A stretch of 42,209 nucleotides of DNA from Bacteroidaceae bacterium (lineage in GTDB: Bacteria > Bacteroidota > Bacteroidia > Bacteroidales > Bacteroidaceae): assembly GCA_017427065.1 (NCBI GenBank), contig JAFRTL010000001.1, positions 1 through 42,209 on the forward strand. The letters run 5' to 3'. Below the pieces are notes generated by a model that saw only the letters and a program-made list of their open reading frames with translations, made no database searches and had not been told where the DNA came from. Position numbers and translations under genes: made by a program. How positions within the stretch are numbered: position 1 is the stretch's first letter; the number at the start of each line of letters is the position of its first letter. This document shows, in pieces, positions 1 to 42,209 of the stretch.

Positions 1-339
1 ATAGTAAAATTTCGTTCTTAGTCTTTTTATGTATGCACACATAATTTTTAAAATAATTGAAATGAGATAAAATAAGAGCGTTTCACAACTACACAACGTC
101 CAGATTATCAACGTTTTATCAGAATAAGCAATTATTCTTTCAAGAGGTATAGAGCATTTCAGTTTCCACCTCCCTTTACTTTCTTTGCCTCGTATAATGT
201 TGACTCCCTGTCCTGAGACAGTTGCCAACTTTCCTAAATTTGTTGTCCCTTCTACAGGAGTAACGGTGGCAGTGATGGCTGCAGTGTTAACAATTTGAGG
301 AGTTCCTTCAATATTTTTGGCACGCCTTTTGTTTAACAT
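1..339 (-). CDS. partial open frame of unknown function, running off the left edge
   Basis: Reading leftward from an ATG at 339, the frame stays open for 113 codons to the window edge. The first 80 or so residues look protein-like (Thr/Val/Gly-rich, beginning MLNKRRAKNIEGTP), followed by an AT-rich, hydrophobic stretch that could equally be non-coding sequence lacking stops by chance. I recognise no family. It would be divergent from clpC, with its start about 15 bp from the clpC -7 element; no clear ribosome binding site or TAnnTTTG element is seen in front of it. It may be the 5' part of a real gene or a decayed remnant. Sequence left of the window would decide. Confidence 0.3.
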   Translation of the reverse strand, partial: MLNKRRAKNIEGTPQIVNTAAITATVTPVEGTTNLGKLATVSGQGVNIIRGKESKGRWKLKCSIPLERIIAYSDKTLIIWTLCSCETLLFYLISIILKIMCAYIKRLRTKFYY

Positions 340-354
340 CTGAAGGAAATAGTG

Positions 355-362
355 TATATTTG
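355..362 (+). promoter_or_regulatory. clpC promoter, -7 element TATATTTG
   Basis: TATATTTG matches the Bacteroidetes -7 consensus TAnnTTTG and would place the transcript start near 369, giving a leader of about 29 nt. A TTTG at 328-331 could be the -33 element, but its 23-bp spacing is longer than usual. The leader carries AAGGAG (383-388), 9 nt before the clpC ATG, one of the few Shine-Dalgarno-like sequences in the window. Confidence 0.6.
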
Positions 363-397
363 TAGAAAAGTAGAGATTTTATAAGGAGAATGAATGA

Positions 398-2971
398 ATG
401 AATAACCAGTTTTCACAACGAGTATCGGAAATTATCAGCTATAGTAAGGAAGAAGCTAACAGACTGAGAAATAAGTACATCGGGCCCGAACACCTGTTGC
501 TGGGGATATTGCGCGACGGTGAAGGGAAGGCTGTCGATATACTGACAAATTTTCATATTAACCTCAGGCAACTGAAAGAAAAACTTGAAAGTTACCTGAC
601 ACAAGCACAAGATGTCAACTTGGCTCCCAATGCTGACATCCCCTTTTCTGAGACTGCCACGAAAATCTTGAAGATGTGCATTCTTGAAGCAAGATTATTG
701 AAGAGCCCCAAAGTGGACTCTGAGCATATATTGTTGGCCATATTGAAGCATCGCACCAATCTGGCAGCAACTGTTCTCTCTGACAATCAAGTGCAGTATG
801 AGGATGTGTTCAACATGCTGTCATTGAAGCCGACAAGTCCGATCGATGGCATGGATTTCGATGAGGAAGATCCGGAGGATGAAATGGGTGATAATTTTGG
901 TGGTGCGCCAAAAACGCCGAATTCATCGGCAAATTCCTCCCAGAGGACTGCAAAGAAATCAGCTACCGATACGCCTGCACTCGACAAATTCGGGTCGGAC
1001 ATTACCCTAGCCGCCTCTGAGGGACGCTTGGATCCTGTGGTGGGTAGAGAGCGTGAAATAGAGCGTGTGGCTCAGATCTTGAGTCGTAGGAAAAAGAACA
1101 ATCCTATATTAATAGGTGAACCAGGTGTGGGAAAGTCGGCCATCGTGGAAGGACTAGCCTTACGCATCGTAGAGAAGAAAGTTTCCCGTATCTTACATGA
1201 TAAGCGTGTGGTGATGCTGGACATGTCGGCTGTTGTAGCTGGAACAAAGTACCGTGGACAGTTTGAAGAGCGCCTGCATGCCATTATCAGTGAGTTGCAG
1301 AAGAACCCACAAATCATCTTGTTTATCGATGAAATTCATACCATTATAGGCGCAGGTGGAGCTGCAGGAAGTATGGATGCTGCCAATATGCTGAAACCAG
1401 CCTTGGCACGTGGCGAAATCCAGTGCATTGGTGCTACTACCATCGATGAATACCGCAAGAGCATCGAGAAAGACGGAGCTTTGGAGCGCAGATTCCAGAA
1501 GGTAATGATAGAACCGACGACGGCTGAAGAGACCCTGCAAATCCTGCGTAATATTAAGACAAAATATGAGGATCACCATAACGTGACCTATACAGACGAG
1601 GCTCTGGAGGCTTGTGTAAAGCTGACGGACAGGTACATTACCGACCGCTCCTTCCCCGATAAAGCCATTGATGCTCTTGATGAATCTGGCTCACGTGTAC
1701 ACCTGACCAACATAGAGGCTCCTAAGGAAATTGAGGAGCAGGAACGACTGATTGCAGAAACTAGCGCCAAGAAGACCCAAGCGGTGAAATCGCAGAACTT
1801 CGAGTTGGCTGCCGGTTATCGCGACAGAGAGAAGGAACTTATTGCCCAACTGGATGTCATGAAGGCTGAATGGGAGGCACAATTGAAAGAAGACCGCAAG
1901 GTGGTAGATGCCGATGAGATAGCGAATGTGGTCTCCATGATGTCGGGCATTCCTGTGCAACGCATGGCCCAAGCCGAAGAGATTAAGTTGGCTGGCATGA
2001 AGAAGGAATTGCAGTCACGAGTGATTGCACAAGATGCTGCTATAGAGAAACTTACAAAGGCTATTTTACGTAGTAGAGTAGGTCTGAAAGACCCTAACCG
2101 ACCTATCGGTACTTTTATGTTCTTAGGACCAACAGGCGTGGGTAAGACTTACTTGGCACAGCAATTGGCTAAGTTTATGTTTGGCTCTACGGATGCGCTG
2201 ATACGCATTGACATGAGTGAGTATATGGATAAATATACGGTATCCCGACTTATTGGTGCACCTCCGGGTTATGTGGGCTATGAGGAAGGTGGACAACTGA
2301 CGGAAAAAGTACGTCGTAAGCCCTACTCTATCGTGCTGTTGGATGAAATCGAGAAAGCGCATCCCGACATCTTCAATCTGTTGCTTCAAGTGATGGATGA
2401 AGGTCGTCTGACTGACAGCTATGGTAAGACCATCGACTTTAAGAATACGGTGATTATCATGACTTCCAATATAGGAACCCGTCAGTTGAAGGAATTTGGT
2501 ACGGGTGTTGGATTCACGGCTCAGAAACACGCAGACGACAAGGAGTATTCGCGCAGTGTCATTCAGAAGGCGCTCAATAAGAAGTTTGCTCCTGAGTTTC
2601 TGAACAGAGTGGATGAAATCATCACGTTCGACCAGCTTTCGCTTGATGCCATTGTAAAAATCGTGGATATTGAACTGAAGGGCCTCTATCAGCGTGTGGA
2701 GAATATCGGCTTTAAGTTGGTCATCGACGAAGAATCCAAGAAATTCATAGCAAGTAAGGGATACGATGTACAGTTTGGTGCCCGTCCGTTGAAGAGAGCC
2801 ATCCAGACTTATCTGGAAGACGGTCTGTCAGAAATCATCGTGAATGGGACGATTTCAGAGGGCCATACCATCAGCGTTACCTTCGACAAGGAGAAGGAAA
2901 GCCTAGTATTCAACCAAGTCACCGACAATGCCTTGGCTCCACAGGAAATGGAAGACAAATTGTCAGTTTAA
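398..2971 (+). CDS. clpC: ATP-dependent Clp protease ATP-binding subunit ClpC
   Basis: Hexameric AAA+ unfoldase that feeds substrates to ClpP, cytoplasmic. The 857 residues show the class I architecture: Clp N-terminal repeat domain (about 1-145), an acidic linker (151-165), a first ATPase domain with Walker A GEPGVGKS (240-247) and Walker B FIDE (309-312), a middle region with a UVR-like helix pair (about 450-500) typical of ClpC rather than ClpA/ClpB, and a second ATPase domain with GPTGVGKT (577-584). Three overlapping ATGs occur at 390, 394 and 398; only the last is in frame, and it has AAGGAG at good spacing. It precedes htpG on the same strand after 69 bp. Function is certain at family level; the protease partner is not in the window. 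Confidence 0.97.
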
Positions 2972-3040
2972 GATGGATTGGAATGCATTTTGCAAGCATT
3001 TAGGCAAACATTAATAAACGACTAAAAAAGAATTAAGATT

Positions 3041-5089
3041 ATGCAGAAAGGTAATATTGGGGTAACTACTGATAATATTTTCCCCGTGATCAAGAAATTT
3101 TTGTATAGTGATCATGAAATTTTCCTACGTGAGTTGGTTTCCAATGCCATTGATGCTACCCAGAAGCTGAAGACCTTGGCTTCTATGGGTGAGTATAAAG
3201 AGGAACTGGGTGATCTGACCGTTCATGTAGCTCTGGATAAGAAAACCATCACCGTGTCTGATAAAGGTATCGGCATGACTGCGGAGGAGATTGACAAGTA
3301 CATCAATCAGATAGCTTTTTCTGGTGCCAACGATTTCCTGGAGAAATACAAGAATGACGCCAATGCCATTATCGGTCATTTCGGACTTGGCTTCTATTCA
3401 GCTTTTATGGTGGCCAAGAAGGTGGAAATCATCACCAAATCGTACAAGGAAGGCTCACAAGCCGTGAAATGGACTTGCGATGGTAGTCCTGAATTCACCA
3501 TAGAAGATGCCAAAAAGGCAGAGAGAGGTACGGATATCATCTTGCACATAGATGATGATTGCAAAGAGTTTTTGGAAGAATCACGCATCTCTACCCTGCT
3601 GAATAAGTATTGCCGTTTCTTGCCTGTTCCTATCGCTTTCGGAAAGAAGAAAGAATGGAAAGACGGCAAACAAGTGGAAACAGCAGAGGATAACATTATC
3701 AATGACACCAATCCGCTGTGGAAACGTACACCTTCTGAGTTGAAGGATGAGGATTACAAGGAGTTCTATAGCAAGCTCTATCCTATGTCAGATGAGCCAT
3801 TGTTCTGGATCCATCTGAATGTGGATTATCCGTTCCATCTGACGGGCGTGCTCTACTTCCCTAAGATCAAGAACAACATCGAATTGACTAAGAACAAGAT
3901 TCAGCTTTATTGCAACCAGGTATATGTGACCGACTCTGTGGAAGGCATTGTGCCTGATTTCCTTACACTTTTACATGGTGTATTGGATTCACCTGATATT
4001 CCTTTGAACGTATCTCGTTCTTATTTGCAGAGCGACTCAAACGTGAAAAAGATATCGACTTACATCACGAAGAAGGTATCCGACCGCCTGAATGACATCT
4101 TCAAGAAAGACCGCAAGCAATTTGAGGAGAAGTGGAACGACCTGAAGATTTTCATGGATTATGGAATGCTCACACAGGATGATTTCTATCAGAGAGCTAA
4201 AGATTTTGCCCTCTTCACAGATACAGACGGAAAGAACTTCACGTATGAAGAATATAAGACCCTGATTAAGGAGAATCAGACCGACAAGGACGGCAATCTG
4301 ATCTATCTCTATGCCAATAATAAAGAAGAGCAATTCAGCTACATCAATGCTGCCAAAAACAAGGGCTACAGCGTTTTGCTGATGGACGGCCAATTGGATA
4401 TTGCCGTAGTAAGTATGTTGGAGCAGAAGTTCGAAAAATGCCGCTTCACACGTGTGGATAGTGATATCGTTGACAATCTGATTGTCAAGGAGGAGAAAAA
4501 GTCGGAAGTACTGGATACAGTGAAGCAAAATACGCTTACGGAAGTGTTCAAGAGTCAGCTGCCTTCAATGGATAAGGTGGAATTCAACGTAATCCCTACT
4601 CCTATGGGTGAAACGGGTGATCCTCTGATACTTACACAGAGTGAGTACATGCGCAGAATGAAGGAGATGGCAACCATCCAAGCAGGCATGAGCTTCTATG
4701 GGGAGATGCCTGATATGTACAACCTGATGCTTAACACCGACCATTCACTGGTAAAAGAAGTGCTTGCTGATGCAGAAGCCAAATGCGAAGAAAGCCTCTC
4801 TCCTATTGATAAGGAAATGACCGAGGTGGATAATCAGCGTAAGGCCATCAGAGACAGTCATAAAGGCAAGAAGGATGAGGAAATCCCACAGGCAGAGAAA
4901 GATACTTTAAGCGATCTGGATAAGCGCTATGATGCGTTGAAGACTGATAAGAACAAGATTTTCGCTTCCTATGCATCTAATAACCAGATTATCCGTCAAT
5001 TAATTGACTTGTCCCTGTTGCAAAACGGCATGCTGAAAGGTGAGGCGTTGACGAATTTTGTGAAGCGAAGTCTGAACTTAATAAAATAA
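3041..5089 (+). CDS. htpG: molecular chaperone HtpG (bacterial Hsp90)
   Basis: Cytoplasmic ATP-dependent chaperone dimer. The N-terminal GHKL ATPase domain shows the ATP-binding motifs: the helix with Asn/Asp in NAIDATQKL (about residue 36), DKGIGMT (about 79) and GHFGLGFYSAFM (about 107-118). Middle and C-terminal dimerisation domains follow. At 682 residues it is about 60 longer than E. coli HtpG; the extra length includes a Lys/Glu/Asp-rich segment near residues 580-640 (around HKGKKDEE), which I understand is typical of Bacteroidetes homologues. It follows clpC by 69 bp with no terminator hairpin seen, so co-transcription is possible and would link two stress-response machines. No clear TAnnTTTG element was found directly upstream. 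Confidence 0.97.
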   Translation: MQKGNIGVTTDNIFPVIKKFLYSDHEIFLRELVSNAIDATQKLKTLASMGEYKEELGDLTVHVALDKKTITVSDKGIGMTAEEIDKYINQIAFSGANDFLEKYKNDANAIIGHFGLGFYSAFMVAKKVEIITKSYKEGSQAVKWTCDGSPEFTIEDAKKAERGTDIILHIDDDCKEFLEESRISTLLNKYCRFLPVPIAFGKKKEWKDGKQVETAEDNIINDTNPLWKRTPSELKDEDYKEFYSKLYPMSDEPLFWIHLNVDYPFHLTGVLYFPKIKNNIELTKNKIQLYCNQVYVTDSVEGIVPDFLTLLHGVLDSPDIPLNVSRSYLQSDSNVKKISTYITKKVSDRLNDIFKKDRKQFEEKWNDLKIFMDYGMLTQDDFYQRAKDFALFTDTDGKNFTYEEYKTLIKENQTDKDGNLIYLYANNKEEQFSYINAAKNKGYSVLLMDGQLDIAVVSMLEQKFEKCRFTRVDSDIVDNLIVKEEKKSEVLDTVKQNTLTEVFKSQLPSMDKVEFNVIPTPMGETGDPLILTQSEYMRRMKEMATIQAGMSFYGEMPDMYNLMLNTDHSLVKEVLADAEAKCEESLSPIDKEMTEVDNQRKAIRDSHKGKKDEEIPQAEKDTLSDLDKRYDALKTDKNKIFASYASNNQIIRQLIDLSLLQNGMLKGEALTNFVKRSLNLIK

Positions 5090-5114
5090 GTTAGCAAAAA
5101 ACTCCATTTTAGCC

Positions 5115-5144
5115 TTGCTAATTCAAAAAAAGTGCGTAAATTTG
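5115..5144 (+). promoter_or_regulatory. promoter of the tRNA-Arg pair (TTG, 19 bp, TAAATTTG)
   Basis: TTG at 5115-5117 and TAAATTTG at 5137-5144 are separated by exactly 19 bp, a good match to the Bacteroidetes -33/-7 promoter. The predicted transcript start near 5151 lies about 14 nt before the first tRNA. Confidence 0.7.
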
Positions 5145-5164
5145 CAGCCGTTAAACGAAAAAAG

Positions 5165-5238
5165 GGTCTCGTAGCTCAACTGAATAGAGCATCTGACTAC
5201 GGATCAGAAGGTTGTGGGTTTGAATCCCGCCGAGATCA
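5165..5238 (+). tRNA. tRNA-Arg (anticodon ACG), copy 1
   Basis: A 74-nt cloverleaf. The acceptor arms GGTCTCG and CGAGATC pair with one G-T wobble; the anticodon stem TCTGA/TCAGA encloses loop CTACGGA, so the anticodon is ACG (Arg, CGU/CGC after A-to-I editing at position 34). The T arm is GTGGG-TTTGAAT-CCCGC and the discriminator base is A. The 3' CCA is not encoded. The sequence is identical to the copy 96 bp downstream. Confidence 0.97.
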
Positions 5239-5260
5239 CTTTTAAGGGTTTAGCGGGCAT

Positions 5261-5334
5261 GGTCTCGTAGCTCAACTGAATAGAGCATCTGACTACGGAT
5301 CAGAAGGTTGTGGGTTTGAATCCCGCCGAGATCA
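5261..5334 (+). tRNA. tRNA-Arg (anticodon ACG), copy 2
   Basis: Identical over all 74 nt to the copy at 5165; flanking sequences differ. It is probably co-transcribed from the promoter at 5115-5144, with the transcript ended by the hairpin right after it. CCA is not encoded. Confidence 0.97.
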
Positions 5335-5340
5335 CATAAA

Positions 5341-5371
5341 AAGAGCCTAAGTTTTTCTTAGGCTCTTTTTT
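5341..5371. terminator. bidirectional terminator between the tRNA-Arg pair and dapA
   Basis: An 11-bp perfect stem (AAGAGCCTAAG / CTTAGGCTCTT) with a TTTTT loop is followed by T-runs on both strands. It ends the plus-strand tRNA transcript and, 4 bp from the dapA stop codon, the minus-strand dapA transcript. Confidence 0.9.
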
Positions 5372-5374
5372 ATT

Positions 5375-6268
5375 TTAGCATCTGATATTCAATTCATTGA
5401 GGATCTTGCGCATGGCTTCGAAGGTTGTAATGCGCGTAGGAACTAATGGAAGTCGGAGTTTGTTCTTAATCATACCCATCGCATTGAGCATGGCTTTCAC
5501 ACCTGCTGGGTTACCGTCAACAAAGAGAAGCTTAAATAGCTCAGCAAATTTATGGTGAATCGTAAGCGCATTGGCATAATCACCCTGCAAAGCCAGTCTT
5601 ACCATCTTACCAAATTCTCTTGGGAAAGCATTTCCAATGACGGAGATAACTCCTACTGCCCCCATAGTAATAAGCGGATAGGTAATACCATCGTCACCAG
5701 AGATCACATTAAAGCCTTCAGGACGGTTTTTGATAATATCATCCATCTGGGTAATGTTTCCAGATGCCTCCTTCACAGCAATGACGTTCTTGAAGTCGTT
5801 AGCAATGCGTAAAGTCGTCTCTGCGGTCATATTTGTTCCCGTTCGACCTGGAACATTATACAGTACCAAAGGAAGCTCAGTAGCCTCTGAAATGGCCTTA
5901 TAATGCTGATATATGCCCTCTTGTGAAGGCTTATTATAGTATGGTACCACCGAAAGAATAGCGTCAACACCATTATAGTTGTCCTTTTTCAAAGCTTCTA
6001 CCACTCCTCTGGTGTTATTACCTCCTACACCTAATAAAATAGGAATCTTGCCATTTACCCTTTCGACAACAGTCTCTTTAATCTTTTGCTTCTCATACTC
6101 TGTCAAGGTTGGAGTTTCTGCAGTAGTTCCTAAAACACATAGAAAATCTACGTTGTTTTGAGTTAAGTAATCTACCATGCGTAAAAGCGCCGAATAGTCC
6201 ACACTCTCATCTTCCTTAAACGGTGTGATGAGTGCCACTCCTAACCCTCTTAATGTTGTTTGTATCAT
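5375..6268 (-). CDS. dapA: 4-hydroxy-tetrahydrodipicolinate synthase DapA
   Basis: First committed enzyme of the diaminopimelate/lysine pathway; condenses pyruvate with aspartate semialdehyde in the cytoplasm. The 297-residue TIM barrel has the family signature GTTAETPTL (47-55), the catalytic Tyr137 in LYNVPGRTG, and the Schiff-base Lys166 in AVKEASGN. Length is normal. It is transcribed alone: a TACCTTTG element lies upstream (minus strand, 6298-6305), and the shared terminator lies just past the stop. ligA is the upstream gene on the same strand, separated by about 96 bp. Confidence 0.97.
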   Translation of the reverse strand: MIQTTLRGLGVALITPFKEDESVDYSALLRMVDYLTQNNVDFLCVLGTTAETPTLTEYEKQKIKETVVERVNGKIPILLGVGGNNTRGVVEALKKDNYNGVDAILSVVPYYNKPSQEGIYQHYKAISEATELPLVLYNVPGRTGTNMTAETTLRIANDFKNVIAVKEASGNITQMDDIIKNRPEGFNVISGDDGITYPLITMGAVGVISVIGNAFPREFGKMVRLALQGDYANALTIHHKFAELFKLLFVDGNPAGVKAMLNAMGMIKNKLRLPLVPTRITTFEAMRKILNELNIRC

Positions 6269-6297
6269 ATATTGTTTGTTCTTTCTTAATTCCAGTG

Positions 6298-6305
6298 CAA
6301 AGGTA
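6298..6305 (-). promoter_or_regulatory. dapA promoter, -7 element TACCTTTG
   Basis: On the minus strand TACCTTTG fits TAnnTTTG and sits about 30 nt before the dapA ATG. No convincing TTTG at -33 is seen. Confidence 0.55.
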
Positions 6306-6364
6306 ACAATATAATTGCTTTTCTGCGCATTATTTTACAAAAAACAAGAAAAGACACGCAAAAA

Positions 6365-8395
<2,031 letters not shown>

Positions 8396-8401
8396 CTATT
8401 G

Positions 8402-8409
8402 CAAAGTTA
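8402..8409 (-). promoter_or_regulatory. ligA promoter, -7 element TAACTTTG
   Basis: Minus-strand TAACTTTG fits TAnnTTTG and lies about 34 nt before the preferred ATG at 8368. It supports that start over the GTG at 8383. Confidence 0.6.
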
Positions 8410-8452
8410 CACCTTTTTTAAAAAGAACTGACTTGGTAAAGCATTATTTTTG

Positions 8453-8460
8453 TACTTTTG
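8453..8460 (+). promoter_or_regulatory. trmD promoter, -7 element TACTTTTG
   Basis: TACTTTTG fits TAnnTTTG. It overlaps an apparent TTG start codon at 8458, which therefore cannot be the true trmD start. Confidence 0.6.
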
Positions 8461-8481
8461 CAGTGCAAAGCGAAGATCATT

Positions 8482-9171
8482 ATGAGAATAGACATTATCA
8501 CCGTTTATCCAGAGATGATTGAAGGTTTCTTCAATTGCTCTATCTTGAAACGAGCCCAAGACAAAGGACTTGCAGAGATTCATATTCACAACCTTAGAGA
8601 TTATACACTCGACAAATACCGCAGAGTGGATGATTATCCTTTTGGCGGTTTTGCGGGTATGGTGATGAAAATAGAGCCCGTAGAACGTTGCATAAACGCC
8701 CTAAAGGCTGAACGCGACTATGACGAAGTGATCTTTGTGACTCCTGATGGCGAACAATTCTGCCAACCGATGGCCAATACCTTGTCTTTGGCGCAGAACC
8801 TTATTATTCTTTGCGGGCATTTCAAAGGCATCGACTATAGGATCAGGGAGCATTTTATCACAAAGGAAGTCAGCATCGGTGATTATGTGCTGACAGGTGG
8901 AGAATTGGCAGCCGCTGTTATGGCAGATGCGATTGTACGTATCATCCCAGGAGTTATTTCAGACGAACAGTCGGCTTTATCGGATTCATTCCAGGACAAC
9001 TTATTAGCCGCTCCTGTTTATACACGTCCCGCAGAATATAATGGATGGCGTGTACCTGATGTCTTACTCTCTGGACATGAGGCAAAGATTAAGGAATGGG
9101 AAATGGAACAGTCGTTGGAACGTACACGCAGATTACGTCCGGACTTACTAAACAAGAAAAGCGAAAAATAG
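8482..9171 (+). CDS. trmD: tRNA (guanine-N1-)-methyltransferase TrmD
   Basis: Methylates G37 next to the anticodon with S-adenosylmethionine, preventing frameshifts. The 229-residue SPOUT protein shows the trefoil-knot SAM site in [12 protein letters not shown] and [12 protein letters not shown], the most conserved parts of the family. The preferred ATG at 8482 ([13 protein letters not shown]) is the canonical TrmD N-terminus; an upstream in-frame TTG at 8458 lies in the -7 element. It stands alone, divergent from ligA and convergent with pyrD, with a hairpin after the stop. The usual rimM and rplS neighbours are absent here. Confidence 0.96.
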
Positions 9172-9176
9172 CGATG

Positions 9177-9211
9177 AAAAGGGGGAAATTTGAACAATCT
9201 CCCCTTTTTAT
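9177..9211. terminator. terminator between convergent trmD and pyrD
   Basis: AAAAGGGG (9177-9184) pairs with CCCCTTTT (9201-9208) around a 16-nt loop, followed by TATTTA. It lies between the trmD stop and the pyrD stop and could serve both directions. Confidence 0.7.
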
Positions 9212-10123
9212 TTATACTTCCAAGGCGCCTATAATCTCTTTAACAGAGTGGTACCCATGTCTATCCAAATAGGCATTTATTCCTTCTGCCACTTTCACAG
9301 TCACAGCAGGATCAATAAAGTTGGCAGTTCCTATTTCAATGGCAGTGGCTCCTGCTAAAAGGAAAGCGATGGCATCATCGGCATTCATGATACCTCCTAA
9401 GCCTACTACAGGTACACCAACAGCTTTGGCTACCTGCCACACCATTCTTAACGCCACCGGCTTAATGGCTGGTCCTGACAATCCTCCTGTCACAGTAGAA
9501 AGAATAGGCTTCCGCTTCTCAACATCGATGGCCATACCTAGCATCGTATTGATTAAGGAAACGGCATCGGCACCTGCACCTTCCACAGCCTTGGCGATTT
9601 CTGTGATATCAGTCACATTAGGCGTCAATTTCACGATAAGCGTTTTCTTATAGGCTTTTCTTACAGCGCTTACCACCTCTGCTGCTGCTTGAGGCTGAAC
9701 CCCGAACGTCATACCTCCATGCTTGACGTTGGGACAAGAAATATTCAATTCTATGGCAGGAATCTTTTCTAAATCATTGATAATAGCCGCAGTTTCTGCA
9801 TAATCCTCTACACAAGAACCAGATACATTCACGATCATCTGACTGTCGATGCCTTTGATTCTCGGATAAATATGGTCAACAAAATAATGCACGCCCTTAT
9901 TCTGCAAGCCAACGGCATTCAACATGCCTGAAGGGGTTTCTGCCATACGTGGATAGGGATTTCCCTCGCGTTTATGTAATGTCGTACCTTTGACAATAAT
10001 GCCTCCAATAGCTGAAAGGTCAACCAAATCAGCAAATTCCTCTCCATATCCAAATGTACCAGAAGCGGTCATCACCGGATTCTTTAGAGCCAGGTTTCCG
10101 ATATTAACTCTTAAATCTGCCAT
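9212..10123 (-). CDS. pyrD: dihydroorotate dehydrogenase, class 1B catalytic subunit PyrD
   Basis: FMN enzyme oxidising dihydroorotate to orotate in de novo pyrimidine synthesis, using NAD+ through its PyrK partner. The 303-residue barrel shows [11 protein letters not shown], the catalytic Cys in [11 protein letters not shown] (class 1 enzymes use Cys as base), and the FMN phosphate-binding region [11 protein letters not shown]. It overlaps the end of pyrK by 13 bp, consistent with translational coupling of the two subunits and a class 1B (rather than quinone-linked class 2) enzyme. Confidence 0.95.
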
Positions 10124-10890
10124 AATAGATCATTTATATTGAAAACAGGACCTTCTTTACAAACACAGACATTTCCTTCTTTGGTATTCTCCACACAACA
10201 AAGGCATGCCCCTAAGCCACAAGCCATTTTATTTTCCAGTGAAACTTCGCAAGGAATAGCGTTGGTTTTCGCATATTTGGCAACAGAAACCATCATCGGT
10301 TTGGGACCACAACAATAGATATTGTTGAATTTGACACTATTCAGTACTGAATGCTGTGTAACAAAGCCTTTTTCACCCATACTACCATCTTCTGTAGTGG
10401 TCAAAACAGTACCATAACGTTTAAAATCATCAAGCATCAAGAGGTCGGCACCCGTTTTTGCTCCTAAGATAAATGAAACATCGCTATACCCAAGACGTTT
10501 CAATTCTGCTCCGAAGTAGAGCAATGGCGCCACGCCAACACCTCCACCAACCAGAAGGACCTTATTTTGCTTATTTTCAGGCATCGTAAAGCCATTTCCT
10601 AGAGGAAAGAGTATGTTCACCTTATCACCCTCTGCCAAAGCGCTTAAACGCTTGGTTCCAGCACCAATGATTTGTATAAGCAACCACAATTGATTGGCAT
10701 CTCTGTCGACAAAATTCACAGAAATAGGTCTTCTCAAGAAGGTAGAAGGGGAGTCATCTACACGCACTTCCACAAATTGACCAGGAAGGATGTCGGGCAA
10801 AGGATCCTCTTGTGTCAGTTTCAATAACACGTGCCTGCTGTTAAGTTTCACTTTTTCGGCAACGGTTAGATCTCGTAGGTATTTTTTCAT
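10111..10890 (-). CDS. pyrK: dihydroorotate dehydrogenase electron-transfer subunit PyrK
   Basis: FAD and [2Fe-2S] subunit passing electrons from PyrD to NAD+. The 259 residues show a ferredoxin-reductase-like FAD domain (TFLRRPISV), a nucleotide-binding part ([14 protein letters not shown]) and the C-terminal Cys cluster ([10 protein letters not shown], then [10 protein letters not shown]) that ligates 2Fe-2S. The frame extends to a TTG at 10911, but that codon lies in the -7 element at 10909-10916; ATG at 10890 is preferred. First gene of the pyrK-pyrD operon. Confidence 0.95.
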
Positions 10891-10908
10891 GCTTTGATTA
10901 TTTTGATG

Positions 10909-10916
10909 CAAATATA
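10909..10916 (-). promoter_or_regulatory. pyrKD promoter, -7 element TATATTTG
   Basis: Minus-strand TATATTTG fits TAnnTTTG and lies 18 nt before the pyrK ATG, leaving a very short leader. Confidence 0.6.
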
Positions 10917-10965
10917 ATCAAAAAAGAGATATGTTCAGAAATGTCCGCCTCTCTTCCTACGACGA

Positions 10966-11427
10966 TTATTGATTTTTTGTTGGCGTAAATGTCTCGTAGG
11001 TGTTGTCATCAAAGAAAATTCTTATTTCCGTAATTTTCCTGACAGGCCTTTCTTTATAAATAATCTCTTGTTTTACATAGCTTTTTGCATCCTTTGGCTC
11101 TTCTTTAAACCCTATTTCCTTGCGATTTTCCTGCACATTCGTATCAATGGCAAGATTTACGGCATTCTCGTCCATTTCAAGTAGGCCTTCAGCTTCAATG
11201 TTGGACGATAGGCCTGCATCTCCTTCGCCTAAGAGCAACCATTGCATACTGACGTCAGGATAACGATTATGCAATCTAAGCAAAACTTCTGTACTTGGGT
11301 ACTTATTTCTACCATTTAGAATATGTGTAATGGTGGCAGGAGACACTCCGATGCTATCTGCGAATGCTCCAGCAGTGAGGTTTTCCCTATCCATTATCAT
11401 TTTAACGCGATCTCTGATGTCTTCCAT
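10966..11427 (-). CDS. XRE-type helix-turn-helix regulator
   Basis: A 153-residue protein with an N-terminal Cro/CI-like HTH domain (about 1-60): LTAGAFADSIGVSPATITHILNGRNKYP spans the two recognition helices, followed by VSMQWLLLGEGD, a common ending for such domains in Bacteroidales. The C-terminal 80 residues are charged with a short basic-rich tail and no recognised domain. The frame runs up to a TTG at 11436; ATG at 11427 is preferred. Upstream lies a good promoter (TTTG at 11495-11498, TACTTTTG at 11467-11474, 20-bp spacing) overlapped by copies of TTTACAAA, so autoregulation through that motif is plausible. Target genes are unknown. It is not accompanied by phage genes, so I take it for a chromosomal regulator. 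Confidence 0.85.
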   Translation of the reverse strand: MEDIRDRVKMIMDRENLTAGAFADSIGVSPATITHILNGRNKYPSTEVLLRLHNRYPDVSMQWLLLGEGDAGLSSNIEAEGLLEMDENAVNLAIDTNVQENRKEIGFKEEPKDAKSYVKQEIIYKERPVRKITEIRIFFDDNTYETFTPTKNQ

Positions 11428-11466
11428 AAAAATCAAATTACAAATGTTTACAAATAATTGCTTTCA

Positions 11467-11498
11467 CAAAAGTAAACATTAGGTTTTACAAAAGCAAA
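11467..11498 (-). promoter_or_regulatory. promoter of the HTH gene with embedded motif copy
   Basis: On the minus strand TTTG (11498-11495) and TACTTTTG (11474-11467) are 20 bp apart, a full -33/-7 match. The octamer TTTACAAA at 11485-11492 lies in the spacer and another at 11447-11454 lies just past the predicted start, as expected for repressor sites. Confidence 0.65.
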
Positions 11499-11906
11499 CG
11501 AAAAATGTAAAAATAATAAATTTACAAAAGTTGCATACATTTTACATAAATAACATCCGGAAAGGAAAAGTTTGTAAAAACAAAGAAAATAAACCTATAT
11601 TTTAATGCATTAAATAGCAGCATAATATTGGGTATTAGGCATTTACAAATTTCAATCTTACAATAAAGACAAAATCGTACAATTGTATTACGCGAAACCA
11701 TCGACTATTTGTAAGCATAATTATACAAATCAAACTAATTATCTGGGCTTCACCTATTTACTTAGTAAAAATAACCATCTTAATTGAACTAAGGAAATAT
11801 TTGTAAATACATAAGAAAAGATGTGGTTTACAAATGTGCATTTACTTATGTATTTTCAAGGATTAACAATATTGTTTATTTGAAGTGACTAGAATCACCA
11901 TTTATG

Positions 11907-11946
11907 TAAATTTGCAATCTTAAAGATAAATGTTAATGTTAAGATT
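11907..11946 (+). promoter_or_regulatory. possible plus-strand promoter and inverted repeat in the intergenic region
   Basis: TAAATTTG (11907-11914) fits the -7 consensus; a TTTG at 11879-11882 is 24 bp upstream, too far for a good -33. An 8-bp inverted repeat AATCTTAA (11916-11923) / TTAAGATT (11939-11946) overlaps the expected transcript start. It would drive a short transcript containing the small frame at 11973. Confidence 0.35.
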
Positions 11947-11972
11947 TTAGGGTATTATTTGTCATTACAAGA

Positions 11973-12098
11973 ATGAAAGTTAACTGCAAGTTTGACACCA
12001 TATCAGAGAGACTGCTGTACTTCCGTTGTATTACCTCTATTTTTCTGGATTCTTTACAATTATTCCCTACAAATACTCGAATGCTGAGGATTATTTGA
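11973..12098 (+). CDS. speculative 41-residue small protein
   Basis: ATG at 11973 opens a 41-codon frame ending in TGA at 12098, starting MKVNCKFDTISERLLYFRC. It lies about 50 nt behind the possible promoter at 11907-11914. There is no recognised family, no clear ribosome binding site and no signal peptide. In an AT-rich region a frame of this length can arise by chance; conservation would be needed to accept it. Confidence 0.2.
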   Translation: MKVNCKFDTISERLLYFRCITSIFLDSLQLFPTNTRMLRII

Positions 12099-12209
12099 TT
12101 CTCGTGAACTTATAATTTACCTAATATGCAGAATAATAGGCACTTATCCCCTCTTTTCAATGTATAGAATTAGTTTGAAGTAGAAAAATCTGCAGATTTA
12201 CAACAGAAT

Positions 12210-13229
12210 TTAATGAAGAATCTTAAAAATAAGCTCCTTTAGAAGGTCACCAACTTCAATACTGGGATTTCCCACGCCTTTGGACTTTGCGTCAGTATAT
12301 CTGATTTCATGAATAATGTTCATGGTCTTCACGCCAGAATACTTTTTCATAGCAATGATGTAATCTTTTGCTTGCCATGAAGTTTTAAATCCCAAAAAAG
12401 CAGCCACCCCACTCTCTGTTTTTTCAGGAGCATAATAAGCCAACATAAGATTGGAAAAGAAATTGAAAAGGAATCCTAAAGTCACCTGAATAGGATTACT
12501 CTTTGGATTCTCCTCAAAATACTTTATTATCTTATTGGCTTTAAGGATGTCTTTCTGAATAATGGCATTCCGAAGCTCAATATTATTGTAGTCTTTACTT
12601 ATGCCGATGTTTTTCTCAATTTGTTCAGGCGTAATGTATTCTTGTCCTTCTGGATGTGTAATGATCAATTTATCAAGTTCGCCTGCCATTCTGCTAAGGT
12701 CGGATCCAACAAAGTCGGCCATCATCTCTGTAGCCTTTGAATCTATCTTCAGACCTTTTTGAGCGACATAGTTGTTGATAAACTGAGGTAACTGACTTTC
12801 TTTTAGCTTTTTCGATTCATAAAGCACTCCCACCTTACTGATATCAGAAGCCACTTTTTTGCGCTTATCCAACGTACCATTCTTATGACAAATCACCAGG
12901 ATGGTAGAATTCAAAGGTTTCTGAAGGTAGATGGAAAGATTCTCCATACCTTTCACAACTTGAGCTTCTTTTACAACTACCAAGCGATATTCAGACATCA
13001 TTGGATAGCGTCTTGCGGTGTTGATGATGCCATTGATATCTACGTCTGCCCCATAAAGCACATCCAGGTTGAAATCCTTTTCTATCTCCGTAAGTACATT
13101 GTCCAACAGATAGTTAGTCAGCTGATCAATATAATAAGGCTCATCCCCCATTAAGTAATAGATAGGACGGAATTTCCTTTCTTTCAGATCCTTCAAGATG
13201 TCAGAATATGTGAGTTCCTGGGCAGCCAT
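12210..13229 (-). CDS. holA: DNA polymerase III subunit delta HolA
   Basis: Clamp-loader subunit that opens the sliding clamp during replication. The 339-residue protein begins with the family's typical N-terminal pattern (RPIYYLMGDEPYYIDQLTNYLLD, residues about 17-39), carries the LVVVKEAQ strand and ends with the helical C-terminal domain that packs in the clamp-loader collar. It lies 9 bp downstream of amn on the same strand and is probably co-transcribed with it. No terminator hairpin is evident right after its stop. Confidence 0.93.
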   Translation of the reverse strand: MAAQELTYSDILKDLKERKFRPIYYLMGDEPYYIDQLTNYLLDNVLTEIEKDFNLDVLYGADVDINGIINTARRYPMMSEYRLVVVKEAQVVKGMENLSIYLQKPLNSTILVICHKNGTLDKRKKVASDISKVGVLYESKKLKESQLPQFINNYVAQKGLKIDSKATEMMADFVGSDLSRMAGELDKLIITHPEGQEYITPEQIEKNIGISKDYNNIELRNAIIQKDILKANKIIKYFEENPKSNPIQVTLGFLFNFFSNLMLAYYAPEKTESGVAAFLGFKTSWQAKDYIIAMKKYSGVKTMNIIHEIRYTDAKSKGVGNPSIEVGDLLKELIFKILH

Positions 13230-13238
13230 AAACGTGTT

Positions 13239-14015
13239 TTACCAATCGTATTTCAGATGCTTCACCGTCTTCTTCTCATCAATAATCATGCGCAGGGAAG
13301 CAATGCCGATGTTCACATGATCATCTACGAAATTCTTCGTCACCAGACTATCACTCTTTTCAGTCTTCACACCCTCTGGATTCATGGGTTTGTCAGAGAC
13401 TAAAAGTAATGCTCCTGTTGGGATGTGGTTATAGAATCCACAAGTGAAAAGTGTAGCGGTCTCCATATCTACTGCCATTGCGCGGATCTTGGTCAGATAC
13501 TTCTTGAACTTACTGTCGTGCTCCCAAATTCGACGGTTTGTGGTGTACACCGTACCCGTCCAATAGTCGTGCGCAAAGTCACGAATAGCCGAAGAAACCG
13601 CACGTTGGAGCATGAATGCTGGCAATGCTGGCACCTCTGGTGGATAGTAGTCGCTTGACGTACCCTCGCCTCGAATGGCTGCAATAGGCAGAATTAAGTC
13701 GCCCACTTTATTCTTCGCTTCCAAACCTCCACACTTACCTAAGAAGAGACAGGCCTTTGGCTTGATAGCACTCAGAAGATCCATGATTGTTGCTGCATTG
13801 GGACTACCCATGCCAAAGTTGATGATTGTGATACCCTCTGCACTTGCAGAAGACATATTCGAATCCTTTCCCACGACAGGCACGCCGAATTTATTGGCAA
13901 AAATCTCCACGTAATTCTCAAAATTGGTCAGCAGGATATACTCCGTAAAATCCTCCAATGGACGTTTTGTATAGCGCGGAAGCCAATTTGCTACGATTTC
14001 TTCTTTTGTTTTCAT
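13239..14015 (-). CDS. amn: AMP nucleosidase (short Bacteroidetes form)
   Basis: Predicted to cleave AMP to adenine and ribose 5-phosphate. The 258-residue protein is a purine nucleoside phosphorylase-type fold: GITIINFGMGSPNAATIMDLL (phosphate/ribose side), LFLGKCGGLEAKNKVGDLILP, and AVDMETATLFTCGF, the nucleoside-binding Met-Glu motif. It lacks the N-terminal extension of E. coli Amn (about 480 residues), as is usual in Bacteroidetes, where this name is applied by homology; a related nucleosidase activity cannot be excluded. First gene of the amn-holA pair; divergent from the PD-(D/E)XK-like gene. Confidence 0.85.
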   Translation of the reverse strand: MKTKEEIVANWLPRYTKRPLEDFTEYILLTNFENYVEIFANKFGVPVVGKDSNMSSASAEGITIINFGMGSPNAATIMDLLSAIKPKACLFLGKCGGLEAKNKVGDLILPIAAIRGEGTSSDYYPPEVPALPAFMLQRAVSSAIRDFAHDYWTGTVYTTNRRIWEHDSKFKKYLTKIRAMAVDMETATLFTCGFYNHIPTGALLLVSDKPMNPEGVKTEKSDSLVTKNFVDDHVNIGIASLRMIIDEKKTVKHLKYDW

Positions 14016-14025
14016 AACTAATCAC

Positions 14026-14077
14026 TAACTTTGTATGTCCGATGTATGATGCATCGGAGATTTAATTTACAAATATA
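14026..14077. promoter_or_regulatory. face-to-face divergent promoters with an inverted repeat
   Basis: Plus-strand TAACTTTG (14026-14033) serves the gene at 14082 and minus-strand TATATTTG (14077-14070) serves amn; each points toward the other, so the two transcripts overlap at their 5' ends. Between them is a perfect 7-bp inverted repeat TCCGATG (14038-14044) / CATCGGA (14052-14058) with a 7-nt loop, placed in both predicted leaders. Confidence 0.55.
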
Positions 14078-14081
14078 GTAA

Positions 14082-14531
14082 ATGTTATCATTAAACCTGC
14101 CAGAATTTGATGTAAAAATTACTTCTGAAAGAGGTAAACGCATGATTTTCGATGTCGTAAGGCACCGTTATGTGACGCTTACACCCGAAGAGTGGGTACG
14201 CCAGCATTTCACGCACTTTCTTATGGAACATAAAGGTTATCCGCAAGGCTTGCTTGCCAATGAGATACAAATCAAACTCAATGGCACATCAAAACGCTGC
14301 GATACAGTGCTTTACCACCAAGACCTCAGTGCGCAAATGATCATAGAATACAAGGCGCCAACAGTTGAAATCACACAGAAGGTATTCGACCAGATCACGC
14401 GTTACAATATGGTGCTGCACGTAGATTATCTGGTGGTAAGTAATGGCTTGGAACACTATTGTTGTAAGATGGATTATGAGAATCAGACCTATCATTTTCT
14501 GCCAGACATTCCCGACTATCAAACATTATAA
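14082..14531 (+). CDS. small PD-(D/E)XK protein like the HsdR N-terminal domain
   Basis: A 149-residue protein resembling the nuclease domain of type I restriction HsdR subunits (HSDR_N_2-type). The candidate catalytic residues of the PD-(D/E)XK fold are all present: Glu61 (NEIQIKL), Asp74 (RCDTVLY) and Glu89-x-Lys91 (IIEYKAP). No helicase, methylase or specificity subunit is nearby, so it is not a restriction system. In my recollection this gene stands beside holA in many Bacteroidales, which would point to a housekeeping nucleic-acid role; that is inference. It has its own promoter and a strong terminator. Confidence 0.8.
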   Translation: MLSLNLPEFDVKITSERGKRMIFDVVRHRYVTLTPEEWVRQHFTHFLMEHKGYPQGLLANEIQIKLNGTSKRCDTVLYHQDLSAQMIIEYKAPTVEITQKVFDQITRYNMVLHVDYLVVSNGLEHYCCKMDYENQTYHFLPDIPDYQTL

Positions 14532-14535
14532 TAAA

Positions 14536-14566
14536 AAATTCCCCTCCACAAAATAGAGGGGAATTT
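14536..14566. terminator. terminator after the PD-(D/E)XK-like gene
   Basis: Perfect 11-bp stem AAATTCCCCTC / GAGGGGAATTT with a 9-nt loop, 4 bp after the stop at 14531. A-rich and T-rich flanks let it also serve the convergent zinc-ribbon gene that ends at 14587. Confidence 0.85.
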
Positions 14567-14586
14567 CATATCATATTATTTCAGAA

Positions 14587-15408
14587 TTATTCAGCAGAAG
14601 CTCTTCTACGACGAGTTGATTTCTTCTCGGTCGTGTCCTTATGCTCCAAGTTCACGCCTGCCAATTCTGGATCTATCATGATGCGGCCACAATATTCGCA
14701 TACGATGATTTTCTTACGTGAACGTACGTCCAACTGGCGCTGAGGTGGAATCTTGTTGAAGCAACCACCGCAAGCATCACGCTGTACATACACGATACCC
14801 AGACCATTGCGAGAGTTCTTACGGATGCGCTTGAAAGACTGCAGTAGTCTTGATTCTATCTTGGTTTCCAATTCTTTGGCCTTCTCTCTCAGTTTCTCTT
14901 CCTCTGCACGAGTCTCAGAGATGATGTCCTCGAGTTCATTCTTCTTGTCCTCCAGATCTCTTTCACGCTCTTCCACGTTCTTCTCGCTCTCTGCCAATTC
15001 CTCGCTCTTTGCAGCAATGATATCGGTAGCCTCACGGATCTTCTTCTCGCAGAGTTCAATCTCAAGGCTCTGATACTCAATCTCCTTGCTCAACAAGTCG
15101 TACTGACGGTTGTTGCTCACATTATTCTGCTGTTCAGTATATTTAGCGATGGAAGCCTTTGCATCTTCAATGCTGTTCTTGCGCTGAACGATTGCTCTTT
15201 TCAATTCCTCGATTTCATTCTTGATACGTTCGATACGAGTATTCAAACCTGCCACCTCATCTTCCAAGTCCTCAACTTCCAGAGGAAGCTCACCTCTCAA
15301 GGTTCTGATCTCATCAATCTTAGACAGTGTTGTCTGTAACTGATACAACGCTTTCAGTTTCTCTTCCACAGTCAAATCCTGTGGGTCTTTCTTTGATTCT
15401 CTTGCCAT
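14587..15408 (-). CDS. coiled-coil zinc-ribbon protein (COG1579/DUF164 type)
   Basis: The 273-residue protein is a long, highly charged coiled coil (about residues 15-190, rich in Glu, Lys, Arg) followed by a C4 zinc ribbon: CGGC near residue 213 and CEYCGR near 236. This is the architecture of the widespread COG1579 family, of uncertain biochemical role and proposed to bind nucleic acid. It ends in a basic tail (STRRRRASAE). It follows the Nif3-like gene by 1 bp, a pairing seen repeatedly in bacteria, so the two are probably co-expressed. Confidence 0.88.
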   Translation of the reverse strand: MARESKKDPQDLTVEEKLKALYQLQTTLSKIDEIRTLRGELPLEVEDLEDEVAGLNTRIERIKNEIEELKRAIVQRKNSIEDAKASIAKYTEQQNNVSNNRQYDLLSKEIEYQSLEIELCEKKIREATDIIAAKSEELAESEKNVEERERDLEDKKNELEDIISETRAEEEKLREKAKELETKIESRLLQSFKRIRKNSRNGLGIVYVQRDACGGCFNKIPPQRQLDVRSRKKIIVCEYCGRIMIDPELAGVNLEHKDTTEKKSTRRRRASAE

Positions 15409-15409
15409 T

Positions 15410-16195
15410 TTACAAATAATTTATAGGGTTGGTGTTCACTGTGGTCATCATCACACGGACCTCAGGGAACTGCTCACTTATTATTTTCTTAAATATCTCT
15501 TTCGTATATTGTTCACTTTCATAGTGCCCTATTTCTGCCAACAGAATTTCGTCTGCCCTTCCGAAATAGTCGTGGTACTTTATCTCACCCGTGATGAAGA
15601 CATCTGCTCCTTTCTTGATGGCTTCTGTCATCAGGAAAGCACCTGCGCCACCACAAAGAGCTACTTTACGTATCTGTCTGCCAGTGAACGCTGTATGCTT
15701 CACACACCCCACTTGGAAAGTTCGCTTGATGCGCTGAAGGAAAGCTTCTTCTGCTTCAGGAACAGCCAACTCTCCCACTACACCAGCACCAGCACTAAGC
15801 CATCCGTCGGCCCTTGGTTCCAGCATCTCTACATGCTTCAACCCTATCTTCTCTGCCATCTTGAAATTCACACCATTCACGGCATTATCCAGATTGGTAT
15901 GAGCAGAAAAGATGGTGATATCATGCTTGATAGCCTTCATCACGCAGCGCTCTACATAGTTGCTTGCTGTGAGACTCTTGATACCCTTGAAGATAAGCGG
16001 ATGATGACTTACCACCAAATTACAATCTTCTTTGATGGCCTCGTCTAGCACCTCTTCAGTCACGTCCAGACACAATAATGCCCCTGCACAATCCGCATCT
16101 GTCAGTCCAACTTGCATGCCAGCATTGTCAAATCCGTCTTGCAAGGGCAGAGGCGCGAAACGTTCAAGGGCGTCCACAATCTCCTTTATTTTCAT
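15410..16195 (-). CDS. Nif3-like dinuclear metal-centre protein (YbgI/GTP cyclohydrolase I type 2 family)
   Basis: A 261-residue member of the Nif3/DUF34 family, a toroidal hexamer with a two-metal site and unsettled function. Metal-binding residues are visible: the HH pair in LVVSHHPLIFKG (about 63-64), HTNLD (about 97-101), and the C-terminal GHYESEQ with His and Glu. The size matches E. coli YbgI (247); it lacks the inserted PII-like domain of the longer (about 370 residue) forms. It is the first gene of a pair with the zinc-ribbon gene; TATCTTTG lies upstream at 16214-16221. Confidence 0.92.
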   Translation of the reverse strand: MKIKEIVDALERFAPLPLQDGFDNAGMQVGLTDADCAGALLCLDVTEEVLDEAIKEDCNLVVSHHPLIFKGIKSLTASNYVERCVMKAIKHDITIFSAHTNLDNAVNGVNFKMAEKIGLKHVEMLEPRADGWLSAGAGVVGELAVPEAEEAFLQRIKRTFQVGCVKHTAFTGRQIRKVALCGGAGAFLMTEAIKKGADVFITGEIKYHDYFGRADEILLAEIGHYESEQYTKEIFKKIISEQFPEVRVMMTTVNTNPINYL

Positions 16196-16213
16196 TCTCT
16201 ATGGAATTTGCTG

Positions 16214-16221
16214 CAAAGATA
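16214..16221 (-). promoter_or_regulatory. promoter of the Nif3/zinc-ribbon pair, -7 element TATCTTTG
   Basis: Minus-strand TATCTTTG fits TAnnTTTG; a TTG lies 21 bp upstream (minus strand). Confidence 0.6.
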
Positions 16222-16260
16222 ATCATAATTCCTTAATCTTCCCAACTTTGTAGCGAAAAA

Positions 16261-16351
16261 AGTCAGAAAGGGAGCAGATTTTGCGCCTGTGCGTAGCAAC
16301 ATTTATTTCTGTGTGCACCAGCTAATATACCTACGCACAGCAGTCAGAAAG
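16261..16351. repeat. intergenic element with nested direct and inverted repeats
   Basis: A direct repeat AGTCAGAAAG at 16261-16270 and 16342-16351 brackets an inverted repeat CTGTGCGTAG (16287-16296) / CTACGCACAG (16331-16340). It lies between the Nif3 promoter and the proS terminator and is clearly more GC-rich than the surrounding spacer. It resembles a small dispersed repeat or a structured RNA; I cannot assign it. Confidence 0.5.
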
Positions 16352-16365
16352 CTACCCTGACAGCA

Positions 16366-16403
16366 TAAAAAAGGCTTGATCACAGCGAGCTGTCATCAAG
16401 CCT
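16366..16403 (-). terminator. proS terminator
   Basis: AGGCTTGAT (16372-16380) pairs with ATCAAGCCT (16395-16403), extended inward by ACAGC/GCTGT after one mismatch, with T6 following on the minus strand. A strong intrinsic terminator about 27 bp past the proS stop. Confidence 0.9.
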
Positions 16404-16429
16404 GAGTTCTATGAAATGTTTACAATTGC

Positions 16430-17920
16430 TTAGTAAGCTCTTGCGAAGAGTACACGGCACTTAGAAGGTTTGCCAGTCACCATGCACTTGCCAGGCTCCT
16501 TGTCGCCTTCTACATAAGTGGCGAAAGGCACGCAGCGGATAGTAGCCTTGGTTTCCTCCTTTATCTTGGCCTCTGTCTCTGGAGTACCATCCCAGTGAGC
16601 CATGATGAAACCACCCTCCTCGATCTTCTGCTTGAACTCGTCGTAGGTGTCCACGCTGGTGATGCGACTGTTGCGGTAGCTCAGTGCCTTCTGATAGACA
16701 TTCTGCTGAATTTCATCGAGCAAGTTCTTCACGAATTCCTCGATTCCGTCGCAACTGCGAGTCTCCTTCTCCAACGTATCGCGACGCATCACCTCGATGG
16801 TGTTGTTCTCAAGGTCACGGCCACCCATTACCAAGCGAACAGGCACGCCCTTCACTTCGTAGTCAGCGAACTTGAAGCCAGGACGCTTGTTGTCAGCATT
16901 GTCGTACTTCACGCTGATGCCCATAGCACGCAGCTTATTCACGATGCCTTCCACCTTCGCATCGATCTGCTTCAATTGGTCGTCACCCTTGTAGATAGGA
17001 ACGATAACCACCTGGATAGGAGCCAGTTTGGGAGGCAGCACCAAGCCGTTGTCATCAGAGTGAGTCATGATGAGCGCACCCATCAAGCGGGTAGAAACAC
17101 CCCACGAAGTGGCCCAAACATACTGCAGCTGGTTGTTCTTGTCGATGAACTGCACATCGAAACTCTTGGCGAAGTTCTGTCCCAAGAAGTGGCTGGTACC
17201 ACTTTGAAGCGCCTTGCCATCCTGCATCATGGCCTCGATGGTATAAGTGTCCTTAGCACCTGCGAAGCGCTCAGTCTCGCTCTTCACACCCTTGATTACA
17301 GGCACTGCCATATAGTTCTCAGCGAAGTCGGCATAGACATTCAGCATCTTCTGAGCCTCTGCAACTGCCTCTTCCTCAGTAGCATGAGCCGTATGACCTT
17401 CTTGCCACAAGAACTCTGCAGTGCGGAGAAACAGGCGAGTACGCATCTCCCAGCGCATCACGTTGGCCCACTGGTTGCACAAGATAGGCAGATCGCGATA
17501 GCTCTTGATCCAGTTCTTATAAGTGTTCCAGATAATGGTCTCTGACGTTGGACGCACGATGAGTTCTTCTTCCAACTTAGCCTCAGGATCTACCTCGATG
17601 CCCCCACCATCTGCTTCACGTAGACGATAGTGTGTCACCACAGCACATTCCTTGGCAAAGCCCTTCACATGCTCTGCCTCACGTCCGAAGAAGCTCTTCG
17701 GAATCAGCAGAGGGAAGTAAGCGTTCTGATGACCTGTTTCCTTGAACATGCGGTCGAGTTCATGCTGCATCTTCTCCCAGATAGCATAGCCGTAAGGCTT
17801 GATAACCATACAACCACGAACAGCCGACTGCTCTGCAAGGTCGGCCTTTACAACGAGTTCGTTGTACCATTGTGAATAATTCTCACTGCGTTTAGTGAGG
17901 TTTTTCAATTCTACTGCCAT
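16430..17920 (-). CDS. proS: prolyl-tRNA synthetase (archaeal/eukaryotic-type short form)
   Basis: Class II synthetase charging tRNA-Pro. The 496 residues show motif 2 ([20 protein letters not shown], about 150-175), the anticodon-binding domain (VVIVPIYKG onward, about 300-400) and the C-terminal domain ending in the conserved ARAY with terminal Tyr. It lacks the editing insertion of the long bacterial form and therefore belongs to the archaeal-like type common in Bacteroidetes. It stands alone with its own -7 element (TAATTTTG, 17952-17959) and terminator. Confidence 0.96.
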
Positions 17921-17951
17921 ATCTTTTTCCAGTTTTTTCGATTAGTGGCTG

Positions 17952-17980
17952 CAAAATTACATAAAATTTGCGTAACTTTG
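17952..17980. promoter_or_regulatory. divergent -7 elements for proS and the ATP-grasp gene
   Basis: Minus-strand TAATTTTG (17959-17952) faces proS; plus-strand TAACTTTG (17973-17980) faces the ATP-grasp gene at 18012. No clear -33 TTTG is seen for either. Confidence 0.55.
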
Positions 17981-18011
17981 CATCATCCTAATTACAAATT
18001 AAAACTAAACA

Positions 18012-19205
18012 ATGAATTTTATCTTTATTTCCCCTCACTTCCCACACACCTATTGGGAATTTTGCAACCGATTGAAAAAGAATGGAGTCACAGTGCTGGG
18101 CATTGCAGATGCTCCCTTTGAGAGCCTAAGAAATGAGCTCAAGGAGTCTTTAACAGAATATTATAAGGTAGATAATCTGGAGAACTATGATGAGGTGTAT
18201 CGCGCTGTAGCTTTCTTCGCCTTCAAGTACGGACGGATAGACTGGATAGAGTCAAACAACGAGTATTGGCTGGAACAAGATGCCCGTCTGCGCACCGACT
18301 TTCACGTGGTAACAGGCATAGACTCCACACGTGTGAAATGTATCAAGGAGAAGTCGGAAATGAAGAAAATCTACCTTAAGGCACACATCCCTACAGCTCG
18401 GCAAATCTCTGCATCAGAGGGCGCAGAGGCTGTATGTGCCTTTGCTAAGGAGACAGACTTCCCGCTGATAGCCAAACCAGACATTGGCGTAGGAGCAAGT
18501 GGTACCTACAAACTGCATGATAATGATGAGGTGTATGCTTTCTTCGATCGAGTTCCCGAATATCGGAATTACGTGATAGAAGAGTTCATCACAGGTGAAA
18601 TCTGCTCTTATGACGCCATCATAGATGCCAACGAAGAACCTCTTTTCGAATCGATGACTGTGTGGCCCCCTTCCATCATGGACATAGTGAACAAGAAGCT
18701 TGACCTCTCATATTATATAGACCAGAGCATGCCTGAAAAGCTACGCACCTTGGGTCGTCGAACAGTGAAGGCATTTGGCGTAAGCAATCGTTTCGTGCAT
18801 TTGGAATTCTTCCGTCTGGATCGCGAACGCAAGGGATTGGGAGATGTGGGCGACTTTGTTGCTCTGGAAGTGAACATGCGTCCTGCGGGTGGCTATACGC
18901 CAGACATGATCAACTTTGCACACAGTACAGACGTCTATCAAATTTGGGCTGATATGGTGGCCTTCGGCAAGACAGAGCAAACTACTGGTAAGCAATATTA
19001 CTGCGCCTTTGCCAGTAGAAGAGATATCTATGAATACGTGCATAGCCACGAGGAAGTGCTTGAGGCGTATGGCCAACAGATGGTGATGTGTGAACGTATG
19101 CCTGACCTTTTCGCTGCAGCAATGGGGCAACAAATGTATACGGTGAGACTGGATAGTTTGGACGAGGTGAAGAAATTTGTTACCTTTGTACACTTGAAAA
19201 AATGA
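18012..19205 (+). CDS. ATP-grasp ligase of unknown substrate
   Basis: A 397-residue protein with a preATP-grasp N-terminal part (FIFISPHFP, residues 4-12), an ATP-grasp core with a binding Lys in LIAKPDIGVGASGTYKL (about 152-168), and the metal-ligand region VALEVNMRPAGGYTPDMIN (Glu and Asn). Such enzymes form a carboxyl-phosphate and couple it to an amine or thiol; the substrate cannot be read from the sequence. Seven bp downstream is an esterase, likely in one transcript. The two together suggest making or trimming a small ester or amide, but this is inference. No peptide precursor, transporter or other biosynthetic gene lies beside them. Confidence 0.85.
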   Translation: MNFIFISPHFPHTYWEFCNRLKKNGVTVLGIADAPFESLRNELKESLTEYYKVDNLENYDEVYRAVAFFAFKYGRIDWIESNNEYWLEQDARLRTDFHVVTGIDSTRVKCIKEKSEMKKIYLKAHIPTARQISASEGAEAVCAFAKETDFPLIAKPDIGVGASGTYKLHDNDEVYAFFDRVPEYRNYVIEEFITGEICSYDAIIDANEEPLFESMTVWPPSIMDIVNKKLDLSYYIDQSMPEKLRTLGRRTVKAFGVSNRFVHLEFFRLDRERKGLGDVGDFVALEVNMRPAGGYTPDMINFAHSTDVYQIWADMVAFGKTEQTTGKQYYCAFASRRDIYEYVHSHEEVLEAYGQQMVMCERMPDLFAAAMGQQMYTVRLDSLDEVKKFVTFVHLKK

Positions 19206-19212
19206 CAATAAG

Positions 19213-19971
19213 ATGATAATAGAATATGTGAAGAAATACAGTCCGGCACTTGGACGCGATATGGAATATAAAACCTATGGTAATCAGGGACATCCTGTGC
19301 TGGTGTTCCCCTCACAAAACGGACGTTTCTATGACTATCAGGACTTTGATATGGTGGGGGTGCTTTCTAAGTATATCGATGGTGGAAAGATTCGATTGAT
19401 CTGTGTAGACAGCATTGATACAGAAACTTGGTCGGACTCAAATGGAGACGAACATTATCGCATAAGTCTGCATGAAAGGTGGTTCCACTATATCGTAGAC
19501 GAACTTATCCCCGAAGTGCGACATTTCGAAGGCGAGACATTCATAGTCACTGGATGCAGCATGGGAGGCTATCATGCAGGCAACTTTTTCTTCCGTCGTC
19601 CCGATCTGTTCGACACATTACTGTCACTCAGCGGACTCTATTACGCAGGGTATTTCTTCCAGCACTATTCTGACTCGCTGGTTTATGACAACTCCCCATA
19701 CGACTTCCTGCGAAATATGCCAGCCGATCATCCCTATTGGGAAATCTATCGACATCGACGCATTATACTCTGTGTAGGACAAGGTGCCTGGGAAGACGAC
19801 TTACTGGAAAGCACACGCCAGATGGATGCTCTGTTACGAGAGCATCACGTCCCTGCATGGATAGATTACTGGGGAACTGACGTCAGTCACGACTGGCCTT
19901 GGTGGCGTAAGCAGATAGTCTATTTCATGGAACAGCTGGTAGGCGAAAAGGCGCTTGACTATATGATATAG
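19213..19971 (+). CDS. alpha/beta-hydrolase esterase paired with the ATP-grasp ligase
   Basis: A 252-residue cytoplasmic hydrolase (no signal peptide) of the esterase D / COG4947-like group. The nucleophile elbow is GCSMGG (114-119, Ser116); the likely catalytic His is in DVSHDWPWW near the C-terminus, with an acidic residue in GAWEDDL. It starts 7 bp after the ATP-grasp stop. The substrate is unknown. No convincing terminator is seen after it; the next gene has its own promoter. Confidence 0.85.
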   Translation: MIIEYVKKYSPALGRDMEYKTYGNQGHPVLVFPSQNGRFYDYQDFDMVGVLSKYIDGGKIRLICVDSIDTETWSDSNGDEHYRISLHERWFHYIVDELIPEVRHFEGETFIVTGCSMGGYHAGNFFFRRPDLFDTLLSLSGLYYAGYFFQHYSDSLVYDNSPYDFLRNMPADHPYWEIYRHRRIILCVGQGAWEDDLLESTRQMDALLREHHVPAWIDYWGTDVSHDWPWWRKQIVYFMEQLVGEKALDYMI

Positions 19972-20044
19972 TGCAAGGCTTTCAATCACAGAGATTTTTA
20001 AGCATACAATGCAGCGCTTAATTGTGTCATTTTTTCCAATATAC

Positions 20045-20075
20045 TTGTGATTACGCAAGGTTTACACTATCTTTG
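20045..20075 (+). promoter_or_regulatory. promoter of the methyltransferase gene (TTG, 20 bp, TATCTTTG)
   Basis: TTG at 20045-20047 and TATCTTTG at 20068-20075, spacing 20 bp. It shows that the apparent TTG start at 20022 is upstream of the transcript and fixes the start at ATG 20094. Confidence 0.7.
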
Positions 20076-20093
20076 CTTAAAAATGGAATCATC

Positions 20094-20804
20094 ATGAAAG
20101 AAAGTCACGACCCTATGGGACAGGCTATAGCCGACTATTTCAAGTACGGAAAAGCAGAGACGCTACGCGTATTCTCTCCGATGTTCGATGAAGACGAGCT
20201 GCCTGTAGCCACGTTGTTCCGTAGCTTCGAGGAGATGCCTCTGATAGAGCAGACAGCCCTGAAAATGGCCACAGGACATACGCTGGATGTAGGTGCTGGC
20301 AGTGGCTGTCATACATTGGCTCTCCAGCAAATGGGCCTAGATGTCACAGCTATCGATATCTCTCCGCTCTCTGTGAAAACCATGCAGGAGAGAGGCGTTA
20401 AACGGGCATTGTTGCAGGATTTCTTTACTTTCGAGGAACAGTTTGATACAGTCCTTCTGCTGATGAATGGTGCTGGCATGGTGGGTACAGTGGAAAGACT
20501 TCCCCTACTCTTTCAGACACTCGATCGCATCCTGAAGCCTGGCGGACAGTTGCTCTGCGACTCGTCCGACCTCTGTTACCTCTTCGAAGATGAGGATGGC
20601 ATTATCGAACTTCCCGATATGGATGGATATTACGGAGAATTAGTGTACCAATTGCAATATAAAAATATAAAAGGTGAACCTTTCCCTTGGCTCTATGTCG
20701 ATGCAGATACTCTATCTGAACAAGCAGCGGCGTGTGGTTATCTGATGGAGATTGTGGCTCAAGGAGAGCATTATGATTATTTGGCAAAAATAACGAAGAA
20801 ATAA
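20094..20804 (+). CDS. class I SAM-dependent methyltransferase
   Basis: A 236-residue Rossmann-fold methyltransferase. Motif I is LDVGAGSG (64-71), the acidic end of beta-2 is AIDIS (about 86-90), motif IV is near LLLMNGAGM and the post-motif KPGGQLLCDSSDL follows. The substrate is unknown. The start was set at ATG 20094 because the promoter at 20045-20075 lies between it and the upstream TTG. The patatin gene follows after 10 bp, so the two probably share a transcript. Confidence 0.87.
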   Translation: MKESHDPMGQAIADYFKYGKAETLRVFSPMFDEDELPVATLFRSFEEMPLIEQTALKMATGHTLDVGAGSGCHTLALQQMGLDVTAIDISPLSVKTMQERGVKRALLQDFFTFEEQFDTVLLLMNGAGMVGTVERLPLLFQTLDRILKPGGQLLCDSSDLCYLFEDEDGIIELPDMDGYYGELVYQLQYKNIKGEPFPWLYVDADTLSEQAAACGYLMEIVAQGEHYDYLAKITKK

Positions 20805-20814
20805 TATTAGGTTT

Positions 20815-23076
20815 ATGGCAAAGAAGTGGTTTGTTTTTTTCCTAGTTACGTTTTTTTCTGTTTCTAGTTACGGACAAGTAGAACAGGAACAAGAGCAGGA
20901 ACAAGTACAAGTACAGGAACAAGTACAGAAACCTGGACGAAAGAAAGTAGCAGTAGTACTTAGTGGAGGCGGCGCCAAAGGAGCAGCGCATGTAGGTGCC
21001 CTTAAGGTTTTGGAACGAGCAGGCATCCCCATCGACATAGTGACAGGAACCAGTATGGGATCCATCATCGGTGGTCTCTATTCCATTGGCTATAATTCGA
21101 TGGCTCTGGATACCTTGATTCGAAATATGGATTGGAGCTATGTTCTTTCCGACAGAGAAAACCTGAAATACCAGCGCATGTCCGATCGGAAGAAGCAGAA
21201 TACCTACCTGCTTTCGCGCGCTTTGATGTTCTGGGAAAAGGATGTTGAAGACGGTGGACTTATCACGGGAAAGAACATTGGTGAAACGTTTGATAACCTC
21301 ACTACGGGCTATAATGATTCCATCAGTTTCAACGACCTCCCCATCCCCTTTGCTTGTGTGGCTACCAACATCGTTGACAATACGGAATATGTGTTCCATA
21401 GCGGATATCTCCCTCAAGCCATGCGTGCATCTATGGCCATCCCGATGGCATTCTCTCCTGTAAAACTGGGAGATATGGTTCTGGTGGATGGAGGATTGCG
21501 CAACAACTATCCTGCTGATGTGGCACGTGAGATGGGAGCAGATATCATCATTGGTGTGACGGTACAAGAAATAGATCGTAAAACGGCAGAAGACTTGGGT
21601 TCTACAGGCAGTCTGCTTATGCAACTGATTGATGTGAACTGTCTGAACAAGTACGACGATAATCTGGCCATCACAGATGTGGCTATCCGTGTGAATACCA
21701 AAGGATATAACACTGCCAGCTTCACTGCTGAGGCTATAGATAGCTTGATAAATCGTGGTGAACAGACAGCTCTGGCGCATTGGGACGAACTGATGGCACT
21801 GAAAAAAGAAATTGGCATCAGCGACGATTTCCGTCCTACCATTCTGCAACCTTACAAACAGAATGCTGTAGAACAGATGAAGATTCAGTCGCTGGAATTC
21901 CTGAACATGACAGCCAACGATGAGCGTTTCCTGCGCTCCAAGTTCCATCTGAGAGAGGGCGACACCATCAGCGTCGATCGAGCTGAAATGATAAAGACCT
22001 CTATGCGCGTAGACCTTTTCTATAAGGATGCCAACTGCCGTTTCCTTCATACAGATGAGGGCACAAAGGTGATCTTCATTGCTGGACGCAAGAAGAACAG
22101 CCAGATAAATGTGGGAGCACGCTATGATACTGAAGAGGTGGTGGCTATGCAGCTCAATGCCGATCTTCCTATTCGTGCCTCTGTCCCTGCAGATATAGAT
22201 TTCACGGTCCGTCTGGGTAGGCGTATGATGGGACGCGCAGATATTTCCCTGCATCCACGCAGCTTTGCGCATCCTTCGTTCTCTTACATCTTCAGATACA
22301 ACGACATCAACATGTATGAAAAAGGCGACAAGGGTTTCAATATCACCTATAATCAGCATACAGCCAATCTGTCACTGCTGAACTTCTACGTACGCAATTT
22401 TGAGGTGAATTTCAGTGCGCAGTGGGACTACTACCACTATCGTGACATGCTGATAGACCATAAGAATGAAGACCAGGAGATAGAATTAGAGGATGATCAC
22501 TACATCAGCTATCGGGCTTCTGTGAACTATATCTCTGAAGACAACTGGAATTTCCCAACAAAAGGTTCCAGATTCATGGCCAACTTTGCCCTTCATACAG
22601 ACAATTTTACCAAGATGAAAGGAGAAGAAGCTTTGATGGATATAAGTGCTATGTGGCGTAAATCATGGACCTCTGGGCGCTTCACCTTCCAGCCAACCTT
22701 CTACGGCAGACTGCTCTTTGGTGATGTGATTCCCCCTATGTTGAATAATATGGTAGGCGGTCTGTGGTTCGGCCATTACCTGGAGCATCAGATGCCATTT
22801 GCTGGTGTGGGACATTTAGAGCAGGTTTACCAGCATTTCGTAGGTGTTCAGCTTCAAGGGCAATTGCGTATGGGTAAAAACCATTTCGTTACGTTACGTG
22901 CAACTACTGCCCAACATGCGCCTAAGTTCAGCCAACTGATGGATCATCGCACTTTGATAGGAGGTTCTTTGTCCTATTACTATAATACAATCATTGGACC
23001 TGTTGGAACCACACTAGGCTATTCCAACAAGTCCAAAGAAGTAAATATGTTCTTCAATATTGGGTATGAGTTCTAA
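20815..23076 (+). CDS. patatin-like phospholipase with C-terminal outer-membrane barrel
   Basis: A 753-residue protein: signal peptide (1-20), a short Glu/Gln/Val repeat segment (22-38), a patatin domain with oxyanion loop GGGAKG (51-56), nucleophile Ser80 in GTSMG and catalytic Asp225 in DGG, then a surface-antigen (Omp85/BamA-like) barrel ending in Phe (NIGYEF), the usual last residue of outer-membrane barrels. This matches patatin-barrel proteins related to PlpD (type Vd secretion), widespread in Bacteroidetes. It probably acts on phospholipids at the cell envelope. The stop lies 4 bp from the convergent GH3 stop. Confidence 0.9.
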   Translation: MAKKWFVFFLVTFFSVSSYGQVEQEQEQEQVQVQEQVQKPGRKKVAVVLSGGGAKGAAHVGALKVLERAGIPIDIVTGTSMGSIIGGLYSIGYNSMALDTLIRNMDWSYVLSDRENLKYQRMSDRKKQNTYLLSRALMFWEKDVEDGGLITGKNIGETFDNLTTGYNDSISFNDLPIPFACVATNIVDNTEYVFHSGYLPQAMRASMAIPMAFSPVKLGDMVLVDGGLRNNYPADVAREMGADIIIGVTVQEIDRKTAEDLGSTGSLLMQLIDVNCLNKYDDNLAITDVAIRVNTKGYNTASFTAEAIDSLINRGEQTALAHWDELMALKKEIGISDDFRPTILQPYKQNAVEQMKIQSLEFLNMTANDERFLRSKFHLREGDTISVDRAEMIKTSMRVDLFYKDANCRFLHTDEGTKVIFIAGRKKNSQINVGARYDTEEVVAMQLNADLPIRASVPADIDFTVRLGRRMMGRADISLHPRSFAHPSFSYIFRYNDINMYEKGDKGFNITYNQHTANLSLLNFYVRNFEVNFSAQWDYYHYRDMLIDHKNEDQEIELEDDHYISYRASVNYISEDNWNFPTKGSRFMANFALHTDNFTKMKGEEALMDISAMWRKSWTSGRFTFQPTFYGRLLFGDVIPPMLNNMVGGLWFGHYLEHQMPFAGVGHLEQVYQHFVGVQLQGQLRMGKNHFVTLRATTAQHAPKFSQLMDHRTLIGGSLSYYYNTIIGPVGTTLGYSNKSKEVNMFFNIGYEF
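20881..20930 (+). repeat. short imperfect repeat in the patatin gene
   Basis: Tandem 6-bp-based units of the type CAGGAA/CAAGTA encode alternating Glu-Gln and Val-Gln pairs just after the signal peptide. The multiple-of-six unit keeps the frame, so copy number could vary without breaking the gene. Confidence 0.6.
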
Positions 23077-23080
23077 AAAC

Positions 23081-25450
23081 TTAGCCAACAGTTAAACTGC
23101 CTTTCAGTCGGATATCGGTGCTTGAGGAACCAACCTCTATGGAGAAGGTTCCTGGCTCTACGATGAACTTGTCATCGTTGTTCCAAAGTCCCAGTTCCTG
23201 TGGCGTAAGCTGGAACTCTACTCTGCGCTGTTCGCCTGGCTGTAGATGTATGCGCTCAAAACCACGAAGCACTTTGACGTAAGTGATCACGCTGCTTACA
23301 TCATCGTGTAGATAAAGTTGTGCCACTTCATCACCTTCACGACTACCTGTGTTCTTTACTACACAACTCACGGTAAAGTTCTCATAAGGACCAATCACTG
23401 GTTTAGAGATCTGCAGGTCACTGTACTCGAAGGTGGTATAGCTCAATCCGTGTCCAAAGGGATAAAGCACTCCTGCCACACGCACTGTTCCTGGAGAATC
23501 AGATCCTGGTTTGAATGGAAAAGCAAAAGGTATCTGACCTACAGATTTTGGATAAGTCACCGTGAGGTGTCCGCCTGGATTATAGTCGCCAAATACAGCC
23601 TGAGCAATGGCCTGTCCAGTAAACTCAGCTTGGAAGAAACACTGCATGATGGCTGGGATGTACTTGTCTGCCCAATTGATAGTAGCTGCACGACCATCCA
23701 CCAGAAGAAGCACCACGGGAGTGCCTGTGGCATAGACAGCTTTAAGCAATTGCTCCTGACGGCCACACATATCCAGACTTGTGCGTGAATAACTCTCACG
23801 CACAGTAGATTCATTGCCACCCATTACCATAATTGCTACTTCCGACTGCTTGGCCAAAGCCACCGCTTCATCAATCATGCGTTGCTCATCAGCATCCAGA
23901 GGCACCTCGTAGAGTTCACTCTCTGGGAAGTACTTGTCGATGATATCACACCCTTTCGCATAGCGCACATCAGCATTCGGAAGATACTCTTTAATACCTT
24001 GATATACAGACTTAATCGGTGCTCTTGCTGGACCATAACGAGAAATCAGTTTCGTAGTCTCATCAGCATTAGGACCTATCACGGCAATCTTCTTCAGACT
24101 CTTGGAAAGTGGCAACATGTTGTTTTCATTCTTCAGCAATACCATACTCTCCAAAGCTGCGCGCAGTGAAACTGCTTGATGCTCAGGTGTATGTACCACA
24201 GCTTCAGGATGCTTCTCATCCCCAGGATACGGATCATCGAAAAGTCCCATGAAGAACTTCACGCGCAAGATTTCTGTCACTCGCTGATCTATGGTACGCT
24301 GAGAAACCAAGCCTTTCTCTATGGCACGACGCAGCGGAAGGATAAAGTCCTGTGGAGGCGTGAAATTGGTGCGGATGTTCATACCTGCGTTCACTACGGC
24401 AGCAGCCATTTCCTCTTCAGAATTAACTACATGATGCTTATCATAGAGGTACTCCACAGCCTTACTGTCGCTCACCACATAGCCCTTGAAACCCCATTCT
24501 TGGCGCAGAATCTCCGTCATGAAATGGTAACTGCCAATAATCGGTTCTCCGTTATAATCATTGTAAGAAGCCATTGTTCCCAATGCTCCTGCTTCTTGGA
24601 ATGCTTTGCGGAAAGGCTCCAAGTAGATGGTGCGCACTTCACGTGGAGCAATGTGTGGATCGGTGCGTGTGCCACCATCTCTACCACCCACAGGAATACT
24701 ATAAACAGCAAAATGTTTGGGTGTGGAAACCACATGCTGACCTTGTAATCCTAAGACAGCTTGCTTTCCAAGTTCACCTACCAAATAAGGGTCCTCACCA
24801 TAGCTTTCCACTACCCTTCCCCAACGAGGATCTTGCGAGAGGTCAAGGATAGGACTATACACATTGGTATATCCCAATGCATGTGCCTCTACAGCAGTGA
24901 TGCGGGCAATCTCAGCAATCAGATCTCTGTCCCATGTAGAGCCTTGTGCACATTGAGCAGGAAAAGAAGTTGCTTGATCGTGACAGAGACCGCGAATGCC
25001 TTCATTGGTAAAGTCCACAGGAATACCCAGACGCGTTTGTTCCACAAACCACCGCTGAATCTCATGGCGGTTCTGAATGCTCTTAGTCCACGGAAAAGAA
25101 AGTTCGTAATTCAAGCCATCTTGTACGCCATTGCCCTGCTCATCGATGTTACCGATACCATCTTTCCAGATTTCATTCTTCCAGTTTTCAGTAGGATATT
25201 TGTCTTTCAATACTCTACCTGTTCCATAGAGCGTAGCCATCTGGCAGGTTTTCTCATCAAGCGTCATCTGGCTCAGCAAATCAGCGATGCGGGCTTCCAC
25301 AGAAGCGTTAGGGTCTTCGTAGATGTCCATCACTCCATTCTTGTTGAAGTCTATCCACCCTTTACGATACATGTTTTTCACATTGTCAGCAGAAGCAGTG
25401 CTTATACTGAGTGCAACCACAAGCAGGCTGCCGATAGTTTTTCTCATCAT
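23081..25450 (-). CDS. secreted glycoside hydrolase family 3 (beta-glucosidase/beta-xylosidase type)
   Basis: A 789-residue exported enzyme cleaving terminal beta-linked sugars. Signal peptide 1-21 (cleavage after SADA-like ASA), then an EF-hand-like loop DFNKNGVMDIYED (34-46), the GH3 N-terminal barrel with KHF (245-247) and the predicted nucleophile Asp328 in YVVSDS, the alpha/beta sandwich domain, and a C-terminal fibronectin type III-like domain. Family-level function is firm; the specific substrate is not. Start is ATG 25450 or the adjacent 25447. Two unrelated gene blocks flank it, so this is not a full polysaccharide-utilisation locus: no SusC/SusD pair is present. Its promoter carries a notable inverted repeat. 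Confidence 0.93.
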   Translation of the reverse strand: MMRKTIGSLLVVALSISTASADNVKNMYRKGWIDFNKNGVMDIYEDPNASVEARIADLLSQMTLDEKTCQMATLYGTGRVLKDKYPTENWKNEIWKDGIGNIDEQGNGVQDGLNYELSFPWTKSIQNRHEIQRWFVEQTRLGIPVDFTNEGIRGLCHDQATSFPAQCAQGSTWDRDLIAEIARITAVEAHALGYTNVYSPILDLSQDPRWGRVVESYGEDPYLVGELGKQAVLGLQGQHVVSTPKHFAVYSIPVGGRDGGTRTDPHIAPREVRTIYLEPFRKAFQEAGALGTMASYNDYNGEPIIGSYHFMTEILRQEWGFKGYVVSDSKAVEYLYDKHHVVNSEEEMAAAVVNAGMNIRTNFTPPQDFILPLRRAIEKGLVSQRTIDQRVTEILRVKFFMGLFDDPYPGDEKHPEAVVHTPEHQAVSLRAALESMVLLKNENNMLPLSKSLKKIAVIGPNADETTKLISRYGPARAPIKSVYQGIKEYLPNADVRYAKGCDIIDKYFPESELYEVPLDADEQRMIDEAVALAKQSEVAIMVMGGNESTVRESYSRTSLDMCGRQEQLLKAVYATGTPVVLLLVDGRAATINWADKYIPAIMQCFFQAEFTGQAIAQAVFGDYNPGGHLTVTYPKSVGQIPFAFPFKPGSDSPGTVRVAGVLYPFGHGLSYTTFEYSDLQISKPVIGPYENFTVSCVVKNTGSREGDEVAQLYLHDDVSSVITYVKVLRGFERIHLQPGEQRRVEFQLTPQELGLWNNDDKFIVEPGTFSIEVGSSSTDIRLKGSLTVG

Positions 25451-25476
25451 ATATTGAGCATTTAAGGTTAGTCATA

Positions 25477-25517
25477 CAAAATTAGGGAAGTTCTTTATAC
25501 AAAACAAGAACTTCCCT
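25477..25517 (-). promoter_or_regulatory. GH3 promoter overlapping a 12-bp inverted repeat (queF terminator or operator)
   Basis: Perfect arms AGGGAAGTTCTT (25484-25495) and AAGAACTTCCCT (25506-25517) with a 10-nt loop. On the minus strand the GH3 -33 TTG (25507-25505) and -7 TAATTTTG (25484-25477) are 20 bp apart, so the repeat fills the promoter and its right flank forms the -7. It could end the queC-queF transcript, bind a regulator, or both. Confidence 0.65.
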
Positions 25518-25552
25518 ATATATTTTTAAGAATGGTCCAGTGGTGCTACACC

Positions 25553-26008
25553 TCATTCGTGCTTGAAGAGCCGCTCCTCTGCTAAACGCTCATACTTGGT
25601 GCCAGGACGTCCGTAATTGGCATAAGGATGGATGGAGATGCCTCCACGAGGTGTAAAGAAGCCTGTCACCTCAATGTATTTGGGATCCATCAGCTTGATA
25701 AGGTCTTTCATGATGATGTTCACACAGTCTTCATGAAAAGCCCCATGATTGCGGAAGCTGAAAAGATAGAGTTTCAAACTCTTGCTCTCCACCATCTTGA
25801 TGTCTGGGATATAGCCAATGCGAATCTCCGCAAAATCAGGTTGCCCAGTGATCGGACACAGACTGGTGAACTCTGGACAGTTGAAGCGCACCCAGTAGTC
25901 ATTCTCTTGGTGCTTATTGTCAAAAGCCTCTAATACCTCAGGAGCATAGTCCTGCTTATACTCGGTCTTCTTGCCGAGTGCTTTAAGATTTGCTCTTTGT
26001 TCTTCCAT
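25553..26008 (-). CDS. queF: NADPH-dependent 7-cyano-7-deazaguanine reductase QueF
   Basis: Reduces preQ0 to preQ1, the last step before insertion of the queuosine precursor into tRNA. The 151-residue unimodular enzyme has catalytic Cys51 and Asp58 in CPITGQPDF and the family motif [13 protein letters not shown] for NADPH/substrate binding; the C-terminal [17 protein letters not shown] is also characteristic. It follows queC by 5 bp in one operon. Confidence 0.97.
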
Positions 26009-26013
26009 ATCCG

Positions 26014-26694
26014 TTACTTCTGATTTCTGATTTTCAAATACTTTTCCAAACCTTCACGACGAAGTTGGCAAGCAGGACAATGCCCACATCCATCTCCAGG
26101 AATGCCATTATAGCAAGTCAAGGTCTCATTGCGCACCAAATCAAACACGCCCAATTCATCTGCCAGCGCCCATGTTTCAGCTTTATCTATCCACATCAAT
26201 GGCGTATGGATGACACATTGTGTCTCCAATGCCAGATTCAGTGTGACATTGAGCGACTTGATGAAGGCATCCCTACAGTCGGGATAGCCACTGAAATCTG
26301 TCTCAGAAACACCAGTGACGATATGACTAATGCCCTTCTCATGTGCAAAGACCGCAGCAATGCTGAGGAAGAATAGGTTTCTTCCTGGCACGAAGGTATT
26401 TGGACATGAGGTTTCAGGTTTAGTCTCATCCATCTCGATAGACGGATCGGTAAGTGAATTGCTGCCCAATGTACCAATAAGTGGCACATCAAGGATAAAG
26501 TGCTCTACACCAGCCTTCTCTGCAATAGCATGAGCATACTCTACCTCCTTCACATGTTTCTGTCCATAACGGAAACTCAGTGCAACAACTTCTTTAAACT
26601 CTCGCTTTGCCCAAAAAAGGCAAGTGGTGGAATCTTGTCCACCGCTGAATACTACTAACGCTTTTGCGTTATGAATAAAATGCCTGTTGTTCAT
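26014..26694 (-). CDS. queC: 7-cyano-7-deazaguanine synthase QueC
   Basis: ATP-dependent enzyme converting carboxy-deazaguanine to preQ0 in queuosine synthesis. The 226 residues show the PP-loop SGGQDST (17-23) and a C-terminal zinc site ([17 protein letters not shown], four Cys). First gene of queC-queF; the other pathway genes queD and queE are not in this window. AGGAG lies only 2 nt before the ATG. No clear promoter element or riboswitch was found in the leader. Confidence 0.97.
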
Positions 26695-26740
26695 TACTCC
26701 TGTTTTTTACGTGGTGTTCTGGAATACACGGTCTAATAAA

Positions 26741-26773
26741 GTTGTTCCCCTGCCATATATGTAGGGGAACAAC
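26741..26773. terminator. hairpin between the Lys/Ala-rich gene and queC
   Basis: Perfect 11-bp stem GTTGTTCCCCT / AGGGGAACAAC with an 11-nt loop. It is placed to end the minus-strand transcript of the 26798-27109 gene, though the following T-run (TTTATTA) is weak. Confidence 0.7.
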
Positions 26774-26797
26774 CATTAAACTTTTTATAACCAAAGC

Positions 26798-27109
26798 TTA
26801 CTGCCTATTCAAATTTTGGGCAGCCTTCTCTGCTTTCTTCTGAGCCTTCTTCATAGCCTTCTCAGCTTTCTCCTGCTGTTTCTTGGCTTTCTCAGCAGCT
26901 TTCTTGGCTTTCGCAGCAGCCTTCTCGGTCTTGATTCTTTCCTTCTCGGCCTTCTGCTGTGCCTTCAAAGCCTTAGCTTCAGCCTTAGCTTGCTTCTTCT
27001 GCTCTTTGGTCATTTCTGTACCAGGAACTTGAGGAGTCTGAGCTTGTACATAAGGTGCGCAAAGCAGACTTGCTGCGAATACTGCGCATAAAACAACTAA
27101 CTTTTTCAT
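26798..27109 (-). CDS. small exported Lys/Ala-rich protein
   Basis: A 103-residue protein: a clean signal peptide (MKKLVVLCAVFAASLLCAPYVQAQ, cleavage near residue 23), then a segment of about 70 residues made almost only of Lys, Ala, Glu and Gln with KAxKAA-type spacing, predicted to be one long, strongly basic helix. No domain is recognised. Similar proteins occur in Bacteroidales, in my recollection, without known function. It has its own -7 element (TATATTTG, 27146-27153) and a hairpin after it, so it is a single-gene unit. DNA, polyanion or envelope binding are possible but unproven. Confidence 0.8.
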   Translation of the reverse strand: MKKLVVLCAVFAASLLCAPYVQAQTPQVPGTEMTKEQKKQAKAEAKALKAQQKAEKERIKTEKAAAKAKKAAEKAKKQQEKAEKAMKKAQKKAEKAAQNLNRQ

Positions 27110-27145
27110 GTCTATAAAGTTTTATTGGTTCTCTATTCTTTGCTG

Positions 27146-27153
27146 CAAATATA
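27146..27153 (-). promoter_or_regulatory. promoter of the Lys/Ala-rich gene, -7 element TATATTTG
   Basis: Minus-strand TATATTTG fits the consensus, 37 nt before the ATG; no clear -33 element. Confidence 0.55.
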
Positions 27154-27187
27154 AATATTATTTTTTGAATGAGATGTTAAAACCATA

Positions 27188-27229
27188 CAAAAAACGACCT
27201 TCCCATTGAAATAGCCAACAGGAAGGTCG
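27188..27229 (-). terminator. terminator of the FadL-like gene
   Basis: CGACCTTCC (27195-27203) pairs with GGAAGGTCG (27221-27229); on the minus strand the stem is followed by TTTTTTG. It lies 21 bp past the stop of the porin gene. Confidence 0.9.
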
Positions 27230-27249
27230 AGGTAATAATTAAGAGAGAG

Positions 27250-28641
27250 TTAGAAAGTATAATCAATACCTACACCAAATACTCTGTTCTTACGGCTATA
27301 GGTATTCAAGCTCAGTTGTGAGTTCTTTTCATAATCCTTGTAGGTTGTCCAGAAGTAACCCACATTGAGTTTCAGTTTACTGTTCAGACGTGCTGCACCA
27401 CCGAAACCGATGGAATAAGAGTCGCATGAGAAAGCGGTATCACTCTGGAAATCATCAGCAAGTCCATAATCGGTATTCTGTCCACCTACACCGATAGTGA
27501 AAGTCTTGTTGATATCCCATTCCACACCAGCAAGTACCTCATGTGTACCATGCTTCAGAGCCTTCTGCTTATCGTTGGCCATACCAGCATGCTTGTCGTC
27601 ATACCAGTGGTATTCAGCAGAAACACGGAGGTTAGGCAGAATCTCATACTGAGCAGCGGCAGCAAAGAGTGAAGGCACATCACTTGGGGTATTCACACCA
27701 TCCTTGAAAGCAGCCAAAGCGCCTTCTGGATCTGTATTTTCCTTAGTATCATTCTCAATGTTGAGGTTGGTCTTGAACTCATACTTCAAACCCAGATTCA
27801 ACTTACCAAACTTGAAGTCGGCACCGATCACAGGATTGATACCCCATCCAGTCTGTGTGCAATCCAAGCGAAGATCTACCAACGGATTACCTGCCATTGC
27901 AGCCACCTGTTGCGCTATTGCAGGATTGGCAGCCATATAGGCTTGAATAGCAGGATTAGCCATCAACGTAGCGATAGTATTAGGCTCAACGGCAGCTTTC
28001 ACAAAACCCTCGTAACCACCAGTGAAATAGTTGGCTCTTAAGCCTGCATAACCAGAGAACCAATCAGCAAACTGATAGGAAGCACCTAGTTGTAAACCAA
28101 AAATGAACTGGCGACCATCCATAGCAGAAGACAAGGTATAAAGGTCAGATGCTCGTTGGATACCTGCCAACTGCTGCACTCCCTGAATGAGCGGATTTGC
28201 TGCTATACCAGCCATTACTCCAGTGGCAAACATAGGCAGACCATCATCGAATGAGGCCTTACCACCGCCACCTACAACACCGAAGAAGCCAGAGAGTGCC
28301 AACTTGTCTTTTTTATACACCCCATACAGACTAGGGATAATCGGAGCAGAGGCTGTGCCTTTAAAAAAGCGGGTGCCCTCTGGATATAGAGGAGATTTAG
28401 AATTAATGTTACGCTCCTGATAAGCATTCTGCCAACTGAATGAGAGATGAAATCCGTCATTCATAAAAGCCAAGCCTGCAGGATTGAAATAAACACCGTC
28501 AACATCTATAACGGCACCACGCGCAAATACGCGCATGAATTGAACTGACTGATTAGAATTGGTAAGAATGCCACCTGCGAATGAAGGCAGCGCTACGGCT
28601 GCCGATAAAAGGGCAGCCAAGAAGAATTTTTTTGTTTTCAT
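27250..28641 (-). CDS. OmpP1/FadL/TodX-family outer-membrane protein
   Basis: A 463-residue outer-membrane barrel predicted to let hydrophobic molecules through. Signal peptide MKTKKFFLAALLSAAVALPSFA (1-22) is followed by the N-terminal region with VYFNPAGLAFM, the conserved NPAG motif of the FadL family, and barrel strands up to a C-terminal Phe (VGIDYTF). The frame extends to an ATG at 28710, but that would bury the signal peptide and place the start upstream of the promoter at 28668-28697, so ATG 28641 is chosen. The Ala/Asn/Pro-rich middle (MANPAIQAYMAANPAIAQQ) probably forms an extracellular loop. Substrate unknown. Confidence 0.9.
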   Translation of the reverse strand: MKTKKFFLAALLSAAVALPSFAGGILTNSNQSVQFMRVFARGAVIDVDGVYFNPAGLAFMNDGFHLSFSWQNAYQERNINSKSPLYPEGTRFFKGTASAPIIPSLYGVYKKDKLALSGFFGVVGGGGKASFDDGLPMFATGVMAGIAANPLIQGVQQLAGIQRASDLYTLSSAMDGRQFIFGLQLGASYQFADWFSGYAGLRANYFTGGYEGFVKAAVEPNTIATLMANPAIQAYMAANPAIAQQVAAMAGNPLVDLRLDCTQTGWGINPVIGADFKFGKLNLGLKYEFKTNLNIENDTKENTDPEGALAAFKDGVNTPSDVPSLFAAAAQYEILPNLRVSAEYHWYDDKHAGMANDKQKALKHGTHEVLAGVEWDINKTFTIGVGGQNTDYGLADDFQSDTAFSCDSYSIGFGGAARLNSKLKLNVGYFWTTYKDYEKNSQLSLNTYSRKNRVFGVGIDYTF

Positions 28642-28667
28642 AATCTTATTTATCTTAAAAACGGCTA

Positions 28668-28697
28668 CAAAGATACGCAATAATTGCACAATAACAA
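28668..28697 (-). promoter_or_regulatory. promoter of the FadL-like gene (TTG, 19 bp, TATCTTTG)
   Basis: On the minus strand TTG (28697-28695) and TATCTTTG (28675-28668) are 19 bp apart; a full Bacteroidetes promoter match, 27 nt before the ATG. Confidence 0.7.
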
Positions 28698-28769
28698 TAA
28701 ATTTGTGCATTATTTTTACTCATAGACATTATTTTCGTACAGAATGCTAGGAAAGAAACAATTAATATT

Positions 28770-28777
28770 TATCTTTG
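28770..28777 (+). promoter_or_regulatory. promoter of the DUF4468 gene, -7 element TATCTTTG
   Basis: TATCTTTG fits TAnnTTTG, 29 nt before the ATG at 28807. Confidence 0.55.
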
Positions 28778-28806
28778 CGTGGCTTAATATTTTAAAGAAT
28801 TGAACT

Positions 28807-29997
28807 ATGAGAAAGAATTATACCTTATTAATAATATTAGGATTACTGGCAGGATTTTCACCAAGTCTTCTTGCTCAGGATCTGGCAGACCCCAAGTATC
28901 TGGAAGGTGCCGTTCCTGAAGTCAACGGGAAAGTGGTTTTCTCCAAAGATTTCAACATTCCTGGAATGTCTAAGGAAGAAATCATGTCACGTACGGAAAC
29001 ATGGATGGATGCCTTGATGAAGCAGAACCAGAACAACAGTCGCATTGTGTTTACCGATGCCGATGCTGGAAATGTGGTGGCTTCTGCCGATCATTACATC
29101 GTCTTTTCTCACACGGCCCTCGCTTTGGACAGAACACGAATGATCTTTATCCTCACTGCTACGGCCAAGCCTGAGAATCTGAAACTGGAAATAGATAAGA
29201 TTCGTTATATATACAATGAAGGCGGCAAGGAAGAGACCTATCCTGCCGAGGAAATGATCTCGGATGACTATGCACTCAACAAAGCACATACGAAGTTGTC
29301 TCGTGGTTTTGCCAAATGGCGCAGAAAGACAGTGGATTATGTGGATTCATTGTTCCTTGGAGCTGTCAATATGCTGAGAGAAACCGAGCAAAGCAGAAGA
29401 AACGAAGCTGATATCATGGGAGCTAATCGTCAGACTACCATCGTAATAGCTAATAATACAGAAAGTCCTGCCGCTGCTCCTGTAGAGGCCAAGCCTTCAG
29501 AAACAGTACAACCCGTTGTGAAAGCAGAGCCTGTGGTACAAGAACCAAAACCTGTCGTAGAAGAGAAGCAGGCTGCCCCTGCTCCTACCACTGTTCCTGC
29601 TGTTGTGGCAGAACCAGCTCAGCAGACTTCCAATGTGCCCGAGGGCTATCGCGAAGTAGATATCGACAGCATTACACCTGAGTCCATCGCTGCCGGAAAG
29701 GGTAGATTGGTGATTGCGATTGGTACAGACATCTTCAACATGACCACCCTCACTGCAGAGGCTGGAGGCTCTTTGGGAAACCAACAGGACAAGGCAGTGG
29801 TTTATACCATCTTCACTCCTGAACAGGATGTCACATCTTTGCAGAAAGCCGATAAATACAGTGTGCGTTTCTATCCAAATGGCTCCGACAAGCCAACGGT
29901 GATTTTCGACTGCAAGAAGCTCCCTTCTCAGCCTGCTATGCAAGGTATGCCACAAATGTTTGCCGGAGAAGTTGAACGTGTAATCGTCAGTAAGTAA
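28807..29997 (+). CDS. exported DUF4468 (TBP-like fold) protein
   Basis: A 396-residue protein: signal peptide (about 1-24, ending LLAQ), an N-terminal DUF4468 domain (about 38-135) with the typical pattern VVFSKDFNIPGMSKEEI and VVASADHYIVF, a Pro/Ala/Val/Glu-rich linker (about 220-275), and a C-terminal beta domain of unknown type (about 290-395). DUF4468 is largely restricted to Bacteroidetes and its function is unknown. The start has a -7 element 29 nt upstream. A 63-codon gene begins 5 bp after the stop. Confidence 0.82.
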   Translation: MRKNYTLLIILGLLAGFSPSLLAQDLADPKYLEGAVPEVNGKVVFSKDFNIPGMSKEEIMSRTETWMDALMKQNQNNSRIVFTDADAGNVVASADHYIVFSHTALALDRTRMIFILTATAKPENLKLEIDKIRYIYNEGGKEETYPAEEMISDDYALNKAHTKLSRGFAKWRRKTVDYVDSLFLGAVNMLRETEQSRRNEADIMGANRQTTIVIANNTESPAAAPVEAKPSETVQPVVKAEPVVQEPKPVVEEKQAAPAPTTVPAVVAEPAQQTSNVPEGYREVDIDSITPESIAAGKGRLVIAIGTDIFNMTTLTAEAGGSLGNQQDKAVVYTIFTPEQDVTSLQKADKYSVRFYPNGSDKPTVIFDCKKLPSQPAMQGMPQMFAGEVERVIVSK

Positions 29998-30002
29998 AAG
30001 CG

Positions 30003-30194
30003 ATGGCTATTGAAGATGAAATAATGAACGGCGTGGTTTTCAAGTCGCAGAAAGCGAAAACCGAGCCAACTGGCGTCAAGACCAAAGCCAAGAAGAAGAG
30101 CTATGTTTCAGGACAGCATGGCTCTGCGTCTGCCAAGTTTAAAGCAGATATCCGAAAACACAGAGCCAACAGGCCAAGTCAAAAGAAAGGATAA
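30003..30194 (+). CDS. small basic protein, unknown function
   Basis: A 63-residue, Lys-rich protein (MAIEDEIMNGVVFKSQKAK...), without signal peptide or membrane segment. The acidic start is followed by a basic tail (DIRKHRANRPSQKKG). It begins 5 bp after the DUF4468 stop and ends 4 bp before a strong terminator hairpin, so it is the last gene of that transcript. Composition suggests nucleic-acid or ribosome binding, but nothing proves it. No family recognised. Confidence 0.6.
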   Translation: MAIEDEIMNGVVFKSQKAKTEPTGVKTKAKKKSYVSGQHGSASAKFKADIRKHRANRPSQKKG

Positions 30195-30198
30195 AAAG

Positions 30199-30235
30199 AA
30201 AGAGAGGCGATTCATTAGAAATCGCCTCTCTTTTT
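30199..30235. terminator. bidirectional terminator between the small basic gene and tRNA-Cys
   Basis: A 14-bp perfect stem AAAGAGAGGCGATT / AATCGCCTCTCTTT with a 7-nt loop and T-rich tails on both strands. It ends the plus-strand DUF4468 transcript and the minus-strand tRNA-Cys transcript. Confidence 0.9.
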
Positions 30236-30238
30236 AGG

Positions 30239-30310
30239 AGGTACCTGGCGGATTCGAACCGCCGTACACAGTTTTGCAGACTGGTGACTCAACCACTCAT
30301 CCAAGGTACC
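30239..30310 (-). tRNA. tRNA-Cys (anticodon GCA)
   Basis: A 72-nt cloverleaf on the minus strand. The acceptor GGTACCT/AGGTACC pairs fully; the anticodon loop CTGCAAA gives anticodon GCA; the T arm is GGCGG-TTCGAAT-CCGCC; the discriminator is T, the conserved U73 of tRNA-Cys. CCA is not encoded. A C-T mismatch sits at the base of the anticodon stem. Its promoter has TACCTTTG at 30337-30330 on the minus strand. Confidence 0.95.
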
Positions 30311-30329
30311 ATTTCCTTATTTGCGAATG

Positions 30330-30337
30330 CAAAGGTA
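30330..30337 (-). promoter_or_regulatory. tRNA-Cys promoter, -7 element TACCTTTG
   Basis: Minus-strand TACCTTTG fits TAnnTTTG, 20 nt before the tRNA 5' end. Confidence 0.6.
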
Positions 30338-30359
30338 AGACTATTTTTTGTATTTCCAA

Positions 30360-30548
30360 CTATTCACAACAAGATTTATTCGTTTTTTTTGAATTACTCT
30401 GGCAAGTATTCCGTGTAGGACAACCTGCACAGATACCATCTCCCTCCTTACTACGCTTATAAGTGCTGTAGAAACTCATCCCCACACGAATCACACAATA
30501 AGCTACGATAAAGGCAACGACCCATTCTTGCCAATTCCCCAGATTCAT
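30360..30548 (-). CDS. FeoB-associated Cys-rich membrane protein
   Basis: A 62-residue protein: one membrane helix (EWVVAFIVAYCVIRVGMSFY, about 8-27), then a basic stretch and a Cys-rich tail with CAGCPTRNTC and a final CCE. This is the short partner commonly found after feoB and annotated FeoB-associated; it is not the winged-helix FeoC. A longer frame exists upstream inside feoB, but the ATG at 30548 overlaps the feoB stop by ATGA (30545-30548), which decides the start and implies coupled translation. It may help FeoB handle iron through its cysteines. Confidence 0.85.
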   Translation of the reverse strand: MNLGNWQEWVVAFIVAYCVIRVGMSFYSTYKRSKEGDGICAGCPTRNTCQSNSKKTNKSCCE

Positions 30549-33064
30549 AACAGCAATCCTCCTATCTGATAAACCGACATAGAAACTAACCATGCCAAAG
30601 CCGTGGTATAGACTGCCGTGAAGAGGGCCCATTTCCACCCGCCGGTTTCATTCTTTATGGCGACAATCGTAGCAATACATGGGAAGTAAATCAGCACAAA
30701 AAGCAGGAAAGCAAAGGCGCTCAGTGAAGTAATACCTTCGGCACGGATACTCTCAGAGAGGTCACTGCTCTCCGCATCGGCATTGTTGCTGTAGAGCACA
30801 CCCATCGTGCTGGCAACTAGTTCCTTGGCACCGGCTCCAGCCAACAGAGCCACATCCATTTTCCATTCAAATCCACAAGGTTCCAGCACTGGAGAAATAG
30901 CTTTTCCTATTTGTCCTAAATAAGAATTCTCCTGCTGCTCTGCAGGGGTGGCATAGCTGTCGTGATTAGGATAATACCCTAAGAACCACACGATCACACT
31001 GGCCACCAGGATGATATGCCCCATCTTGTAAAGATACTGCCTACCCTTCTCCCAAGTGTGACGGAAGATGGCTTTAGCTGTGGGATAACGGTATGGTGGT
31101 AGCTCCATCACAAAAGGTGTATTGTCGCCTTTCACCAGGAATGCACTGAAAATCCGCGCCATGATCACTGCCAGGAAGATGCCTGTGGCATAGAGTGCCA
31201 GGATGACCAACGCCTGATACTTCGCAAAGAAAACTCCAGTGATAATCAGATAGATAGGCAGACGGGCACTGCAACTCATCAGTGGTAGTATCAACATAGT
31301 CACTAGTCGGCTCTTCGGACTCTCGATGGTACGCGTAGCCATTTCAGCAGGCACATTACATCCGAAGCCCATGATCAGTGGAATGAACGACTTTCCATGC
31401 AGTCCCATGCCATGCATCACCTTATCCATGATAAAGGCCGCACGCGCCATGTAGCCCGATTCCTCCATCAGGGAGATGAAGAAATAAAGAATTAATATCT
31501 GCGGCAAGAAGACAATCACGGCCCCTACTCCGCCAAGCACACCGTCGGTAAGCAAAGTTCGCAGCGGTCCTGGACTCATATTCCCCTTCAGAAAATCAAT
31601 CAGCCAACTCACACCGCTGTCTATCCAATCCATCGGATACTGCCCCACCACAAAGGTCACCTCAAACATTAGGAACATCACCAGGAAGAAGATTGGGAAT
31701 CCCAGATAGCGGTTGGTTACTATGGAGTCTATCCACTTGGTCACATGGCGCAGATCACTCTTATGCGCATCCACATAAGTCTCTTTCAAAGCACCAGAGA
31801 TAAAGCCATATTTAGCATTCATGATGGCCGTCTCACTATCCTCGTGAAGCACCTGCTTAATGCGTTCAGCTTCTCTGTCGCGGATCTGCAGAATCTCCTT
31901 CCCATTGGGAAGACTACGTACCAGTTGGTTATAATCATGATCCTTCTCCAACAACTTGATGGAAAGGTAGCGCAGCGAATAGTGTGAACGCAAGTTCTCA
32001 TTCTTCGCCAGTGCCTCCTTGATGGCTTCGATACCCTCCTCTATGTCATGCCCATGATTGATATGAATATGGTGGAACACATTATTGCGAGGTTTCAGAT
32101 CGGAAGTAAAGTCCTCCTCATGCTCTTCCTCCTTGCTGTCCTGCTTATGGTATTTCTTATGCCAATCTTGCAGCTGCTCAAAAACCTCCGAATTAATCTT
32201 GCCGTCCTTCCCGATAAAGTCAGCCCCCTCATACATATTGATAATGATGTGGAAAAGCAAGTCGAGCCCCCTTCCAGAGCGGCACACTGTAGGCACCATA
32301 GGCACACCGAAGAGTTGACCCAACAACCTGTAATCCAACTGACTACCATTGGCTTCCAGTTCGTCATACATGTTCAGAGCCACGATGGTACGCAGGTTCA
32401 TGTCAATCAGTTGGGTAGTCAGATAAAGGTTGCGCTCAAGATTCGAGCTATCCACCACATTGATCACGATATCAGGCGTTTTCTCCACAATTTGCTGGCG
32501 CACATACAACTCCTCCGGACTGTAGCACGACAGTGAATACGTGCCCGGCAGATCCACGATGTTGAACGTATAACCCTCGAAGAAGAAGTGCCCCTCCTTG
32601 GCATCCACCGTCACACCACTGTAGTTGCCCACATGCTCATGCGCCCCCGAGGCGATGTTGAAAAGCGACGTCTTCCCACAGTTGGGATTACCCACCAACG
32701 CCACATTGATGGTACGGCGCTGCCGCAATGCCAGTCGCTTCAATGCCTCTTCACTCAGCGTTTCATCCTCACCTATCAGCCCTTGGTTCTTTGGCAGTGT
32801 CACCTCATCATCCTGCAAGGATTTCAGCCTTTTAGCCTCTTCCATGCTGATGATCTCTATCATCGATGCCTCCTCGCGGCGCAAGGAAATTTCATACCCC
32901 ATGATACGGTATTTCACAGGATCACGCAGCGGAGCACTAAGCAGCACTTCCACCATCTTACCCTTAATGAACCCCATCTCAACAATACGCTTGCGGAAGC
33001 CTCCGTGACCAAGCACTTTCACCACCACACCCTTCTCACCGGTATTTAGTTCAGATAAACGCAT
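30545..33064 (-). CDS. feoB: FeoA-FeoB fusion, ferrous iron transporter
   Basis: Inner-membrane Fe(II) uptake protein. The 839 residues start with a FeoA SH3-like domain (about 1-75), a linker, and the FeoB G domain: G1 GNPNCGKTS (125-133), switch region, G3 DLPGTYS and G4 NMYD, then a GDI-like helical part and the gated membrane domain (about 450-839) with repeated Gate motifs. The fusion of FeoA to FeoB is known in Bacteroidetes. Start ATG 33064 opens the FeoA domain (MRLSELNTGEKG). The promoter at 33085-33115 and the ATGA overlap with the Cys-rich gene define the operon. No Fur box was identified by eye. Confidence 0.96.
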   Translation of the reverse strand: MRLSELNTGEKGVVVKVLGHGGFRKRIVEMGFIKGKMVEVLLSAPLRDPVKYRIMGYEISLRREEASMIEIISMEEAKRLKSLQDDEVTLPKNQGLIGEDETLSEEALKRLALRQRRTINVALVGNPNCGKTSLFNIASGAHEHVGNYSGVTVDAKEGHFFFEGYTFNIVDLPGTYSLSCYSPEELYVRQQIVEKTPDIVINVVDSSNLERNLYLTTQLIDMNLRTIVALNMYDELEANGSQLDYRLLGQLFGVPMVPTVCRSGRGLDLLFHIIINMYEGADFIGKDGKINSEVFEQLQDWHKKYHKQDSKEEEHEEDFTSDLKPRNNVFHHIHINHGHDIEEGIEAIKEALAKNENLRSHYSLRYLSIKLLEKDHDYNQLVRSLPNGKEILQIRDREAERIKQVLHEDSETAIMNAKYGFISGALKETYVDAHKSDLRHVTKWIDSIVTNRYLGFPIFFLVMFLMFEVTFVVGQYPMDWIDSGVSWLIDFLKGNMSPGPLRTLLTDGVLGGVGAVIVFLPQILILYFFISLMEESGYMARAAFIMDKVMHGMGLHGKSFIPLIMGFGCNVPAEMATRTIESPKSRLVTMLILPLMSCSARLPIYLIITGVFFAKYQALVILALYATGIFLAVIMARIFSAFLVKGDNTPFVMELPPYRYPTAKAIFRHTWEKGRQYLYKMGHIILVASVIVWFLGYYPNHDSYATPAEQQENSYLGQIGKAISPVLEPCGFEWKMDVALLAGAGAKELVASTMGVLYSNNADAESSDLSESIRAEGITSLSAFAFLLFVLIYFPCIATIVAIKNETGGWKWALFTAVYTTALAWLVSMSVYQIGGLLL

Positions 33065-33084
33065 ACTAATTCTATTTTCATGCG

Positions 33085-33115
33085 CAAAGGTAATACAATC
33101 TTTTCAATAATGCAA
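33085..33115 (-). promoter_or_regulatory. feoAB promoter (TTG, 20 bp, TACCTTTG)
   Basis: On the minus strand TTG (33115-33113) and TACCTTTG (33092-33085) are 20 bp apart, giving a full promoter match about 20 nt before the feoAB ATG. Confidence 0.7.
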
Positions 33116-33211
33116 TCTACTTAGAACGAGTTTAAATAAAATACTCATTTTTGATTAGTTTCCTTATGTCGTAGTTTCTTAGTATATTCGCAGCGGTAAT
33201 CAATAATAAGT

Positions 33212-34483
33212 ATGTTCAAGCAAAAAGTCGCACAATACATTCAGAAGAAGCAACTGTTCCAAGAGACCGACAAGTTGCTCGTGGCACTCAGTGGGGGAGC
33301 CGATTCCGTAGCACTCCTCCGAGTGTTATTGGAACTGGGCTATCCCTGCGAAGCTGCTCACTGCAATTTCCACCTGCGAGGCGAGGAATCCGACAGGGAC
33401 GAACGCTATGTTCGCGACTTATGTCAACGCTTTAACATCACTCTGCATATATCTCATTTTCAGACTGAAAAGATTGCAGAAGAAAAACACGTCTCCATCG
33501 AGATGGCCGCCCGCGAACTGCGCTACGAGTGGTTCGAAAATTTGCGCTTGGAGACTGGTGCTGCATATATCTGCGTGGCCCACCATCGAGACGACAGCGT
33601 GGAGACTTTCCTGCTGAACCTCCTTCGTGGTGCTGGCATTCAAGGACTGCGTGGCATACATCCGAAGAACGGCCACATCGTCCGTCCGCTGTTGGAAGTC
33701 ACCCGTGAAGAAATTACCGACTACCTGCAGCACCTCTCACAAGATTATGTCACCGACAGCACCAATCTGCAGACAGAATACCAGCGCAACAAAGTACGTT
33801 TGGAACTACTACCGCTGATGCAAGCCATCAATCCTGCAGCTAGCGATCGTATCGCGCAGACAGCCAACTATCTGGACGATGCTTTTCTGTATTATGAACG
33901 CGGCATTCAGGAAGGCAAGGAGCGTGTGCTTACACCTGAAGGCATTTCCATTGCAGCCTTGAAACGAGAGCCCTCTCCCGCCTGTCTGCTCCATGAAATC
34001 CTCTCGCCCTTCGGCTTCAATTCCGCTCAAGAGGCAGAGATTCTCCAATCCCTCGATGCACAGTCAGGTAAGACATTCATGGCAGAGAAATACCAAGTAG
34101 TGAAAGACCGCGACATGCTGCTAATCAGTCGGTTGGAAGCTCCTGCCGAACCCCACCTCAGCTACGAAGAAAAGCTACGTACCCCCGAATTTGTTATTCC
34201 TAAAGACAAGCACACCGCCTGCCTCGATGCCGATAAGATTACCGCTCCCCTCACTCTGCGTCTCACGCAGACAGGCGATGCCTTTATCCCTTTTGGCATG
34301 AAAGGCCGTAAGCTGGTCAGCGACTACCTCACCGACCGCAAATACTCCCTCGTACAGAAGCAGCGCCAATGGGTGCTCTGTGCTGGCGACGACATCCTCT
34401 GGCTCATTGGCGAGCGCATCGATCACCGCTACCGCGTGACCGAGCAAACCCGCAATCTCCTCCTCATCCACCTGCTGCCCTAA
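33212..34483 (+). CDS. tilS: tRNA(Ile)-lysidine synthetase TilS
   Basis: Modifies C34 of tRNA-Ile(CAU) to lysidine so it reads AUA; essential for decoding. The 423-residue protein has the PP-loop SGGADS (27-32), the family motif HCNFHLRGEESDRDE, the catalytic-domain segment VAHHRDDSVETFLLNLLRGAGIQGLRG, and the C-terminal TilS domain (about 340-420). Its size is normal. It stands alone; the near-consensus TATATTCG at 33183-33190 may be its -7. It is convergent with the SGNH hydrolase. Confidence 0.95.
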   Translation: MFKQKVAQYIQKKQLFQETDKLLVALSGGADSVALLRVLLELGYPCEAAHCNFHLRGEESDRDERYVRDLCQRFNITLHISHFQTEKIAEEKHVSIEMAARELRYEWFENLRLETGAAYICVAHHRDDSVETFLLNLLRGAGIQGLRGIHPKNGHIVRPLLEVTREEITDYLQHLSQDYVTDSTNLQTEYQRNKVRLELLPLMQAINPAASDRIAQTANYLDDAFLYYERGIQEGKERVLTPEGISIAALKREPSPACLLHEILSPFGFNSAQEAEILQSLDAQSGKTFMAEKYQVVKDRDMLLISRLEAPAEPHLSYEEKLRTPEFVIPKDKHTACLDADKITAPLTLRLTQTGDAFIPFGMKGRKLVSDYLTDRKYSLVQKQRQWVLCAGDDILWLIGERIDHRYRVTEQTRNLLLIHLLP

Positions 34484-34503
34484 TGCATGGTTTCCAAACT
34501 GCT

Positions 34504-34526
34504 TGCAACGCGCAACGCTGCAACGC
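34504..34526. repeat. dispersed GCAACGC-type intergenic repeat, copy 1
   Basis: Three GCAACGC heptamers in a row with one extra T between the second and third. The same 21-23 bp string occurs at 36113 and 41795, in each case between genes. This copy lies 20 bp past the tilS stop. Confidence 0.75.
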
Positions 34527-34538
34527 TAGATAAAAAGG

Positions 34539-34567
34539 AAAGGGTGCAACGCAGCGTTACACCCTTT
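34539..34567. terminator. terminator between tilS and the SGNH hydrolase
   Basis: AAAGGGTG (34539-34546) pairs with CACCCTTT (34560-34567), extended by AACGC/GCGTT across one mismatch, then CTTATTTC. The inner arm again carries the GCAACGC word, so the repeat family seems to have been built into the hairpin. Confidence 0.75.
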
Positions 34568-34587
34568 CTTATTTCTTTGACCAGCTA

Positions 34588-35307
34588 TCAATTGGCGGCG
34601 ATAAATCTTGCTTGCGTCTCCTTGATATGATTATACCCCGCCGTATTTAGATGCAGCTCATCAGAGCCGAAGAAATCGGGAGCATTATACTCGTTGATGC
34701 CACTCGTGGTGTACAAATTCAAGAATGGCACATGCTCTTCAGCACACACTTTTTCCTGATGCGCCACATACTCCGGCAGCCGCTTCATATTCGTGATCAT
34801 TGCACGACGGTTCTCACGGAATCTCTCTGGCATACTCTCCAGCTCAGCTGGATCCAGCACCTTGTTCTCCAACAGAGGAACAGGCAGCGAACTGAAGAAC
34901 AGGATCTTAGCTTCTGGAGCAGCCTCACGCAACTTGTTTATGCACACTTTGATCATGCGGTCCTGTTCCTCCAGTTCCACACCCCTTGTCACGTCATTGG
35001 TACTGGCCCACAAGATGTAAATATCATACTTCTCCCCCGAAGCCAAGCAGCGGTCTATCTGTCCAGGTAACCAGCGGTCCTCCCCTGTTATCACAGAGAA
35101 CCCAGCCCCTCCGATGCCATAGGTAGTCACTCTCGCACGAAGTTTCTCGGCCCAGTAAGCCTTCGTCACGTTAGAAGCAATGATCTCACTGAACGATCCA
35201 CCGAAAACCGCAATTCTCTTTCCATAATTCTCAGACTTTTCATAGTCTTGTGCCCACAGACCCACGGTCAGCACGGCACACACCAAGGCAACAATTAATC
35301 TTTTCAT
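34588..35307 (-). CDS. exported SGNH/GDSL hydrolase
   Basis: A 239-residue secreted esterase-type enzyme. Signal peptide (about 1-19), block I GGSFSE (36-41, Ser38), block III in STNDV (Asn), and block V DELHLN with the Asp-x-x-His pair near residue 218. This is the SGNH catalytic set; substrates in the family range from acylated sugars to lipids, and none can be chosen here. It is divergent from the AlkZ-like gene and has a TATCTTTG element (35338-35331). Confidence 0.9.
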   Translation of the reverse strand: MKRLIVALVCAVLTVGLWAQDYEKSENYGKRIAVFGGSFSEIIASNVTKAYWAEKLRARVTTYGIGGAGFSVITGEDRWLPGQIDRCLASGEKYDIYILWASTNDVTRGVELEEQDRMIKVCINKLREAAPEAKILFFSSLPVPLLENKVLDPAELESMPERFRENRRAMITNMKRLPEYVAHQEKVCAEEHVPFLNLYTTSGINEYNAPDFFGSDELHLNTAGYNHIKETQARFIAAN

Positions 35308-35367
35308 AAGTATTGTATGTTAGTTTGAGGCAAAGATAGTATTTTTAGTCAATACTTCGTACCTTTG
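35308..35367. promoter_or_regulatory. divergent promoters of the SGNH and AlkZ-like genes with an inverted repeat
   Basis: Minus-strand TATCTTTG (35338-35331) serves the SGNH gene; plus-strand TACCTTTG (35360-35367) serves the AlkZ-like gene. A perfect 8-bp inverted repeat AAGTATTG (35308-35315) / CAATACTT (35350-35357) spans both. Confidence 0.5.
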
Positions 35368-35396
35368 TGGGAGATTATCGAAACAAATCGGAATTT

Positions 35397-36110
35397 ATGA
35401 GTGCATTTTCAGATTATTTCAATGATACCCATGGAGGAAACGGACCGATAAGTCAGATCCACTCCTGTACAGAACTGATGGATTGTATCCAGCAGGTGGG
35501 ATTCCTGCCACTCTTGGAAAGCGGTATTCGGTACTATGCAGCCGAAAGTCTGATGGCCGAGGAGTGCCGTTTTCTGCAGTTTGACGACGGCTCTTGGGAG
35601 TGGCCGCTGTGGCAATGGAAAGGTCCGGTAGTGCGCGATGGCAGTTGCGTCTATGGCAAGTTCTTCGCCGGTAAGGCAGGCTTCATCAGCCGTGAGTGGT
35701 GGCCCGACTTCTTCAACTGGCGACGCAGTCAGCATCCTAAGCCTGAGGAAGATAGCATTGAGGACGTCATCCTCACCACACTGCGTGAGCATGGCAGCAT
35801 GATCACCCGCGAACTGCGTGCCGCTTGCGACTTCACCGGTAAGAACATGCGCTCGAAATTCGATGGCTATATCAGTCGTCTTCAGATGGGTTGCTACATC
35901 ATCACTGAAGACTTTGTCTATCCCACCGACAAGCACGGACGGGAGTACGGATTCGGATGGTCGCTCCTCACCACACCAAAGCGTCTGTTGGGTAAGGAAG
36001 CCTGCCAGTGCGACCATACGCCCGACGAATCCTTCCAGCGCATGGTGGAGCACCTGCAGCAGTTGTTGCCCTATGCCACGGAGAAACAAATCATTAAACT
36101 ACTGAAATGA
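35397..36110 (+). CDS. AlkZ-related protein (YcaQ/winged-helix type)
   Basis: A 237-residue cytoplasmic protein. It resembles the short Bacteroidales proteins named AlkZ-related, after AlkZ/YcaQ DNA glycosylases: an N-terminal part with WEWPLWQWKGPVV, a central winged-helix-like segment (IEDVILTTLREHGSMITRELRAAC, about 120-145) and a C-terminal part with WSLLTTPKRLLG. It is much shorter than true AlkZ (about 370-400 residues), so glycosylase activity is not assured. The frame reaches a GTG at 35367, but that codon is the end of the -7 element; ATG 35397 is the start. Confidence 0.8.
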   Translation: MSAFSDYFNDTHGGNGPISQIHSCTELMDCIQQVGFLPLLESGIRYYAAESLMAEECRFLQFDDGSWEWPLWQWKGPVVRDGSCVYGKFFAGKAGFISREWWPDFFNWRRSQHPKPEEDSIEDVILTTLREHGSMITRELRAACDFTGKNMRSKFDGYISRLQMGCYIITEDFVYPTDKHGREYGFGWSLLTTPKRLLGKEACQCDHTPDESFQRMVEHLQQLLPYATEKQIIKLLK

Positions 36111-36112
36111 CG

Positions 36113-36135
36113 TGCAACGCGCAACGCTGCAACGC
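36113..36135. repeat. dispersed GCAACGC-type intergenic repeat, copy 2
   Basis: The same three-heptamer string as at 34504, identical over 23 bp, beginning 3 bp after the AlkZ-like stop and 7 bp before the convergent adaptor gene's stop. Confidence 0.75.
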
Positions 36136-36142
36136 ACATTTC

Positions 36143-37285
36143 CTACTCTTCCTCGCCATGATCGGCCAGCATGGACTCTAGATAGAAGGCCTTGGCAGTG
36201 ACGATATCGACAGAAGAAGGAGTATCGTCGGGGAATGTGATTTGGGTGTAGCCCTGCTGGTTAAGTCCCGTCACCACTTCCTGCTTTCTGAAGCGCCCGT
36301 CACCGAGGCTGACAAACACATACTTGCGGTTGGCACTCATCACTATGGCCTCGTCGGGCACAGCATCACACGTTTGCTCATCACAGTGGATGACTGCCGA
36401 AACGAACATATTTGGCAGCAGTGTGACACCTTCCGCACTGTCAAGGTCAATATGGACAGAGGCCGACTTTGAGTCGTTGTCTATGCTTCCAGTGATGAAT
36501 GACACCTTCCCTGTGAGGCGAGAGCCTGCTCTGTCAGAAAGCTGCATGGAGACCGTTTGCCCGATAAGAATGTTGGCAATGTCTGTTTCGAAGACATTGA
36601 TGTCAGCATGCAGGGCCTTGTTGTCATACACCTTCATCAGCACTGTCTCACTGTTCAGATAGCTGCCCGTGCTGATAAGGATCTCTCCCACCACTCCGGA
36701 GATAGGCGAACGTACAGGAGCGGCGTTAGAGAAGTGACCTTCAGCCACTTGCTGCCAACTGATACCTAGTTGCTCCAACTGGAGGCGCAGTCCCTTTTCA
36801 GTGACGCTTGCCATGTCAAGGTCGGCCTTGGCTTGTTGCAGATTCTTCTCTACACCAGCCCCCTGCGCGTGAATATCCTGCTGCCGCTGCCATGCCTGTT
36901 GGCTGAGCGAAAGTTGCCGCGAAGCGATGAGGTAGTCCTTCTGCAAAGCCACTATCTCGGTATTCTCCACCAGAGCCAGAGTTTGTCCTTGACGCACGGC
37001 CTGACCTTCTTTTACGAGAATTTGTTTGGCTACACCCGCCACCAATGAAGTCACCTCTGCCCTGTCCTGTGGCGACAGTTTCAGCGTTCCTGTAGCATTG
37101 ATGGTGCCCGAGAGCTGGCGTTGCTCAATTCCGCCCACCTCTATGCCGATCACTCTCATTTGTTGCTCGGTCAGTTCCACGATGTTCTCCTCTTGGGTAG
37201 TCTCCCCTTCTTCCGCCTGTTTCACTTCGCTCTTACAGGACACCAGAAGTGACAATCCAACGATGAGATAAGCTAACTTTTTCAT
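36143..37285 (-). CDS. czcB: RND efflux periplasmic adaptor lipoprotein (CzcB/CusB type)
   Basis: A 380-residue membrane-fusion protein linking the inner-membrane RND pump to the outer membrane in heavy-metal efflux. A lipoprotein signal with lipobox LLVSC (Cys17) is followed by a barrel-sandwich domain (about 75-115 and 210-235, with VKEGQAVRQGQTLALVENTEI), a helical hairpin, a beta-barrel and a membrane-proximal domain. An ATG at 37315 would add ten residues; ATG 37285 gives a normal lipoprotein signal and is preferred. Second gene of the operon, 35 bp after the pump gene. The C-terminus ends in Glu-rich HGEEE, which might bind metal. Confidence 0.88.
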   Translation of the reverse strand: MKKLAYLIVGLSLLVSCKSEVKQAEEGETTQEENIVELTEQQMRVIGIEVGGIEQRQLSGTINATGTLKLSPQDRAEVTSLVAGVAKQILVKEGQAVRQGQTLALVENTEIVALQKDYLIASRQLSLSQQAWQRQQDIHAQGAGVEKNLQQAKADLDMASVTEKGLRLQLEQLGISWQQVAEGHFSNAAPVRSPISGVVGEILISTGSYLNSETVLMKVYDNKALHADINVFETDIANILIGQTVSMQLSDRAGSRLTGKVSFITGSIDNDSKSASVHIDLDSAEGVTLLPNMFVSAVIHCDEQTCDAVPDEAIVMSANRKYVFVSLGDGRFRKQEVVTGLNQQGYTQITFPDDTPSSVDIVTAKAFYLESMLADHGEEE

Positions 37286-37320
37286 ATGCTTATAACTATT
37301 ATTTTCCAACTTCATTTCCG

Positions 37321-40300
37321 TTATTCTCCCTTGATAAAATTCAATTGAATGATGGCTTGGTTCAGCGCATCAATAGCTTTGGCATTATCCATCTCCATGT
37401 CGAGTGCCGACGATAAGTTCTGGACATGCTCTACATAAGAGATCTCACCAGCCTCATATTCAATGCAAGAAAGGCGACGCATCTCGCGGGCCACAGGAAA
37501 TCCCTCGGCTTGGTAATAGTCGTACGACCTTCTGGCTGTCTCCACAGCATTCTCAGCTACCAGCCGTTCGGAATCTGCCTTTCGTCGCGCTTGCTCCTGG
37601 CGGGTTCGAGCTATGTCCACATCCATCTTGGCTGCAGCCGTCTTTGCCCTCTGTGATCCGTAGAATAGTGGGAATGCCACGCCAACCTCGAAGCCCATCC
37701 AATTACCCTTTTCAAAGCGCGACCTGTCCACATCATAGGGATTTATGCCCGAAATAACCATCTGATGGCGCAGACCAACGTTGAGCGATGGCCACAGTCC
37801 TTGGCGGGTATAGCCCAGTTTCCTCTCGCTTTGCACCCTTTCACTCTCTAGGAGCTGTCCTTCTGGTGTGGTTTCAAACGCATAGGCTTCATCGTTTGGG
37901 CGGATGCATTGGAAATCATCGGTGGCAACAATCGTCTCCGAGGTATTCATCAGTTGTTGCAGCAGGATGTTGGCAGCTTCTTTCTCATTCTGTGCCTCCC
38001 GCAGTTCAAGGCTGTTTTCCGCTTTCATCCGTTGGGCGTTCATCAACTCCAGCCGATTGGTCTCACCATTGGCAAAGCGGATGGAGGCAATGCTTACAAA
38101 CTTGTCCAGCACAGAGTCGTTACTACTTAGAAGCTTCTCCATGTGCTGCCATAAAAGCAACTTGCTGTAAGCGGAAGAAACATCCCTTGTCAGTTCGCTT
38201 TCAGTCAGTCTGCGATACCCCTCCTCCACTTGCGTCTCTGCCTTCAGCAACTTCCTCCGCGAACTATAGACCGTGGGGAAATCAATCTTCTGCGAGAGAG
38301 TCAGCGCATTGTCAGGGCTGCCTCCTGAAGTCGGATCTTGCGAGAGTGAGAGCTCCGTATTTTCCATTTCAAAGTAGGAGCCCTCCATCCTTTTGGCACG
38401 TTGCACCTGAAGGTCGGCCATTCTCACGCCGATATTGTTGGCGCGAGCCGTCTCGATGCACTCCGCCAGCGACTGCGCTCCTGCCGGCAAAACACCCCAC
38501 ACAAAGGCTGCCAGCAGACTACATAATGCATATTTCATATTGGGACTATAAGATTTCTTGTTATCCGTAAAAGTCTTGTAGATCACAGGGATCACGAAGA
38601 GTGTGAGCAGCGTGGCAGTGAGCAGTCCACCGATCACGACAGTAGCCAGTGGGCGCTGTACTTCGGCGCCGTCACTGGTAGAGAGGGCCATAGGCAGAAA
38701 GCCGAATGAAGCCACCAAAGCCGTCATGACCACTGGACGCAATCTGTGTTCACAACCTTCCAGAATCCTTCGGCGAATGTCCGTCACACCTTGTTTTTGA
38801 AGGGCGTTGAACTGTCCCACAAGCACAATGCCGTTGAGCACGGCCACGCCGAACAACGCGATGAAACCGATGCCTGCAGAGATGCTCATGGGCATGCCTC
38901 TGAGCCACAAGGCCACGATGCCGCCAATAGAAGAAAGCGGAATGGCAGAGGCCACGAAAAGCGTCTCACGCACACTCTTCAGTGTGGCATATAGCAACAA
39001 CAGAATCAGCAACAAAGCCAAGGGGATGGCCACCATCAGTCGGTCGGTGGCGCTTTGCAGATTCTCAAACTCTCCGCCAAAAGAATAGTGATACCCCACA
39101 GGCATTTCCATATTTTCATCCAGCACCTCTCGAATATCCTTCACCGTAGAGTTCATGTCACGGCCCTTCACGTTGAAGCCCACGAAAATGCTGCGCTCTC
39201 CGTCTTCGTGAGAAATCTGTGCAGGCGCCTCCTTATAGCTGATGGTAGCCAACTGGCGCAAAGGCACCGACACCCCCGAAGGCGATGGTACCAGAAGTTC
39301 CTCAAAGTTGTAAAGCACGTCGTGCTCGTCTTTATGGATGCGCAGCACGATGTCAAACTGCCTGTTGTCTTCCGTCACTTTTCCTGCAATCTTTCCAGCG
39401 AAAGCCGACTGCAGCACATCGTTGGCCTGTCGGATGGAGATGCCATACTTGGCCAAATTCTGACGGTCATATTCCACCTGCAGTTGGGGAAGTCCGTTCA
39501 CCTTCTCCACGTACAGGCTCCCCACACCATCTATATCCTTGATAAGTCGTTTCACCTTGTTGGCAAGCTCAGCCAGCACCTCCGTATCGCCTCCATAGAT
39601 TTTCACGGCCACATCCTGTCGTATGCCAGTAATGAGCTCATTGTTACGCATTTGGATAGGCTGCGACATCTCCACATCCAGTCCAGGAATTGTTCCCAAA
39701 GCCTCTTCCATCTTCTCCTGCAAGTCGTTCTTCGTCTTGGCAGAAGTCCATTGCGCTTTCGGCTGCAAGGCAATAAGTATGTCGGCCCGCTCCACGGGCA
39801 TCGGATCCGTCGGAATCTCTGCCGATCCTATGCGCGTCACCACCTGTTTGATTTCCGGAAACTCCTGCTTCAAGATCTCTTCAGCCTTCGAGCAAGTCTC
39901 TACCATCTGCGAGAGCGATGTGCCCTGAGCCATGCTCACTTCCGCAGCGAAGTCGCCCTCTTCGAGCGTAGGGATAAATTCGGCGCCCAGAGTGCTCATC
40001 AGCAGAAGTGCTCCCACAAAGAGCGCCACCATGCTGATAATGACCGCCTTACCATGGTTCAGGCACTTATCCACCAAGGGCAGATACCATGATTCTATCC
40101 ACTTCATGATCCTCTTGCTAAGTGCTGAAGTTTCCTGTTCCAGCCGCAGCATCAGCTTGTTGGTAGTCTTCTGCTTCAGCAGTACAGCCGACATCATAGG
40201 GACATACGTCAGCGAGAGAATGAAGGCCCCCAGTATGGCAAAGAAAATGGTCAAGGCCATGGGACGGAACATCTTGCCCTCAATGCCCACCAATGTCATC

Positions 40301-41673
40301 ATAGGCAGATAGACTATCATGATGATAATCTCTCCGAAGGCAGCCGACTGGCGTATCCTACTGGATGATTCATACACAAGATGGTCAAAGTCGCGCAATT
40401 CCACCGCACTTGAGGTAGCCATTCGCGCCACCACAGCTTCCACGATGATGACGGCCCCATCCACTATCAGACCGAAGTCAATGGCTCCTAAACTCATCAG
40501 GTTTCCACTCACGCCAAACACTCTCATCATGCCGAAGGCAAACAGCATGGCCAATGGAATGACCGAAGCCACCACAAGTCCTGCCCTATAGTTGCCCAGG
40601 AAAAGCACCAAGATGAAGATCACGATGATGCCACCCTCCGTCAGATTGCGGCCGATGGTTCTCGTCACACGATCCACCAGTTGGGTACGGTCGATAAAAG
40701 GTTCTATGACAACGCCCTCAGGCAGATTCTTCTGAATATCAGCGATGCGGCTTTTCACATTCTTGATCACTTCCTGGAAGTTCTCCCCTTTCAGCATCAG
40801 CGTGATGCCAGCCACCACCTCGCCCTCACCGTTGCGCGTCACAGCCCCATAGCGTGTGGCATGCCCGAAGTGTACATGCGCCACATCACCCACCAGCACG
40901 GGCACTCCGCCCTGCGTCTTCACCACTATCCGCTCTATGTCCTCTATACCCTTCACCAGTCCCAGACCACGGATGTAGTATTGGTTAGAGAGTCGTTCTA
41001 TGTAACCTCCTCCCGTGTTCTCGTTATTCTCGTTCAGTGCGGTGTATAGCTCGGCGATGGTCACTCCCATGGCATTGAGAAGCTCCAGATCAATGTCCAC
41101 CTCATACTGCTTCACGTAGCCGCCCCATCCGCTTACTTCGGCAATGCCAGGCGTGCCCGACAACTGTCTTCGCACTATCCAGTCCTGAATGGTGCGTAGT
41201 TCAGTCAGGGAGTATTTGTCCTCATACCCCTTCTCTGCTCGAATCGTGTAATGATAAATCTCGCCCAGACCCGTAGAGATAGGCGCCAATTCCACATCCA
41301 CATTCTCGGGCAACTTCTCCTTTACAGCACCCAGCTGTTGGTCGATGAGTTCGCGGGCCCAGTAGTTGTCGGCCCCATCCTCGAACACCATCGTCACCAC
41401 CGCCATACCGCTTCGACTGATGCTCCTACGCTCCTTCACTCTAGGTAGATTAGCCAATGCCATCTCTATAGGCATAGTGACATTCTGCTCCATCTCCTCA
41501 GCACCAGTCGATTGTGAGGTGACTATGATTTGCACTTGATTGTTAGTGATGTCGGGAGTAGCGTCAAAAGGTAGATGCACCAGCGACCACACGCCCCACA
41601 CCACCAATGCGCACGACAACACTCCTATTACCAGTTTGTTCTCTATGGAGAACTTGATGATTCGTTGAAACAT
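37321..41673 (-). CDS. czcA: CzcA-type heavy-metal RND pump fused to a TolC-like outer-membrane factor
   Basis: A 1450-residue fusion. Residues 1 to about 1040 form a heavy-metal RND transporter; the transmembrane-4 motif DFGLIVDGAVIIVE (399-412) carries the proton/metal residues Asp399, Asp405 and Glu412, resembling CzcA (zinc, cobalt, cadmium) more than the CusA copper/silver motif. After the pump's last helix there is an internal signal-peptide-like segment starting at Met1046 (MKYALCSLLAAFVWG ... AGAQS), then a TolC-like outer-membrane domain (about 1070-1450) with two helical repeats. Such pump-TolC fusions are known in Bacteroidetes. First gene of the operon; its metal cannot be assigned by sequence alone. 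Confidence 0.92.
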   Translation of the reverse strand: MFQRIIKFSIENKLVIGVLSCALVVWGVWSLVHLPFDATPDITNNQVQIIVTSQSTGAEEMEQNVTMPIEMALANLPRVKERRSISRSGMAVVTMVFEDGADNYWARELIDQQLGAVKEKLPENVDVELAPISTGLGEIYHYTIRAEKGYEDKYSLTELRTIQDWIVRRQLSGTPGIAEVSGWGGYVKQYEVDIDLELLNAMGVTIAELYTALNENNENTGGGYIERLSNQYYIRGLGLVKGIEDIERIVVKTQGGVPVLVGDVAHVHFGHATRYGAVTRNGEGEVVAGITLMLKGENFQEVIKNVKSRIADIQKNLPEGVVIEPFIDRTQLVDRVTRTIGRNLTEGGIIVIFILVLFLGNYRAGLVVASVIPLAMLFAFGMMRVFGVSGNLMSLGAIDFGLIVDGAVIIVEAVVARMATSSAVELRDFDHLVYESSSRIRQSAAFGEIIIMIVYLPMMTLVGIEGKMFRPMALTIFFAILGAFILSLTYVPMMSAVLLKQKTTNKLMLRLEQETSALSKRIMKWIESWYLPLVDKCLNHGKAVIISMVALFVGALLLMSTLGAEFIPTLEEGDFAAEVSMAQGTSLSQMVETCSKAEEILKQEFPEIKQVVTRIGSAEIPTDPMPVERADILIALQPKAQWTSAKTKNDLQEKMEEALGTIPGLDVEMSQPIQMRNNELITGIRQDVAVKIYGGDTEVLAELANKVKRLIKDIDGVGSLYVEKVNGLPQLQVEYDRQNLAKYGISIRQANDVLQSAFAGKIAGKVTEDNRQFDIVLRIHKDEHDVLYNFEELLVPSPSGVSVPLRQLATISYKEAPAQISHEDGERSIFVGFNVKGRDMNSTVKDIREVLDENMEMPVGYHYSFGGEFENLQSATDRLMVAIPLALLLILLLLYATLKSVRETLFVASAIPLSSIGGIVALWLRGMPMSISAGIGFIALFGVAVLNGIVLVGQFNALQKQGVTDIRRRILEGCEHRLRPVVMTALVASFGFLPMALSTSDGAEVQRPLATVVIGGLLTATLLTLFVIPVIYKTFTDNKKSYSPNMKYALCSLLAAFVWGVLPAGAQSLAECIETARANNIGVRMADLQVQRAKRMEGSYFEMENTELSLSQDPTSGGSPDNALTLSQKIDFPTVYSSRRKLLKAETQVEEGYRRLTESELTRDVSSAYSKLLLWQHMEKLLSSNDSVLDKFVSIASIRFANGETNRLELMNAQRMKAENSLELREAQNEKEAANILLQQLMNTSETIVATDDFQCIRPNDEAYAFETTPEGQLLESERVQSERKLGYTRQGLWPSLNVGLRHQMVISGINPYDVDRSRFEKGNWMGFEVGVAFPLFYGSQRAKTAAAKMDVDIARTRQEQARRKADSERLVAENAVETARRSYDYYQAEGFPVAREMRRLSCIEYEAGEISYVEHVQNLSSALDMEMDNAKAIDALNQAIIQLNFIKGE

Positions 41674-41723
41674 AAAGCTGAATTTCGTTCGTTACCCGGG
41701 TCTATAGAATCATAGATTCACCG

Positions 41724-41759
41724 CAAAGGTAACATCTTCCTCTTGCAACTAAGTTGCAA
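41724..41759 (-). promoter_or_regulatory. efflux operon promoter with a 17-bp palindromic operator
   Basis: Minus-strand TACCTTTG (41731-41724) is the -7 element. TTGCAACT-A-AGTTGCAA (41743-41759, 8-bp perfect arms) covers the position expected for -33, so a bound dimeric repressor would block the promoter. No regulator gene is adjacent. Confidence 0.7.
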
Positions 41760-41794
41760 AGTTCACCGCTTCATTCATCTCTTACATTTTTCCT

Positions 41795-41815
41795 TGCAAC
41801 GCGCAACGCTGCAAC
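41795..41815. repeat. dispersed GCAACGC-type intergenic repeat, copy 3
   Basis: The same string as at 34504 and 36113, identical over 21 bp, between the NUDIX gene and the efflux operon promoter. All three copies have the same orientation. Confidence 0.75.
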
Positions 41816-41834
41816 ACTGTGACAACATCACCCC

Positions 41835-42209
41835 CTAGCCCAAGGTCCTCCAATACGCCTTCACGGTGCCGATGACCTGCCTGTCGGCAGGGAGCCAATC
41901 CACGCTGTCCAGCTCATCTATGGTGAGCCAACGGGCCGCCTCATGCTCCTTCAGCGTCAGTCGGCCATGCTTCACCGTGCACCAGAAGCAGTGCATCGTG
42001 AGGTGGAATTTCGGATAGTCCCACTCCACCACCTGGAGTCGCTGCCCCACCTCAATGTCAGTCTCCAGCTCCTCCCAGATCTCCCGCTGCAGCGCCGACT
42101 CAGGCGTCTCCCCCGGCTCTATCTTGCCACCAGGGAATTCCCATCCGTCCTTCATGTCGCCATACCCCCGCTGCGTGGCAAAGATATGGCCCTTCCCATC
42201 AAATATGAT
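41835..42209 (-). CDS. NUDIX hydrolase, MutT-like, truncated by the right edge
   Basis: The frame stays open from the edge to a TAG/TAA-type stop at 41835, at least 124 residues. The segment before the first ATG (IIFDGKGHIFATQRGYGD) is typical of the family, so the true start lies outside the window. The Nudix box is visible: G-x5-E in GKIEPGE, then REIWEEL; the Gly normally following EE-x is replaced by Glu. Related proteins hydrolyse oxidised nucleotides such as 8-oxo-dGTP, or ADP-ribose-type compounds; the substrate is unclear. Confidence 0.88.
   Translation of the reverse strand: MIFDGKGHIFATQRGYGDMKDGWEFPGGKIEPGETPESALQREIWEELETDIEVGQRLQVVEWDYPKFHLTMHCFWCTVKHGRLTLKEHEAARWLTIDELDSVDWLPADRQVIGTVKAYWRTLG

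What the first reader, a model, noticed from the sequence alone, without database searches (positions are those of the whole stretch)
11428..12209. Array of TTTACAAA motifs upstream of an XRE-type regulator
Seven exact copies of TTTACAAA/TTTGTAAA lie within about 390 bp (11447-11834), five in one orientation and two in the other, plus four further TACAAA/TTTGTA cores. With roughly 36% A, 36% T and 14% C, a rough chance expectation is about 0.1 exact octamers in that length. One copy lies between the -33 and -7 of the regulator's promoter (11467-11498), another just after the expected start. This fits autoregulation by the HTH protein, but the array is far longer than one operator needs, which hints at cooperative loading, a spread regulatory domain, or a site with another role. 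Note that TTTG is also part of the promoter consensus, so some copies may be promoter elements.
Basis: partly seen in the sequence, partly recalled or inferred. Interest (0 to 1): 0.75.

Follow-up and report, generated by a model that had tools for sequence, protein, structure and literature searches.

The report
Repeated operator array upstream of repressor
A small DNA-binding gene in a Bacteroides genome sits beside about nine copies of one 14-letter DNA site, and most of its sampled relatives in other families have similar clusters, so the gene probably controls itself through an unusually large and old array.

Summary
Confirmed and extended. Seven TTTACAAA/TTTGTAAA octamers lie in the 782-bp holA–xre spacer; 0 of 2000 dinucleotide shuffles reach seven. 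The octamer is half of the real unit, a 14-bp pseudo-palindrome WTYACAAWWGTRAW. The window has 9 sites of 8 bits or more; 66 Bacteroides-group spacers average 11.7 against 1.04 in shuffles, laid out as a proximal block, one middle position and a distal block, with 20 of 771 sites beyond -600. The two best window sites, 22 bp apart, cover the -7 and -33 boxes of the xre promoter. The same matrix finds 5.1 sites upstream of 69 homologs outside the genus against 0.65 for permuted matrices, 24 of them from other orders of the class, also where neighbours differ, so the array follows xre. Most likely: cooperative autorepression by the XRE protein (434/P22-like HTH, disordered linker, conserved C-terminal hairpin). 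Binding, repression and looping are inferred. xre precedes a dihydroorotate dehydrogenase of either of two classes in 25 of 70 loci outside the genus. No report found in ten paper searches. New variant of a known kind.

The parts
10969..11427 (-). xre: 153-aa XRE/Cro-CI-type regulator (P0001), HTH at residues 4-66, disordered linker, C-terminal beta-hairpin at 135-147; stop codon at 10966-10968
   Evidence: Pfam HTH_3 1e-07 and Phage_CI_repr 5.1e-05; AlphaFold2 model; match in 59 of 60 genus genomes searched
11428..12209 (.). holA-xre spacer holding the operator array
   Evidence: 9 sites of 8 bits or more; shuffles of this spacer average 0.81, maximum 5 of 500; column-permuted matrices average 0.85, maximum 6 of 500; synteny holA-xre-pyrK in 65 of 80 named loci
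11467..11474 (-). -7 promoter element TACTTTTG (TAnnTTTG) of xre
   Evidence: consensus as quoted in passages of PMC7366714; promoter of this kind (TTG-N18-23-TAnnTTTG) in the last 140 bp of 65 of 66 spacers against 2.7 in shuffles
11495..11498 (-). -33 promoter element TTTG of xre
   Evidence: and sequence
11434..11453 (+). operator site, 12.1 bits, centre 16 bp from ATG
   Evidence: also found by model R1
11460..11479 (+). best operator site, 16.1 bits (core TTCACAAAAGTAAA 11463-11476), over the -7 box, centre 42 bp from ATG
11482..11501 (+). operator site, 14.8 bits, over the -33 box, centre 64 bp from ATG, 22 bp from the previous site
11538..11557 (+). operator site, 9.9 bits, end of proximal block
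11673..11692 (-). operator site, 10.0 bits, the isolated middle site (centre at -255)
   Evidence: position peak at -250..-300
11803..11822 (+). operator site, 8.3 bits, distal block
11824..11843 (+). operator site, 13.7 bits, distal block
11838..11857 (-). operator site, 12.6 bits, distal block, 14 bp from the previous site
11961..11980 (+). operator site, 8.8 bits, outer end of distal block (centre at -543)
10111..10893 (-). pyrK, dihydroorotate dehydrogenase electron-transfer subunit, downstream of xre in the same direction
9212..10123 (-). pyrD, dihydroorotate dehydrogenase (class 1 family)
12210..13229 (-). holA, DNA polymerase III delta subunit, upstream neighbour in the same direction

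Best explanation
The array is a cooperative autoregulatory operator region of the XRE protein encoded by the adjacent gene. SHOWN by sequence: about nine 14-bp pseudo-palindromic sites, the two best lying on the -7 and -33 boxes of the xre promoter, in a layout shared across the Bacteroides group and accompanying most sampled xre homologs in other families and orders of the class. INFERRED: XRE dimers bind these sites; proximal occupancy excludes sigma-ABfr RNA polymerase and shuts off xre (and pyrKD where co-transcribed); the distal block lets dimers assemble side by side and across the site-poor gap, through the flexible linker and C-terminal hairpin, into a looped or wrapped complex that makes repression steep. 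Such a circuit would hold the XRE level in a narrow range. The input signal is unknown; the frequent downstream dihydroorotate dehydrogenase suggests pyrimidine status or respiration.
For: Motif found de novo as 8-mers in 66 spacers (ACAAATGT 93 against 5.5, CAATTGTA 87 against 6.2) and again in the last 450 bp of 69 loci outside the genus (ACAAATGT 126 against 5.0). Window 9 sites; 8 when the matrix is rebuilt without the window (762 sites, chosen with the earlier matrix), against 0.81 in shuffles, maximum 5 of 500. All 7 window hits of model R1 with E of 10 or less lie in the array. 69 loci: mean 5.13 sites against 0.65 for 200 column-permuted matrices, maximum 2.55; 45 loci of the same order average 5.67 and 24 of other orders 4.12. 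Sites persist where neighbours differ: of 44 loci without a dihydroorotate dehydrogenase downstream, 35 have three or more. 20 paralogous XRE genes: 0.9 per 700 bp. Promoter within 140 bp in 65 of 66 spacers against 2.7. Preferred distances between sites, 13-15 and 22 bp in the training spacers, 12-14, 22-24 and 33-35 elsewhere. HTH like P22 c2, SinR and 434; hairpin pLDDT about 91.
Against: No binding or expression data. The loci outside the genus were the best-scoring hits of two searches or hand-picked, not a random draw; 3 of 69 have no site and 10 of 69 fewer than three. The strict consensus is insensitive: it finds one site in the window's array, three in that of B. fragilis and none in the arrays of two other genomes. 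The one-mismatch consensus is above its reversed control in B. fragilis (255 against 160) and slightly in the window's genome (136 against 113), so a wider regulon is possible. One paralog control reached 4 sites, and the paralogs' DNA is less AT-rich than the spacers. No structure shows the hairpin oligomerising. Spacings in the Bacteroides group are partly inherited positions, not independent events. The distal block has no consistent promoter of its own, so its role is guessed.
Confidence: 0.7

Rival explanations
1. The sites are bound by XRE, but the main purpose is control of the downstream dihydroorotate dehydrogenase genes (pyrimidine synthesis), with autoregulation a by-product of a shared operon.
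For: Of 70 loci outside the genus, xre is followed in the same direction by pyrK-pyrD (class 1B) in 12 and by pyrD without pyrK in 13, read as quinone-type; the type was confirmed by NCBIfam for two of the 13, L111 and L119. Two unlike enzymes at one place suggest a functional tie.
Against: 44 of the 70 loci have no dihydroorotate dehydrogenase downstream (one more had too short a flank), and 35 of these 44 still have three or more sites. Whether xre and pyrK form one transcript was not tested; the median gap between the two protein matches is 85 bp in 77 named loci.
Confidence: 0.2
2. The array is an architectural or chromosome-maintenance locus (centromere-like or nucleoid anchor), with XRE as a structural protein that nucleates on it.
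For: Number and preferred spacing of sites; no second cluster in the places listed (the last two list only the first 100 places); widespread gene (59 of 60 genomes in the genus, 105 of 119 in the order at E of 0.001 or less); holA as neighbour in the Bacteroides group.
Against: Position relative to dnaA varies (about 0.32, 0.12 and 0.28 of the chromosome in three genomes). holA was not found beside xre in most loci outside the genus, although many of these had only short flanks. The strongest window sites sit on a promoter. A ParA partner was not searched for; none is among the neighbours named.
Confidence: 0.08
3. The motifs are multiple promoters: TAnnTTTG -7 boxes plus flanks, read by sigma-ABfr, not operators.
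For: In gene orientation the motif contains TAnnTTTG; within 125 bp of the start 231 of 274 sites are in that orientation. Of 20 fetched stretches around solitary strict matches, 8 have the match 9-55 bp upstream of an ORF.
Against: The motif is palindromic beyond the promoter consensus; distal sites face both ways (164 and 159); a -33/-7 pair recurs mainly at the proximal end.
Confidence: 0.07
4. Another regulator, not XRE, binds the sites and controls xre among other genes.
For: Solitary consensus matches elsewhere, and 255 one-mismatch matches in B. fragilis against 160 for the control.
Against: The cluster follows the xre gene through changes of neighbours and orders of the class; no other cluster appears in the lists (first 100 places only for 24 and 25).
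Confidence: 0.12

Closest known systems
Phage CI/c2-type repressors with clustered operators (434, P22, lambda; coliphage 186 CI)
   Same: HTH fold (closest Foldseek hits P22 c2, SinR, 434); short palindromic operators overlapping the gene's own promoter (recalled for these phages); for 186 CI, distal sites used in regulation and a C-terminal domain forming a wheel-like 14-mer (passages of PMC8053113)
   Different: Chromosomal gene, not phage (3 weak relatives in the IMG/VR scan; 1 phage record); no Pfam domain after the HTH, only a linker and hairpin; 5 to 18 sites per spacer instead of a few
Autoregulated XRE regulators with a palindromic site upstream of their own gene, surveyed in PMC12565409 (passages seen)
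   Same: XRE protein, palindromic motif upstream of its own reading frame
   Different: The strings Bacteroid, TTACA and ACAAATG do not occur in that main text (figures and supplements not seen); array size, two-block layout and breadth of conservation
Xre-RES toxin-antitoxin autoregulation (PMC12204516, abstract and outline seen)
   Same: Xre protein, palindromic repeats, higher-order DNA binding, autorepression
   Different: No RES toxin among the named neighbours; many more sites
SinR/HigA/HipB HTH proteins
   Same: HTH domain similarity by profile and fold
   Different: None of three family members tested reaches an NCBIfam cut-off; neighbours named are not toxins

Membership tests
XRE/Cro-CI-type HTH transcriptional regulator | HTH_3/Cro-CI DNA-binding domain | tested here: met
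   Pfam HTH_3 32.3 bits over cut-off 23; Phage_CI_repr 24 over 22; HTH region mostly at pLDDT of 90 or more
XRE/Cro-CI-type HTH transcriptional regulator | binds DNA as a dimer at a palindromic operator | not testable with these tools
   palindromic conserved sites are consistent; no binding assay
Autoregulatory operator array | repeated sites overlapping the regulator's own promoter | tested here: met
   sites over -7 and -33; promoter in the last 140 bp of 65 of 66 spacers
Autoregulatory operator array | repression of own transcription | not testable with these tools
   needs a reporter or knockout
Phage CI repressor | located in a prophage | tested here: not met
   chromosomal context holA-xre-pyrK conserved in 65 of 80 named loci; rare and weak in the viral collections searched
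Phage CI repressor | C-terminal S24 peptidase or comparable oligomerisation domain | tested here: not met
   no Pfam domain beyond the HTH; only linker and beta-hairpin in the model
Type II toxin-antitoxin antitoxin (HigA, HipB, Xre of Xre-RES) | adjacent toxin gene | tested here: not met
   neighbours are pyrK, pyrD and holA
Centromere/partition site | near the replication origin | tested here: not met
   variable distance to dnaA in three genomes; that dnaA marks the origin is assumed
Centromere/partition site | ParA-type partner | not tested
   no search for ParA was made

The most novel reading that the evidence does not exclude
A class-wide core DNA-binding protein that acts mainly at one chromosomal place: it nucleates on a conserved array of up to 18 operators beside its own gene through a tethered C-terminal hairpin and builds a wrapped or looped nucleoprotein body. 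That would be a minimal, non-phage, autoregulatory higher-order assembly, possibly coupled to dihydroorotate dehydrogenase and pyrimidine supply.
Probability: 0.2. Interest if true: 0.82.

Novelty: new variant of a known kind. Interest (0 to 1): 0.6.

Why it matters
If the protein binds these sites, Bacteroides and many relatives share an old regulator whose main visible target is its own promoter, read through an array several times larger than classic repressors use (the comparison is recalled). That raises a testable question: why keep about a dozen operators on roughly 600 bp of DNA for so long? It also gives a ready consensus (TTTACAAATGTAAA) for a widespread transcription factor of these bacteria, and a lead to pyrimidine control, since the gene is often followed by a dihydroorotate dehydrogenase of either of two classes.

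Tried and rejected
Octamer as the unit: replaced by the 14-bp site. Hidden ORF or known RNA in the spacer: among the ORFs of 30 aa or more in 11 spacers none recurs by eye (no homology test); no Rfam match in 8 loci or in the window spacer. Phage origin: rejected. Origin-linked role: not supported. Genome scan with a 16-nt sequence model: empty, underpowered, shows nothing. Helical phasing: only a weak periodogram signal near 7 and 11 bp. Regulon from solitary strict sites: of 27 places outside the array in four genomes I fetched 20; 9 lie inside ORFs, 8 lie 9-55 bp upstream of one, 3 elsewhere; no ORF is shared between stretches except in L146/L149 (a DJ-1/PfpI gene, an HxlR regulator and one more ORF); left open. 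Second conserved element near -700: no consensus RNA fold in 18 sequences.

Rows dropped before counts. Training spacers: 80 named loci gave 65 with holA inside the flank, 15 dropped; near-identical species pairs were kept, and records titled Mediterranea, Prevotellaceae and Tannerellaceae are among them. Set outside the genus: 77 loci, minus 3 of the genus, 4 duplicates and 1 with under 150 bp upstream, left 69; no test region repeats a training spacer (8 short BLASTN hits, 35-81 bp).

Literature: ten searches showed no report of this array or of this protein in their listings; only open-licence papers are held.

Full report
Observation. The seven octamers and four extra cores are present, two of the four cores outside 11447-11834. 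The cluster is far above chance: 7 in the 782-bp spacer against 0.32 in dinucleotide shuffles, 0 of 2000 reaching 7. The octamer is not enriched in the genome as a whole (152 against 136 for the reversed control); it is concentrated here.

Gene context. The gene at 10969-11427 (minus) is a 153-aa XRE-type protein. Order in the direction of transcription: holA, 782-bp spacer, xre, pyrK, pyrD. Of 80 named loci, 65 have holA upstream and pyrK downstream; 77 have pyrK downstream; several of the rest have short flanks. Spacers measure 551-1549 bp, median 991.5. The gene has a strong match in 59 of 60 genus genomes searched. At E of 0.001 or less, 105 of 119 genomes of the order and 69 of 149 sampled from the class have a match; at that threshold weaker XRE relatives are included, so these are upper bounds for orthologs.

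The real unit. In 66 spacers (the window plus 65 of the 80 named loci) the most enriched 8-mers include ACAAATGT (93 against 5.5 in shuffles), CAATTGTA (87 against 6.2) and ACAAAAGT (75 against 5.5); TTTACAAA has 69 against 15.5. Expectation-maximisation from three seeds gave the same 14-bp pseudo-palindrome WTYACAAWWGTRAW, one half nearly invariant. At 8 bits the spacers average 11.68 sites against 1.04 in shuffles, range 5 to 18; the window has 9, and 8 when the matrix is rebuilt without the window's own sites (the 762 training sites were chosen with the earlier matrix, so this is not fully independent). Controls on the window spacer: shuffles average 0.81, maximum 5 of 500; column-permuted matrices average 0.85, maximum 6 of 500. 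A separate sequence model searched over the whole 42-kb window gave 7 hits with E of 10 or less, all inside the array. The window outside the array holds 7 sites of 8 bits or more, no two within 600 bp.

Architecture. Pooled over 66 spacers, 771 sites form a proximal block (0 to -175), an isolated position at -250 to -300, and a distal block (-350 to -600); 20 of 771 lie farther out although many spacers continue for hundreds of bases. Adjacent sites are most often 22 bp apart, then 13-15; all pairs show peaks at 13-15, 22, 35-36, 43 and 56-58. In loci outside the genus adjacent gaps peak at about 13, 22-24 and 34-35. The Bacteroides-group distances are partly shared ancestry. The two best window sites, 16.1 and 14.8 bits and 22 bp apart, lie on the -7 (TACTTTTG, 11467-11474) and -33 (TTTG, 11495-11498) boxes. 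A promoter of this type lies within 140 bp of the start in 65 of 66 spacers against 2.7 in shuffles. The consensus TAnnTTTG / TTTG is as quoted in passages of PMC7366714. Within 125 bp of the start 231 of 274 sites read so that the operator contains TAnnTTTG in the gene's direction; distal sites face both ways, 164 and 159. The distal block carries no consistent promoter.

Test outside the genus. The matrix, trained on the 66 spacers only, was applied to upstream regions of homologs from other genera, families and orders: 73 loci average 5.29 sites per up to 700 bp against 0.80 in shuffles; after removing four duplicates, 69 loci average 5.14, 59 have three or more, 3 have none. Two hundred column-permuted matrices average 0.65, maximum 2.55. 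Split by kinship, 45 loci of the same order average 5.67 (40 with three or more) and 24 of other orders 4.12 (19 with three or more). De novo 8-mers in the last 450 bp of these loci give ACAAATGT 126 against 5.0 and CAAATGTA 104 against 3.3. Twenty paralogous XRE genes average 0.9 sites per 700 bp, maximum 4, but their DNA (57-75% AT) is less AT-rich than the spacers.

The array follows xre, not its neighbours. Of 70 loci outside the genus, 12 have pyrK-pyrD downstream, 13 have pyrD without pyrK (read as quinone-type; two confirmed by NCBIfam), 44 neither, and 1 was too short. Three or more sites occur in 10 of 12, 13 of 13 and 35 of 44 of these groups. Nine of the 44 have nucleoside diphosphate kinase convergent instead (one confirmed). 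The tie to dihydroorotate dehydrogenase is therefore frequent but not general.

Other sites in the genome. The strict consensus gives 5, 8, 10 and 13 matches in four genomes against 2, 7, 13 and 23 for the reversed control. Its only cluster is at this locus in B. fragilis (three matches); it finds one site in the window's array and none in the arrays of the other two, so it is insensitive. With one mismatch, the window's genome has 136 against 113 and B. fragilis 255 against 160; the first 100 places listed for each show no other cluster of comparable density, and the rest were not listed. Extra targets are therefore possible. Twenty of 27 solitary places were fetched and share no gene except one pair.

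Protein. AlphaFold2 gives a confident HTH (4-66), a low-confidence linker (lowest at 75-114) and a confident C-terminal hairpin (135-147), pTM 0.46; the hairpin sequence RKITEIRIFFDDNTYETF is highly conserved in 50 aligned members. Foldseek finds P22 c2, SinR and 434 HTH domains first, best E 6.5e-03, none at 0.001 or less. Oligomerisation by the hairpin is a guess.

Mechanism. I propose cooperative autorepression: XRE dimers occupy the proximal sites and exclude RNA polymerase, while the distal block and the tethered hairpin allow lateral or looped assembly. Functional comparison: phage 186 CI uses distal sites and a C-terminal wheel (passages of PMC8053113; that paper's own looping test of 186 CI was inconclusive). 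This may work like such repressors; it is not one of them (not in a prophage, no such C-terminal domain). Distances to dnaA of roughly 1.64 Mb of 5.20, 0.74 of 5.98 and 1.45 of 5.26 argue against an origin-linked role.

Novelty. Autoregulated XRE proteins with a palindromic upstream site are known (passages of PMC12565409; abstract of PMC12204516). I found no report of this array in the listings of ten searches (named under tried and rejected). What looks new is size, layout and breadth of conservation.

Noticed in passing
L087:1775-1869 and 17 further loci; about 650-710 bp upstream of xre in most: A second conserved element, AGCCTCTGAGAATCG...GCAAGGATTT, outside the array in 25 of 66 Bacteroides-group spacers by a loose criterion; no consensus RNA structure in 18 of them. 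Only a weak trace in the window spacer.
   Followed up: partly
L111, L113, L119, L192, L194, L203 and others, downstream of xre: Of 70 loci outside the genus, xre is followed by a pyrD without pyrK in 13 and by the pair pyrK-pyrD in 12, as if one enzyme class replaced the other in place.
   Followed up: partly
L114, L121, L185, L187, L191, L197, L201, L204, L207: In these nine loci xre lies convergent to nucleoside diphosphate kinase, another nucleotide-metabolism gene.
   Followed up: no
L146:1509 and L149:1478: A strict operator match is conserved in two Bacteroides genomes between a DJ-1/PfpI gene and a divergent HxlR regulator: a possible second target.
   Followed up: partly
L024 and L025, L106: Three xre relatives show an internal stop codon in the reported match; possibly frame or boundary effects.
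   Followed up: no
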